A stretch of DNA of 64,000 nucleotides from Spiroplasma syrphidicola EA-1 (GTDB taxonomy: Bacteria; Bacillota_I; Bacilli_A; Mycoplasmatales; Mycoplasmataceae), in assembly GCF_000400955.1 (NCBI RefSeq), contig NC_021284.1, forward strand, positions 868,001 through 932,000, read 5' to 3'. The position numbers and the translations under genes were made by a program. Below the pieces are notes generated by a model. It saw nothing but the letters and a program-made list of their open reading frames with translations. It was not told where the DNA came from and ran no database searches. This document shows positions 1-64,000 of the stretch, piece by piece; positions within the stretch are counted from its first letter, which is position 1; each line of letters starts with the position of its first letter.

Positions 1-305
1 ACTGAATTACCATAATTTTGGCGCATTAAAACTGTTTCAATTTTTAAACCATCTTTTAATTTAAATAAAAATTTAACCGTTCCATCTTTTGATTCTTGTT
101 GGACAACAATTTCTAATTCTGATAAGGTATAAAATTCTTTTAATTTTTCACGATCACCTTTCGAAATATTTGTCATTTCATCAAATGATAAAATGTTTTT
201 AACATAAACTCAGTCAAATAACTGATCAGCTAAATATCTTTTAAAACCGTTTTCCACTAAACTACTTTGTAACTTTTCTTTTGTAAAATCAAAGAATGAT
301 TGCAT
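1..305 (-). CDS. rlmN: 23S rRNA (adenine-C2)-methyltransferase RlmN, N-terminal part
   Basis: The first 101 residues are present; the rest runs off the left edge. Visible blocks are an N-terminal region followed by [19 protein letters not shown], then [15 protein letters not shown] and [13 protein letters not shown]. These match the start of RlmN, the radical-SAM enzyme that methylates A2503 of 23S rRNA and A37 of some tRNAs. The radical-SAM cysteine cluster would lie beyond the window. The Trp in QLFDW is encoded by TGA. The start ATG at 305 follows a purine-rich leader (AGGTGAG). Family assignment is confident; completeness cannot be judged. Confidence 0.9.
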
Positions 306-426
306 AATTTTTCTACCTCACCTAACTTTATTTATTTTATCATAAAAAGGCCTTTTCTCCTTATTTCAATTACATTTTTCATCAAATGATAACTAAAAAA
401 GAAGGTTTTGTTTTTTTGGAAAAAAG

Positions 427-454
427 AAAAAGATTAACAAATGTTAATCTTTTT
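427..454 (-). terminator. Intrinsic terminator of ptsG
   Basis: A 12-bp stem (AAAAAGATTAAC / GTTAATCTTTTT) with a 4-base loop sits just past the ptsG stop and is followed, on the minus strand, by a T-rich run. Confidence 0.8.
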
Positions 455-457
455 TCC

Positions 458-2551
458 TTATTTTGTTTTTAAATTTGGATTATTAACCCGCATTTCTTGT
501 AATAATTCTCGCATATATGGTTTTAGAACTTCTTGTTCTCCCCCATAAACACATTGGACTGATTCGCCCCGAATTAAGACACCATTACATCCTCCTAAGG
601 ATTTAATTCCATCAGCATTAACAAGCGTGTTATCACTAACAGTAACTCTTAGCCGTGAAGCACATGAGTCAACCGCTTTAATGTTATCTGGCCCTCCTAA
701 GAATTCAATAATTTTACGAGCTTTTTCACGTTTTTGTTCGTCAGCACTACCTCGAGCAGTTGTTGAACTTTCATTGTTAGCTCCTTGAGCTCCTTTTGCT
801 TTAAAATCAGCTTTTGAATATAACTTCATATCCCCTTCATCACGACCTGGTAATTTAATTTTTCCATATTTAATCGCAAAGAAGAAAGCAAAGAAGTAGA
901 TTGGAGCATAAGCGGCACCAACAACAAGAATTCAATAGAAATTAGTTCCTTTATTTCCGATAAATGGTACGACTCCAAAGACAATAAAGTCAATTGTTCC
1001 CCCTGACACTGTCATTGTGGTATGAACATGTAGTAAGCCCATTAACATAAATGAAATAGCACATAATGGCATATGAACACCATAGAATAATCAAGGAGCT
1101 ACAAATAAGAATGTAAATTCGATTGGTTCTGTAATTCCTGTTAAGAAACATGTAAAGGCTGCTGAGAAATAGATCCCCATTACTTGTTTACGGTTTTGTT
1201 TTGGCACACTATATCACATTGCGACAGCGGCAGCTGGTAAACCAAACATCATGAATGGGAATTTTCCTGATTGGAAACGTCCTAAATTTAAGCCCATATG
1301 TTGAACCATTGTGAATGTAATATTATCATCAGCTAGGACTTTATACATAATTGTTTGATCCCCAACAGCTGAAATTGTTTCGGCATTTAATTTTGATACT
1401 CAAGTTAAAACATATGTCGCTGCTTCTCCCGGTTGCAACGCAGATAAATCTCCTGCTGGAATAAAGCCAGCATTTTGTAAGTCTTTTAAGAAATCCATGT
1501 ATTGTAAAGGATTATTTAAAACATTTTGAATTAAATCAGGCATTGATCCCCCAGCTTGTGTTCATCATAGTGGTGAATAGAACACGTGGTGAAGACCAAA
1601 AGGTACTAGTGATCGTTCAAAAACCTCAAAAATTAATGAATCTAATCCTCCTGGTAATTTTCCTGAGTTATTTCCAAATCATGCTAATCCTGTTCCAATT
1701 AATGGTCATAGCATCATAAAAATAAATGCTAATGGGATTACAGCAATAAAAGTAATAATTGGTACTAATTTAGTTCCACTAAAGAAACTAATTGCAGCTG
1801 GAAGTTGTGTTTTGTGAAAACGATTATATGCAAAAGCAGCAATCGCTCCAACAAAAATTCCGGCAAAAACTCCAGTATTTAGTGAATTAACCCCTAAATT
1901 ACTTGTTAACAGCGTTCCTTTAACAGCTCAAACTTCACCAGTATAGAATAATAGATTATATGAATCATTAATTACTGATGAGCCTTTAATGACAACAGCT
2001 GCATTTGGGTCTTCAACTAATTTTTGATAAATTGGACTATGTTTCATCCAATCCAGCAAGGCATTTGCATCCATTAAAACTGGATTAGCTAAGGAATCAC
2101 CATTAACTGTTAAGCCAACAATTGGATTTGCGATCCCATTAATATCAACAGTATATTGAATGTGTGAAAAAGCCCCACTTAATAATGACATTTGAATGGC
2201 ATTAAAAACTAAAAATCCAACAACTGATGTTAGGGCAGCAACCCCGGCATCTTCCGTATAAGCCATTGCGACAGAAATACAGAATAAGACTGGTAGATTT
2301 CCGAAGGCAATATCCCCCATTTTATTTAGGAAATTACCAAAAAATCAGATTCCAGTATTTGCATCAACTTTTGAAGTAATTGTTGCTCCAACGCCAAGAA
2401 AAATTCCGGCAATTGGTAACAAGGCAATTGGTAATAAAAAGGCTTTACTTAATTTACTCAATGTTGCCATTGTTTTTTGATTTGAACTTTTTCATCAACT
2501 GCGTGAAATAAAAGGCTTCGCTTTTTTAATAGCGCCAGTTGTATTTTTCAT
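458..2551 (-). CDS. ptsG: PTS glucose-type transporter, EIICB
   Basis: The protein has 697 residues. It takes up a hexose, probably glucose, and phosphorylates it with phosphate from HPr/EIIA. The N-terminal about 570 residues form the multi-span EIIC domain with [13 protein letters not shown] and [15 protein letters not shown], both characteristic of the glucose branch. A hydrophilic linker leads to a C-terminal EIIB domain (about residues 600-690) with the phospho-cysteine in [13 protein letters not shown]. There is no fused EIIA. Several Trp residues are TGA-coded, including two in a row near the N-terminus. The gene follows a small membrane-protein gene on the same strand and is divergent from an RpiR-type regulator, the likely controller. 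Glucose rather than another hexose is inferred from the motifs. Confidence 0.88.
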
Positions 2552-2597
2552 TGTTATTTTCCTTTCTAACTCTTTTTAAAATTTTTAGTAAAAAGTA

Positions 2598-2843
2598 TTA
2601 ATTTAGCGAGGAGATTAAAAGAATTAATCCTGTTACAGCGATTACATAAAAGAAAAAAGCAGCATAAATCAAAATATTTCTCTTAATATATGTCCATAAA
2701 TCAAGATTTAAATTTGATTTTTGATAATATTGATTACTTTGAGCTAGTTTTTTTCGTAAAAATAATCACAATAACAATAGAATTGTTGCTACAACAACCG
2801 AAAATAAAAACACCAATAAGTAAGTTAATGTTTCAGGTTTCAT
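2598..2843 (-). CDS. Small two-span membrane protein upstream of ptsG
   Basis: An 81-residue protein that I do not recognise. The first hydrophobic span is about residues 7-27 and contains a TGA-coded Trp. A basic segment (LRKKLAQSNQYYQ) follows, and a second span covers about residues 57-79. It starts MKPETLTYLLVFLF and ends in TAA, 46 bases before ptsG on the same strand, so cotranscription with the PTS gene is likely. It could be an accessory subunit or an unrelated small membrane protein. Confidence 0.6.
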
Positions 2844-2983
2844 GCTTTTAATATCCCTCTCTGTCATTTTGGTAAATAATTAATATTTTACTAATCATTT
2901 AATAGATTTATTATAAACCTAAAAAAATTTATAAAAAAGTTCCACCGATTAAAAAATTTTTTTAACAAATTATTTCCTAGAAA

Positions 2984-3011
2984 TTGCTATTTTTCAAATA
3001 TATTATAAAAT
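2984..3011 (+). promoter_or_regulatory. Promoter of the rpiR-type gene
   Basis: A -35 box TTGCTA at 2984-2989 and a -10 box TAAAAT at 3006-3011 are separated by 16 bases. The start site would be near 3018, just before the palindrome at 3024-3042. Confidence 0.5.
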
Positions 3012-3023
3012 AAATATGACCTT

Positions 3024-3042
3024 TTTGAAAATAATTTTCAAA
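3024..3042. promoter_or_regulatory. 19-bp perfect palindrome, candidate operator
   Basis: TTTGAAAATAATTTTCAAA is a perfect inverted repeat around one central base. It lies between the predicted promoter and the start of the RpiR-type gene, the position expected for an autoregulatory operator. Its binding protein is inferred only. Confidence 0.5.
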
Positions 3043-3068
3043 TCAGCAAACTTAGAGAAGGGAAAAAT

Positions 3069-3911
3069 ATGGCAAATAAATTACTAAATTTTAAGGTTGA
3101 TAATTTAACTGATGCAGAATTATCTGTTGTTAACAAAATTATTGAAAATCCGGAATTTTTTATCAGTAGAACAATTACAGAACTAGCAAAAGAATATTAT
3201 GTTTCAGAATCAACAATTACACGGTTAGCAAAACACCTAGGTTTTCAAAATATTAAAAAATTACAAATGCATATTTATAATCGTGCCCATTTTTTAAATC
3301 AAAATTATGAAACAAATGATAGTTTAAATTTAAAAAGTATTGCAAACAATATGCGCGTTTATTATTCTTATAGTATTCATGAAACAGTTGATAACATTGA
3401 TTTAAATGCTCTAGATGGTTTAATTAATGATTTGATTATTAAAAAGCGAATTTTTATCTTTGGAATTGGTAGCAGTTACTTAGCATGTCGGGTATTAAAT
3501 AGTAATTTAAATTTAATTGGCTACACTAGTTTTAGTACCGAAGATATCCATGCCCTAATGGTTATGATCCAAAATATTACCCCCGATGATTTATTAATTA
3601 TTTTCTCACGTTCGGGACGAACAAAAGAAGTTCAAAATGTTATTGCTTTAGCTGAAAAATTAAATTTAGTAATGGCAATTATTACATCTAACCACGACTT
3701 AAAACAACAATATTCATTCAAACACTTTATTTCTTTTGAAATTCATAGTGAAGACAAGCAGCGTTTCCCAGCGGTATCATCAAAAATAGTCCAAATGTTA
3801 GTTGCTGATATTATTTTTAACAGTATTTTAAAAATTAATCCCCGTTTAAATGCTAAAATTCTGGCGGCAAATGATTTAACTGAACAATGGAACAATATTG
3901 ATAAAAAATAA
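3069..3911 (+). CDS. MurR/RpiR-family transcriptional regulator
   Basis: The protein has 280 residues. The N-terminal about 80 residues form an RpiR-type helix-turn-helix (TITELAKEYYVSESTITRLAKHLGF gives the recognition helix). Residues about 120-260 are a SIS sugar-phosphate-binding domain with IFGIGSSYLA and DLLIIFSRSGRTKEV. The family senses phosphosugars and controls sugar-uptake genes. It is divergent from the ptsG unit, so that unit is the likely target along with itself. The start ATG follows an AGAAGGGA leader. The gene ends in TAA directly beside the left arm of the terminator split by the IS element. Confidence 0.85.
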   Translation: MANKLLNFKVDNLTDAELSVVNKIIENPEFFISRTITELAKEYYVSESTITRLAKHLGFQNIKKLQMHIYNRAHFLNQNYETNDSLNLKSIANNMRVYYSYSIHETVDNIDLNALDGLINDLIIKKRIFIFGIGSSYLACRVLNSNLNLIGYTSFSTEDIHALMVMIQNITPDDLLIIFSRSGRTKEVQNVIALAEKLNLVMAIITSNHDLKQQYSFKHFISFEIHSEDKQRFPAVSSKIVQMLVADIIFNSILKINPRLNAKILAANDLTEQWNNIDKK

Positions 3912-3941
3912 AAAAAGATGCTTTCAATGAATATGTCAAGA

Positions 3942-3966
3942 AAAATAGACACTTAAAAAGTTACTT
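3942..3966 (+). repeat. Left terminal inverted repeat of the IS
   Basis: It contains the core TAGACACTTAAAAAGTTA. It matches the reverse complement of 5165-5189 at 23 of 25 positions. The transposase stop codon lies inside it. Confidence 0.8.
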
Positions 3967-5128
3967 GAGGGAATGACTTTCTGTATTGAACAGGGCTCAT
4001 TCCTTTTAATTTGACTTGTGGTCTAAAATTGTTGTAAAAGTAGATATATTTAGGAAGATTTTCATTAATTCATTTAGCTGTTCGTTTTTTTCTTTTTATA
4101 TGATATAAAAATTCAGTTTTCATAGTGCCAAACCATGATTCTGTGTGGGCATTATCATAAGAGTTCCCACGTCTGGACATTGAAATTCTAATTCCAAGAT
4201 AATTGCATAATTTTTCATAATCAGAATTTGTATAATGAAAACCTTGATCTGATTGCAGTACTCAAGTTGATGGTTTTCCAGCTTTTACTCAAGAATTAAT
4301 TATATTTTTAAAAACAAATTCTGTTCCTAAATTATTACTTATTTGGTAGTCCAAAATTTCATTAGTATGAAAATCTTTAACAATTTATAAAAAGTAGGTT
4401 TTATCATTTGTTAGTAAATATGTTATATCTGTTCCTAATTTTTGATTAATATCTGTGGTTGAAAAATCTTGATTCATGATATTTTCATGTCTTTTACTAC
4501 CAGAAGATAATCGATAATTAAATTTTTTGACTCTAACAATTGACTTCAAGTTCATATTCTTCATATATCTATAAACAATATGTGGTTTTAAATTTCAGTT
4601 ATATAGTTTATTGATAATTAACGTTAGCATATTATATCCATAAATTTTCTTAAAACTTAGAAATAATGTTTTAATTATTTTTGCAATTGTATTATTTCAT
4701 TTATTAAATGCTTTCATACCACTATTAAATCAATTATAATAACCAGCTCTAGAAACATTTAAAATTTTACATAAATATTTAATCTTGTATTTTTTCTTTA
4801 AGGACCAAATCGTTTGGAATTTCTTCTTTTTCGATTTGATCAAGGACTTTTTTACATCTTGAATCATTTCAATATATTCAATTAATTCTTTTTTTGTCAT
4901 TTGTTCAAAGTTAAGATCTTTTGGTCGCCCTGTTCGGCGAATCCCTTTTGATTGTGGACCTTTCCCTGGTTCTAATGCTTTTTCGCCACTAATTTTAATT
5001 GCTTTTTTTCAACGAGATAAAGTTGTTGTTGTAATTTCAAATTTTTTAATTGTTTTTGCTCAACCATGTTCCTTATAATATTTTAAAATATTAAGTTTTT
5101 CGTTTTTTGTAAATCATTTTGTTCCCAT
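3953..5128 (-). pseudogene. IS3-family transposase with an internal TAA
   Basis: Read in one frame this is 391 codons with a TAA at codon 248 (4385-4387). The N-terminal about 100 residues are the OrfA-like HTH region, including KGIRRTGRPKDL. The OrfB-like part begins around IWSLKKKYKIKYLCKILNV and SRAGYYNW. The DDE residues are readable: D in LGTDITYLL, D in VLQSDQGFHYTNSDYEK, E in NSYDNAHTESWFGTMK. The stop separates the first D from the other two, so no full catalytic domain can be made without read-through. Total length is still a multiple of three, so the only visible lesion is this nonsense codon. OrfA- and OrfB-like parts are in the same frame. Confidence 0.82.
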
Positions 5129-5164
5129 AATAAAAGAATACCTTTCAATAAAATTATGACACAT

Positions 5165-5189
5165 AACTAACTTTTTATGTGTCTATTTT
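5165..5189 (-). repeat. Right terminal inverted repeat of the IS
   Basis: It carries the core TAGACACATAAAAAGTTA on the minus strand, two mismatches from the left copy. It lies upstream of the transposase start. Confidence 0.8.
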
Positions 5190-5218
5190 ATTGTAGGTAT
5201 TCACAAAAGCATCTTTTT

Positions 5219-6070
5219 TTATTTACTTCATCTTCAACGATAAGTTGTTAGACCAATACATACAACAATTAATCCGCATGATACAGCAAGATTAATAATA
5301 TTTTGTGTTGTCATAACTATATTACCCGTTGTAAAAATATCTAAAAATGGCTTAGCACAGTACCAATATGGTGAAATATAAACTAAATATTTCAACTCTG
5401 GAGCTGCTAAGATATAATCAATTGGAATTAACGCTCCGGTAAAGAACAATGAAGGGGTAAATAATAACCCTGAAAAAGCTCCTAATACGGCACGGCTAGT
5501 AAAGAAACTAGCTAATAATAGCCCAACTGCACTTGATAGAATTAAAACGATTAGCATAAATAATAGTGAGATTCCAAATGATTGGGGAAAAGCAACTTCT
5601 CATCCATAATTTCAACCATAGAATAATCCCCCACATAAGAAGGTTCAAAATAGACCAATTGTTGTCATTACAACCGAAGCTGAAATAACGGTAAAGATAA
5701 ACATATATGGTTTAACGCTTGTTGCCCCAATCCGTTTAAATAAAACAGAATCTTTAATTTCAATTAAAGTAAAGGGAACAACAAAGACCCCAACTGAAAT
5801 GGCTGGCATTAAAGCCATTGCCCCAATGATTTGTTGTAATTTACTAAATGTTTCTGCTTGTGAGACATTTGGTAAATTAATATATACTAAGCCCTCTAGT
5901 AATAGTAAACAAAATGGCATAATTGTTACATATAGTATTCCTGGTCCTCCCAAAAAGACCATTTTAAAAGTTAATTTAAAAAGTGGCAAAATTTTAACAT
6001 TAAAGTTAGATTTCTTATCCTTTTTCTTATTTTCTGTCATCATATCGACATTTTGTTTTATTGTTGTCAT
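5219..6070 (-). CDS. ABC-2 type transporter permease
   Basis: A 283-residue membrane protein with about six hydrophobic spans. It has the segment EIKDSVLFKRIGAT after the second span, which it shares with its upstream neighbour (DFKNSVLIKRIGAT), so the two are paralogues. This is the ABC-2 permease arrangement; with the ATPase two genes upstream they form an exporter of unknown substrate. The ATG lies inside the end of the preceding gene (13-base overlap), indicating translational coupling. Internal TGA codons are read as Trp, the last two in YRWRWSK at the C-terminus. Its stop abuts the right arm of the split terminator. Confidence 0.78.
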
Positions 6071-6936
6071 TTTGTTAACACCCCCGCTAATGTTCCAAAT
6101 ACACCAATTAATCCTAGCGAAACAAAAATATTAACATAGAATTCTCAGTTAATTGTAATTTTTCCGGTTAATCATAATTCAATTCCTGGGGTCATTGAAT
6201 ATTTAAACGGAATTAATCACCGAAGAATTTTTAGGACTTCAATTTGATCTAACAAGATAATTGGAATAAAGATTCCTAATAAAAATGATGATAGATTACT
6301 TAAAATTGTTACTGATGCCTGTAATCCTGGCATTGTTTTAAAAATGGCTGCAAAAGTTAACCCGATTGTTGTTGCAATAAAGAATGTTAACAGATAAAAA
6401 ACCATCATTAACGGCGTGTTATTATTAAAAGCAATTGATCAACCAAATTGTTCACCAGTTTTGCTGTCTTTAACTCAGGCAAACATTAAACCAGCTAATA
6501 ATAGGGTTCAAAAAATGGCAATAATAACCATTACAAAGGTAATTAGGATGTTAACTAAAATATAAAAACCTGGTCTTAAATCGGTTGCCCCAATTCGTTT
6601 AATTAAAACAGAATTTTTAAAATCAATAATAGCTGGAGGCAAGAAAGATAAACCAATCCCTAACACTTCCATAATCACCATCGCATTAACTAGTGAAGCA
6701 ATAATTTCTCTTTCACTCATTCCAGGCGTTGCGGCGGCTAATGCTTTATACGCAAAGCCTTCTAAAAATAATAAAATAACTGGAAATAATAAAGTAAAAA
6801 AGACATTCTCAATATTTTTTAAATAATATTTAACAACAATTATAGCTAATGGACCTGATTTTTGTAATTGCAAATGTAATTGTTTGCCTAATCGTTTTCC
6901 AACAACCCTTTCTTTTTTAATTTCAGTATTATTCAT
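6058..6936 (-). CDS. ABC-2 type transporter permease
   Basis: A 292-residue membrane protein with a short cytosolic N-terminus and about six spans. It contains DFKNSVLIKRIGAT and a later SNLSSFLLGIFIPIIL segment typical of ABC-2 permeases. It begins inside the end of the ATPase gene (8-base overlap) and ends inside the start of the second permease. ATPase plus two different permeases suggests a heterodimeric membrane part. Substrate is unknown. Confidence 0.78.
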
Positions 6937-7666
6937 TATTTTTTCCTCCTACTGGAGTTGGCTTGATTCCTTTTTTATAGTAATCAAATTTTGCTTTTGT
7001 ATAGTTAAAGACACTACCATATTCGGCAATAACTTTTTTAACGGTTGTTTCATCTTTGATTTCCCCATCATGAAGATAAACAATTCGTTCACAGAAACGT
7101 TGAATTTCTTCCATGTTATGAGAAACAAGTAACATTGCCCGATTTTTTTTAACAATATTTGCTTCTAAAAATTCAAAAATAGTTTCTTTTACTTCAATAT
7201 CTAACCCTGTAGAAACTTCATCTAAAATTACCAAATCAGGACGGTGAATAACTGATAATAAAATATTTAATCTTTGTTGTTGTCCCCCTGATAAACCTGA
7301 AATATTTTTTTTGGCAAATGAATCTAATTGATATGTTTTTAATAGGCCCATGATTTCTTCTTTAGAATATTTAATATCAAAAGTATCACAATAATATTTG
7401 ATCATATCTAATGATGAAATCCCAGCGGGATATTTTGAGTCCTGAAATTGAATTCCGATGATTAAATCATCTTTTTTAATAACCTCTCCACTGGTTGGTT
7501 TACGAATTCCGGCAATAATTTCACTTAAAGTAGATTTACCACTCCCATTAGCTCCAATTAAACCAACTCGTTCCCCGGCATTAATTTGTAAATTTATATC
7601 TTTTAAAGCATACTTATCCTTATATTTTTTTGAGACATTTTTAATATCCAAAATCATTTCGCTCAT
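6929..7666 (-). CDS. ABC transporter ATP-binding protein (exporter)
   Basis: A 245-residue ATPase with Walker A GANGSGKST, Q-loop IGIQFQDSKYPAG, signature LSGGQQQR and Walker B LVILDEVSTGLD, followed by the switch His in LLVSHNMEEIQ. All catalytic motifs are intact. It is the first gene of the permease set, and a PadR-type regulator lies 47 bases upstream on the same strand. A GGAGAAAG leader precedes the ATG. The PadR-ATPase-permease arrangement is known for drug or lantibiotic-resistance type exporters; that use is inference here. Confidence 0.9.
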   Translation of the reverse strand: MSEMILDIKNVSKKYKDKYALKDINLQINAGERVGLIGANGSGKSTLSEIIAGIRKPTSGEVIKKDDLIIGIQFQDSKYPAGISSLDMIKYYCDTFDIKYSKEEIMGLLKTYQLDSFAKKNISGLSGGQQQRLNILLSVIHRPDLVILDEVSTGLDIEVKETIFEFLEANIVKKNRAMLLVSHNMEEIQRFCERIVYLHDGEIKDETTVKKVIAEYGSVFNYTKAKFDYYKKGIKPTPVGGKNNE

Positions 7667-7713
7667 AACTTTCTCCTTTTCAATTTAACTTTTAAAATAA
7701 TTAAAGATGTTTT

Positions 7714-8028
7714 TTAATAATCACATTTCAATAAGTCTTGAACTTTATGCATAAATTTTTTTCATTCCCCTTCAAGGTTCTCTAAATAGGCTTTCCCTTT
7801 TTCGGTTAATCGATAATATTTTCGAATCGGACCGTCAGATAACTCCCCGATAAAAATCTCACAATAGTTATTAATGATTAACTTTTGTAAAATAGCATAA
7901 ACAGTTGATTTATTGATTTCAAGACGGGTATTTATTTGGTTATTAATCTCATAACCATACATATCTTGTTTATTAAGCATTTTTAGAATAACTAGCTCAA
8001 TAACACCCTTTTTTAACTGAACATCCAT
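7714..8028 (-). CDS. PadR-family transcriptional regulator
   Basis: A 104-residue winged-helix protein: KGVIELVILKMLNKQDMYGYEI, then STVYAILQKLIINNYCE, then GPIRKYYRLTEKGKAYLENL, the standard PadR order. I chose ATG 8028 (MDVQLKKGV) because GGAG lies six bases upstream; an ATG at 8040 is also possible. A TGA near the C-terminus is Trp. It leads the ABC-2 exporter genes and probably represses them. Confidence 0.85.
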
Positions 8029-8120
8029 TACTATCTCCATTCCTTTAATTATTTTCAATAGAATACTATCAAGACTAGTACATAAAGTCAACTACTCAAA
8101 TCATTTTTTGTAAAATAAAA

Positions 8121-8143
8121 AGGTTTTTATGCCTTAAAAACCT
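8121..8143 (-). terminator. Terminator after infB
   Basis: Arms AGGTTTTT and AAAAACCT with a short loop lie just beyond the infB stop and are followed by a T-rich stretch on the minus strand. Confidence 0.7.
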
Positions 8144-8152
8144 CATTAATAA

Positions 8153-10024
8153 TTATTTTGCCACTTCTTTTTGAGTATAGGCTTCAATAATATCATTTTC
8201 TTTAATATCATTATAGTTTTTAATCAAAATTCCACAGTCCATTCCATTTTTCGCTTCTTTTAAATCATCTTTGCCATGTTTTAATGAGGCAATTTCCCCT
8301 TGGTAAACAATAACCCCATCACGTAAAATATGAACTTTTGATTTCCGTGGAATAACCCCATCAATGACGTGACAACCAGCAATTGTCCCAATATCTGAGT
8401 GACGGAATGTTTGACGAACTTCCGCTTGTCCTGTTACTTCTTCAATAACTTCAGGATCTAACATTCCCTTTGCTGCCGCTTCAATTTCTTCTGTTACTTT
8501 ATAAATAATTGTATGTAAACGAATTTCCACACCCTCATCTTCGGCTTTTTTTCGCACATGCGCTGTTGGACGGACATTAAACCCAATAATAAAGGCATGA
8601 CTTGCTAATCCTAATGTAACATCACTTTCTGAAATTCCCCCAACAGTTGCCCGGATAATATTAATACGGACCCCTGGGATGCTAATTTTCATTAAACTTG
8701 ATTTTACTGCTTCAACTGTTCCCTGTGTATCGGCTTTTAAAATAATATTAATTTGTTTTAATTGGCCGTCCTTAATTTGCTCTGATAAGCGTTCTAATGA
8801 AAAAGCTTGATTTTTAAAACGTTTATTAATTGTATCAGTTGTTTTTCGTTTTGAAGCAACTTCGCGGGCTAATTTTTCATCTTGGAAAACCATAAACTTA
8901 TCTCCCGCATTTGGCACTTCACTTAAACCATGAATCATTACTGGTTGGGAAGGCCCAGCACTTTTAATTTTTTTCCCCGATTCATCCGTTAAATCACGAA
9001 CATAACCAAAACAATATCCAACAACTAACGCGTCTTTCATACTTAGTGTTCCTGATTGAACTAATAATGTTGCAACCGGTCCTAATCCTTTATCTAAGTG
9101 CGATTCAATTACTGTTCCTAAGGCAAAACGATTAGGATTTGCTTTCAGTTCGCTAATATCAGCAATTAATAAAATTGTTTCTAACAATTCATCAATTCCT
9201 TGGCGTTGCTTAGCACTGCCTTTAACATAAGGAACAGATCCTCCTCATTCTTCCGCTGTTAATTCTTCTTGAGCTAACTGCATCATGACATTATCGGGAT
9301 TTGCTCCTGGTTTATCCATCTTATTAATAAAGACAATAATTGGGACTCCAGCTGCTTTGGCGTGGTCAATTGCCTCTTTGGTTTGGGGCATCACCCCATC
9401 ATCAGCAGCAACAACTAAAATAACAATATCAGTTACTGCACTCCCGCGAGCACGCATTTGGGTAAAGGCCTCATGACCTGGCGTATCAACAAAAGTAATA
9501 AACTCATTATTTTTTGTTTTAATTTGATAAGCCCCAATATGTTGGGTAATACCCCCATGTTCACCACTAACAACATCCGAATTACGAATTGTATCTAATA
9601 ATGTTGTTTTACCATGGTCAACATGGCCCATAATTGTTACAATTGGTGGGCGTTTTGTTAATGTTTCTGCTGGGTCATTAATATCAAAAGTTTCTAATAA
9701 ATTTTCATGGGTTACTGATTTTTCTTTTTTAAAATCTAACCCTAATTCTAAACATAATTCCCCTAATTGTTCTTCTGAAAGATAAGTATTTTGGTTGAGC
9801 ATAATACCTTTCATAAAAAAATACTTAATAATTTCACTAACCGGTTTATTAATTTTTTTGGCAAAATCAGCAATTGTTAGTGCTTCTGAATAGACAAAAA
9901 CCCCCTCGTTAACGTGGGCTTCAACCACTTTTAATTGTGATTGAATCCGATTCCGTTGGTTTTTTGCTTGTATTTTTTTGTTTTTTTGATTACTAGTATT
10001 TTTTTGATTATTTCGATTATTCAT
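8153..10024 (-). CDS. infB: Translation initiation factor IF-2
   Basis: A 623-residue protein, short compared with most bacterial IF-2 because the N-terminal extension is brief and basic, as in other mollicutes. The GTPase domain has G1 [10 protein letters not shown]3 DTPGHEAF and G4 NKMD. Domains II and III and the C-terminal fMet-tRNA-binding domain follow, with a repeated beta-barrel near the end. One TGA in the middle of the G domain is Trp (EELTAEEWGGS). It is the last gene of the rimP-nusA operon and is followed by a terminator. Confidence 0.97.
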
Positions 10025-10053
10025 TCCATTACCCCCTTCTCTTAATATTTTTG

Positions 10054-10353
10054 TTACATTGTGATCAATCCAATTATTTGTTTCGCTAAATTAATATCAG
10101 TGATGCCAAAAACCTTGATATTATTTATCCCTAGTTTTTCATATAAGGTTGTTTCATTTAACAAATTAAAATACGGGATTTGGTAAAAAAAGCACTTTTG
10201 GGAAAATCGTTTTTCTTGCGTTTGCCCCATTGTTTTAACTGATAACACTAAAAAAACTTTCTTTTTCTTTATCTGTTCTAATAAAGTGCTACCGGTACTA
10301 ATTTTTCTGGCTTTCATGGCAAGACCAAGATAATTATACCCCTTTTCGTCCAT
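10054..10353 (-). CDS. ylxQ: YlxQ-like L7Ae-family RNA-binding protein
   Basis: A 99-residue protein with the L7Ae/L30e-type pattern: [17 protein letters not shown], a central [16 protein letters not shown] segment, and a C-terminal [18 protein letters not shown]. It sits between rnpM and infB, the standard place of ylxQ in Firmicutes. The ATG directly abuts the upstream stop codon. It probably binds structured RNA; its role is not well established. Confidence 0.82.
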
Positions 10354-10629
10354 TTAATCTCATCCTTCAAGAACTTCTTGTTCTAATTGTTGATAAAATT
10401 CATCTGTTAATTTTACTTTTAAAGCACGCTCTAAAGCATGATTCTTTTTGGCTAGTAAATAAACTTCTTTTGTTGGTCGTAAATAGGCTCCCCGCCCATT
10501 TGCTTTACCGGTTAAATCAATTTTAACTTCTCCCGTTGGTGTTTTAACAATCCGAATTAACTCTTTTTTTGGTAGCATTTGATTTGAAACAACACATTTG
10601 CGTAATGGTGTAGTTTTTTGTTTTTGCAT
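10354..10629 (-). CDS. rnpM: YlxR/RnpM, DUF448 RNA-binding protein
   Basis: A 91-residue protein with TPLRKCVVSNQMLPKKELIR and GKANGRGAYLRPTKE, the two DUF448 signatures. In B. subtilis the family binds RNase P RNA and modulates its activity. I chose ATG 10629 because GGAGG lies five bases before it. The last residues are GWD with a TGA-coded Trp. It lies in the nusA operon. Confidence 0.9.
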
Positions 10630-10649
10630 TGTAACCTCCAAATTATTAA

Positions 10650-12074
10650 CTATTTTTCGTCATAGTATTCATCATAATCATCATAATTAATTTCTTCTTC
10701 ATCTTCTTCAGGTTTTTCTGAATCTTCAAAATATGATAGATTATCTTCGATTGTTTGAATTTCCTCAGTTAAATCAACTGTTGGTGGTACTTCAACATTT
10801 GATAAGTCCTCAACATGAAAACCGTCTTCCGGAAGAACTTTAATTTCTTCTGCTTCCACTAATTGTTCTTCAATAATTTCAAATGGTTCAGGTTCAAATT
10901 GTTCAGCTGCTTGTTGTAATTTCGCTTGATAGTTTTTGTCTTTTTCTTTAACTTTATCTTTTAAGCGAATTTTTAGCTCTTCTAATTCTCCTAAGTTAAT
11001 ATTACCATTTCATAGAATTTCTAAATTACGATTTAATGCTTCTGAATAACTAATAATATTTAGTTTTCATTTTGTTAGTTTGGCCACTAATTTTGCAGCA
11101 CTACCACCTTTACCAATTGCTAATGATAATTGTTCATCAGGAACAACAATATCGGCTTCTTTATTTTCTGGCGTTGTTGTAATTGAAATTACTTTTACTG
11201 GTGAAAGTGAATTAATAATAAATTGTTGTTCGTTTTCATCATAAATACAAATATCAATTTTTTCATTTTGTAATTCTGCTGTTACTTTATTAATTCGGTT
11301 CCCTTTTGTTCCAACACAAGCTCCGATTGGATCGATATTTTTATTTTCACTATAAACAGCTATTTTACTACGGCGTCCTGGGTCCCGAGCAATCGCTTTA
11401 ACTTCAATTGTTTTTTCAAAGATTTCTGGGATTTCCCGTTCTAATAAACGGAATAAAAATTCATTATTTGTTCTTGTTCCCGTGATTTGCCCAGCATTTT
11501 TTGATTTAACAATATCTTCGGCTAAGAATAAAATTCGATCACCAACTTCATAATGATCTGAGAAAATTAAATTTTTAGCGGGAATATAAGCAAAAGTTCT
11601 TTCTACTTCTACTAACACAAATTTTTCTTCAACCGCAATAACAATCCCATTCATTAAATGTCCTTTTTGAATAATATATTCTTCAAAAATTGAGTCTTTT
11701 TCGGCTTCTTTAATTTGTTGTTTAATAATTTGACCAACTTGGATAATTGCTAAACGAGAAAATTCAGCTGAATCAACATCTTCATAAACTTTGTCACCAA
11801 TGGTAACATTATCCCCAAAACGTTTTTTTGCTTCATTTAACCCAACTTCTAATAAATCATCTTCAACTTTTTTAACAATTGTTAATTCTTTTGTTACTTT
11901 AATTTGACCAGTTTGTTGGTCAATTTCTACTTCAATTATTGCTTCTGGGTCAAAATGTTTTTCATAAGCTTTTTTAAACCCTTCCTTAATTGATTCTAAA
12001 ATTAATTCACGAGGAATTTGTTTTTCACTCACAATTTCTTCAATTGTTGTTAATAGTTTTGCTCCATCTATCAT
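10650..12074 (-). CDS. nusA: Transcription elongation factor NusA
   Basis: A 474-residue protein: N-terminal RNA-polymerase-binding domain, S1 domain (about 130-200), two KH domains (DPIGACVGTKGNRIN and LSLAIGKGGSAAKL) and an unusually acidic C-terminal tail rich in Glu and Asp. The tail contains two TGA-coded Trp residues just after the KH region and ends DEYYDEK. NusA modulates pausing and intrinsic termination. The operon leader carries a terminator-like palindrome, so autoregulation is plausible. Confidence 0.96.
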
Positions 12075-12089
12075 TGTTTTCTTCCTCCC

Positions 12090-12575
12090 TTAAAATTTAA
12101 CTGCACAACGGGCAAATTTGACATTATCATACCGAAAAGATAATTTTTTTGGTTGACCTTTTTTAAAATATTTGACTGTTAATATTTGTGTTGATAAATC
12201 TACTGCTACTAATTGGCCAGTTATATTTGATAATTTATCAACATCAGTAATAAATTCAACAAAAACTTCTTCGTTTAAGCGTCCTGCCAATTCATCAAAA
12301 TTCCGTAATGGGCGTTCTGCTCCTGGTGTTGAAACCTCAACAACATATTCACTTTGAATTAAATCTAACTGATCAATAATTTGATTAATATCTTCACTAA
12401 TTTTTACTAACCGATCTAAATCAATTACTGTTGCTTGGTCTTCAACTAATACTTGTAAAATATTTGTGTCAAATTCAACTAAAAAATTAAGCGAAAATAA
12501 CATTAAATTATTTTGTTGTAAATAATCTTCCATTGCTTGTTTGATTACTGATTGGTGTTTTAACAATTCATCCAT
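12090..12575 (-). CDS. rimP: Ribosome maturation factor RimP
   Basis: A 161-residue protein with VVEVSTPGAERPLRN, the RimP signature, and a C-terminal SH3-like barrel. It assists 30S subunit maturation. ATG 12575 is preferred over an upstream in-frame ATG because GAGGTGA precedes it at good spacing. It is the first gene of the nusA-infB operon. Confidence 0.93.
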   Translation of the reverse strand: MDELLKHQSVIKQAMEDYLQQNNLMLFSLNFLVEFDTNILQVLVEDQATVIDLDRLVKISEDINQIIDQLDLIQSEYVVEVSTPGAERPLRNFDELAGRLNEEVFVEFITDVDKLSNITGQLVAVDLSTQILTVKYFKKGQPKKLSFRYDNVKFARCAVKF

Positions 12576-12608
12576 TTTTTCACCTCTTTTAAAATATCTT
12601 GGCATTAA

Positions 12609-12634
12609 ATAAAGAGCACACGTGTGCTCTTTAT
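12609..12634 (-). promoter_or_regulatory. 26-bp palindrome, terminator-like, in nusA operon leader
   Basis: A perfect 26-bp self-complementary sequence with core GAGCACACGTGTGCTC lies between the predicted promoter and rimP. On the leftward transcript it would form a stem of about 11 bp followed by UUUAUUUAAU, resembling an attenuator. It is much more GC-rich than its surroundings. Confidence 0.6.
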
Positions 12635-12663
12635 ATCGGTATTATTTTAAATACGTATTTATA

Positions 12664-12692
12664 TTAATACAAATTAATTAAAAAAGCAACAA
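12664..12692 (-). promoter_or_regulatory. Promoter of rimP-nusA-infB operon
   Basis: A minus-strand -35 box TTGTTG (12692-12687) and -10 box TATTAA (12669-12664) are 17 bases apart. The palindrome at 12609-12634 is downstream of the predicted start. Confidence 0.4.
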
Positions 12693-12830
12693 ATTATCGC
12701 GCTTTAAATTAAGGATTTCTGAATTAAAATTTTAAAAAATAATTTTTAAAGGATAGAACCTGATAAGTTATAATATAAGTATAGCAATTATTAATTTTAT
12801 TGAATAAATCATTATTGAAAAGGAGTCAAA

Positions 12831-13700
12831 ATGGAACTTAATTATATTTTTATTTTATATACATTTCTTATTAGTTTAGGTTTAAACTTAGTGTTTTTTG
12901 TAATTGCGTTCTTATTAAAAAGTGATGCTTTTACAGATATAACATATGCTTTAACTTTTGTTTTAACAACATCAATTATTTTGGGATGAAAACAAAACTT
13001 TTCTTTATTCCAAATCGTTTTATATGTCCTAGTGTTGCTATGAGCAATTAGATTAGGAACTTATTTACTAATTAGAATTATTAAAATTAAAGTTGACCAT
13101 CGTTTTGATAAAATGCGTAATTCATTTTGAAAATTCTTAGGCTTTTGAATTTTACAAGCTATTTCAGTTTTCTTAATAGTTTTACCAACAACATTTGTCT
13201 TATTTATTGATGGAAGTTACTTCGATAGCACAAACTATTACACTTTTATTTTTGTAGGAATTGCGCTATTTGGTTTACTATACGAAACAATTGGGGATGC
13301 GCAAAAATTCGTCTTCTTCCAAAATAAAAAAGGTGAATTTATTCAAACTGGTCTTTGAAAAAGCTCACGCCACCCAAACTATTTTGGCGAAATTGTTTTC
13401 TGAATGTTTTTAACAATTGCTTTTCTATTTAATTTAATTCTAAAAAACTATTCAGACGATAAAATGATTTTATTACAATTATTATGACTATTATCACCTT
13501 TATACATTTTATTTTTACTAAACTTTGTCTCTGGTTTACCATTATTAGAAATTGGTGCTTATAAAAAATTGAAAGATAATGCTGCTTATCAGACTTATGT
13601 TCAAAAAACTAGTGCTATTATTCCCTATTGTGGTAAAAAAGGTCATATCTTACGAGTTAAAAAATTGATGACTAAAGAAAAAAATAACAGTAATGCTTAG
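12831..13700 (+). CDS. DUF1295-family polytopic membrane protein
   Basis: A 289-residue protein with about six to seven spans. The motif GLWKSSRHPNYFGEIVFW is the hallmark of DUF1295 (steroid 5-alpha-reductase-like fold). The C-terminus has GLPLLEIGAYKKLKDNAAY, also as in that family. Eight TGA codons are read as Trp. AAGGAG precedes the ATG, and a TATAAT box lies at 12769-12774. The family probably acts on a lipid; the substrate is unknown. Confidence 0.85.
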
Positions 13701-13713
13701 CATTACTGTTATT
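13683..13713. terminator. Bidirectional terminator
   Basis: A 14-bp perfect stem (AATAACAGTAATGC) with a 3-base loop is flanked by A and T runs between two convergent genes. It overlaps both stop codons. Confidence 0.85.
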
Positions 13714-14533
13714 TTTTTCAAATACTAAAAGCTAATGTTTCTGGGCCAGTATTAACTAAAATTGTTTTAGGTAATTCACTTCATAAATTAATTTTAAAAC
13801 CAGCGTTAGCAATTATTTCTTTAACTTTTGTAACTGTTTCATCATCTAAATAACCATACGCGACATCAATCATATCGGTTGGACTAACAGCTTTTAAACT
13901 ATTAACGATAAACTTGACCGAAGAAAAGAAACCACGGTGTTTACTATCAAAAACAATTTTGTCATCTTGGACTTTTAACACAATATTAATTTTCAAAGTT
14001 GTCACAATCATTGCCTTAATCCGACTAATACGCCCGGATTTAACAAAGGTATCTCAAGATTTTGGCAAAATATAACATTCATAGGCATTATTAATGTCAT
14101 TAATTGCTGTTAAAATTTCTGGGCCAGTTTTTCCCTGGTCAATTAAAGCAACAATTCGCGCAATTTCATGCTCTAAAATAATACTAACCCCATTACTATT
14201 AATAATAAAGACTTTGTCCTTAAATTGGGGTTCTTCGGCCGCGAGCAGATAACCATTATGTTGTCCTGATAATGACTTTGCCAGACCACAAACAACAATT
14301 TGATCGTATTCTTTTAATAAATTATCATATAATTCAATAATTTTTCCAATTGGAGTTTGACTTGTTTTTAAACTGTTCTTTTTGATCAAATTTAAAAACT
14401 GTTCTTTAGTAAAATCAGCTGTATCTTCAATACTCTCTGTTCCATCTAAGTTAATTAATAGCGGAGCAATGTATAAATTATCATATAATTTTCCTTTTCC
14501 ATATGAAGAATCTGTAACAATGGCAATTTTCAT
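13709..14533 (-). CDS. DegV family fatty-acid-binding protein
   Basis: A 274-residue protein with the DegV opening KIAIVTDSSYGKG, a central SQTPIGKIIELYDNLL and a C-terminal VNTGPETLAFS. The family binds fatty acids; FakB proteins present them to the kinase FakA. Three TGA codons are Trp (KSWDTFVKSGR, INLWSEL, SIWKK). GGAG precedes the ATG. Whether it works as FakB is not shown by the sequence. Confidence 0.87.
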
Positions 14534-14662
14534 CTTTTTTCTCCTTTTCCGTAATGTTCTATTCTTCTTTGATCTAATATATTTTTGTTCTACTACTCAA
14601 ATTTTAGCAGATAAATCAATTAAAATTTGATAAATCGCTCTTAATGCTAGTTTTAGTAAAAT

Positions 14663-14698
14663 AAAAAAATAGGTGAATTTTTACTCACCTATTTTTTT
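14663..14698 (-). terminator. Terminator after the YwaF-like gene
   Basis: Arms of 14 bp with core ATAGGTGA / TCACCTAT and an 8-base loop, flanked by A7 and T7. It overlaps the stop of the gene to its right. Confidence 0.8.
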
Positions 14699-15479
14699 AT
14701 TTCTTTTTATGAAAATTAATTTTTGCAAAAGCTTTTTCTCATAGAGTATCCCGTAATTTAATTTGATTTCTTACTTTTCAATTTATTTCATAAATTGGTT
14801 TAAAGAAATAAATCACGGCTCAACTTGCTCCTAAGAAAACTGGTCCAGCAACACATAGGACAAAGAGGAATTGCCATCCTTGTGATCATTGTCCTTGCCC
14901 AATTGCACCAATAATGTCATTAAAAATATAATTTACATTATTTCCAAATGTTAAATTATAAACTTCAACTAAGGATAAGATTAATACTCCTGTTAAAACT
15001 GATTTTCAAATTAATTCTTTTGAAAATTTAAATTTTGTTTGCCCATATAAATAAACATAAAAATAGGCATACATTGCAACTAAGTGACCAAAGAAAAATT
15101 GGTAATACCAAAAATTACTAAAAACTAAGGCATCTCAATCTTTTGGCATTAAAATAGTTAATGCTGGTCCAATAATTGCTAATGGAAAAAAAGTATCCAT
15201 TTGGATTTTAGTTGGAAAAATTAAAATAATAATAGCTGATCATTCAACCATATTACATAATTCCAAATAAATATATGAATTAATGTCATGTGGATTATCA
15301 ATTATTCGATTAATAATAAAATATAATTCGACAATTAATAATCAAATAATGCTTGTTGCTCTAATTGATATATTAACATATTTGTTAGCATAAAATTTTG
15401 TAAACATAAATAAACTTGCCATCACAATAAATGAAACAATTACGGCAATAATATGAGCAAATGTAATCAAAATATTCAT
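14697..15479 (-). CDS. YwaF-like (TMEM164-type) membrane protein
   Basis: A 260-residue membrane protein with about six to seven spans. FFPLAIIGPALTILMPKDW and YYQFFFGHLVAMYAYFYV resemble YwaF/TIGR02206 proteins, which carry a conserved His in this position. Eight Trp residues are TGA-coded. It is a single-gene unit with its own terminator. The function of the family in bacteria is not established, and the assignment rests on pattern and topology. Confidence 0.5.
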
Positions 15480-15556
15480 CTCCTTTTACTTTTAAAATAT
15501 CCCCTTATACATTATAGGAAATTAAAAAATAAAATAAAGGAATTTTCGCAAAAAAA

Positions 15557-15587
15557 ATAGAATTTCTTTTTAAAAAAGAAATTCTAT
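15557..15587 (-). terminator. Terminator of the surface-protein operon
   Basis: Arms ATAGAATTTCTTTTT and AAAAAGAAATTCTAT form a long hairpin followed on the minus strand by eight T residues. Confidence 0.8.
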
Positions 15588-15676
15588 GAAAAATATTTTA
15601 AAAAAATACGAGTACTAACTTATTAAAATTATGTTTTTTATTATATTGCTTAATTCAATAATAGTTAGGATAATGG

Positions 15677-17182
15677 TTATTTTTCTTTATTTCATCTTCC
15701 TCTAATTTTATTTGTTTTATTTTTAACAGCCACTTTTGGTTTACTTTTAATCTCAAATTTAATTGTACTAATTCAGTTCATTTGTATTAAATCATATATT
15801 TTAGAAAAACTAATAAAAAGGAGTGCAAACCAAATAATTAAATAATTGCCTCAAGATAACTGTAGTATTTTTAAATATCCTTCTCCTAGTGAGAAATTTG
15901 TAAAAGCACTAGTCCATATCATCACTCATATTGTATTAAAACTAAAAGGTAAAATACTTCAAATGCTAAAGGAAAGATAATTTTGAACAAGATATGTTTT
16001 TATTTTATTATCTGTATTGTCACTAATTTTTAATCCCCTTGCAATTGTCGGAGTATTTTCAAAACTAACAATTAATAATAATGTAACTCAAAAATGATAT
16101 TTCCCATAACTTTTAATATTACAGTCTAACTGCTTTTCTTCTCATAATGAATTTAAATTTCGCAAAGACAAAATAAGGTGGTTATACTGATAAGTAAATT
16201 CATCAATTATGATAATTACAAAAAATCAAATAAAGCTAGTTAAAACGGCTTCAAAAATACTAACTAAACTATTATTATTAACAAATAAATTTGATTTAAT
16301 TAAGACAAAATAGTTACTATTATAAATAGAAACTACATTAAATAAATCCAAGGTTAGCCCTAACACAATTTGCAACAAAACTAAAATTGGTAGGCAAACT
16401 GTCATTTTTAAATTTAAAATGTAGCAACCTAATAATAGTAAAAATGGTATTAAATTAATTAATAAATTTGTAAAATTAATATCTAAATTATTATTAAAAA
16501 AGGCTTGTGGTGTCATACCAATTGTAAAATATAAAATTGTTAAAACAATTATAATTATTCCAATTACTTTTGCATTAATTCATAGATATTTTTTAACTAA
16601 ACTATCATTTTCTTTACCAATATTTTGATAGTACTGACTGCGAACATTCACAAAATTAGTAATTGTCAAACCACTGATAATTGCACCAAGTCCCATTCAT
16701 AAATTACTATCTACAAAAATGAACGGATAAATTAATAAAATTGGAATAATTATTGCACTAGTTTTTAAATTTGGAATGATTAGTCCTAGCATTAAAGTAA
16801 AAAGAAAAGTTAATCCCACTAAAACAACGGGGGATAATAATTTAAATAATAAGGTTCAAAATCCATATAACCCATAACCTTTAATAAATAAACTTAAGAA
16901 AAGACATAATAATAGTAAATTAATAATTTCTTCAACCGAAGTTTTGTCTTTTTTTTGTAGTTTTATGACATTATTACTTTGTTTAGAAGTAATTAATTTA
17001 ATTAAATAAATTAAAAAACATAAAAATAATAATAAACCAATTAATCCAATAATATTAAAATTAACTAAATCATTTGTAAATTCTATCGTTAAAAAAGCTA
17101 TTAAACCAGAAGTTAAGATTAGAAATAGGATACCCAGAATAATTCAATCAAATAATGTTCTTCTTTTATAAGATTGTAACAT
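15677..17182 (-). CDS. Polytopic membrane protein, last gene of surface operon
   Basis: A 501-residue protein with roughly ten to twelve hydrophobic spans. It is rich in Leu, Ile and Asn and has no motif I recognise. Polar loops include a Lys-rich segment near residue 75-90 and a basic C-terminus (KPKVAVKNKTNKIRGRWNK). Its ATG directly abuts the stop of the secreted-protein gene upstream, so the two are translated from one message. It may anchor or export the secreted partners, but that is inference from position only. Confidence 0.7.
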
Positions 17183-19255
17183 TTATGCTAAGCTCATAAT
17201 TTCATTAATAATTTGTTCAATTTCATTATCATTTGTATATGAATAAGTATGAGTTTCATTATTTTTATCTTTATAAACATAGATATAAACATTAATTGTT
17301 TCAGTTAAAATTTGAATTTGTTCATTAATTCCGGCTTTAATTGCTATTAAGGCAGCGCTATAACTTTCAAAATAGATGTAGGGATCTAATCCTTGTTCCT
17401 GGCGAATTGAACTGAAAATACGATAAACATTATAAACACCATCTTCAATAATATTATCAAAACTCATTGGGTGACCATTTCATGACTCAATTTCCGCCTT
17501 ATTAACATAGCGTCCAGTTAAGCTAATACGATTTTGCAATTGTTTAATAGCATCTTCTGCACTTTCCCCTGAAATTTCAAAACTACCAAATGCATCGTAA
17601 GCAAAATATTGTTTCAATAAAACTCCTGATTCTAATTGGAATAAGCGTTCTTGGGCTTGCGCTTGAGTTGGAGCTAAAGCTAAGCCATCAATTGACGAAA
17701 TATTTTCAACATCTAGATATGTATACATTAAGACAGTATTCATATCTCCTGTTAAGAATAAGTATTGATTTAATTCAGCTGCTGAAGCATAAAAATCTTC
17801 GCGTAATTTATACTTTGTCACACCATTTTCAATAATTGTTTCCCGTTGTAAAATTTCTTGTTTTAAAACAGTGTTATAATAATTGACACTTTCTCGTACT
17901 GAATACTTGTCACCATGGGTTCCGTTAACATCATATAAAGTATCAGCATAAACACCGAAATCATTGTAAGCAATTCCATTTTCATCTTTTTTATCTAAAG
18001 TTAAAAACTGGCGACTATAAAAATTATTAAATCAAATGTCATATGATTGACGAACATATGTTGTTGGAATTTCATTTGGATTTGTAATTTCAATGCCTAT
18101 ATTATCTCAACGATAAATTTGTTGACGAGTAGGGTCATTTTTCACTTTATCATACAAATATAATGTTGCATTATAATCTTGTGATGAAGTTAAAGCATTT
18201 CAATTAAAATCAGTATACTTTCCAAATGATCCTGCTTTTATTGGCAAATAAGTAAAATCATATTGATTTCCTTCTAAATTAATTGTTTTTGTTCAATAGT
18301 ACTTTCCAACTGCTGGGCCAGATTTTTCAAATTTTTGTTGCCACCCCATTTTTGTAGTAAGCTCATCTTTACTTAATTGGTTATGTTTATCCTCAAAAAC
18401 AAAAGTATCACCACGATAATAATCTTGGGTTCTTCCCCTATTAATTGATACTTTAATCATGTCATCCCCACCTGGTGATAAATATATTTTATGATTAACA
18501 TCAGTTTCTAAATAACTCGTATAATTAATTGGAAAGCTAGTACTAGAATCTGTTCAAGTACTTTCAAAATTATTATGAATTGTATCTTTTAAAGTTTCTT
18601 TTGTCCCGTATAAGGTTAAACCTTGGGTAAATTCAGAGGGTTTAACATAATAACCTGAAGTTAATGAGTTTAATAATTTAGCTTGGTCATCTTCATTAAA
18701 AACATTATAATATCTTCCATTAACATAATAATATAATGACTTATGTAATCCACCTTTATAAATAAAACCATTTTTTGCTTCTTCTGGTGAATCAAATCAA
18801 CCAATCCCGTCATAACTATATTGGGCTTTAACAGAGCCAGCATTAGTATAAGTATTTAAAGCGGCCTGTTTTGTTAAAGCTGTATTGCCATACGCATCAC
18901 GGTATACAAGTTGAAAATTATTAAAATCCGTATCATAAATTTTATCGGCTTTTAAAGTACGATATTGATAATCTTCAATAATTTTTCCCGGATTCGAAGA
19001 AGTTTGAATAGTTTCAATTTTGCTACTCTGATAAATATAATTATCTAAATCAGTTTGGGAATAAAAAACATGATTATCATAACTATATTTTGTTTTTGTT
19101 GATTTCACTGTTGATGAGGATTTAATTGTTTGAAATAAAGCCTCTCGAGGGGATGTTACTTCACTATTTTCATTTATTACCGACGCACTTACACCAACTG
19201 GTGTTGTTGTTAAAATTGTTGACGCTAAAATTGTTTTTAAAAGATTAATTGCCAT
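17183..19255 (-). CDS. Large secreted surface protein with aromatic repeat modules
   Basis: A 690-residue protein with an N-terminal signal-like segment (MAINLLKTILASTILTT) and no lipobox Cys. The rest is hydrophilic and very rich in Tyr and Asn. Short modules recur in which an aromatic, glycine-containing strand is followed by an acidic helix, for example YSYDGIGWFDSPEEAKNGF, YYYVNGRYYNVFNEDDQAK and LVYRDAYGNTALTKQAAL. Similar modules occur in the gene upstream, so the two are probably paralogues. The ATG overlaps the end of that gene by 11 bases with GGGGAGG upstream. I do not recognise a family; adhesin or other surface role is inferred. Confidence 0.75.
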
Positions 19256-22012
19256 GATTCAAAACCTCCCCTGCTGCATTAACTAATTGGGTACTTTCTT
19301 CAATTCATTTATAAAAGTCACTTTCATTTGTAAAACGTTGGTTACCAAAATAGACAAAGTAATTTACAACCGTATCATGGTGATATGTAATATCGACGTG
19401 ATTATAGACATAAACAAAGGCATCGTTATAAGTATAAAAATAACGATATTGGCCACCAAATAAGACACCATAAACTTTATTTTTTAACCCAAATTGTTCT
19501 TTTAAGCGATCATAATCAATTGAACTAATTAAATCACTTGATAAAACTGTTTTTGATTCAAGAATATTATTAATAATATAATTGCGTTGATCAGCTATTA
19601 AAGCTTCAGGAGTATCATAATAACGATTAATTCCTTCTAAATCACGGTATTTATATTGAATGATAAATTGATTATTAGTAATTTTTTCTTGCATACTTTT
19701 AATAGCATCAATTGGATTATTAAATCAGCCATCAATGCCATCAAAATATTGACTAATTACTGTATTAGCAAAATGCTTGGTAAAAATATACTCAATAAAT
19801 TTTTCTAATTTATTATAGCCATCATCGGGATCTTCACTATTAACAGGAAGTTCTTCTTGATCAACTTCTCCCATTACATTAATATAATATTGTCTTGTAT
19901 CAATAAAATCTGTGGGATTAGAAATAATGTATTCTTTTAAGTATTTTTGCGCTGATGATAGTGAAGTAAATAAACTTCCTAAAACAACATATAACTGGGC
20001 ATTAGTGTCATTAGTAATGCTCCCATTATCAAAAACACTAATCATTTGGACATGTTTGCTAAAGTCTTGACCTCATATTCTTCCAAAAACTGGAAGACTT
20101 ATCTCTGTTGTTGTATAGTATAAAACTTGGCCATTACCAAAATCATTTTGATAAGTTACAAAGTCAAAAATCGAAATTAGACTGCCAATATTTCATATGG
20201 CTTTAGCCATTTGTAAGCCATTCATCATTTTACCTAAGCCTTTTAATAATTTTGATCCAAGTTTAGCAGGATCAGTTCAAAATTTTGAGCCTTCTTTATC
20301 AAACTTAACCATTGATTTAAAATTCTTTTTAAGAGCATCAAATGCTTCTTCTTTTGTATACTTTTCGCCACCAAACATATAGTATTCTGTTCCACCTTCA
20401 AAAACGGTTTCTAATTTATCTACCATCATTTTGACTTCAGCATCTTCAAGATTTCCTTTTTCCCCAACAAGTTTACCAATGTTATCAAGCGCTCCAAATA
20501 ATTCATCACCAATTTTTTGGACTTTTTCAATGATTCCTTGTAAGGCATTACCTTTTGCAGGTGATTGATACATAAACTGTGAAGGGGAAATGAACATTTG
20601 AATTACATCTGTTAACGTCAATTCAGTTTCTGACTCTAATTTTGTTTGATCTTTAAACAACTCATCAATTACGCTATCATACAAACTAGTATTTGCTCTA
20701 ATAATATTTTTGATTAATTGTTTTAAAAAATTAATAAAATCTAATACTGGTTTTGGATCAGAATGATTTACTGTTAATGTATAGCCATAAACCTTTTGGA
20801 TAAATAATAAAGTTTTTTTAAAATTATCCATTCCGTTAATTTTGTTTAAGGTATTAACTATATCATTATATTTAAAACCACTATTTCTGTCATTATATTC
20901 TTTATAATTTGCCTTTTGAAATTTTTCTTTAAAATTATCCCTTATCTTTTTATCATTCATAAATAAGTCTTTTTCAATATCTCATGATTTTGGTTCTGCT
21001 TCTTTTGAATTCATCATCAAATTAATTAAACTTGAAGCAACAACTAAATTATTTAAAACTGCATTAATACTATTTGAATTAGTTTTTTTCAGCCATTCAT
21101 TAATTTATTCTGAAAAACATCTTGGGAATCATCAGATTCAATATATTGTGTTCCACTAAATGAACCAATTAATCCTATTGAATCTATGTTTAATCAATAA
21201 GATTTTTTAAAAGGTTTATACAATTGAATATTTTTTTCTTCATCACGTTGAATTAATTTTAGCTTTGAAATATCTGGTAAATTACGATTTGATCAACGAA
21301 AGCCATTGTAATCATATTGAATATCTGTTGTTGATCGAATTCAATCGGAAACTTGGTCTTTTGTTAAACAAGTTCCTGCCATTGTGTAACATTTGGTTGT
21401 ATTATTATCTTTTAAATTTTGTTGGACAATATTTTCTAAATATTGAATTGCACCATAACGATTAGCAAATTCAACTGTTCCATTATCACCATTTGGAGAA
21501 TTATTAATGCTTCCTAATTTATATACTTTTTGATAACTTTGATGGGTTGCAATAGCTTCATTAATATCTAAATATGCATTACCATCTTTACCCCGATAAA
21601 CAGTTGTTAATTTATCATTTTGGGTTGTTAATACTTGATTTGATATTTCTCCCGCACTGTTTATGACATATTCAGCAGGATTACGATAAGTTTCAAAAGC
21701 TTGAATTGGAAATTGACTAGCAATATCATTTTCTAAAACATTATGTTGAGATAAATCATAGGCTTTATTGTTATATAAATAATAATCATTTTCAATTTGG
21801 TAAGATTCTTTTTGTGCTTTATTATTTGCATATTGGATTAATTCGGTATTTGATTTAAAGACTTGACCATCAAATTTGTAATAAGCATTTTCTTTTGTTT
21901 TAACATGAGCAACTACAGTGGAAATTGATGCAACTACAGTACCAGTAGTTAGTACACAAAGCGCACTAAAAACAGAAACTAATCGTTTCGATTTTAAAAT
22001 TTTAAATTTCAT
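19245..22012 (-). pseudogene. Large secreted surface protein, frameshifted at a poly-A run
   Basis: The gene has a signal-like N-terminus (MKFKILKSKRLVSVFSALC) and would encode about 922 residues if repaired. The first frame runs 22012 to a TAA at 21053 (319 residues). The rest continues in another frame to 19245 with no further stop. The shift falls at a run of seven A residues (minus strand, about 21083-21089) after NKLMNGW; adding one A joins the halves as NGWKKTNSNSINAVLNN. Modules like those of the next gene recur (YYKFDGQVFKSNTELIQY, YMFGGEKYTKEEAFDALKK, YKYRDLEGINRYYDTPEAL). It may be a true pseudogene, a phase-variable gene or an assembly error. An ATG at 21017 could start a separate downstream product. 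Confidence 0.72.
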
Positions 22013-22027
22013 ATTTATTTTTAAAAA

Positions 22028-22918
22028 CTAGTATAACTCAACTAAAATATTTCCTGTTGCATCAGATTTTATAGTTGGCTCATTAATATAAGAAAATGTT
22101 CCATCAATTCTTTCGACAAATTTATTTTCATCCTTAAGTTTTCCAATAAATTCATATTTTTTTACGTCTAAAGATAATTTATAGTCATCATAAAATCAAA
22201 ATGATTCTGAGTTATTATTCTTATCACTTAATAGTAGTGTAAGTTCATTTGAAATATTAATTTTTGCATTTTCATTATTACTTTCGCTATAATTACTAAT
22301 ATTCTGTTCTGTTAAAGCATCTCCTACTGAACCTAAACTAAAATAACTAAGACCTTGTTTTTTAATACCAACTAATGATGTTTCCGCACTAAAAAAATAC
22401 TTTGAGAATTCTTTTATTCAATCAGTTCTATTATAAATTCCTGTAGTTTTAAAATTTAGCATTAAATTTGTGTAATTAAAAATAATTGCACCAAACTCAT
22501 TTTTTTCTTGAAATGTAATTGAAAAATTTATTTTATAATCTGTATCATATTCAAAACCTTTCATTCCATCTAAACTTGGTACTACAGAAATAAAGTAATT
22601 TTCAGGAATATAGTTAAAAGTTTCAATAAATTTTGGTCTAATTAAATTATCAAAAAGATAGATAGTGGCAATGCGAATTGCTGTTACAATTTCATTTTGG
22701 CTCTCTTCATTTTGGTCCTTAAGATCTTTAAAGAAAAATTCACCTTCATAATTTCAAGTGTTATTTTCCGCAAAATATTTTGTTAGATTTTCTTTATTAA
22801 TTTCTAATTTTTCTTGTACTGGATTCGTTGCATTTTCATTTGTTCCACATCCAACTAAAGGCGTTGTTGCTGAACTAACTAATGTAATTACTCCTAATAA
22901 TGATAATAATTTTTTCAT
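22028..22918 (-). CDS. Lipoprotein, first gene of surface operon
   Basis: A 296-residue protein with a lipoprotein signal: MKKLLSLLGVITLVSS and lipobox PLVGC, so Cys24 would be lipidated. The mature part is hydrophilic, rich in Asn, Glu and Phe, with no family I recognise. It ends in TAG 15 bases before the next gene. It is the first gene of a four-gene surface unit; the long upstream region suits a promoter. Confidence 0.78.
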
Positions 22919-23243
22919 ACTCTAGTAGTATCCTTTCTTAAATTAAATATATTAATAGTTTTTGATATTATTGATAATTGATAAATTAATAAGTGCTATT
23001 TTGTATTAATACTTTTTAACCCTATTAAACGTGGATATGTGTTATTTATTAAATAACATGACATAATTATCTCTATTATAATAACAAATTATACAACCAA
23101 ATTGCAATAATAATTTTCTAAAATTTAATTATAATTTAAAATTTTTTATGATATTTCCAAAACTTTTCTTTTTATTATTTATATAAACAAAAGAAAAAAC
23201 TAAGTTATCTTTCCTTTCCGATAATCTTAGTTTTAAATTTTTC
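22919..23243. other. Intergenic region with operon promoter area
   Basis: About 325 AT-rich bases without a credible gene. The right part holds the terminator at 23196-23234; the left part must contain the promoter of the lipoprotein operon, with several possible -10 boxes and none clearly best. An inverted pair around TTATTTATTAAATAA (about 23043-23057) is visible. Confidence 0.5.
23196..23234 (-). terminator. Terminator of the 401-residue membrane protein gene
   Basis: Arms AAAACTAAGTTATC and GATAATCTTAGTTTT pair with one bulge, followed on the minus strand by TTTTTTCTTTTG. Confidence 0.75.
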
Positions 23244-24449
23244 TTATTTATTAATTGTTCCTTTATTTTTTTTCGCTTCAACTTTTAAAATATTACTTTT
23301 AATTTCGTCAATTTCTGCCACATCAACTATTTCATTAAATAAATGATATAGCATATAATTAGTCTCTTTGGGTTTTTTAAAGTGTTGTTCAATAAATTTA
23401 GCACCATCTTCTAAAGTATCCATTAATTCTAAAGCTTGTTTTGTATTAATTGCTTTTGTTGATAATGGTTTTTTAATTAATGGTGGTAATTGGCTTACAA
23501 AAGCAAAATCTTCTAATGATTTTTCTTGTTGAGTATAATAGAAAATTCGGAAGGTTGCGACTTTTCCCCCAATTGTTTTAATTGCATTACGAACCGCTGA
23601 CACTTTTGTTGATAATAAGTTTTTAATAAAGACAGCAATAATAACAGTAATTGTACCAATTGGAATAATAATTTGCAGAATTAAATCTAAATCAACGCCA
23701 AATTTAGCAGAAAAAATTGATTTAATTAATGTATAGCCATTTTGAATTACTAAAACTGTTGTAAAGAATGCAAAGTTTGATGCTTTTCATCATTTATGTG
23801 GTACTAAAACTTCTGTTCTATTTTTAAGAATATACCAGAAAAAATATGATACTAATACCAAGAATGCTCCATAAGCTAAAGCAATAATTGTTGTTAAAAA
23901 GTTAAAGAAACTAAAAATAATTGTTAAGTTTGTAATAAATGTTAAATAGATTTTAGTATTGAAGATTGGTAAATCATTTGGGTAATTTGTTGCTAACCCA
24001 TAACGTCATTGAAAACTACGATAACGAAAAATTTTAATATTAATCACAATATAATAGCATAAACCAATAATTGCAATTACTGCTGTAATAAACAAATATG
24101 AATAAGCTAAATTAATACTTGTTTCTCGTTGCGCTCATGCTGCTCCTCAATCAGAAATTTGCGTAGTACTTGCCGCAAAAAAAGTGAATGATAATAAGGA
24201 GAAATCAATTAATGGATATTTAATATTCATTAACATTTGATATACTGCTTGTGCATCTTGACCCGTTGTTGTGCCATTGGCAATATCAGCAAGTTTTTGA
24301 GTCACACCATATTTTTCATTAACATTTTGCCGTTCATTTAAAAAGAGAATTAAAAATGTAATAATAACAGCTGTTAAAATTAATCAAAAGATCATCATTA
24401 CAAAATACTGTGTGCCAAGCAAACTACGCTGCTTTTTTTCTTTTGTCAT
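23244..24449 (-). CDS. Polytopic membrane protein of unknown function
   Basis: A 401-residue protein. The N-terminus is basic (MTKEKKQRSLLGTQYFVM) and leads into the first span; about six spans follow (near residues 12-35, 75-95, 120-145, 175-215, 235-260 and 275-295). The C-terminal about 110 residues are soluble, basic and helical, ending VEAKKNKGTINK. No family motif is recognised. Several Trp residues are TGA-coded, two in a row near residue 231. It is a single transcription unit with its own terminator. Confidence 0.7.
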
Positions 24450-24570
24450 TAAATCCACCTATGTTCTTTCTATTTTAATACATTACAAAACCATTAAGTT
24501 TCCCTAGTGATTATGTTGATTAAATTATAATTTAAATTATTATTAAAAACAAGAAATCGCTAAATATGAA

Positions 24571-24598
24571 AAAAAAGATGAAATTACTCATCTTTTTT
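24571..24598 (-). terminator. Terminator after the AlkD-like gene
   Basis: Arms AAAAAAGATGA and TCATCTTTTTT with a 6-base loop directly abut the AlkD-like stop codon. Confidence 0.8.
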
Positions 24599-25280
24599 AG
24601 TGCTCATTTATAACCGCAATAATCTTGTTACTAATATTATTTCTAATAATAAAACTTTCAACTTTTTCAGGCGCAACCCGTTTTGCATTCCGTAGCGCTC
24701 AACCAATTGAACGAATCAAATAAAAGTTTGTTGTTGTTAATAGTGGCTCCACTAAGGCAAAAATTAAATCAACATCCATTTTTTCCTTAAAATTTAATTG
24801 CAATTGAATGGCAATTCTTTTAACTCAGTCATCCTCGTCGTTAATTAATTTATTAATATAAATCCGAGCTGCAGGTTGATCATTGTGATTAAATAAAATT
24901 TGACCAAAAATATCGTCAACATTATCAACTGTTTCCCACCAAATATCCATTCTAATTAAAGCTAATAATCAATCTAAATCATCAAAAGTAAGATTTTTTT
25001 GCCATCATAAATTTAAAAATTCAATTGCACTGTACTTAAATTCCCTTTGGGGTTGATAATAAAGTTCTTTAAATAAAGCCTTTTTATCGTTAAAATTCGG
25101 ATATTTTTTATTTCATTCTGATAAAAGCCCTTTAATTAATGGTTTTCGTTTTCCGGTTAATATCCCATAAAATTGAAAGTTATTTAATAAAAACTTTTCT
25201 TGTTTAATTTTTGTTTCTTCGTCACAGTTCTTTTCAAAAATATTTTTTAACTGCATAATTTCGTTATTAAAATCATTCAT
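24597..25280 (-). CDS. DNA alkylation repair protein, AlkD-like
   Basis: A 227-residue all-helical protein. The order FQFYGILTGKRKPLIKGLL, REFKYSAIEFL, MDIWWETVDNVDDIFGQIL, DDWVKRIAIQLQLNFK and FYLIRSIGWALRNAKRVAPEKV follows the HEAT-like AlkD/AlkC layout. AlkD is a DNA glycosylase that excises positively charged 3- and 7-alkylpurines. The WWETVD and IGWALR blocks match the DNA-binding positions. Several Trp codons are TGA. It lies 21 bases after a small unknown gene on the same strand. Confidence 0.82.
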
Positions 25281-25301
25281 ATTATTTTTCCTGCTTTTTC
25301 C

Positions 25302-25778
25302 TTAGCTATCCAGCTGATAATTGTCCCTAATTTTTTGATAAATCATTGTTTGACAATCTTCATCTGTAAAACCCACAAAGATAAATATTCCTAAAAAATG
25401 ATATCCGATGCCTTTTTTCTTATCATTAATCTTCCCAAATGTGACAAAATGAATTTTATTTTGCAGATATTTTTCCCCTTGACTTTTACGTTTATCAATA
25501 GCTGTAGTTGCTGTAAATTGGTACAAAAAATTACCATCCGAAGAGAGATAGTTTGCATAACCATCATTAATATTTTGTTCTTTTTTATTATCCAAACTAA
25601 GATTTGGAAATCACAAATATTCTTGTTCGTTGATTTTATAACCAACTTGCAACAATGACTGGCGATTTTCATCAATAAATAATGTCGTTAGAACGCTATT
25701 AATTAATTTAAAAACGATTTTATCTTTGGTCGTGATTTCTTTTTTTGCTAAAATTGCTTGTAGAACATTTACATCCAT
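25302..25778 (-). CDS. Unknown protein with weak DUF3427-like pattern
   Basis: A 158-residue soluble protein. The stretch NFLYQFTATTAIDKRKSQGE followed by KIHFVTFGKIND and GIGYHFLGIFIFVG resembles the C-terminal module of DUF3427 proteins (reading of the order of blocks only). I chose ATG 25778, which has GAGGATA upstream, over an in-frame ATG 30 bases earlier. A TGA at the middle is Trp (EYLWFPNLS). It sits between an ABC-2 exporter and the AlkD-like gene. The family call is weak. Confidence 0.45.
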
Positions 25779-25857
25779 TTTTTTATCCTCTTTTTTATAG
25801 TTTAACACAGAGGTTTTCCTCTTGTCACGTTAATCTGTTAATTTTGACGAAAAAACA

Positions 25858-26721
25858 TTAGCGACGAACATTTCAACGGAAAGAAAACTTAGCTAAAAAA
25901 GTAAAAAATGAGAGAAACAAAATAATCGCTAGAACTGGTTGCCATGAAGCTGTAAAATAGTGATATAACTCAGTTGAATAACCTGTTCCGGTATTAAATT
26001 GGGCTTCCCAGCTAGTACCAGTAATTGCATAAAGAATTAAAAAGATTGGATATTTATGGGGAATAAAATAAGTTATTACCCTTACCCCTAAGGTATCACT
26101 AATTAATGGTGGATAAACCAAAACTCCTGATAGTAAAATTGTTAAAATATAAATAATAATTGCAACCGAATTGGTAATTCCTTCGTTACTAAAAATTCCT
26201 CCGATCAAAAAGGCAATTGTAACCGACAAGAGAATCGCGGCAATTATCCCTAGTAAAAGATAACCTCAGTTAGTTGCTTTTAAAGCTTCGATAAAATTAT
26301 GACCACCAATAATAATTGCAATTATCATTTCAAAAAAAACAGCAATCAAACCTAGTGATAGATAATAAATTAGTAGTAGAAAAAGAAATGTCCCCTTTTT
26401 AATTCCTGTCGCATCAATCCGTTTTAAAAAAACAGATTTTTTTCAATCAACTAAGGTTGTTGATAAAGACACAATAATACTTAACGTTGGTAATAACATA
26501 TAAATAAAAAGAGTCAATGTCCGAATTGCTATCCCGTTGCTATTACCGGGATAGATATTAAAAACATAGTAAAAAATAATTAAAAAAATCGTTGGGATAA
26601 CAAAAATAAAAATTGGCCCCCGTTTTTCACGGAAAAATGATTTATTAATTAGCAACATTAATTCTTGAAAAATTGAAAAATTAGCGCGAAAATTATTTTT
26701 TTTATTTACTTTTGTCTGCAT
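25858..26721 (-). CDS. ABC-2 type transporter permease
   Basis: A 287-residue membrane protein with about six spans. It shares the KSVFLKRIDAT block with the two permeases at 5219-6936, so it is a distant paralogue. Here only one permease accompanies the ATPase. The ATG overlaps the stop codon of the ATPase gene by one base (TAATG), indicating coupled translation. Substrate is unknown. Confidence 0.78.
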
Positions 26722-27425
26722 TATTTTATTTCTCCTTTAAAATATAAATTCATTAAATTTCGAATTGAACCAAATTGAGCTTTTGCTTCCGCCATTGAAC
26801 AATCTAACAAAATTGATTTGTTACCAAATAATAAAATTCGGTTACATAGCATTTCAACTTCTTCAGGATGATGCGAAACAATCAACAAAGTTTTATTGTT
26901 ATTAACAATATATTCATTAAAAAAACTTACAATTTTATATTGCAATTCAATATCCAACCCCGTTGTTAATTCATCTAAAATAACAATTTCTGGATCATTG
27001 ATAACTGCCAACATAGCATTAAAGCGCTGCTTTTGGCCACCAGACAGTTTTTGTAAATTAATATTTTTAATTTTATCCAATTCAAAAACTTCCTCAAGCA
27101 TCTTTTCATAAGCTGGGGAAAAATTTTCATAAACCTTACGATAGAACTTAATCATATCCTTAATCCGAATCCCAATTGGCCAGTTTCCTTCTTGATATTG
27201 AATCCCAATATCCTTTTTAACATTCCCTGACAAATTAATCTTAATTTCACCCGCCGTTGGTTTTGAAAAGCTTGAGATCATTTCAACAAATGTTGTTTTC
27301 CCACAACCATTAGCTCCTAAAATTGCCACACGATCACCAGCGAACACTTCGACATTAATATCTTTTAAAACCTCATTTTTTTGATAACTTTTAAATAAAT
27401 TTTTAACTTCAATAATTGCTGACAT
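26721..27425 (-). CDS. ABC transporter ATP-binding protein (exporter)
   Basis: A 234-residue ATPase with Walker A GANGCGKTT, Q-loop IGIQYQEGNWPIG, signature LSGGQKQR, Walker B IVILDELTTGLD and H-loop VSHHPEEVE. I chose ATG 27425 because AAAGGAG precedes it; the in-frame ATG at 27458 has no ribosome site and falls in a TATAAT box that looks like the promoter. It resembles the ATPase at 6929-7666 and pairs with the single permease downstream. Confidence 0.9.
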   Translation of the reverse strand: MSAIIEVKNLFKSYQKNEVLKDINVEVFAGDRVAILGANGCGKTTFVEMISSFSKPTAGEIKINLSGNVKKDIGIQYQEGNWPIGIRIKDMIKFYRKVYENFSPAYEKMLEEVFELDKIKNINLQKLSGGQKQRFNAMLAVINDPEIVILDELTTGLDIELQYKIVSFFNEYIVNNNKTLLIVSHHPEEVEMLCNRILLFGNKSILLDCSMAEAKAQFGSIRNLMNLYFKGEIK

Positions 27426-27456
27426 ATTTCTGTTCTCCTTTGTTAAAATTTCACTC

Positions 27457-27462
27457 ATTATA
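27457..27462 (-). promoter_or_regulatory. -10 box of the ABC-2 operon
   Basis: TATAAT on the minus strand, 32 bases before the chosen ATG. No clear -35 box is visible. Its position argues against starting the ATPase at 27458. Confidence 0.45.
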
Positions 27463-27500
27463 CTACAAAAAAATTAATTAAATTTAAAATTTTCAAAAGA

Positions 27501-27527
27501 AAAGCTAGCTTTAACTAAAGCTAGCTT
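27501..27527 (-). terminator. Terminator of the ABC exporter gene
   Basis: Arms AAAGCTAGCTTTA and TAAAGCTAGCTT overlap the gene's last codons and stop, followed on the minus strand by TTTCTTTT. Confidence 0.7.
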
Positions 27528-29403
27528 CATACATATCACGGAAATATCCTTCTTCTTTCCGTAGTTTTTCAAATGTTCCAACTTGACAAATTCCTTCTCC
27601 CGGCGCTAAGACAAGGATTTGATCAACATTTTTAACTGTTGTTAAACGATGGGCAATAACAATTGTTGTCCGCCCTTTCATTAAAGCATCTAACTCTTTT
27701 TGAATATCTTTTTCAACAAGATTATCTAAGGCACTAGTTGCTTCATCCAAAATTAGAACTTCCGGGTTTCGTAAGAACATTCGGGCAATAACCAAGCGTT
27801 GTTTTTGCCCCCCTGATAAAATATGGCCCCTTTCACCAACAACAGTTTCAAACTGTTCTGGTAAGGTCATAACAAAATCATATAATTTTGCTTTTTTTGC
27901 CGCAGCATAAATTGCTTCTTGACTAATATTTTCTAATCCATACGCAATATTTTCAGCGATTGTGGCAAATAAAATTTGTGGTTCTTGTTCAACATAACCA
28001 ACATGATTTAAGAACGATTTTAAATTAACGTTTTTTAAATTAAGATCATTATTAATTAATAAAGCTCCCGCTGTGGGATCGTAAAAGCGTAATAGTAATC
28101 GTGAAATTGTCGATTTCCCACTTCCCGTTTGTCCAACCAAAGCATAACTATGTCCTTGTTTAAAAGTAAAATTAAAGTTATCAAGAACCTTTTCCCCTTC
28201 TGTAGAGTATTTAAAATCAACATTTTGGAAAATAATGTCACCAGTAATTTTTTCAACAATAGTTTCACCTTCATTAGCTACAATTCGTTCTGGCTCTGTT
28301 AAAATTTCATTTAAACGTGAAGCAGAAACAGAAGCCGAAATAATGTTATTCATTAAACCTATTAAGTTAACTAATGGGTTAATCATTTGGTTCACTGACA
28401 TTAGAACGGAAACCATCACAATTGGGTTTAAGGCATTTTTATTAACAAAAACAACTCCAACAATAATAACAACCCCATTAACGGAAAATAGCATTGCTAA
28501 AATTAATCCTCAAATAACACCCTGACGAATTTCTCAATGACGAATTAATTTAAAATAATCTTCATTAATATTTTCAAAACGTTCTGTTTCATGTCGTAAT
28601 GTTCCTGATGCTTTAATTAAACGAATATTATGAATACGATCTTGAATATCACCATTAACTGAAGATAGCACCCGGCGCACACGATATTGTAGTTTTCGTA
28701 AATAGTTATATAAAAAGATAATTGCAATTGTAATTAACAATGTTAACCCTAATACGATTGCAGCAATAATATAAACTGTATCTTTCATATTTACTTGAGT
28801 TCCATTAACCATTACACTATTATCTAATAAAAACATGACAATTGAGGCCCCAAAGAATGAAAAAATACTATATGTTACTTGCAAGGGGATTTGTTCAGCC
28901 TGGTCTCCTAAGATTTGGGTATCAGAAATTAGTTTTGTTAAAATATCCCCCGTTTTTTTATTGTGATAAAAATGTAAGTCTAAACGTAAAAGTTTCGCTA
29001 ATAATCTTACGCGAATTTTTGTTTCAATTCGACGAGCTAAAACTCCACTAATGGTATAACGGGAAATCCAAAACAACGCATATAAAACATATGTTATTAA
29101 TAAGCCAATTCCGGCATAAATAACTGTCATTCATTCTAAGCCAATTTTCCCAGCGGCAACATTAATATTAATTGCATTTAATAATTGATTAACAACAATT
29201 GGCATTGCTACTAGAATACCAGAAGTAATTAGCGAAAAAAGTAAAAACATTGTACAAAGAGGTCAATATGTTGCATAATACGGTAGCACTAATTTTCAAA
29301 ACCCTTTTTTATTAATTTTTGTTTTACTATTATTTATATCTTCATTTTTAATTTTCAGTTTTTCAATTATATAATCTTCTTGATTATTTCCTATTTTATC
29401 CAT
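27511..29403 (-). CDS. ABC half-exporter (membrane domain fused to ATPase)
   Basis: A 630-residue protein. The N-terminal about 370 residues hold six spans and the coupling helices (ABC type I exporter fold). The C-terminal ATPase has Walker A GQTGSGKST, Q-loop VEQEPQILF, signature LSGGQKQR, Walker B VLILDEATSALD and H-loop IVIAHRLTTVK. It would act as a homodimer like BmrA/MsbA, or pair with a partner encoded elsewhere. Substrate unknown. GAGGTTAAG precedes the ATG. Four TGA-coded Trp residues join the pieces. Confidence 0.9.
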
Positions 29404-29544
29404 CTTAACCTCTTTTCTAAAATTGTTTTATTTAAATTAAATCTTAAATAAATCATAACATAGTAACCCTAAAATTCAGGTGTGTCTTGGCAAAGTCCGA
29501 ATTATATTCTTGGTTTATTAATAACTCTAACTATTACAAGATAA

Positions 29545-30042
29545 TTATTTTTTTCAACTTTTCAAAAAACAAGTCAAGGCTAAAATTGCCGCAATTGCAC
29601 TAAAAGTATCTAAAAAAATTGAAGTTAAAGTTGCTCATCATGAAACAAATTCATTAATTGTATATGGTAATAATGTTACTAGACTTGTTAAACCAAAAAC
29701 TAACCCTAATATCCCAACACTGAAACTTCAAAAATCAAATCAATAAGATAATTTTTCAAAGCGTTTATCAATTCGGCGTTTTTCCTTTTTATTTGCTTGA
29801 CGTAAACGATACATTTTTTTCCCATAAATAAAGGCAAGCATGGCGCTAATAACACTTAGCGTATCAAAAATAATTGTTAGAACTGTAAAAATAAAAGATT
29901 GATATGCTCTAACTTCATTACTATTATTTCAAAATGGTTCTAGGGATAGTAGACTTAAAAGACCAAAGGTTATCCCAATAAAACCAAAACTAAAACTAAA
30001 AATGTCTGAGTTAATAATAATTTTTTTAATTTTTATCTGCAT
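29545..30042 (-). CDS. Four-span membrane protein with internal duplication
   Basis: A 165-residue protein. Two spans (about residues 13-33 and 48-70), a basic linker rich in Lys and Arg, then two more spans. The halves are alike: FSFSFGFIGITFGLLSLLSL and IIFDTLSVISAMLAF in the first, FWSFSVGILGLVFGLTSLVT and IFLDTFSAIAAILAL in the second. GGAGG precedes the ATG (GGAGGCATTA). I do not recognise a family. About 140 bases separate it from the ABC exporter downstream. Confidence 0.7.
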
Positions 30043-30151
30043 TAATGCCTCCGTAATACTTTTGCTAAATTATTAATATTTTATTAATTATATCATTTTT
30101 CTTTTTTTCCCAACGTTATTTTAATTTTCTTAAAAAACAAGAAAAATCCTT

Positions 30152-30982
30152 TTAACCAACAAAATGATATGGATCAGGTCCTAATCGTAAAGTTGGGCCA
30201 AGATCATTAATTGCCGTAATTTCTTCCGCTGATAATTCAAAATTTTCAAGTTGTTGGACATTTGACTCAATGCGAGTTAATGTTTCTGATTTTGGGATGA
30301 CAATAATACCACGTTGTAGAGCTCATTTTAAAGCAATTGCTGGAGCATCAACATTGTATTTTGCGGCTAAAGTTTGTAAATATGGTAAATCACTAACTTT
30401 CCCTTTCATAATTGTTTGTCAACTTTCTAAAACAATATTATGTTTTTGACAAAACTCTTGTAATTCCAATAAAGGCAGTTGGGGATGCAGTTCAACCTGA
30501 TTAACAACGGGAACAATTGTTGTCTGTTCTAACAAAGTTTTTAATTGATCAATCATAAAATTAGAAACACCAATGGCACGGATTTTACCAGTCTGATAAA
30601 TTTCTTCTAATGTTTGATAAATCATTACCCCATCTGGTAATGGTCAATGAACTAACACTAAGTCTAAATAATCTGTTCCTAATTCCGCTAGAATTCGATC
30701 AATATCGGCTTTTACTATTTCTGGGTTTTTATTTGTAATTCAAATTTTAGTAGTAATAAATAAATTTTCGCGGGGTTGGTTTGAATTTTTTATCGCTTCA
30801 CGAACTAATTGATGATTATGATAAATATCCGCAGTGTCGATTAATTGATAACCATAATTAATAGCATGAGTAATTGCTGCCAACCCTTTTGCTTGGTCCG
30901 TTACTAAATATGTTCCATAACCAATCATTGGCATTTCTACCCCATTATTTAAAGTAATTTTTTTTGTTAAAATTGCTGGCAT
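30152..30982 (-). CDS. Aldo/keto reductase
   Basis: A 276-residue NADPH-dependent oxidoreductase. Visible are LNNGVEMPMIGYGTYL, the catalytic Asp and Tyr in LIDTADIYHNH, Lys in FITTKIW, His in LVLVHWPLP, and the C-terminal cofactor segment GIIVIPKSETLTRIESN. All four catalytic residues are present. It is closest in layout to the 2,5-diketo-gluconate reductase/prostaglandin F synthase group of bacterial AKRs. The physiological substrate is unknown. TGA encodes Trp in TKIW, and two more follow. Confidence 0.93.
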
Positions 30983-31032
30983 AAGTTTCTCTCCTTCTTT
31001 GTTGAAATCATATCTAAATCTTTCGCCTCTTA

Positions 31033-31398
31033 TTAGCGCTTAAGTTCAGCTTTAATTACTTCTTCAACTTTTAAGCTAATTTGTCCTAATGGTAAAATTA
31101 GTGTTTGATTAATAATTTGAATTTTTTTAAGTTTAAATTTTTTTTGTAGCAATGGTAAATCAATTTCCTCAATTTCCTTAACTGTCACTTTTAATCTTGT
31201 CATTGTTGCTCGAACATCAATAATATTTTCCTTAGCTCCTAGAATCGTAATTAAATCACTGACGGAAAAATTGATGGTTTGATTACCTAATAGTTCTTTA
31301 CGATAATTAAAGATTTTTTTTCAAAAAACCATCATGAAAATAAATAATAGCATAATAATCATTCCAACAACAATTAAAATTATTTTTCAAACTGACAT
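31033..31398 (-). CDS. Membrane-anchored PTS EIIB-like protein without the cysteine
   Basis: A 121-residue protein with one N-terminal span (about 4-26, including TGA-coded Trp) and then a soluble domain. ITILGAKENIIDVRATMTRL followed by KVTVKEIEEIDL matches the EIIB fold of the glucose/GlcNAc branch, where one expects a phospho-cysteine in DACMTRLRV; here the position reads Thr. The ATG overlaps the nadK stop by one base, so the pair is coupled. A phosphotransfer role is not possible by the usual residue; a regulatory or structural role is inference. Confidence 0.65.
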
Positions 31399-32210
31399 TA
31401 ACGATCACCTCGTTTATTAACATTATTACAATAAGCAAATAAAGTTTGTAGTTTGGCCGTTGTTGATTGATTTTGGCGATGATTATAAATTAAATTTAAC
31501 GTTTTATCACTGAATTTAATTTCAACTAAGTTATTGTTTGCTTCATATTCATAAGTATCAATTATGATTTGTTTATCTATTAGTTCACCTTCTAAAATTA
31601 CGCTCTGACTATCATCAAGAATTAAAGGGGCTGTTATTGTTGAAAATGTTGAATTAGCAACTGGCGCAATTTCTTTCATTTCTCATAATTTATGCTTATT
31701 CGACAAAATAATTGCTCCCCCAATTGCCCGCATATAACCTGTTGAACCAGTTGAAGTTGCAAATACTAACCCACTACCACGAAAATATTCTAGTAACTCA
31801 TCGTTGATATAAATATCTGTCCGAATTGTTTTAACATGGTCAACAATTTTAACTTCATTAAGGGCATAACGAATTTGGTTATTATTAAATTTAACTTCCA
31901 ATAATGGCAATTGTTGAATATGGGCAGTGTCATTGATAATATCATCAATTGCTTGGGTAACTGTTTTTTCATCATAATTGGCATAAAAACCAAGCGAACC
32001 TGATTTAACGACAATCAAACAAACTTCATCTAAAATATCTTGAAATTCATTAACAGCCCGTAGCAACGTCCCATCGCCCCCAATCACAAAAACATATTCA
32101 GGGGCAATAATATCTTCTTGCATTTCGCGATCTGTTAAAATTATTTTTAATTTTTGCGCTAAAGCTAATGATTCGGGATAATCATTAGCGATAATTACAT
32201 ACTTAAACAT
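31398..32210 (-). CDS. nadK: NAD kinase
   Basis: A 270-residue enzyme that makes NADP from NAD. It has the family motif VFVIGGDGTLLRAV, NEVKIVDH (the NE/D motif), and FRGSGLVFATSTGSTGYMRA. A TGA-coded Trp (HKLWEMKE) joins the two halves. The product is joined translationally to the EIIB-like protein downstream. Length is normal for bacterial NadK. Confidence 0.93.
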
Positions 32211-32272
32211 TTTTTCATCCCTTTCTCGTCATTAAAATTATAACTGATTTGCAATAAAAAATGTTGTTTTCC

Positions 32273-33427
32273 TTAAACTTGTGGAATTAACAACAATAGT
32301 AGAATTCAAGTTATAACGTATGTCGCTATAATACTAACATTAATGGCAATATAAGCCGGTTTATTATGCTGAACCTTTTTAGTAATTGTGGCAAAAGTTA
32401 ATCATAGCATTACTAATTGTAATAACATTAAAGCACTATATTGCAAAAAGTATGGGTCATTACCAGTTACATGCCCCAATGATCCTGTTGGGCGAAAAGC
32501 CAAATCGGTAAAAAAGTTAATAACAATTTTAAAATTTAAACTTCCGACTAACCCACCAAATGCAATCATTCTTTTATTCTTTTTAAACATTACAAATGTT
32601 GTTGCTAATTCTGGACAGTTTGTAACAAAAGATAAAATAAGCCCTCCAACTGAAGTTTCAGGAATACCATATACATGTGGTAAAATATCGGCAGTAATTG
32701 ATAGGGCAAAAGCTAAAAAGACTAGTAAAAAAGCCAAACCAGCAAAAATGATGGCAATCATTTTAACTGATAGATGATGTTTAAAATCTTTTTCCTCATG
32801 GTGCTCTGGTTCAATATGAAATTCTAACCCTGGCTGGTGTTTCATTCTTTTTCGTTGGCGATAAATCACAACAACGATTAAAGTGATATAAGAAAGTAAA
32901 AAAACTAGCCATAATCATGACATTTTAATTCCGGGGATTGTTGCTGTTAAAAATGGCAATAAGGCATTAGCATCCAAACCAAATGAATTTGGTAAAAATG
33001 CTAAAAATAAAATTGTCATAAAAACAAGAGCTTCAATTAATAAACTTCAATGAAATTTATTAATTTTAACAAATTTCTGGCGTTTAATAAAAATTAAACT
33101 TGCTAAGGCAAATAATGCCATATAATATGAATTAGAACCAATTGTATTTCCTAAACTGAACTCTGGACGATCATTTGCGCCCATTGTAATTGCAATTGTT
33201 AACTCTGGCAAAGATGTAATAATTGCTAAAATAATTCCTCCGGCTAATGATTGACCAATATTTTTCCGGGCTGTATAGGCAATTAAAAAATTTGATAAAT
33301 AAATTGCACTAAAAACAACTCCCGCTGCTAAAACCAAAAAAATTAATCAAACAACTCCTTGAGCAACTGGACCATCATATAAACCTAACTTTTTAAAAAA
33401 ATCAATATTTCATGAAAATAACGTCAT
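32273..33427 (-). CDS. Calcium/cation antiporter (CaCA) family protein
   Basis: A 384-residue membrane protein with about ten spans in two halves around a hydrophilic, His- and Glu-rich loop (EFHIEPEHHEEKDFKHH). Alpha-repeat 1 is GGIILAIITSLPELTIAI, alpha-repeat 2 is GGLILSFVTNCPELATTF; each keeps the ion-binding Glu. This resembles YrbG/ChaA-type exchangers. The second repeat has Asn-Cys where most members have Ser-Leu. Ion and direction are not decided by sequence. Confidence 0.85.
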
Positions 33428-33578
33428 TATTTGCCCTCCTTTTCCATCTTTATATTTTCGTATTATATTACTAAAAATTATAAATAATTCCTAAACTTTA
33501 TCTACCTTTTTATTATAATAAATTTATTACATTAATAGTAGCAAATTAGTCAGAAATTTAATTTGTTTTTGGCAAAAT

Positions 33579-33605
33579 AAAATAGTAATTTAAAATTACT
33601 ATTTT
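33579..33605 (-). terminator. Terminator of the aldolase gene
   Basis: Arms AAAATAGTAATT and AATTACTATTTT with a short loop overlap the stop codon and are followed by a T-rich run on the minus strand. Confidence 0.7.
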
Positions 33606-34452
33606 ATTTTGCTTTTCCATTAGCTTTTAAAATTTTAATTTTTTCTTTAACTATTATTTTCATTTCATCGATTGCTAAGCGCCCAAATTTGCGAGCATCA
33701 TAACCAGTTGGATTAGCAGTAAGCCAAGTTCGTATTCCTTTTACATTAGCCAATTTTAGATCAGTTCCAATGTTCACTTTACAAATCCCAGCTTTAATTG
33801 CTAAAGATAACTGATCACTTGGAACTCCCGAAGAACCATGAAGCACAAGCGGTGTTTTCACGGCGGAGTTAATTTCAGCAATCCGATCAATTTGTAGTTT
33901 AACCTCATCATGATAAATTCCGTGAGCTGTCCCAACGGCAATTGCTAAGCAATCAACGTCTGTTTGTTGAACAAAATCAATTGCCGCCCTAACAGTAGTA
34001 TAATTACCTCCAGCTGTATTACGGTCATCTTCTTTTCCTCCAACATGGCCAATTTCGGATTCAACTTCCACACCATACTGATGAGCATAAGTAACTATTT
34101 CTTGGGTTTCTTGAATATTTTCCGTTGTTGGCTTAGCTGAAGCATCTAACATTACAGAAGTATATTTATTATCAACAGCTTTTTTAATTAATTCTAAATC
34201 AAAACCATGATCTCAGTGTAAAATAACTGGAACCTTTGCCTTTTCTACTGCTGTTTTACCCAGGGCAGTGACATATTCAAAACCCATATATTTAGCGGCT
34301 GATTCAGTCACCATAATAATTACTGGTGCTTGTTCTTCTTCGGCTCCTTCAATAATTGCTTTCAACATTTCTAAATTATCAAAATTAAAGGCGGGGACCG
34401 CATATCCTTCTCTTTGAGCTTTTTCTAATTGGAATTTTAATGTTGTTTTCAA
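33604..34452 (-). CDS. fba: Class II fructose-bisphosphate aldolase
   Basis: A 282-residue glycolytic enzyme. It has AVPAFNFDNLEMLKAII, zinc-binding His and catalytic Asp in HWDHG (the Trp is a TGA codon), VESEIGHVGGKED, VGTAHGIYH, LVLHGSSGVP and VNIGTDLK. All metal ligands of the class II fold are present. Class II ketose-bisphosphate aldolases also include tagatose-bisphosphate forms, which cannot be excluded, but the glycolytic role is more likely in a fermenting mollicute. Confidence 0.9.
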
Positions 34453-34517
34453 AATTGCTTCCTTCTTTCTAATGTAATTATATGCTAAATAGTGGTAATT
34501 TATGATAAAAATAAAAA

Positions 34518-34550
34518 AATCTTATCATATTTAACCTAATGATAAGATTT
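34518..34550 (-). terminator. Terminator of leuS
   Basis: Arms AAATCTTATCAT and ATGATAAGATTT are perfectly complementary and are followed by a T-rich run on the minus strand. Confidence 0.75.
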
Positions 34551-34555
34551 TCAAA

Positions 34556-36982
34556 TTATCTTGCTTTAACAACAAAATTAACAATTTTATTTTTAACAAC
34601 TATTTCTTTTAAAATATCGTGTGTTGCTAAGATTCCTTGAATATTTTCATGTTCTTTAGCTAATAACAATAATTCTGCTTCTGGAGTATCAACAGCAACT
34701 TCTAATTTTGCTCGTAATTTACCATTTACTTGGACAGCAACAATTATTGCTGTTTTTTGTAAATACTTTGTTTCATAAATTGGTCACTGTTCATTAGCAA
34801 TTGATGCTTGATGTCCAAAATTATTTCAAATTTCTTCAGCTAAATGTGGAGCAAAACATGACAAGATTTTTGTGAACCCTTCAAAGTACGGCTGATAAAT
34901 TGGTTGATCAGTTTTATAACAAGCATTAATAAAAACCATTAGTTGCGAAATTGCCGTATTAAAACTTAAATTTTCTAGCATTTCTGTTGTCTTTTTAACC
35001 ATCTGATGATAGGCAAAATCTAATGTTTTATCGTTTACTGTAGTAAAATTATTATTTTTCACCAACCGATAAATTCGATCTAACCATTTCCGCATTGAAT
35101 CTAACCCTGTTTCACTTCATGGCAATGAAGCCTCAATTGGCCCCATAAACATTTCATATAAACGTAAACTATCCGCCCCATGTGATTTGATAATATCATC
35201 AGGATTAATGACATTACCCTTTGATTTACTCATTTTTGATCCATCAGGGCCCAAAATCATTCCTTGGTTTACTAATTTAATAAACGGCTCAGAAGTTGGG
35301 ACTAAGTTTTGATCGAATAAAACTTTATGTCAAAAACGGGCATACAACAAGTGTAAAACAGCATGTTCTTGACCACCAACATATAAATCAACAGGTAATC
35401 ATTCTTTTAATGCTGCTTGGCCCTCAGGAGAAGCAAGATCAAGCATTTCTTCTTGTCCTGTCATTAACGGATAGGCTAAATAATATCAGCAACTTCCCGC
35501 TCATTGGGGCATTGTATTTGTTTCCCGGCGCCCTTTTTTTCCTGTTGCATCAACAACAGTCAATCAATCTGTTGCATTTGCTAATGGTGATTCTCCCGTT
35601 GATGATGGAGTAATATTATCCATTTTTGGTAGAGTTAATGGTAATTCTGCTTCCGGAACTAAAGAAATTGAGCCATCTTCTCAATGAATAATTGGGAAAG
35701 GTTCTCCTCAATAGCGTTGTCGCGAAAATAGTCAGTCTTTTAGTTTATATGTTACCTTGGGTTGGGCAAGCCCTTTTCCCCCAAGAAATCCTAAAGCCTT
35801 TTCGCTAGCTTGGTCAGTATTTAGACCATCCAAAAAGTCAGAATTAATATGTTCGCCATCTTTTAGAAATGGACCATTATTATTGTTATTTTTAATCACA
35901 TAACTAATTGGTAAATTATATTTCATTGCGAATAGATAATCGCGTTCATCATGACCTGGTACAGCCATCACGGCCCCCGTTCCGTAATGCGATAAAACAT
36001 AATCAGCTGTTCAAATTGGGATCTTTTTATTGTTAACAGGATTAATCGCATATCGCCCTAAGAAGACTCCTGTTTTTTCTTTACTTGTATCTTGACGATC
36101 TAACTCTGTTTTTGTTTTAACTAATTCTAAATATTCTTTTGTTGCTGCTAAATTTTCTGGTGTTACTAATGATAAAACTAGCGGGTGCTCAGGTGCTAAA
36201 ACAAGATATTCCACCCCAAAAATTGTATCGGCTCTGGTTGAAAAAACAGTAACTTCCTCTGACATATCAGCAACCGCAAATTTAATTTCCGCTCCAACTG
36301 ATTTACCAATTCAATTTTTTTGTAAATCCTTAACTGATTGGGGCCAGTCTAATTCATCTAAACCACTGATTAATTGTTCAGCATAAGCTGTAATTTTTAA
36401 TACTCATTGTTTCATTGGTTTTTTATAAACTGGAAAACTTCCTCGCTCTGAAACCATTTTGCCATCAACAACAAAAACTTCCTCATTAGCTAAAACTGTC
36501 CCTAATTCTGGACATCAATTAACATCTACTTCTCGTACTTCTGCTAAACCTTGTTGGTACAATTTTTCAAAAATTCATTGCGTTGTTTTAAAATATCATG
36601 GGGCTGAAGTATTTACCTCTTTTTGATAATCATAACTAAATCCTAGGGCTTTTAATTGGTTCCGAAAATTATCAATATTTTTAAGCGTAAAATCAGCTGG
36701 GTCATTTCCGGTTTGTAACGCATACTGTTCTGCAGGTAAACCAAAAGCATCTCAACCAATTGGGTGTAAAACATTATATTGTTGTAAACGACGCATACGA
36801 CTAATTACATCTGTTGCAGTATATCCTTTTGGATGGCCAACATGTAACCCTGCTCCTGATGGATATGGAAACATATCTAAAATATATGCTTTTTTATTAA
36901 AGTTTGTATTTGTGGCAAAAGTATTATGTTCTGCCCAATATTTTTGTCATTTTTGTTCAATTGCTTTATGCGAAAATTCCAT
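34556..36982 (-). CDS. leuS: Leucyl-tRNA synthetase
   Basis: An 808-residue class I synthetase, normal length for bacterial LeuRS. The HIGH-type motif lies near the N-terminus ([15 protein letters not shown]), the CP1 editing domain in the middle ([20 protein letters not shown] and [13 protein letters not shown]), and the KMSKS motif in [10 protein letters not shown] near residue 587. Several conserved Trp residues are TGA-coded. GGAGAAGAG precedes the ATG. A tRNA-Leu gene lies elsewhere in the window. I saw no T-box in the upstream region. Confidence 0.97.
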
Positions 36983-37655
36983 TGATATTCTCTTCTCCCT
37001 TTTTTAATCTTATAACCAAAATTATAACATTTTTTCAGCCTTATAACAGTATGGTGATATTGAAATAGTAAAAATAGTCTGGAAAATAAAAATATTTTTC
37101 TAATTAGAAAAATATTTTTACTTATTTGTTTATTTGTTGGTTCGTTGATTTATTTTTTTATTGATTTGTTGAATTTAATTTGAAAGAAAAAGTTGTAGTT
37201 CCTTTGTAGGTTAATAAGGAATTTATTCAATTGTATTTATAAGTTGTTAATTTTATATTTTTAATCTTTTGCTATATTTTGTTATCTTAGAATTTTTAAA
37301 CAGTTATGCAAAAATTATTAAAATATTTGTTTTTTAAATACTATAATTCTAAAATTTATTAATAAAGGATAAATTGATTTAAAATCATTTATCTAATTAT
37401 ATTTTATCGTTTAGATGATAATAATTTTTTACCTGTTTGTTCTAACCTAATTACACCTATTTTACATTAAGATTAGATATTTTAAATTAACACAGGGTTG
37501 ATTTTAATAATAAAAATTGTTTCTTCTACAAATGGCATAAAATTTTAGTAAGCTAGACAATTTTCAAATTAATTTTAACCTTTTGACATTTTATTGAATT
37601 GGTTTACAACCTTATTAGCATTAACCCAATACCTTTTTATCTTTCTGTAATTGTT
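36983..37655. other. Gene-free AT-rich stretch
   Basis: About 670 bases with no credible coding frame. It holds a near-perfect inverted repeat at 37087-37120 (arms AAAAATATTTTTCTAA / TTAGAAAAATATTTTT), a low-complexity run of TTTG, TTTA and TTGA units at about 37122-37175, and, at the right side, scraps that look like decayed lipoprotein coding sequence (LEQLQKDKKVLG in one frame, NANKVVNQFNKMSKG in another). Confidence 0.55.
37087..37120. terminator. Palindrome, possible terminator
   Basis: A 34-base inverted repeat made almost only of A and T. It could end transcripts from the right, but lies more than 500 bases from the lipoprotein remnant. Its role is unclear. Confidence 0.35.
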
Positions 37656-37847
37656 CTAAATATTATCAGCCGCTGATAATTTTTGATCATTAGGCGTACT
37701 TTTATTTAAATCTTTTAGTTTTGGAGCTGTTTCTAATTTAGCACCAGATTTTGGTTCATCTTGCTTTTTTTTATTGCAAGCAACAACACTTGATGCACCT
37801 GTTGCTGTTAATGAGATTGCTCCTATAATACTTAAAAGTTTTTTCAT
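37656..37847 (-). pseudogene. Truncated lipoprotein
   Basis: A 63-residue frame starting MKKLLSIIGAISLTATG with lipobox SSVVAC, so Cys24 would be lipidated. Only about 40 residues of charged mature sequence follow before a TAG. Downstream, out-of-frame pieces (LEQLQKDKKVLG and further NANKVVNQFNKM) suggest the original gene continued. AAGGGGGAAC lies upstream of the ATG. It could still make a tiny lipoprotein. Spiroplasma lipoproteins often share this signal sequence. Confidence 0.55.
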
Positions 37848-38159
37848 AATGATAGTTCCCCCTTAACAAATATTTAATTTGTTAAAACTTCTTTACTAAT
37901 AATTTGCATTAATTACCAGGGAGATTTTTGGTCTTGAATTATTAGTAGCGATATTAAAGTTAAAATAGAAATTGAAACTCAAATATCTATCTCAAAATAA
38001 AACACAATTTATAAAATTTATATTTATCTTTTGAGATAATTTTATTATAATTAAAAAAAAAAAAAAAAACGGCTAATAAAGTAAAATAACAATATTTTAA
38101 TTTTGATATGCGAAATTTTGGTAAATTAATCCCTTTTGTAAATATTAAAGTCTCCCTTT
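37848..38159. other. Intergenic region with stem-loop and poly-A tract
   Basis: No gene is seen. It contains a 10-bp inverted pair TATCTCAAAA (37988-37997) and TTTTGAGATA (38029-38038) with a 31-base loop, and the 17-A tract at 38053-38069. It lies between divergent genes, so promoters for both are expected here. Confidence 0.5.
38053..38069 (+). repeat. 17-base poly-A tract
   Basis: Seventeen A residues in a row in the intergenic region between the lipoprotein remnant and the divergent three-span protein gene. Confidence 0.9.
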
Positions 38160-38188
38160 TTGCCCTCTTCTAACATTTATGTTAAAAT
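38160..38188 (+). promoter_or_regulatory. Promoter of the three-span protein gene
   Basis: A -35 box TTGCCC (38160-38165) and -10 box TAAAAT (38183-38188) are 17 bases apart. The ATG begins at 38196, eight bases past the -10 box, so the message may have no leader. Confidence 0.5.
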
Positions 38189-38195
38189 ATACACT

Positions 38196-38612
38196 ATGAA
38201 AACAACATTAAAAAAATTTACAATCTGGTCTTCTATTACAAACAGCTTATTTTTATTAGTTCAAATAGCTCTTGTTACAATATTAGCCCTTTATAAAATC
38301 GATTTAAAATTAAATAACAGTGATGTATCACAAATTATTTTTGGAGTTTTAGTCGTTATTATTATTTCCCTATTTGTTAGCCATTATTTTTTAATTAAAT
38401 TCCCTGCTCAAAAGGTCATTAAAAACCAAAAACTAGCACCCTGGCAAGAAGATTTAGGATTTAATATGATTACACAAGATCCCACATTAGAAAATGAATT
38501 TTCTGGTTACTTAGTTTATTTAAAGAAAAAAGGTTATATTTTAATCGTTTCAACAAGTTTAAATTTGGCTTTTGCCTTAATTACTGCCGTTATCTTTGCA
38601 GTTTTAAAATAA
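38196..38612 (+). CDS. Three-span membrane protein of unknown function
   Basis: A 138-residue protein with hydrophobic spans at about residues 12-34, 43-66 and 113-136. A short soluble loop with PAQKVIKNQKLAPWQEDLGF lies between the second and third span. No ribosome site is visible before the ATG, and the promoter lies directly upstream. No family recognised. It is a single gene with a bidirectional terminator behind it. Confidence 0.65.
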   Translation: MKTTLKKFTIWSSITNSLFLLVQIALVTILALYKIDLKLNNSDVSQIIFGVLVVIIISLFVSHYFLIKFPAQKVIKNQKLAPWQEDLGFNMITQDPTLENEFSGYLVYLKKKGYILIVSTSLNLAFALITAVIFAVLK

Positions 38613-38646
38613 AAAAAATATTAAGAGCTATTCTTAATATTTTTTT
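38613..38646. terminator. Bidirectional terminator
   Basis: A 14-bp stem (AAAAAATATTAAGA / TCTTAATATTTTTT) lies between convergent genes and abuts both stop codons. Confidence 0.85.
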
Positions 38647-38761
38647 ATTCTGCTTTTTTAGCTTTTGCCGCTAATTCTTTTGCTGCTTCTTTACGTGCTA
38701 GTGCTTTTGCCGCTTTTTTTTCAGCTATTAACTTACGACGTTTTTTCATTGCCATTGCCAT
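38645..38761 (-). CDS. 38-residue Lys/Ala-rich basic peptide
   Basis: A very small frame with three in-frame ATG codons at its start (MAMAMKKRRKL) and a body of Lys, Ala, Glu and Arg only (AEKKAAKALARKEAAKELAA). It would be a single basic amphipathic helix. AAGGGATG lies upstream. It follows trxA on the same strand by about 30 bases and is followed by a terminator, which supports a real gene. Function unknown; RNA or DNA binding is possible. Confidence 0.5.
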   Translation of the reverse strand: MAMAMKKRRKLIAEKKAAKALARKEAAKELAAKAKKAE

Positions 38762-38794
38762 TAAATAATCACATCCCTTACTTTTCTAAAATAT

Positions 38795-39103
38795 TTATGC
38801 CAAGATTTTTTTAAGCTCATCTTTAGTCATAAATCCAGTATGACGTTTGATTTCTTTTCCAGCTTTAAAAACAATTAATGTTGGAATTGACATAACTCCA
38901 TATTCTTGAGCAATATTCCCTAATTGATCAACATCTACTTTTGCAAAAGTTACATTTGTCATTTCTTCTGCTAATTCATGCACAATTGGGGCAATCATTT
39001 TACAAGGACCACATCAATCTGCATAAAAATCTACTAATGTCATATTATCCTTTGCAATCATTGAATCAAAATTTTCTTTATCGGTAATTGAATTTACTGC
39101 CAT
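38795..39103 (-). CDS. trxA: Thioredoxin
   Basis: A 102-residue thioredoxin with active site DFYADWCGPCKMIAPIV and the cis-Pro loop SIPTLIVFKAGKE. It reduces protein disulfides. The Trp of WCGPC is a TGA codon, which confirms UGA-Trp decoding. GGAAAG lies upstream of the ATG. It is followed by a very small basic peptide gene. Confidence 0.96.
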
Positions 39104-39141
39104 ATCTAACTTTCCTCCGTTTTCTATATCTTTATTATAAC

Positions 39142-39951
39142 TTATTTTTCTAAAATTACTTCTTTAATATATTTTGCTGGGCCATTTTTTTGATTTGATG
39201 GAACTGTTTGATGAGCTAATTTCTTAAGTTCATCAATTGCATTGTCAACCGCGATTCCTACCCCAGCTTGACGAATTAATTCCAAATCATTATATGAATC
39301 CCCAAATGAGTAGGTATTATTAATCTCGACCCCAAGATGATGCGATAAAAATCGTAGTGCACTCCCTTTGGAAATCCCCTTACATGAAAGTTCAAAAACC
39401 CGATTATTATACTGAGTAATGTCCAACTGTGGCAAAAGCTTTTGTAAAGTCTCAATTAAGTCTTGCGCTTCTTGATCAGTCAATGAACTAGGAGCAATCA
39501 CGCTTGCATGGGTAATATCTTCTGTAATCTCTTTTACATCCTTAATAATATAATAATTTGTTTTCATTATCTTTGATCAATAATAAGAATTTTCACCAAA
39601 TTCATATACATAGGTTGAATTATTACTAAAGAAATGAACTTTATATTTATTATAGGTAAAATTAAAAATTGTTTCTAATTCACTATTTGAAAATACCATC
39701 ATTCAAATAAAACTATTTGTTTTAAATGAAAAAGCACTTGCCCCATTATTTGCTAAGACAAAACCATTATATTTATGGGCCTTTAATTTTTTTGCTTGGC
39801 GAATGGCATCACTTGCTAACCGACCAGTTGTCACAACAAAATGGATTCCCTCTTTTTGAGTTTTGCTAACAATCTTCTTAGTTTCTTTACTAAAACGGTG
39901 ATTGTCCAGCAATAATGTTCCATCTAAATCTGAAAAAATTGCTTTACTCAT
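39142..39951 (-). CDS. Cof-type HAD-family sugar phosphatase
   Basis: A 269-residue HAD phosphatase. Motif I is FSDLDGTLLL, motif II VVTTGR, motif III Lys in GISKGSAL and motif IV FGDSYNDLELI. The cap of type C2 lies between II and III. The family dephosphorylates sugar phosphates and pyridoxal or flavin phosphates; the substrate here cannot be told. Several Trp residues are TGA-coded. Confidence 0.9.
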
Positions 39952-40034
39952 TTTCTAAATTCCCTTTCTCTTAAATACTATCCTATCCGCTTAATTATAG
40001 TTGATTATTAGTAAAAAAGCAAAATAAACAAAAA

Positions 40035-40063
40035 AAATCTAGAGAAAGAACTTCTTTAGATTT
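40035..40063 (-). terminator. Terminator of the GH38/PTS operon
   Basis: Arms AAATCTAGAGAAAG and CTTCTTTAGATTT form an imperfect hairpin followed on the minus strand by eight T residues. Confidence 0.65.
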
Positions 40064-40100
40064 TATCAATTATTACTCTTCAAAATTACTAATTTTAAAC

Positions 40101-40117
40101 AAAAAAAAAAAAAAAAA
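40101..40117 (+). repeat. 17-base poly-A tract after the ROK gene
   Basis: Seventeen A residues, four bases past the stop of the ROK gene (poly-T on its transcript). It has the same length as the tract at 38053-38069. Confidence 0.9.
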
Positions 40118-40121
40118 GCTA

Positions 40122-40979
40122 TTATGGAATTAAGGTTAAAGCTCCATAAAGATTAGCTTTATTATTTTTTTGACACGCTTGAAGAGTAAAAGTTTGCGAA
40201 AGCCCTAACGATTTTGTTAGTTTTTCAATTTCCTGTGATAGTAATCCCAGAAAAAAAGTATTTTCAGAAATTCCCCCTCCAATTAAAATAGTGTCAGGAT
40301 CAATTACTAATGCAAAATTAATAACCGCTTTTGCCAAGGCAAAAACCATTGCATCAATACTTGTACGAGCGTTTTGATCTTTGTCATATAAGGCAAATAA
40401 CTCATAGCCCGTCTTTTTAATTCCTGTTTTTTCATAATAGCGCATGATTGCTGAATATGTTGAACTACAGCTGGAAATATTTTTATAAATATTTCCTTGT
40501 TGTTCTGCTAGTCCGCAACCAAATTCACCGGCCATAAAATGGCTACCATGGTAAACTTGCCGATTTATGATAACAGCTCCCCCCAGGCCTGTTCCAATGA
40601 CAAACAGCAAGGCATTTTTAATATTTTGATTAATTGTTAATTCATATCAAGCAGCACAATTAGCATCATTTTCAATGTAAACGTTTCCTTTATCTTTAAA
40701 AATATCTTTTCAGTTAACTAAATGGTAATTTTTAATCGCTCCTAGTCCGGAAATTTCTCCGGTAAGAGGGTTAATAACTCCTAATGAAGAAAAGGCAATA
40801 TTTTCAATTGGATAACTAATTTGTAATTTTTGATATATTTTATTAACAATCTCGATAATTTGATCATTATCAATCAATGATTGATACTCAACTTGTCCTT
40901 CACAAATAACTGTTGTTTTATCAGAGGTAAATAATATATACTTCGTACTTAATCCCCCAATATCAAAAACTAAATTCAT
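40122..40979 (-). CDS. ROK-family sugar kinase-like protein
   Basis: A 285-residue protein with the ATPase fold: LVFDIGGLSTKYILF, YIENDANCAAWYE with the catalytic Asp, and FVIGTGLGGAVIINRQVY, then DTILIGGGISEN. The usual ROK zinc motif CxCGxxGCxE is not seen; the region reads GEFGCGLAEQQGNIYKNISS. It is the last gene of the GH38/PTS operon and its ATG directly abuts the EIIA stop. It may phosphorylate a sugar released by the mannosidase, but this is inference. Confidence 0.85.
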
Positions 40980-41438
40980 CTATTTAATCTCTATTTCACT
41001 AATTAATTTATAAACAGCTTCTTTTGATTTTGCTGATAGTAAGTTTTTACAAAACTCTTGGTCAACTAATTTTCGAGCAACTGAAGATAAAATTTTAATA
41101 TGTTCACTTCCTGAATTAGTTTCTGGAATTGCTAAAGCGATTGCCAATTTAACTTTTGAATCATCAATTGATTTTCATTCAATTCCATCTTTAAATAAGA
41201 ACACAAATAATCCCGGGCGACTAATTTCTTTAATTCGCGCATGAGGAATAGCTATCCCATCATTGAAACCTGTTGTTCCTTCTTTTTCCCGTTTTACTAA
41301 TCCTTTAAAACATTTTTTTAAATTGTCACTAACACCATTTTCAACAAAAGCGTTAGCAATAAATGTAAAAGCTTCTTTTTGAGTTTTGCAATCTACATCA
41401 AAATAGATATGGTTTAAATTAAATAATTCTTTTTGCAT
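40980..41438 (-). CDS. PTS EIIA, fructose/mannitol type
   Basis: A 152-residue EIIA domain. The active His lies in GIAIPHARI, preceded by EGTTGFNDG. It takes phosphate from HPr and passes it to EIIB. The protein is separate here; the matching EIIBC is encoded two genes upstream at 44136-45983. The gene starts inside the end of the mannosidase gene (20-base overlap). Confidence 0.92.
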
Positions 41439-44118
41439 TGTTTCTCTCCTCTTTTAAAATGATTTCATATGTTTGAATTTGATATTTTTTTAGTGAATCA
41501 TTTTTAATATTAGTTTCGCTTTCTTTTTCCAATAAATTAACCTTATTAATTTGTTGAATTTTTTCTGGTAAATTCTCAAAAGAAAACTTAATTTCCGTAC
41601 AACTAGCATTAAAACCTCGGACAATTATTGCGTTATTTCGTTCGGATTTTTTAACGGCTTTAATTACAAAATTTGGATTTTCAAATAATTTTAAATCACA
41701 CTCTCTTGCTAAATCAAGTTCTTCTAAATTAGCTAGTAAAAACCGATCAGCATGTTGGTATACTGAATTATAACTTTGTTGTTGGTAAAATAGCACTGGC
41801 GTATTTTCCTGTTCAGCTTTATTTCAAAGATTATTATCTGTTGAAACAAATCATTGTAAATTAAAGGTTAAAGTTGTCAATAACTGCGCATCTGGGGTAT
41901 TAACTGCAATTTCGTTAACACCCGATGCTCGTCCTGGCCGATTAATCAAATTATTTCGACCTAAGAAGGGAACTGAACGGAATAAGGTAATTCATAGTGT
42001 TGAATAATGATCATCATTAACTACTTCATATTCATTATTACCCCGTGTCAAATATCCCACTTTGATTATATCATCTGTTAAATAAACAAATGATTCATTT
42101 GTTTCAATTGCCACCGGTTTTTCTTTTCACTGTTCTTTTTCCCAATTTTTTAAATCTTCCCTTAAAATAACTGGTCTTTCAATTGTTCCATAAGCTTGAT
42201 TTGCATAAGAATTATTTGTTATAAATGGTGCAGTGGCGTTGATTCGTCAACGAATTTCTCGAGCGACATTTTTTGTTGTAATTTCTAGTTCAATAAAGTC
42301 AGTATTATTAATTGCAAATTTCAATTCAAATTGCTGTTTTATCATTTTCCCTTGTTCATGACTAGGGACTAAATATGTATTATTTAAAACAAGTTGATAA
42401 TAATCTTGGTATTGTTGAAAGTCATACTTTGTTTTGAAAAGTTGACTAACTGGTCCTGGTTGTTGACGAGATGGGGAATAATCATAAGAATCGCCCATAT
42501 CATGATCTGCTTCTAATAAAAATTGTTTTTGATAAAGTCTCTTTGTTTTCAAATCATAAATATCTAAACTTCCATCGGGATTAATTGTAAATTCTCAATG
42601 ATTTGTTTTAAGTGTTGCTGCGTTACCCAAACGATTATGATAATTTGGTGCCTTTGTAATTTTAAATTTACTAATTGTAAATAACGGCAAATTAAGGTCT
42701 AATAATAGTACTTTATTTTGATAAAATCCTTCTCTTAAGACATGTTTTTCACCATTATTTGTTGCCACAACATCATAGCCCCCATCACAGTAATTTTGTT
42801 CTAATAAGACAAAATTAACTGGCTCATTGGTTGTATGATTAATTGCAAATTTTTTAGTTTTAGTAAATAATGCAACCTCATAGTGTTGCTTATTTTGGTT
42901 TTCCGTAATTCTCGGATTAAAAACTAAAAACTCTTCATTTTTTAACTGGTGATAATAACTATAGGTTTTTAGTAATTTTGTTATTGAACTGGCAATTAAA
43001 TCATTGGCCCGATCAAGACGATTTGCAATATCCCGGTTAGTTTCATCACTATTGCAGCCCCCTAATGAATCATGGGCTTGTGATGTTGTTAATAATTTTA
43101 AAACCTCACGAATTAATTCAGCAGGATAAGTTCCTCCCATCATATGGTAATAAGTTGCTAATGGTTCAAAAGCATTATATAAACGATATTCAACCGCCTT
43201 AGTTTTAATTTTAAGATCAACACGTTGTGAACCAATTGTTTTATGAACTCTAGCAAAAGCTGGGGATTTTAACTCCCCCTTAACTGTTGCTAAATTAGTA
43301 AATTGATTATCAGCAAAATATTCATCGTAATCTGCTAATTTTCAGGCATGTTCTTGGTCCAAATCATTTAGTTTATCAATGAATTCAGCTAATAGTTTTG
43401 AAATTGGGGCTTGGTCACCCCCAAAAGGTAATAAGATATTATTTGTTACTTTTGTTTTTGCTTTTAGCGTATTTAAAATATCGCTAAAACTTGTTAAAAA
43501 TAACTGTGCTTCGGTCGCAAGATTTTCATTTGTTAGTCTTTGATATGGAAAATGACTTCCCATTACTCAGTAACCAAAATAGAAATTGTAAGCGAGAATT
43601 TTTGTCCCATCAAGCCCTTCCCATCAGTGGATAGTTCCCTCTTCAAGGTCAGCTGGACGGGCTCCGCGCCAATAAATAAATTGATCTAAGCCAAACTGGC
43701 GATAAATTTGGGGCATTTGTGAAGTATGCCCAAATGAATCTGGGACATAAGCTGTTGTTAAATATTGGCCATGATAATTTTCAACTAACGTAATCCCTAA
43801 TAATAAATTCCGAACAATTGATTCAGATGTTAAATTAAAGAAATCTGGTTGGGTATATCACGGTCCAACAATTAATTTTTTGGTAGCTAACGCTTTAAAT
43901 AAAATAGCGTTATTATCATCTTTAAAATACGTTAGATAATCTTCAATGATTGATGTTTGCCCATCATATGTAAAACTAAAACAATTCGGATTCTGACGAT
44001 ATAACTTTAAATATTCTAATAAATTAGCCGATAAAAAGACATCTGAATCTTGTTTTGTAAAATATCATTCTTTATCTCAGTGTGTATGTGGTACAACGGT
44101 AATTGTTCATTTCTTCAT
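41419..44118 (-). CDS. GH38 alpha-mannosidase, MngB-like
   Basis: An 899-residue glycoside hydrolase family 38 enzyme, close in length to E. coli mannosylglycerate hydrolase MngB. The N-terminal motif VVPHTHWDKEWY holds zinc ligands; the nucleophile Asp is in YVPDSFGHTSQ; a later block SQAHDSLGGCNSDE holds further active-site residues. Trp residues of the first motif are TGA-coded. No signal peptide, so it is cytosolic, as for enzymes that cut PTS-imported phosphorylated mannosides. It lies between EIIBC and EIIA genes. The exact substrate is inferred from context. Confidence 0.9.
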
Positions 44119-44135
44119 TTTGTCATATCCTATTC

Positions 44136-45983
44136 TTAATCTTTTTTAATTTTAACACCAACAACTGACGGATCTTTTTTATTTTTTTTACGACGGAATA
44201 AATTAGTAAAGGAAATTCATCCTCTTTGAATTGAATAGCCTCAATCAACAAAGTAATTTTTAATTCCTGTTCCAATTCAAATTCAATATTCTTTTGTACT
44301 TTTAATTCGATTATGCCAAGTTCTTTTGAATCAATGATTCATTTTTTTCCCAGCTAATTTTGGTTTTGTAAATAATAATTTTAAATTGTTTTTCGCATTT
44401 TTGCGGGCTATTTTACGTGATAATTTTTCTTCTTTTAATAATTGCGCTTCTTCCCCTTTGATTTTTGGTTTCAGTAACCCTGCAATGACAGCTGTTGTTA
44501 CTACTCCAGCTAGAATAGCTAAAAGTCATGCCATTGGTCAAAATGGAGCTGAATTCTGTTGAATATATCCTAGGAAAGTTCCCAACGGTGATCCTAAACC
44601 AGCCGCGAATTTAACATCTCACAATGTTACAAGAATCGCTGCTACAACCGAACCAGCAATATTGGCCGGAATAATACGAATTGGATCAGCAGCAGCAAAT
44701 GGAATTGCTCCTTCTGTAATCCCAACCATTCCTGTTCCAAAAGCGGCTTTCCCCATAATTCTTTGATTTTTTGGGTAGCGATTTTTAAAGATAATAGTTG
44801 ATAATCACATTCCTAGTGGTGGTACCGAAATTGCGGCTTGGGTTGCTGTTCCAGGAATAAAGTTTGCATCCCAGAATGTTTTCCCTTCCGCCATTGCTTG
44901 CGCTAATGTTTGATAGAAAATAACTGTCCCAAACACTAAAGCAGTTTTATTTAATGGCCCTCCTAGATCAAAGGCAATCATTATCGCAACAACAATCGCA
45001 ATAATTATTCCTGTTGAAGCAAATTTTTCTTGTAAAGCACTTAAGCCATCAAACATTCCTAATACTAAACCGGCAATTGGTGCTCCAATCACAAATTTAA
45101 CAAAAGTTGCCATAATAAATGTTGCTAAAATTGGAATAATCATTAATGGGACAATTGGTTGTAAAACTTTTGGTCAACGAATAATTTTTAATAATTGAAC
45201 TAAGTATCCACTTAAAAGTCCAACAACAATTGCGCCAATAAAACCAGCTCCTGGTTCAATTGGAGAATTAGTTGTTCCAACTGTTACATCAATTCCTAAC
45301 ATTTTATTATCATTAATAATTCATCCAGCAATCATTGCTGGGGCTAATCCGGGTTTATCGGCAATTGAATAAGCCGTAAACCCTGCAAATAATGGAATCA
45401 TTAGTTTAAACCCTAAGGCTCCAACATCCATCATAAATTGGGGTAGTTTTCTTGTTCCCAATACTCAGTTTTGGCCATAATCCCCATAGTTATCGACATA
45501 TTCAGTTTGGAAAGCACATAGATTAGCAATCGCCATTAGAATCCCTGCCGCAATTGTCATTGGAATCATTCATGAAATTCCAGTCATCAAGTGCGATAGC
45601 ATTCCTCGTTTTTTTGTTGTTCCAAAAGTAACAGCCCCCACTTTTGTTCCTTTTTTCCCGTGAATTGTTCCTTGTTCTAAAGCTGTATCAATTAATTGGG
45701 CTGGATTTTTAATGGCAAAATTAACTCCTGTTTTAAAAAGTTTTTTATCATTAAAACGCGATAAATCAATTTTGACATCAGCAGCAATAATAACAAGATC
45801 CGCTTGGGCAATTTGTTCAGCGGTTAAAACATTTTCCGCCCCAATTGTTCCTTGCGTTTCAACATTAATTTCAAAACCCTTTTCACTGGCGGCTTTTTTT
45901 AAACTATCAGCTGCCATATAAGTATGAGCAACACCCGCCGCACAGGCAGTAATTGCTACAATTTTTATTTTATCTGTTGTCAT
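44136..45983 (-). CDS. PTS EIIBC, fructose family
   Basis: A 615-residue protein. The N-terminal about 110 residues form the fructose-type EIIB with the phospho-Cys in AITACAAGVAHTYMAAD. A linker leads to EIIC of about 370 residues with KPGLAPAMIAG, GFIGAIVVGLLSG, LGGPLNKTA and MVGITEGAIPFAAADP. A basic soluble tail of about 110 residues with many TGA-coded Trp (KEYWIWIGTGIK and so on) follows and is unusual for the family. No EIIA is fused. The set EIIBC, GH38, EIIA suggests uptake of an alpha-mannoside. Confidence 0.92.
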
Positions 45984-46000
45984 TTTTTGTCTCCTTTCTA

Positions 46001-46795
46001 CTAACTACTAAAATCAAAATCAAGGTAAAACTTAACTGGGTCATAGCCAAATTTGGCAATTGGAGAAAATGATACTAAAAATCTTATAGTATATATTTGT
46101 GATGATTCTTTTTGATATGGTTTTACTACTGTAGTAATATTATTTTTATCATCCAAATTAAAGATTTTGCCATTTGATCAAAGTTTTTGAATATTTAAAT
46201 ATGAATAGTTTTCCCCCTGACCAGAGTCAGTCTGTTGGTTATCATTTTTAAAGCGAACAATGTTGTTATCACCATTTGTTCATTTAAAATCTTCCATTGT
46301 ATTACTATCATCTTGGTAATCAAAAATCCATTTTTCGTCTGGATCGGCTCCTACTTGTGCCGCTTTAAAATTTGCTATTCTTGTTGTAAAATAGTAACTT
46401 TGAAATAAGCTAGCATCAATATTGTTGTTTTGATAAAAACTATCTTCTTCACCTGTTAATGTTTTTTGTTCTTTGACATTTGTTGTAATATAATTGCTAG
46501 CAAGATTAGTAATGGCATCGGAAGCAGTTCGCGCATGCGCAATTGAATCTTGCTGAGTTGGGTCTTCTAAATCACTAACGGCTGGTTTTGGCATTGGAAA
46601 CGCCCCAATTGTCCCAGGATTAGTAATTTCTCCGGCTGAGGATGTTTGATATCCCGCTTGCTCTTGCAAACGATTCATTATTTGATAAATTGTTTCAACA
46701 TTTAAAGGTGGTGTTCCTCATGAACACGCAATTAAAGTTGTTGCAGTTGTATTAAGTAAAGTAACCATTGGCAAGACTAAAAGTAATTTTCGCAT
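46001..46795 (-). CDS. Lipoprotein at the head of the GH38/PTS operon
   Basis: A 264-residue lipoprotein: signal MRKLLLVLPMVTLLNTT and lipobox TLIAC, giving lipidated Cys24. The mature part is hydrophilic with TSSAGEITNPGTIGAFPMPK and no recognised family. GGAGGCAACATT precedes the ATG. It ends 17 bases before the EIIBC gene, so it belongs to the same operon. It may bind the substrate at the surface; this is inference. Confidence 0.8.
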
Positions 46796-46855
46796 AATGT
46801 TGCCTCCTTTCATATTTCCATTTTAACTTATTAGAATAATTTAAAAAAGAAAAAT

Positions 46856-46886
46856 AAAAAAAATGGAATAAGATTCCATTTTTTTT
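46856..46886 (-). terminator. Terminator of the RpiR-type gene
   Basis: Arms AAAAAAAATGGAAT and ATTCCATTTTTTTT pair perfectly around a short loop, overlapping the regulator's stop codon. Confidence 0.85.
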
Positions 46887-47757
46887 ATTTTTCAATCCTT
46901 TTATTGTCATGTCAGCTATTCATTTCTTGTAAAAAACTATCTTTTGCATCAATTAGTTTTTTATTTTTAATATAAAAAAGATTTTTCAAATAATCGGTAA
47001 AGAAGAGAAAACTTCATAATGGGGAAAAAATTAAATTATCCTCTAAATCATCAATCCGACGAATTTGATTATCAATAAAAATTGATAAATTAGTATATTT
47101 ATTTAATTCTGAATTTAAATTGCTTGTTATTAAAACAACTTGGCCAGGAATTCGTTCTCTTCTAATTAACTTTAATAATTGTAAGTGAAAGTCATTTAGC
47201 CCTCGCATTGAAAAAATGATTAAAATATCATCTTTTGTCATTGATGATATTGTTTTAGTAATATTTTTCCCCCGCTCTAAAATTTGAGTTACCAAACCAA
47301 AATGCGTTAACATTCCGCATAAATCTGTTAGCGCAATTAAGCTATGGCCGGCCCCAAAGGCATAAATTTTTTTGGCTTGCGATAAAATCGCAACTAATTC
47401 GTCAAATTTTGCTTGCTGATCTTGAAACATCACAACATTAATATTATTCGAAACTTGATAATTATCTTGAATTAATGTTAGTACTTGTGAATTACAACCA
47501 TTTTTATCATTTTTTTTGGTAATTAAACTAACACCATGTAAAATCCCTAATTTATAAATATATTCTTTTAAGCCTGAAACATTTAATTTTTTAAAAAACC
47601 CATAAATAAAACTCATCCCAACGCCATATTTTTGGCTTAAAGTCTGAAGATTTGAATTAATTAAAAAATCATAGTTATTAATTGTAAAATAATAAAAATC
47701 CAATTCCCGACCGGCTAACATGCTTAAATCTAAAAAAACATCCTTATTTGAATCCAT
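46885..47757 (-). CDS. MurR/RpiR-family transcriptional regulator
   Basis: A 290-residue protein with an N-terminal HTH (SNLQTLSQKYGVGMSFIYGF) and a SIS domain (KKIYAFGAGHSLIALTD, DDILIIFSMRGLND). It is more divergent than the regulator at 3069-3911; its SIS loop reads FSMRG in place of FSRSG. It is upstream of the lipoprotein-PTS-GH38 genes on the same strand but separated from them by a terminator. It probably senses a phosphosugar from that pathway. Confidence 0.8.
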
Positions 47758-48018
47758 TTTTTACCTCCAAAGCATTACTATTAAAATTGGTGGAAAATTA
47801 ATAAAAATTAATTTTTATTGATAAAAATGCTGTAAAAAGCTCAATTGTTGATAACTATTATAACTATTCCATCGATAAATGTAGCAATTGCTAATTAATA
47901 TTTTAATCTCTTTAAATAATATCATTTAATTGCTGTAAATTTAATACATCTTGCGAGATTATTTAACAATAAAAAAACACTTATTAATTAGATAAGTGTT
48001 GTAAGTTAATTTTAAATT

Positions 48019-48103
48019 TGGTCCGGGTTAAGGGACTTGAACCCCCACGAGTTACCCCGCCAGATCCTAAGTCTGGTGCGTCTGCCAATTCCGCCAAACC
48101 CGG
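48019..48103 (-). tRNA. tRNA-Leu(UAG)
   Basis: An 85-base class II tRNA with a long variable arm. Acceptor CCGGGTT/AACCCGG, anticodon loop CTTAGGA, T-loop GTTCAAGTC, encoded CCA. Last of the six tRNAs. Confidence 0.95.
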
Positions 48104-48122
48104 AGAATCTTTTTTTATAAAA

Positions 48123-48199
48123 TGGTCTCCTGTGCAGGACTTGAACCTACGACCTACTGGTTAAAAGCCAGCAGCTCTACCGACTGAGCTAACAGGAGA
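48123..48199 (-). tRNA. tRNA-Lys(UUU)
   Basis: Acceptor TCTCCTG/CAGGAGA, anticodon loop CTTTTAA, encoded CCA. The usual D- and T-arm signatures are present. Confidence 0.95.
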
Positions 48200-48235
48200 T
48201 AGTATTTTTGCTAATTTTAATTTTTAATTTTTTAA

Positions 48236-48313
<78 letters not shown>

Positions 48314-48326
48314 TTAAAATAAAAAA

Positions 48327-48402
48327 TGGTCGGGTGTAACGGACTTGAACCGCTGACCACCTGCTTGTAAGGCAGACGCTCTCCCAACTGAGCTAACACC
48401 CG
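48327..48402 (-). tRNA. tRNA-Val(UAC)
   Basis: Acceptor CGGGTGT/ACACCCG, anticodon loop CTTACAA, encoded CCA. Confidence 0.95.
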
Positions 48403-48406
48403 AAAA

Positions 48407-48482
48407 TGGTGACCTGTACGGGGTTTGAACCCGTGAATGCATGCGTGAAAGGCATGTGTGTTAACCGCTTCACCAACAGGCC
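48407..48482 (-). tRNA. tRNA-Glu(UUC)
   Basis: Acceptor GGCCTGT/ACAGGTC, anticodon loop CTTTCAC, encoded CCA. Only four bases separate it from tRNA-Val. Confidence 0.95.
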
Positions 48483-48509
48483 GGATAAAATTTTTGTCAA
48501 AAAAAATAA

Positions 48510-48586
48510 TGGCGCCTAGTGTAGGGCTCGAACCTACGACCTGCCGGTTAACAGCCGGATGCTCTGCCAACTGAGCTAACTAGGCA
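48510..48586 (-). tRNA. tRNA-Asn(GUU)
   Basis: Acceptor TGCCTAG/CTAGGCG, anticodon loop CTGTTAA, encoded CCA. First gene of the tRNA operon. Confidence 0.95.
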
Positions 48587-48610
48587 TTATTGTGATTTTT
48601 AACCTTTTTT

Positions 48611-48640
48611 ATTATATACTAAAAAAGTAAATACTAGCAA
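48611..48640 (-). promoter_or_regulatory. Promoter of the tRNA operon
   Basis: Minus-strand -35 TTGCTA (48640-48635) and -10 TATAAT (48616-48611) are 18 bases apart, about 25 bases before tRNA-Asn. Confidence 0.7.
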
Positions 48641-48697
48641 CTATTTTTGTAAATTTTTGCTTTTTTTTCAAAAAATATAATGATTTTAAAGGAATAT

Positions 48698-48725
48698 AAA
48701 AAGCAAGATAGTAATCTTGCTTTTT
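48698..48725 (-). terminator. Terminator of the YczE-like gene
   Basis: Arms AAAAAGCAAGAT and ATCTTGCTTTTT pair perfectly around four bases. Confidence 0.8.
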
Positions 48726-48734
48726 ATAAACAAA

Positions 48735-49871
48735 TTATTTAATAATTTTGTCAATTAATTCCGCATCATCAAATTCTTCAATAAATGTTTCTTTAATCAT
48801 AAGATTATATTTATCTAAAATACTATCTTGTAAAATTGTTCATTTCAATTTTGTTTTTTTATCGGGGTTATCTTGGCGAAATTCACGAATAACTTCTCGA
48901 CGCAACTTACGGTAAAGTTTATGGTTAACATCAATTAATTCAAGTTTAATATAACGTTCAAGAATAACAACAATTAACCCAATTAATGGTCCAGCAAAAA
49001 AGGCCATTAAAATTGTCGCATAACTAACCCAACTATAGAGGTGACTTAGCCGTTCAGAAATGGGATATTGACCAAGAAATAATAGTCCTAATCCCACGAC
49101 TAATAAAGCCATATCAACAATTACCCGACAAGCGGCATAAGGGATTTTTGTAATCAATGCTAATTCCCCCGAAAGACCATTATATGGACCTTCTAACATT
49201 TTTGTTGAAACAATAATTGCTAGACCTAAACAAAATAATAAATAACTAGCTCATAAAATTCAACTTCTAATTCACTCATTCCACTGGGCCTGCGAACCTG
49301 TAATATTGGAAGGATCTAACGGTTTAATTGTCTCTGCTGGATTAATAATTAAAACATTTAATTGAACAGCTGCAGGTCATAAAAAGACTGGTACTAAATC
49401 TAACACCATTTTAAAAATTTCATCATAAATTAATGTTAAAGTTAATTGCTTTTTACGGTGAAATTGAATTAATTTAATTATTTTAAAGAGGACTACAAAT
49501 AATCAGAAACCAAGATATACAACCACTAACATTATTGCATAATATTCTTCAACATTATCGCCACCCTTTGTCCAAATATCAGCAATTAAAGCAAAGACTA
49601 TTAAATCTTCATTAACAACTCCTAAATTTAAATCCATGTATAAAGAAACACTTAATCCAAAAATATAAACCCCAACTAAATAAAAGAAAATTCGAAAAGA
49701 CATTGATCGTCAATGTGCTTTGAAAAAGATTCTTTTTTCATTAACATATAAGCGAAATGCTTTTGATGATTGGCCAAAGTCTTTTAAATCTAAATACTTT
49801 CGTTTTTTATTACGCTTTTCTCGGGCGATTTTTTCTTTTTTTATTTTTATCTTGCGTTCATTAGTTCTCAT
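48735..49871 (-). CDS. YczE-like membrane protein
   Basis: A 378-residue protein with a very basic N-terminus (ERKIKIKKEKIAREKRNKKR), about six spans, and a charged C-terminal tail of about 70 residues. IFGLSVSLYMDLNLGVVNED and later LEGPYNGLSGELALITKIPY and GLGLLFLGQY resemble the paired segments of YczE/YitT-type proteins. The extended basic N-terminus and acidic tail go beyond that family. The function of YczE is unknown; the assignment is from pattern. Confidence 0.55.
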
Positions 49872-49955
49872 TTTTTTTACTCCATTATAAGTTTATCACA
49901 ATTGCTTTGTTATCCGCTCTTGAAAGAAAATTTTCTAAAATTATTTACCCAAAAT

Positions 49956-49981
49956 AAAAAGAGTTCTGAAAAACTCTTTTT
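49956..49981 (-). terminator. Terminator of the purine permease gene
   Basis: Arms AAAAAGAGTT and AACTCTTTTT around six bases, close to the permease stop. Confidence 0.75.
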
Positions 49982-49991
49982 AGCTACTTTC

Positions 49992-51425
49992 CTACTGGAC
50001 GAAAGCAAAAGCAATGAAATATCCAATAAAGAATAAATCTAATACATAAATTGGAATTCCAACTCCTTTTCCTTTGTTACAAATCAAGCTAACAATAGCA
50101 TAAAAGATAAAGCCAACAGCAATACCGTTTGTAATTGAGAAAGTAACAATCATAATGATAATCGTAAAAAAGGCTGAAATAGCAAATTCGGGTTTAAGTC
50201 ATTCAATATCTTTAATTTGCATAATCATTAATGAACCAACAAAAATAGTTGCGGCTCCAACAATTGCCGGAGTAATTAATTTAAAAACTGGAAATAAAGC
50301 AATTGCCACTAAAAACATTAGGGCCGTAATTATTGACGAAAATCCTGTTCTTGCCCCTTGTGAAACACCGGTTGTTGATTCAACAAACGTTGTTACTGGT
50401 GAACAGCCAAGAACTCCACCAATCAGTGTTCCTGTTGAATCAGCTAATAAAGCTCGTGAATTCAATTGATATTTATTCCCTGTTTGTTCAGAAATTTGTT
50501 CAGAAATTGAATATAGTGTTCCTGTTGCATCAAAAAAACAGACAAACAAGAAAACAAAAATTGAAATATACATAATTGGTGATGTTCAAATTTCGCGATT
50601 AGTAAATTCGGCAAATGTTGATTTTATATTCCCTGCAAAACCACTAAAATCATCATAACTTCAGCCATTTCAATGAGAAAAATTTTGTTTAATAAAGTCG
50701 CTTGTACCTAAATTACCAATCAAAATTGAAATCCCTAAACCAACAAAAATGGCAATAGCAATTGCTCCTGGAATTTTTTTAAAGTGTAAAACTAAAATTA
50801 AAATTAAAACCCCAAGTCCCATTAAAATGATTGGTCAGTTAGTTTTTAAATTTCCTAAAGACGCAATTGGTAATCCCCCATTAACAATGCTGCCCCCAGG
50901 TGTTACTGCTGTATCGCCCACTAAGCCAATATTATGCAGTCCTAAATAAGCGATAAAAAAGCCAATTCCAGCCCCAATCGCTAATTTTAATGATTTTGGA
51001 ATTGAATTAATAATAATCATTCGGACTTTTGTTGCCGAAATAATGCAAAATAATATCGATGAAATCATTACAGAAATTAAAGCTCCTTGATAACCCACCC
51101 CATTATTTGCAACATTAAAAGTAAAAATGGCGTTTAGTCCCATTCCTGGAGCTAAACCAACTGGCATATTTGCCGATAACCCCATAATTAGTGTTGAAAT
51201 AAAAGCCGCAATCGCTGTGGCAATAAAGATTCCTCCAAAGGCCATATTATGACTTGGATCACCAGGAAAATTAATATCGTTGGCTGTTGATAACATACTT
51301 GGTTGCACTGACAAAATATAAATCATTGCTAAAAAAGTAGTTAATCCGCCAATAATTTCTTTTTTAAAAGTAGTTTTTAATTTATCAAATTTAAAAAACT
51401 TTTTAACTTGCTTTGTAATAAACAT
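49992..51425 (-). CDS. pbuG: Purine permease, AzgA/PbuG (NCS2) type
   Basis: A 477-residue transporter with about 12-14 spans. It has EIIGGLTTFLAMIYILSVQP, ANMPVGLAPGMGLNA, FFDATGTLYSISEQ and LLADSTGTLIGGVLGCSPVT followed by VESTTGVSQGARTG, all typical of the AzgA/PbuG branch for guanine and hypoxanthine. TGA encodes several Trp residues. GGAGAAGTAATT precedes the ATG. The upstream riboswitch with C74 supports guanine or hypoxanthine as substrate. Confidence 0.92.
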
Positions 51426-51459
51426 TAATTACTTCTCCTGTCTAATTAAGAGTAAAAAT

Positions 51460-51572
51460 AAAAAACATTAACCTAATTAATAAAGTTAATGCCCAAAGCA
51501 TTAACCTATAGAGTCTTATTTAATGGTAAGACGTAGAGACACTAGACCATATTTCTAGCATATACAGGTTAA
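51460..51572 (-). promoter_or_regulatory. Guanine-type purine riboswitch with terminator
   Basis: The aptamer is at 51572-51501 on the minus strand. P1 is TTAACCT/AGGTTAA, P2 GCTAGAA with TCTAG, loop 2 AATATGG, junction 2/3 with CTAC, P3 GTCTTA/TAAGAC, junction 3/1 TCTAT. Reading against B. subtilis xpt, U51 and C74 are kept, indicating guanine or hypoxanthine. The terminator (51491-51466, arms CATTAAC/GTTAATG, then T6) competes with an antiterminator in which GTTAATGC pairs with GCATTAAC. P1 formation blocks the antiterminator, so ligand should turn the permease off. Confidence 0.88.
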
Positions 51573-51658
51573 GATATTATTTACTTCTACTCTTTTAATA
51601 TACCTAATTAAAACGAAAAAAACAATTCCTAAAAATTAATTTAATAAATTAATTTTTC

Positions 51659-52327
51659 TTATGTTAAAAAAATAACATTTTCTGATAATGGAAAGAAAGC
51701 CTTAAAAGTTAATAACACTTTGATTTTTTTAACAACAGCAGGTGGTAAAAAATCATTCGCCAAATCCAAAATTTCCTTACGATATTTTTCGACAATATTT
51801 GTTCATCCGAATCATAATACAGCCAAGAAAAAAATCCCAATTATTGAAAGAATTTGAATTGCTAATTCAAAGTTAATTCCTGATGGATAATTTGCACCAA
51901 CCACTAATCCTGTTGTTATTACAAATAAACCAATTACTAGTCAAATGAAATATGAAGTAACTTTTAATCAAAAATAAGACTTAGCATCCTTTGTTTTAAT
52001 TTGAAAGATATAATAAAAATGAAATAGCATATCATAAACTTTACTTAAACTATCATCATTAAGATCACGATAACGAATTTTAATCGCATTAGCATCTTGT
52101 TCATAATTTTGTCCTTTAATAATTCCTTTCCGATGAACAATTCGAATATCTTTAAAACTATTGTCATTTAATATTTGTTGTAATAAAGGTTGGGTTTTGA
52201 TTCCTGTTTTAATTCTTTTAAAAACAATTGTAACAATTGTCATGATTATTCATCCTAGACAATATAACCCAAATAATGTCAAAAAAACAAAAAAAATTAA
52301 ACCTGTTAGTTGTTCTAAACCAAACAT
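51659..52327 (-). CDS. Membrane protein, possible degenerate YugP-like
   Basis: A 222-residue protein with an N-terminal span, a soluble middle, then two spans (about 118-140 and 155-175) and a soluble tail. The order of blocks resembles the YugP zinc-peptidase family: DIRIVHRKGIIKGQNYEQDA, then IKIRYRDLNDDSLSKVYDML, then spans, then AVVKKIKVLLTF. The HEXXH zinc motif expected after the YRDL block is absent (the region reads MLFHFYYIFQI). It may be a dead relative or an unrelated membrane protein. GGAAG precedes the ATG. Confidence 0.5.
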
Positions 52328-52397
52328 ATTAACTTCCTTTCTGGTAATATTTTAATACTACCTTTATTATAACAACTTTATTAAAAAGTTAAATAAT

Positions 52398-53012
52398 TTA
52401 ACACTTTACAACAGATAATTTATAGAAAAAATCAGTGATTGCTTGGGACGTAAAATAATATAATAAAAATAATTTGTACAATTCACTTTTTGGTTGATCA
52501 CAATTTAAAATAATGTTTTTAACTTCAGCTCAAAACTTTTTTTCTAACGATAAAAAATCATAAATTTTTTTAGCTTTAATAATCTTTTGAAAAATACTAG
52601 TAACTTTACTCAAATTAAGACTTTCAAATTGAGTTAATTCCAAAATTAATCCAACATTAATTTCTTCAACTGTTTGCACATAACAATCATTAATTTGCTC
52701 AACATCAATTAAATAACTATCTAACTTTTCAAATAACAGTTTAACACCATTACTATACGATAATAAAATACCAATTTGAATCATAATATCTTCCGATAAA
52801 ATTAAGTGCTCTTGCTCTAAAATTTCAAATAATGATTCAAGCACAAATTTACTACAATCTAATACAGAATAAAAACTATCAAAATCAACTTCTAATCATT
52901 TTAAAATTAAATTGCTTTGTGGTTGCTGTTGATAATAAAAATTAGCAAACTTCTTGCTTTGTTCTTTCAAAACTAAAATTCCTTGTAAATTAATATCTTG
53001 AATTGTTGTAAT
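52398..53012 (-). CDS. Unknown soluble protein, ATT start likely
   Basis: A 204-residue acidic, Leu-rich helical protein of unknown function (KKFANFYYQQQPQSN, LESLFEILEQEHLI, FQKIIKAKKIYDFL). A GGGGG ribosome site lies seven bases before an ATT codon at 53012, and a TAA in frame stands just upstream of that site, with no ATG, GTG or TTG between. ATT is therefore the best start; a TTG at 52970 is the next choice. Two TGA codons are Trp. Confidence 0.6.
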
Positions 53013-53097
53013 ATTATTGCCCCCTTAAACTAGTTTTATCTTAACAAGCGAATTTTAAAATTTTAAAAATAATACTTAATTAACATCAATAAAAAAA

Positions 53098-53129
53098 ATG
53101 AAAACATACCTAAAGCGGTATGTTTTCAT
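53098..53129. terminator. Bidirectional-looking terminator
   Basis: Arms ATGAAAACATACC and GGTATGTTTTCAT around six bases, with A8 on one side and T6 on the other, just past the small membrane-protein gene. Confidence 0.8.
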
Positions 53130-53139
53130 TTTTTCGATA

Positions 53140-53406
53140 TTACGCCATTTTTGCTAATCTTGTCGCGATTGATGGCTTATCTTGGGCTCATAAAATAATA
53201 ATAACAATAGTTCCAATAATTGTGACCATTAATATTCATTGTAACAAGGAAGCTAATCCAAAAATTAATTTTCCTTTTCGATCACTTGGACATTCTGTTC
53301 CTAACACCATACATCCAATCGGTGTAACATTAAAGAACCACAAAATAAAATTTAATCAACATAAAACCATATTTAATAAAGATGCTACTAGTCTTTTTAC
53401 TAACAT
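53140..53406 (-). CDS. Small two-span membrane protein
   Basis: An 88-residue protein with spans at about residues 8-35 and 48-73, separated by CMVLGTECPSDRKGK, and a short basic tail. TGA encodes two of three Trp residues in the first span region and one in each later segment. GGACGTTGT lies upstream of the ATG. No family recognised. It follows the large FtsX-like permease gene on the same strand. Confidence 0.6.
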
Positions 53407-53496
53407 ACAACGTCCTTCTTTCTTATGATTGATACACTTTAATTGTAGCATAATTACTAGTAAAATTTTGGACCCCAATGTTATCTACGATTTTAT

Positions 53497-56400
53497 TTAA
53501 TTTAAAACCCGCGTTAAAGGATAACGTTTATTCATAAATTTCTTATTAATTAAAAAGGCAATAATGAACATTAATCATAAGCCAAGGAAGCTAATTAAAT
53601 AATCAACTCAAATAACACCATTAGAAACATAAGCAATCATGTTTCAAATTATTTGGAAACGAACCATATCAATTCCTCAAATTCCGATTGGAATTCCAAT
53701 CACTCAACTAATTATGACAATTGGCAAATAAATCATAAATAAACGGTTAAAAATTCATCAATCAGAATATCCTAATGCTTTAAAACTATTTAAGACTTTT
53801 AAATTATCTTTAATAATAATATTTGTAATAATAAAAATTTGGAAGATGCAAGCTAAAATTGTTGCAAATAAAATTAATAAGTAAATAATAAATAATAAAG
53901 CTTGTAAATTCAAAGTACTACTTAATGTTTTATCTAAATCCATTGCTCCTTGATATACAATTGCCCCTTCATAATTAGGATTTTCCATAATTTGATAATT
54001 ATTATTTTTCTCATAAATTCCTAAATAATTATATAAACTATTTGTTTTTCCTATTGAATATAGTGTTGATAAATGCTGTTGGTTTAAGTTTGTGTTAGTA
54101 TACCAGTTAACTAAAAGATTATTTTTGGGACCATTTCAGAAATTGTCAACAACAATATAAAAGGTAGTTCCCCAAGGGCCAAAGGTTTTATTAATAATGT
54201 CCCCAACATTAATACCGTGAATAAAACTAATTCCTTTATTAATAATAATTGGATAAACATCTACTGAATAATTTTTTGGATCTCAACTTGGATTAGATTC
54301 ATGAAATCAGTTTTTAGATTGAATTAATTCTTTCATTGCCGCCACATTAAGAATAGCATTATTAACTTTCGGCATAAAGGTATTTTTCTTGGCATATGCT
54401 AATAAACTATCATTGCCTTCATCAAAACTATCAATCCCATTAAAAAATCATTCCGGCGATAAATTCGTTGATAAATTTGGTTTAAATAAAATATTATCAT
54501 CTTTATATTTATAAAATTCAAGCCCTGCACCTTGGAAATATTTTAAATTATAATTTTGGGTAAAGTTTCTATAAAAATTATTAATTGACAAATCATTACC
54601 GACCGTACTATTTGCATTTTGATAAGATTGCAAAAAACTATATAAATCACCAATATTCAATGCTTCATAACCATTCATACTAGAATTATTAACAAATAGT
54701 TCTTGATATTCTGGTCCATAAATGATTGGTTCATACCCAATTGTAATAATTCCATTATTTTCACTAACTTGATCAATAATATAACCATAAATACTTTTAT
54801 TAATTAAATTAGTAATTTCATCATAATATGGCGTATTTTGACAATTATTAGCATACCAATCATATGTTTTTGCATAAAACCATAAGTATTTTAAACTAGT
54901 TATCTCTGAAACTCCCTCAATATGTGGGCCACAAAGCGTTTGTTGGGGAGTAACAACTTTTTCCAATACGAGCTCTTTTGTATAAATTTCCTTTGTTGGG
55001 TCTAAGATTGTTTTCCCTGGCACTTTTGGATCTTTAATTTGTTCCAAACTATCATAAACTAAAAAATCATATGGTGGAGAATTTGCATTATAAGAATTAT
55101 TATAATTATAAGCATAATGTCAATTTAAATTATTTTTTAAATTATAACTAACTTGGCCAAAATTAAGAACAGTTGTGAAAGCGGAAAATAGCATTGCCCC
55201 CGAAATACTTGTAGTAATAATCGTCAACAATAGTTTTCATTTTGCTGTTGCGGCAAATTTTAAGGTTATTTTTTTCTGAAAACTTAATTTAGCAAAATAA
55301 TGTGCTCAAAAAACATTTTTTGGTAATTTTGGTTTTTTAACATTAGTTGTCATTAGTCTTAAAGCTGGTACACGAATATTTATTAAAATAAAAATTGCTG
55401 CGTATAAACAAATTGCCAAAATTGGGAAAACAATAATTGTTAAAATTGTTCACAAAGTTGGAACTGAAAGATAAGCTGTAAATTCTAAAAAATTCTTATA
55501 AGTAATATTTAGAACCAATGAGAATAATCAACTTGATAATAATGATAAGGATGTAATAATTAAGGCTAAAAAGAAAAAACAAGTTACTAAATTAGTTGTA
55601 ATTCTAGTTGCTGAATAACCCTGCGCTTTTAAGTTACCAATAATTGTTCGATTAGTTACCAATAATTTATTAATAATCATACTAATCATAATAAATGAGG
55701 ATACAATTAATAAAATCGAAATTGCACTAATTAATGATCAAGTCATTGTTTCTTTTGTCTTAATAAAAGTTATAATATTATCTAATGGATTTCAGGGAAC
55801 TTCTCAATTATTAATTTTTGCGTTATTAAATAAACTGGCAAGATAGTATCAACTATATTGGTCTTTTAAAAAGTCAGGGTTTAATTCTTGTTCAGGGGGA
55901 TAAACTGCCCCATAAAAAATATAAGCATCATCGGTAATAAACTGATCATTTTCATTTGTAATTGAATTTTTTATTAAAGCAAAATCCTCTTGGCGTAATC
56001 ATGTATAAGCATTTTGTGTAAATGGTTTCGCATAATAATTAGAATTAACATAAGCATTGGTTGCAAGACCCACAATTTCAAAATTATAATTATAAATATT
56101 AATAATGCTCCCAATGCGATAACCATGATTAGAAGCATAAGTTGGGTTAATAATAACTGGTAAAATATCATTTTCCGACTGATAATTGATAAAATTATCA
56201 TAATCCCCACTAATCATGATTGGTTTTGTTCAAAAATCTTCCTCAACACTTTGTAAATAAAAATACTGAGTTCTAAAAATATCATAAATATCCATTGTTT
56301 GTGAAATCAGGGCTTTTTGCGATACTGAACCAAATATAATACTTGTTAATAGTTTAATTTCTAATTGATTAATTCGAGCTTGATTGTTAGCAAAATCCTT

Positions 56401-57021
56401 ATATTTACTTTGATAGTAAGAATCATTTTTTAACTCATTATTATCAGGTGAACTAACAAATGGAATTAAACCAGTTCAATCCGGTTCAATTAAGTAATTC
56501 TTTAATTCTGCAAATTCTTGGGATGATAGAAAATAAGGGTTATTAGCTAAAAATAAAGGATCAAACTTTAATTTTACTTCATTACTTTTTTCTAATTGGT
56601 CTTTGAAATATTGGTTCTGACTCTTTGACCCAATTCAATTATCTTTATTATCTAAATGGGAATCAAATGTTACTTGGTAATATTTTGTTCCCGCAACAGG
56701 TGTTAGCTTAAAATTAGCAGCGTGAGCTTTTTTAACATTAATTTTTCCATCACTATTAATATAATTAATATTAGTTAAACTATAAGACATATTACTATCA
56801 CTATTAACAATTTCCAACGGATCATTTATTTCAAAACTAGTATTTGTCGCAAAAAGATCTTTTCCCATAATTTTTAACTGGGTGCTAGTCAAATCATGGG
56901 ATAATTGCATCCCACAAAATAATGTTATCATTGCCCCGAGCATTAAAAATAGCCCTAAAACTTGAAGACTATTTTTTAAAAAACTTTTTCAGAAATTTTT
57001 TAACAAAACAAAACTAACCAT
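53497..57021 (-). CDS. Very large FtsX/MacB-like permease
   Basis: An 1174-residue protein. One span near the N-terminus (NSLQVLGLFLMLGAMITLF), an extracellular domain of about 370 residues, a cluster of three spans around residues 425-540 (LISAISILLIVSSFIMISMI, KAQGYSATRITTNLVTCFFF), a span around 595-615, a second extracellular domain of about 380 residues rich in Asn and Tyr, and three final spans (ALLFIIYLLILFATILACI, NSFKALGYSDWW). The paired 'KAxGYS' blocks after spans are typical of FtsX-domain permeases of the MacB group. No ATPase gene is adjacent. Substrate unknown. Confidence 0.7.
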
Positions 57022-57070
57022 TTTCAACACCTGCGACTTAAATCTATTTTAATTATAACAACAGAAAATT

Positions 57071-57097
57071 AAAAAACAGTTATAAAAACTGTTTTTT
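57071..57097 (-). terminator. Terminator of rnc
   Basis: Arms AAAAAACAGTT and AACTGTTTTTT with a 5-base loop abut the rnc stop codon. Confidence 0.8.
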
Positions 57098-57837
57098 TAA
57101 TTTTTTGATATTAAATTATTTTTTGCTAATTTTTGTAATGCATCTTGGGCCGCAAATTGTTCAGCTGTTTTATGGGTATAGCCTTGTCCTTGCCCATAGC
57201 GTACTTTATCAATTTCTGCAACAACAGTATAAATTGTTCGATTACCTTCTAAAATTTCTTCCCCAACTAATTTATACTCTAAAACGCGGCTATCACCAGC
57301 TTGTAAAAATTCTTGCAATTCTGTTTTGTAATCGCGAATTTGTTCTAAAAAATCGGTGTCAGAAACCATTTTTAATAAAGTTTGTTCAATAAAATGACGA
57401 ACTGTTTCTTCACCTAAGTCAAGATAAAGGGCCGCAATCGTTGATTCATAAATATCGGCTAAAATCCGATCTTTTTCATATCCTTTTGTTTTAATTTCCC
57501 CTTTTCCAATTAAAAGAAATTGCCCCAAGTTAATATTACGTGTTAATTCTGCTAATGTTACTTCACGGACCATTTTACTTCTCAAACTTGTAATTTCCCC
57601 TTCGTTCATTTCCGGAAATTTTAAAAACAAATATAAAGATACCTCTTTTTGTAAAATAGCATCCCCTAAAAATTCTAGGCGCTGATATGTATAATTAAGA
57701 TTATTTTCATTAGCGTATGAATTATGCGTTAAAGCTTTAAAATAAAATTGTTCATTTTTAATCTTAATTTGATATTGTTCAAAATATTTTTGTAAATTAT
57801 TAAATAAGTGGGTTGGGTCTTGCAAATGAAATGTCAT
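57097..57837 (-). CDS. rnc: Ribonuclease III
   Basis: A 246-residue endonuclease for double-stranded RNA. The catalytic signature is YQRLEFLGDAILQ, the later acidic residues lie in DRILADIYESTIAAL, and the C-terminal double-stranded RNA-binding domain has YKTELQEFLQ and KTAEQFAAQDALQKL. The ATG lies two bases after the plsX stop with AAGGAG inside the end of plsX, so the two are translationally coupled. Confidence 0.96.
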   Translation of the reverse strand: MTFHLQDPTHLFNNLQKYFEQYQIKIKNEQFYFKALTHNSYANENNLNYTYQRLEFLGDAILQKEVSLYLFLKFPEMNEGEITSLRSKMVREVTLAELTRNINLGQFLLIGKGEIKTKGYEKDRILADIYESTIAALYLDLGEETVRHFIEQTLLKMVSDTDFLEQIRDYKTELQEFLQAGDSRVLEYKLVGEEILEGNRTIYTVVAEIDKVRYGQGQGYTHKTAEQFAAQDALQKLAKNNLISKN

Positions 57838-57839
57838 CT

Positions 57840-58844
57840 TTATACTCCTTTTTTAATTTCAGCTTCAATTTTTTTAACAAAATCATTAATCACTGCTTTT
57901 CTCGTCATTTCTAACGTGCTAATTCATGATTTAGCATCACTACTTCCGTGGGTTTTAACAGCCACTTTTTTTAATCCTAACATTAAGGCTGAGGCATTAT
58001 TACGATAGTCAAATGTTTCACGGACACCACGAAAGGCTTTTCTTAAACTTAGGGCTTTTAATTTTCGAAAAATATTTTTTGTTAACTCTTGTTTTAAAAC
58101 GGCCATTAAATTTTTAGCCATTCCTTCTAATGTTTTTAAGGCCACATTACCGGTGAAGCCATCGGTAACAATAATATCAACAATATTACTTGTAATATCA
58201 CGGGGTTCAATATTACCATAAAAATTAATATTATTATTCCCCTGTAACATTTTATAGGCCTCTTTATGATAGTCTTTCCCTTTAGACTCTTCGTGGCCAA
58301 TATTTAATAACCCCACGGTTGGATTATTTAAATTCATAATTACTTTTGCATAAACAGTTGCCATCAATGCAAAATTAACTAAATCACGAGCATTATTTTC
58401 TAAATTAGCCCCCACGTCTAACATCATCACACTTTTACCTTTTTTAATTGTTGGAATAAAAGGCATAAAAGCTGGACGATTAATTCCTTCTAATTCCCCA
58501 ATAATAAAATGACAAGCCGATAAATAAGCTGCTGTTGAACCTCCTGAAACAAAAGCTTCAACCTTATCATTTGCTAATAATTCGGCGCTACGAACCATTG
58601 AACTATCTGGTTTACGACGAACTTCCATCATTCCTTCGGTCATCGCAATTACTTCACTAGTATGTAAAATTTCATAGCGACTTGGATCAATTTTTTTATT
58701 ATTTAACCCTTCTTTAATCGCAGCTTTGTCTCCAACTAAGACAAAGAAAACATCGGAATATTTTTTAACAAAAACTTTTAAAGCATCAATAATTGGGGCA
58801 ATTCCCAAATCTGTTCCCATCATATCAATCGCAATTTTGTGCAT
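57840..58844 (-). CDS. plsX: Phosphate acyltransferase PlsX
   Basis: A 334-residue enzyme that makes acyl-phosphate for phospholipid synthesis. It begins HKIAIDMMGTDLGIAPII and has VSGGSTAAYLSACHF, MLDVGANLENNARDLV and DGFTGNVALKTLEG, all standard. A TGA-coded Trp near the C-terminus leads to a short basic tail. It is followed directly by rnc; no acpP lies between, unlike B. subtilis. Confidence 0.95.
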
Positions 58845-58924
58845 AATTTTCGCTCCTACTCTATTAATACATTTATTACATTAATTATAACAAAATATCG
58901 GTTTGAAAAAATTAAATTAAAAAA

Positions 58925-58956
58925 AATAACAAGCAAACTACTATTTGCTTGTTATT
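58925..58956 (-). terminator. Terminator of pnp
   Basis: Arms AATAACAAGCAAA and TTTGCTTGTTATT overlap the pnp stop codon and are followed by a T-rich run on the minus strand. Confidence 0.8.
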
Positions 58957-61049
58957 ACTTCTAATAACTGAAGTTTAATTTTTCCTTTACTATCAAGTTC
59001 AATTACTTTCACTTTTACTTTGTCATTAACATTAACAATATCTTCGGTTTTTTCAACCCGATGATCTGCTAGCTTAGAAATATGAATTAATCCATCTAAA
59101 TTTTCTTTTAAATTAACAAAGGCACCAAATTTTTCAATTTTAACAACAGTTCCAATTAATTCTTGATTTATTTCAACAGGGAAAACGATATCTTTAATTA
59201 ATTGATAGGCATTATTTATCGCCTCATAATCTTTATGATAAATTGTCACTTGTCCATCATCTTCAATATCAATTTTAACATTATTTGATTTTTCAATAAT
59301 GCTAGTAATAGTTTTTCCACCCGTTCCAATTACATCACGAATCTTTTCAACTGGAATCATAAATGTTTTCATTTTGGGAGCAGTTGGGGCCAATTCTGTT
59401 CGCGGAGCTGGAATTGTTGCTAAAATATTGGCTAATAATGTTGCGCGCGCTTTTTTTGCTGCCAATAAAGCCTCTCATAAAATTTCTTCGGTAATACCAC
59501 TAATCTTAATATCCATTTGTAAAGCACAAATCCCATCTTTTGTTCCGGCAACTTTAAAGTCCATATCCCCTAAATGATCTTCCATTCCTTGAATATCTGT
59601 TAAAATTGTGTAATTTTCATCATTTTTTACCAGACCCATTGCTATCCCAACAACAGGGGTTTTAATTGGGACCCCAGCTGCCATTAACGCTAATGTTGAA
59701 GCACAAATCGCCGCTTGCGAAGTTGAACCATTTGATTCTAATACTTCTGAAACAATTCTAATAGTATATGGGAACTCTTTTTCACTTGGAAGGATTTGTA
59801 ATAACGCTTTTTCACCAAGGGCCCCATGACCAATTTCACGCCGTGATGGCGCTCCCATCCGCCCAGTTTCTCCAACTGAAAAAGGTGGGAAATTATAATG
59901 ATGCATAAAACGTTTGCCTTCTTCATCGGTAATACCATCAATAATTTGATTTTCCCCCAATGCTCCTAAAGTAACAACAGATAAAACTTGTGTTTCTCCT
60001 CTGGTAAATAAAGCACTACCATGGACAATTGGTAATAAATCAATTTCACTAGCTAATGGTCTTATTTCATCTAACTGACGATTATCTAAGCGTAATTTTT
60101 GTACTGTAATTTGATGACGAATTTCTTCGCGAACAACATTTTTTAAACACGTTGATAATTCTAGCAACATTCGCCGTTTTAATTTTTCATCATTTCCTTC
60201 TGGCAAAGGGAATTGGGCCATTGCTTGATTTTCAATTTCGTGAATTGTTTGATAGCGCTCAATTTTTTCCCTGATTTGCGCGGCTTTAATTAATTGATCA
60301 GCATAATTTTCCTGAACAAAATTGATAATGTCTTCGCGAATCGTAAATAATTCGACCACCATTTTTGGTTCACCAACAGCATTAATGATTTCAGATTGGA
60401 AAGCATTTAATTCCTTAATAAATTGATGACCAGCCATTATTGCCCGTAAAACTTCTTCTTCAGGTAATTGTTCACAACCTGCTTCCACCATATTAATTTC
60501 ATTTTCGGTTCCCGCAACAATCAATTCCATGCGCCCATTATTTAATTGTTCTAAGGTTGGCATTACAATGATTTCATTTTTTTCGTTAATTGTAACTAAG
60601 GCACTAGCGACAGGACCATTAAAAGGAATTTTTGATATTCCTAACGCTAATGAGGCCCCAAATAAACTAGCAATTCGCACATCATGATCATTATCAACAG
60701 CTAAAACATTAATGACAACTTGGACCTCATTACGAAAGTTTTCCGAAAATAATGGTCGTAAAGCTCGGTCAATAACTCGGGCCGATAGAATTCCATATTC
60801 TGATGGTTTTCCTTCTCGTTTTAAAAACCCGCCCGGAATTTTTCCAACTGAATATAACTTTTCTTGAAATACCACTGTTAAGGGGAAAAAATCTAATTCG
60901 GTTGGAGTTAGGTTCGTTGTCACCGTTGCCAAAATAACAGTATTCCCTAAGCGAACTAAAATTGAACCACTTGCCTGTTTTGCTAACTGCCCATGTTCAA
61001 CAATAATTTCCTTATTATTAATTATTTTTTTAAAGATTTGTTTTGCCAT
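58941..61049 (-). CDS. pnp: Polyribonucleotide nucleotidyltransferase
   Basis: A 702-residue 3'-5' exoribonuclease. Two RNase PH domains come first (GSILVRLGNTVILATV; GSALFTRGETQVLSVVT, IVSEVLESNGSTSQA), then the KH domain (IRDVIGTGGKTITSI) and the S1 domain (VVKIEKFGAFVNLKENLDG, LIHISKLADHRV). ATG 61049 is chosen because an AAGGCG site precedes it; an in-frame ATG lies 42 bases earlier. TGA encodes Trp in the linker (EEILWEALLA). Confidence 0.97.
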
Positions 61050-61159
61050 AATTTCGCCTTTCTTTATATTCTTGTTAATTTTATCATACATTATTTCTAT
61101 TTAGCGCAGAGATGTTATGATATTATTATAATGAAAATTAAGCGAAAGAAGGGCTTGTT

Positions 61160-61483
61160 ATGATGAAAAATAATTCAATTTATCTTGATAATTCTACTTT
61201 TGAAAAGTTAAAAGATAAAGCTTTACTCCTTGATGTCCGAACAGCAATTGAATTTAATTCCTTAAAAACTTTACCTAATAGTAAAAATGTTTATCTCTAT
61301 GATTTAATTGCTAATCCAGCAAATTTTATTGATGATAAAGATGATTTAATTATCACTTTATGTAATGGGGGTAATCGTAGTAGTGACGCCGCTCATGAAC
61401 TACGTCAGCATGGCTATCATAATGCTTTTGTGTTAGAGCATGGGATATATGGTTATTATCGTTGATTAGATAAGGCAAAATAA
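61160..61483 (+). CDS. Rhodanese-like single-domain protein
   Basis: A 107-residue rhodanese-like protein. The catalytic Cys is in ITLCNGGNRSSDAAHELRQ. The N-terminal LLDVRTAIEFNSLKTLPNS is the other family signature. It would transfer sulfane sulfur. AAGAAGGG precedes the ATG, where two ATG codons occur in a row. The last residues include a TGA-coded Trp. It is convergent to dnaJ with a shared terminator. Confidence 0.9.
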
Positions 61484-61513
61484 AAAAATTGTAGATATCT
61501 CTACAATTTTTTA
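61484..61513. terminator. Bidirectional terminator
   Basis: Arms AAAAATTGTAGA and TCTACAATTTTT around four bases, between the convergent rhodanese and dnaJ genes. Confidence 0.85.
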
Positions 61514-62635
61514 TAAGTTTTCATAAAAATTATTAGTTACTTTAAAATCACTAGCTTCTTTTAATTCTTTCAGTTTTTCTTTTTCAGCACTTGATAAAGT
61601 TGTTGGAATGGCAATATCAATTGTGACAATTAAGTCACCACGTTTGACTGAAGTTGGTGAACGGAAAAAGCCATGATTTGGAATGTTAAAGACGGCTCCT
61701 GATTTTGTATTTGGTGGTAATTTTAACCGCACATCCCCATCAAATGTTGGGACAGTAATTTCCCCACCCAATAATGCATCTAAGTAACTTACGGGAAGTT
61801 TTAAACCTAGGGTATTTTCATCAAGACGGCTGAAATAACTATTTGGTTTAATAATTAAATCAACAAAAATATCACCGCGTGGTCCACCATTATAACCATA
61901 GTTTCCTTTTTGGCGGAAACGTAGATGGTTGCCGGCCACTGATTTTGGTAATTCTAAGTCAATCTTTTCTTTTCCCAAACTACGACCTTTTCCTTTACAG
62001 TTTTGACATTTATTAACAATTACTTTTCCTTTTCCTTTACAATCTGGACAAGGTTGTTGAGACTGGATAATTCCAAACAAACTACGTTGTTCAATATTTA
62101 CATAACCATATCCTTTACATGTCGTACATTGATGAATATCAGCTTTAGGGTTTTTAGCCCCTGTTCCCTCACAACTATCACATGGTTTATCTAATTCAAC
62201 TTCTAAGGTAATTGTTTTACCAAACATTAATTCTTTTAAAGAAATTGATACTTGAGCTGCTAAATCTTGCCCCTTAATTGGTTGACTATGGCCAGCACGT
62301 TGCTTTTTGCCACCCCCACCAAAAAAGTTTTCAAAAATGTCGCCAAAGCCTCCAAAGCCACCAGAGAAAATATCTTCAAAGCCACCAAAGCCTTGACCAA
62401 AGCCACCCATTCCTTCCATTCCACTATGACCAAATTGATCATAGTTAGCACGTTTTGAAGGATCAGATAGTACTTCGTAAGCTTCATTTACTTCTTTAAA
62501 TTTTGCTTCGGCATCAGGGACTTTTGAAACATCTGGGTGATATTTTTTTGCTAACTGGCGAAATGCTTTTTTAATTTCCTCGTCAGTCGCTGTTTTACTA
62601 ACTCCCAACACTTCATAATAGTCTCTTTTTGACAT
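61511..62635 (-). CDS. dnaJ: Chaperone DnaJ
   Basis: A 374-residue type I Hsp40. The J domain holds KKYHPDVSK, a Gly/Phe-rich region follows ([20 protein letters not shown]), then four CxxCxGxG zinc repeats ([32 protein letters not shown]) and the C-terminal substrate domain. ATG 62635 is chosen because an AGGATGGTG site precedes it; an ATG lies 12 bases earlier. It follows dnaK on the same strand. Confidence 0.96.
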
Positions 62636-62673
62636 TTTGTTCACCATCCTATTTTCTACTCTCGAAAGAAAAG

Positions 62674-62695
62674 ATAACTAAAGTTTTAGTTATCC
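62674..62695 (-). terminator. Hairpin between dnaK and dnaJ
   Basis: Arms GATAACTAA and TTAGTTATC with a four-base loop, followed on the minus strand by TTTTCTTT. It may partly terminate dnaK transcripts so that less dnaJ is made. Confidence 0.6.
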
Positions 62696-62707
62696 CAACT
62701 AATTAAA

Positions 62708-64000
<1,293 letters not shown>

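What the first reader, a model, noticed from the sequence alone, without database searches (positions are those of the whole stretch)
15677..22918. Four-gene surface operon: lipoprotein, two giant secreted repeat proteins, polytopic membrane protein
Genes are 15 bases apart, overlapping by 11 bases, or directly adjacent, and end at one strong terminator. The lipoprotein and both large proteins carry export signals; the last protein has about ten to twelve spans. I recognise no known family in any of the four. Such a coupled set suggests an exported complex with its own membrane partner. This is the best candidate in the window for an undescribed system.
Basis: partly seen in the sequence, partly recalled or inferred. 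Interest (0 to 1): 0.7.

Follow-up and report, generated by a model that had tools for sequence, protein, structure and literature searches.

The report
Paired surface proteins with membrane partner
A block of genes in an insect-associated bacterium encodes a lipoprotein, two related exported proteins and a transporter-like membrane protein that recur together in related bacteria, so it is probably an undescribed surface system, although one of its genes is interrupted in this strain.

Summary
The operon is real (15677-22918, minus strand) and behaves as one unit: a sister genome lacks about 7.5 kb with exactly these genes. Genes: lipoprotein A, BC (two frames here), D, E. No Pfam or NCBIfam family over cut-off matches A (beyond its signal peptide), B, C or D. 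BC and D are paralogues. Co-occurrence holds: all 15 full-length E genes found in 60 family genomes sit directly behind a D gene or remnant. An A-family gene adjoins BC in 14 of 14 E-type loci with BC, in six on the opposite strand. E is NhaC-related but lacks the aligned GDD. Another family of the order holds a remote BC-D pair, usually with an ABC transporter instead. Best reading: a surface attachment or capture complex built on a conserved secreted pair, with variable lipoproteins and an exchangeable membrane partner. No function has been shown.

The parts
23078..23107 (-). candidate promoter (TTGCAA, 18 nt, TATTAT with TG before it) upstream of A
   Evidence: consensus match only, such sites are as frequent in shuffles
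22028..22918 (-). A: lipoprotein, 296 aa
   Evidence: LP_plasma 7.6e-7; family profile without the signal peptide hits 16 of 50 sequences searched
21053..22012 (-). B: N-terminal part of BC, 319 aa, N-terminal hydrophobic span
   Evidence: BC profile positions 7-309
21083..21089 (-). A7 run where the frame changes by -1 from B to C
19245..21104 (-). C: remainder of BC in the -1 frame (open frame)
   Evidence: BC profile positions 307-931
17183..19255 (-). D: exported protein, 690 aa, paralogue of BC
   Evidence: GGGGAGG ahead of its ATG
15677..17182 (-). E: polytopic membrane protein, 501 aa, NhaC-related
15557..15587 (-). intrinsic terminator behind E
   Evidence: z -4.18
15574..23121 (.). 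segment present here and absent in the sister genome (empty site in L179)
   Evidence: window to 15573 matches L179 to 8663, window from 23122 matches L179 from 8657

Best explanation
The operon encodes a surface system of mollicutes. A is a surface lipoprotein, the part that is amplified and diverges. BC and D are paralogous exported proteins that stand together on the membrane as a paired scaffold. E, an NhaC-related membrane protein that does not keep NhaC's aligned GDD, is their membrane platform. The whole most likely attaches to, or captures, something outside the cell (host surface or nutrient polymer). In another family of the order a remote version of the pair is mostly accompanied by an ABC transporter instead of E. 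Shown by computation: gene order, co-occurrence, homology of BC with D, homology of E with NhaC-type proteins, remote relatives beside an ABC transporter, presence or absence as a unit. Inferred: that the proteins form one complex, that they are surface-exposed, and any binding role.
For: E: 12 of 60 family genomes; all 15 full-length E copies lie within about 25 nt of a D gene or D remnant. The E profile contains rows picked by their place behind D, but the single-protein search, which knew nothing of place, found E in 8 of 148 genomes, each at one of these places. D: 24 of 60 genomes. A profile (signal removed, built from 15 genes of 12 of these loci): 40 hits in 16 of 50 sequences searched, 14 being the E-type loci with BC and 2 being A + BC-fragment remnants; none in loci without E. 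On a tree of 21 D proteins one branch (100/100) separates the 11 with E from the 10 without. BC and D align in the same order at both ends (93.2%, E 3e-7; 74.0%, E 2.8e-5). E profile hits four NhaC-type proteins at 3e-19 to 1e-16, best of the other 58 polytopic ORFs 0.47, hhalign 95.7-96.3% against at most 0.8% among the 19 others listed; best of 300 shuffles 0.43. Remote pair: D profile 98.0%, E 1.7e-13; BC profile 97.7%, E 1.6e-12, with an ABC ATPase in 10 of 12 regions. A lipoprotein-like ORF is also next to 14 of 16 no-E loci.
Against: No experiment and no usable structure: D model pLDDT 34.2, BC C-terminal model 51.1. BC is frame-shifted in this very genome, and 3 of 14 E-type BC genes are not one frame. 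The unit is absent in the sister. In 6 of 14 E-type loci A lies on the opposite strand, so it is not in one operon there. A-like lipoproteins also occur elsewhere (G000:C1:79585-80382). The four NhaC-type proteins are close relatives of one another (70-94% identity for three of them), so they count as one match, and the E-NhaC comparison is strongly composition-biased; one short unrelated ORF (L131, 179 aa) also scored 6.8e-5 there. Lipoproteins of the remote loci are not detectably related to A, and E is not related to the ABC permease, so the exchange of partner rests on position alone. D matches its remote relatives over the N-terminal 149 columns only.
Confidence: 0.5

Rival explanations
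1. A decaying surface-protein island: useful in other species, but inactive here because BC is broken.
For: Frame shift in BC; absent in the sister genome; broken copies elsewhere, e.g. S. poulsonii L169, G082, G157, G160.
Against: A, D and E are intact and full length and the two frames together cover the BC profile; an A7 indel can also be a sequencing error or reversible slippage.
Confidence: 0.2
2. Plain adhesins or variable surface antigens (A, BC, D), with E an unrelated transporter that happens to sit in the operon.
For: N-terminal export signals, lipoprotein arrays beside many loci; a whole clade of loci without E.
Against: No full-length E was found away from D in 60 genomes and E marks one clade of D; remote loci also mostly carry a membrane transporter beside the two proteins.
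Confidence: 0.15
3. Nutrient uptake: A binds a substrate, BC and D present or process it, E imports it as an ion-coupled carrier.
For: E is NhaC-related; a lipoprotein next to a carrier is a common uptake layout (recalled).
Against: The aligned GDD of NhaC is not conserved in E; no enzyme domain over cut-off in BC or D. For the remote ATPase the best 25 of 192 NCBIfam matches mix SufC, export and import models, none over its cut-off, so direction is open.
Confidence: 0.1
4. Programmed -1 frameshifting at A AAA AAA makes a short B and a long BC on purpose.
For: The slippery heptamer is in the zero frame of B and C is in the -1 frame; a stand-alone B-like ORF of 326 aa exists in G052.
Against: Downstream RNA folds no better than shuffles (z 0.06); relatives read straight through the same place; B-like pieces are explained by tandem duplication of the lipoprotein with its neighbour's start.
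Confidence: 0.05

Closest known systems
ScARP/SARP1 sarpin adhesins of Spiroplasma citri
   Same: Exported Spiroplasma proteins of 683-861 aa, most with 39-42 aa repeats, linked to adhesion and entry (PMC2386487, PMC3485318; passages)
   Different: ScARPs are plasmid-encoded with a C-terminal membrane helix; BC and D are chromosomal and paired, with no tblastn match in 72,556 plasmid records (with BC of G061, 34 with D). Sarpin sequence itself was not compared.
Adhesion-related cluster P58/P12/P54/P123/P18
   Same: Multi-gene Spiroplasma surface locus gained and lost between species
   Different: Reported absent from S. eriocheiris (PMC4607517, passage), whose genome (G112 by exact length) holds A, BC, D and E; sequences were not compared
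NhaC-type Na+/H+ antiporters (PF03553)
   Same: E profile aligns over nearly the whole length
   Different: E has no Pfam hit to PF03553 of its own and lacks the aligned GDD
MIB-MIP arrays of mycoplasmas (recalled)
   Same: Paired large surface proteins with duplicated neighbours and an energising membrane partner (recalled)
   Different: No matching family name in the Pfam and NCBIfam scans that were run

Membership tests
ScARP / sarpin adhesins | sarpin repeats of 39-42 aa with the published consensus | not tested
   consensus is in a figure not held; ScARP sequences were not fetched
ScARP / sarpin adhesins | sequence kinship to plasmid-borne ScARPs | tested here: inconclusive
   no tblastn match of BC (from G061) or D in 72,556 plasmid records; presence of the pSci plasmids in the set was not checked
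ScARP / sarpin adhesins | C-terminal transmembrane helix | tested here: not met
   hydropathy finds no span in C or D of the window and only the N-terminal one in B
P58/P123 adhesion-related cluster | species distribution: reported absent from S. eriocheiris | tested here: not met
   G112 (1,365,714 b, the length given for S. eriocheiris) has A, BC, D and E; no sequence comparison
NhaC-type antiporter (PF03553) | homology over nearly the full length | tested here: met
   profile positions 11-483 of 491 on L201 and 13-471 on L211, two separate parts on L200 and L209; controls
NhaC-type antiporter (PF03553) | match over the curated Pfam cut-off | tested here: not met
   0 Pfam families for E of the window; no PF03553 among the families listed for 14 E members
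NhaC-type antiporter (PF03553) | GDD in the aligned helix (importance recalled) | tested here: not met
   GDDLS of NhaC aligns with gniiv of the E consensus
MIB-MIP | Pfam/NCBIfam domains of MIB or MIP (names recalled) | tested here: not met
   none listed for BC and D members in Pfam or BC members in NCBIfam, nor for the window proteins

The most novel reading that the evidence does not exclude
A previously undescribed mollicute surface machine: a conserved pair of paralogous secreted proteins driven by an interchangeable membrane engine (ABC transporter in one family, a repurposed NhaC-fold protein in Spiroplasma, none seen in a second Spiroplasma group), with lipoproteins as the fast-changing contact part.
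Probability: 0.3. Interest if true: 0.8.

Novelty: new variant of a known kind. Interest (0 to 1): 0.58.

Why it matters
Orphan surface proteins take up much of many mollicute genomes and are thought to govern host contact (general knowledge). Here four of them can be tied into one heritable unit with relatives in two families, a recognisable membrane partner and natural presence/absence between sister species, which makes the function testable.

Tried and rejected
Family searches with single proteins and with members of alignments gave only matches below the curated cut-offs, such as DUF386 for B (0.003) and ABC_toxin_N for one BC member (0.0029); NCBIfam was run on BC members and on the window proteins, not on the other D or E members. 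PDB sequence searches were run for the BC and D profiles only and gave nothing below E 0.16. No plasmid or phage record matches D, no plasmid record matches BC. The genome-contig scan found only two S. poulsonii loci. Structure of D (3 rows, pLDDT 34.2) and of the BC C-terminus (4 rows, pLDDT 51.1) were too poor to search; no fold search was run. A hint that the remote lipoproteins resemble A rested on 17 columns near the lipobox (25.9%) and was rejected; so was E against the ABC permease (19.6%, 57 columns). Programmed frameshifting was considered and found unsupported. ABC genes elsewhere in the window (25858-27458) were not taken as partners: ABC matches in other loci vary in place and are weak. 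Rows dropped: the D tree used 21 D proteins chosen from those in single open frames; L132, L133, L138, L146, L152, L153, L163, the third group (L160-L162, L202-L208) and the broken copies were left out. The lipoprotein pattern is rough: in the window it marks 4 of 54 ORFs, one of them the ABC ATPase at 26721-27458 and one of them B. Paper searches: (no paper); none of the listings or passages seen describes this operon, but only openly licensed papers are held.

Full report
What is there. The window lies at 868001-932000 of a 1,107,344-base genome, the length printed for Spiroplasma syrphidicola EA-1 in PMC4607517 (passage). On the minus strand, read with code 4, the operon runs A (lipoprotein, 22028-22918), B (21053-22012), C (open frame 21104-19245), D (17183-19255) and E (15677-17182). 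A hairpin with a U-run follows E. A promoter candidate lies at 23107-23078, but the scan has no power in this AT-rich sequence.

The missed frame shift. B and C are one gene in most relatives. In the window the reading frame changes by -1 at an A7 run at 21083-21089. The BC profile is covered at positions 7-309 by B and 307-931 by C. Of 14 loci of the E-bearing type that have BC, 11 have BC as one frame and 3 do not (this one, G082, G157). The zero frame of B carries an A AAA AAA heptamer, but the RNA behind it folds no better than shuffles (z 0.06), and the relatives shown read straight through. A slippage mutation, a sequencing error or phase switching fit better than programmed frameshifting; reads would decide.

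One unit. The sister genome G132 (length of S. chrysopicola DF-1) matches the window at 89-93% on both sides and lacks the stretch from about 15574 to 23121. That stretch holds the promoter candidate, all the genes and the half of the terminator next to E. The left flank of the sister has a further difference of its own: about 1.3 kb more between window positions 13700 and 13703. Whether the operon was gained here or lost there is not settled. Nine neighbouring proteins were sought near the other loci; only weak ABC and DegV matches came up, but those regions are short. Both sister genomes keep a second, E-less BC-D pair elsewhere (L129, L152).

Co-occurrence. In 60 genomes of the family, a D profile hits 24 genomes and an E profile 12; all 12 also have D. 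All 15 full-length E copies start within about 25 nt of a D gene or its remnant (G079). Of three further, weaker hits one is a partial E (G067) and two are NhaC proteins. Some rows of the E profile had been picked by their place behind D; the earlier single-protein search (8 of 148 genomes) used no such knowledge and found E only at such places. Lipoprotein A, searched without its signal peptide by a profile from 15 genes of 12 loci, gives 40 hits in 16 of 50 sequences. Fourteen are the E-type loci with BC, and two (L137, L144) are A plus a fragment of BC. None of the E-less loci has it, nor has L151 (G079, E with a D remnant). In eight of the 14 loci A is on the strand of BC; in six (G026, G067 twice, G052 three times) it points away. 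Genome-wide, A-like genes also occur apart, such as G000:C1:79585-80382. E-less loci have other lipoproteins: by a rough lipobox pattern 14 of 16 have one next door, against 58 of 298 other ORFs in these regions; for E-type loci the pattern finds 11 of 14, and the A profile covers the other three. On a tree of 21 D proteins one branch (100/100) separates the 11 with E from the 10 without.

What the parts are. BC and D are relatives of each other: profile comparison aligns 159 N-terminal columns (93.2%, E 3e-7) and 186 C-terminal columns (74.0%, E 2.8e-5) in the same order. By eye and by a loose pattern both are strings of hairpin-helix units, and the weak models show similar secondary structure, but self-comparison does not reach significance. 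E is related to NhaC-type antiporters: its profile scores four of them at 3e-19 to 1e-16, two over nearly the whole length and two in two parts. These four are close kin of one another, so they are one match rather than four. The best of 58 other polytopic ORFs scores 0.47 and the best of 300 shuffles 0.43. Among 939 ORFs of all kinds one short ORF (L131, 179 aa) also scored 6.8e-5. Composition bias is high in this comparison, which is why the controls matter. The GDDLS of NhaC faces 'gniiv' in E, so an ordinary antiporter is doubtful.

Remote relatives. The D profile was run over 395 genomes drawn from the class: 18 hit, 17 in the same family and one outside, G062 (E 3.1e-4). There an ABC ATPase, a 569 aa membrane protein, an 1178 aa and a 776 aa exported protein form an operon. 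A search with the 776 aa protein found matches in 10 of 135 genomes of that family, G062 included, some of them weak. Regions from 9 of these 10 were fetched. Profiles from these loci (12 and 8 proteins) match D (98.0%, E 1.7e-13, N-terminal 149 columns only) and BC (97.7%, E 1.6e-12; C-terminus 82.4%, E 1e-5). An ABC ATPase lies in 10 of 12 regions; the other two end at a contig edge inside the pair. Gene order varies (L252, L253, L254). Lipoproteins stand beside D in most of them, in several cases in arrays with copies of the end of D. In Spiroplasma such arrays carry the start of BC. In both cases the lipoprotein is what multiplies, and pieces of its neighbour come along.

How it probably works. 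A pair of exported paralogues forms a scaffold on the membrane, lipoproteins provide the variable outer contact, and a membrane protein anchors or drives it. In Spiroplasma that partner is E; in the other family an ABC transporter is found beside the pair. The likely job is attachment to host surfaces or capture of material outside the cell. Only the comparative genetics is shown.

Comparison with the known. Sarpin adhesins (PMC2386487, PMC3485318; passages) are the nearest in kind but are plasmid-borne with a C-terminal anchor. The P58/P123 cluster is reported absent from S. eriocheiris (PMC4607517), whose genome by length (G112) has the operon. No listing or passage seen describes this operon; passages were also read in PMC5266718, PMC8208695, PMC9666726 and PMC4398514.

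Verdict. It is probably an undescribed surface system of a familiar kind, worth experimental follow-up.

Noticed in passing
L169 6640-12068, L170 8052-10700 (S. poulsonii): Broken E-less copies of BC and D, ORFs that look like transposase pieces (by eye) just upstream, and after both copies a 561 aa exported protein with an HEMGH motif (Pfam M91 at E 0.0066 for the L169 copy, below cut-off).
   Followed up: partly
L134 12219-15139, L135 12468-14140, L137, L144, L148 5829-6773: Extra copies of lipoprotein A with roughly the first 200-340 residues of BC attached: looks like tandem duplication of the lipoprotein with a piece of its neighbour.
   Followed up: partly
L165 (G076), L251 (G065), L248, L255: Arrays alternating a lipoprotein with short ORFs that repeat the C-terminal end of D.
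   Followed up: no
L160-L162, L202-L208: A third, more distant group of BC-D pairs in G026, G052, G067, G157, G160 and G020.
   Followed up: no
window 14697-15479: TMEM164-like membrane protein (PF14808, 3.2e-27) next to the operon; the sister genome G132 has 8 hits to it, an unexpected expansion.
   Followed up: no
L148 12315-13492: D is interrupted by about 1.2 kb that holds a 195 aa ORF on the other strand.
   Followed up: no

Follow-up and report, generated by a model that had tools for sequence, protein, structure and literature searches.

The six genes at positions 40122-47757 of the analysed window, a stretch of 64,000 nucleotides from Spiroplasma syrphidicola EA-1, probably serve as an operon for the breakdown of a short alpha-mannoside, the other half of which is probably a sugar, an interpretation that assigns roles to the regulator, the lipoprotein and the ROK kinase as well. 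A PTS-fed pathway through a 6-phospho-alpha-mannosidase is well supported by gene context and conserved residues. All six open reading frames lie on the minus strand when read with genetic code 4 and encode, in transcript order, an RpiR/SIS regulator, a lipoprotein, a fructose-type EIIBC, a GH38 enzyme, an EIIA and a ROK kinase (Table 1), which bears out the gene content, order and coordinates given in an earlier sequence-only reading of this DNA. From the lipoprotein gene to the ROK gene packing is tight, with successive gaps of 17 bp and 17 bp, an overlap of 20 bp and a gap of 0 bp, and GH38, EIIB, EIIC, EIIA and ROK all score well above their Pfam or NCBIfam cut-offs. Literature searches found no earlier report of the operon in Spiroplasma. 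Just upstream, at 48019-48585 of the window, six tRNA genes (Leu, Lys, Thr, Val, Glu, Asn) are clustered.

Table 1. Features of the alpha-mannoside operon, in transcript order (positions refer to the window).
Feature	Position	Strand	Length	Remarks
MurR/RpiR-type regulator	46885-47757	-	290 aa	PF01380 SIS domain
Palindrome TGGAAT-N3-ATTCCA	46864-46878			Core of hairpin 46849-46893; probable operator
Surface lipoprotein	46001-46813 (as called)	-	270 aa	Start at 46795 favoured (264 aa)
Fructose-type PTS EIIBC permease	44136-45983	-	615 aa	TIGR00829, TIGR01427
GH38 alpha-mannosidase	41419-44118	-	899 aa	PF01074
Fructose-type PTS EIIA	40980-41438	-	152 aa	TIGR00848, PF00359
ROK-family sugar kinase	40122-40979	-	285 aa	PF00480

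The hydrolase, whose reading frame requires 13 TGA codons to be read as tryptophan, matches PF01074 with 111.1 bits (cut-off 25) and also PF17677 and PF09261. The zinc-binding and catalytic residues of the streptococcal enzyme SpGH38 are H13, D15, D125, D232 and H351 (PMC2815779), and the alignment provides counterparts for all of them in the Spiroplasma protein (H13, D15, D127, D235 and H349). The domain score together with the intact zinc, nucleophile and acid-base residues places the protein in glycoside hydrolase family 38. In size it is close to Escherichia coli MngB (877 aa), so that the equal length pointed out earlier holds.

An indication of how the substrate reaches this enzyme comes from a short motif, R290-x-H292-K293. 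In a comparison of 70 GH38 proteins classified by their neighbouring genes, all 54 with EII genes nearby have [RK]-x-H at positions 290-292. A further 8 share it for which no EII gene was detected but which branch among the PTS-linked ones in the tree, and it is absent from a clade of 8 proteins that is tied to ABC transporters or has no PTS genes, a distribution that tracks, in essence, a single deep split of the tree. In most proteins with the motif the next residue is K or R. The aligned GH38 enzymes of Enterococcus faecalis (5kbp, 3lvt) are without R-x-H. The motif tells GH38 enzymes that are linked to a PTS apart from those that are not, and the Spiroplasma protein, which carries it and is encoded next to EII genes, belongs to the former. 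As [RK]-x-H is common to the PTS-linked enzymes, it points indirectly to a substrate that is already phosphorylated when it reaches the enzyme. The Spiroplasma enzyme is therefore best described as a probable 6-phospho-alpha-mannosidase, and the proposal that an alpha-mannoside is imported by the PTS and its phosphorylated product then cleaved by GH38 is supported by motif, domains and context alike.

The transporter itself is of the fructose family, as EIIA, EIIB and EIIC each exceed the cut-off of a subfamily model: EIIA scores 116.1 bits against TIGR00848 (cut-off 103.5), besides 136 bits against PF00359, and has the phospho-histidine site IPHAR, while EIIBC scores 111.3 bits against TIGR00829 (cut-off 76.85) and 236.1 bits against TIGR01427 (cut-off 157.55), with Cys14 in EIIB and the motif GITEGAIPFA. 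Beyond EIIC the permease continues in a basic C-terminal extension of about 110 residues (515-615), which is present in all orthologues and poorly conserved towards its end. A second fructose-type EIIBC of the same genome (L132, 5081-6718) directly follows a gene for ManA (4073-4981), and the pair probably serves to take up mannose or fructose.

Pfam and NCBIfam searches assign the lipoprotein to no known family, and it has no sequence relative in the PDB; its predicted structure is weak (mean pLDDT 60.9), and a Foldseek comparison of this model with the PDB matched nothing (best E 0.17). A start at 46795 is favoured by a GGAGG ribosome site and the lipobox L-I-A-C, and homologues retain C-[SD]-W-x-x-P-P. 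Full-length homologues occur in exactly 10 of 148 genomes, and these are the same ten that possess an EIIBC orthologue (at least 64% identity, the next matches dropping sharply to 45%), so that the two proteins constitute a strict pair. They evolve at very different rates: the lipoprotein diverges fast (24-52% identity outside S. chrysopicola), and EIIBC slowly (61-82%). Because of this pairing across genomes we favour a role in capture or docking, or as an accessory of the PTS, and the lipoprotein is probably a PTS accessory or substrate-binding protein. That it is a fast-evolving surface protein acting as the dedicated extracellular alpha-mannoside-binding partner of EIIBC is a more tentative suggestion, one that we consider possible but would not yet prefer. 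Extracellular substrate-binding partners are normally associated with ABC transporters, and the operon offers an example, open to experiment, in which a lipoprotein on the cell surface may work with a PTS permease.

The regulator gene adjoins the operon in orthologous loci, and its product owes the RpiR label to a match with the SIS domain PF01380 at 28.8 bits (cut-off 25); HTH_6 was detected in 5 of 11 RpiR-like neighbours that were compared, the regulator in the window not being one of them. It is probably a phosphosugar-sensing MurR/RpiR-type regulator of the operon. The hairpin at 46849-46893, previously described as a terminator following the regulator gene, is a real inverted repeat and contains TGGAATCTTATTCCA. 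Among ten orthologous operons, nine have its core palindrome about 60-71 bp before the start of the lipoprotein gene, differing at 0-2 positions; the tenth, G015, has 3 mismatches. Exact copies number 6 in 31 mollicute stretches, some of which overlap, whereas 89 permuted half-sites average 0.11 copies. In four operons the palindrome is retained even though the regulator is transcribed divergently. A function as terminator alone can for this reason be rejected, and an operator, probably that of the RpiR protein, is the better reading, although the A/T-tract flanks of the hairpin in this genome could also terminate transcription. The genome has no exact copy besides the one in the window, and a wider regulon search of the genome found one-mismatch sites to be no commoner than in the control.

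The operon is conserved in related spiroplasmas, a point that the earlier reading had proposed to check. Of 149 genomes in a search of relatives, 20 gave a GH38 match, and 15 of these 20 belong to the same family as S. syrphidicola, so that the expectation of a pathway unusual for mollicutes holds only in part. Gene maps were drawn for 31 mollicute stretches and for loci from other bacteria. The full set of regulator, lipoprotein, EIIBC, GH38, EIIA and ROK genes is found in six genomes (G000, G007, G005, G015, G059 and G046); G054 has the set without an adjacent ROK gene, and in G024, G031 and G056 it is rearranged or partial. No ROK gene lies beside the others in G054, G024, G031 or the L043 locus of G056, and the kinase is accordingly not obligatory. 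Two further variations concern GH38 itself. In G024, G031 and S. sabaudiense (L063, L065 and L066) there is a tandem pair of GH38 genes from different subclades, with a very divergent EII, which may reflect two linkage specificities served by one transporter. In G020 the GH38 gene (L060, 13992-16718) is split into open frames of 98 and 799 aa and is probably decaying.

The ROK protein scores 105 bits against PF00480 (cut-off 22.9), and no substrate-specific model reaches its cut-off. It is BglK-like, without the Cys-rich zinc motif, and its best relatives of solved structure are 2gup, a ROK protein, and 4htl, a beta-glucoside kinase. Mannose-6-phosphate isomerase (ManA) is encoded elsewhere in the genome, at G000:C1:100072, where it was found with PF20511 (PF01238 gave no match). 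Two classes of glycerate kinase were searched for, PF02595 (GarK-type) and PF13660 (DUF4147/MOFRL-type), and both are absent from the genome. A sugar kinase in the operon, the absence of these two classes and the presence of ManA are the reasons why we favour an alpha-mannosyl-sugar as substrate, its second half probably being a sugar as in mannobiose or mannosyl-glucose. Such a mannoside would be captured outside the cell with the help of the lipoprotein and imported by EIIA and EIIBC with phosphorylation at C6 of the terminal mannose. GH38 would then release mannose-6-phosphate and the free second sugar; ManA would convert the former to fructose-6-phosphate, and the ROK kinase would phosphorylate the latter, so that both halves could enter glycolysis. 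The RpiR/SIS regulator is envisaged to sense a sugar phosphate and to act on the operon via TGGAAT-N3-ATTCCA. For insect-associated mollicutes this is probably an extra carbon source.

The sequence-only reading had likened the operon to MngAB and proposed as its substrate a mannosylated compatible solute or similar mannoside. In a true mannosylglycerate pathway GH38 would release mannose-6-phosphate and glycerate, the latter being excreted or used by some other class of kinase. The sole NCBIfam match of the hydrolase is indeed the mannosylglycerate hydrolase model NF007331, over its full length, and identity to E. coli MngB is 29% over 883 columns. However, the score of 615.8 bits is below the equivalog cut-off of 1138, and EIIBC reaches only 243 bits of the 763 required by the MngA equivalog NF007293. 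In the trees, the mollicute GH38 proteins form one supported clade apart from that of MngB (with members from E. coli, Neobacillus, Exiguobacterium and a Rhodospirillaceae MAG), and EIIBC is placed outside the MngA clade. The AU test rejects a single clade of mollicute GH38 and MngB (p=0.0003; 5e-7 for subclade A with MngB), so the phylogeny that was to decide the matter groups the enzyme with non-MngB proteins, and the MngB-specific part of the claim fails while the phospho-mannoside part survives. Glycerate kinase genes do adjoin GH38 genes in Exiguobacterium (MngB clade), in the more distant Listeria and in others, and the nearest non-mollicute GH38 clade includes enzymes of Listeria and G174 with such kinases in their loci; in S. 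syrphidicola, by contrast, the two classes searched for are missing, the regulator is RpiR and not GntR, EIIA is a separate protein, and a ROK kinase would be left without a substrate. Mannosylglycerate as the substrate is thus unsupported, we regard a true MngAB-type pathway as improbable, and the name "mannosylglycerate hydrolase", a likely outcome of automatic annotation, is corrected by the present interpretation. In three loci from other bacteria (L140 on Listeria plasmid 3, L105 in G174 and L131 in Vibrio) PTS and GH38 genes adjoin a gene for a GH13-type sugar phosphorylase, the first two also having the glycerate kinase; these gene sets would fit uptake of mannosylglucosylglycerate better than of mannosylglycerate.

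About equally unlikely, in our opinion, is the salvage of glycan fragments, where an oligosaccharide of host or yeast origin, such as Man-alpha-Man-beta-GlcNAc, would be attacked first by GH38, after which a GH1 enzyme and the ROK kinase would act. GH1 genes do lie close by in G059, G046, G015 and the Enterococcus loci, the S. syrphidicola GH1 is 49% identical to that of Enterococcus, and 2gup is, as we assume, the ROK protein of the N-glycan locus of Streptococcus pneumoniae. But the S. syrphidicola GH1 gene is located elsewhere in the genome and not in the operon, mollicute GH1 enzymes usually serve beta-glucosides, and transport of a trisaccharide by a fructose-type PTS is not established here. 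It is very unlikely that the genes are mere neighbours, with EIIBC and EIIA carrying fructose or mannose and GH38 acting on free, unphosphorylated mannosides within the cell: both PTS proteins score best with fructose-type models, yet GH38, EIIBC, EIIA and the lipoprotein are kept together in many genomes and GH38 bears the motif of PTS-linked enzymes. A single pathway for a phosphorylated alpha-mannosyl-sugar remains our preferred interpretation.

Three known systems come closest to the operon. In mngRAB of E. coli a fructose-family EII likewise adjoins a GH38 of the same size, with the same active site and an R-x-H-[KR] motif; however, MngA is a single IIABC protein, MngR is of the GntR type, lipoprotein and ROK kinase are lacking, GH38 and EII belong to other clades, and the product is glycerate. 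Streptococcus SpGH38 (PMC2815779) and the pneumococcal N-glycan locus (PMC5215778) resemble the Spiroplasma operon in a GH38 alpha-mannosidase with the same catalytic residues and, in the pneumococcal locus, a ROK kinase, but the pneumococcal pathway uses an ABC transporter where Spiroplasma has a PTS. A plasmid locus of Enterococcus raffinosus and E. hirae, for the substrate of which our literature search found no report, has the order EIIBC-EIIA-GH38-RpiR-GH1-ROK; it includes a GH1 in the operon, has no lipoprotein and contains a GH38 of another clade, while sharing with Spiroplasma the RpiR regulator, an EIIBC with separate EIIA, a GH38 and a ROK kinase.
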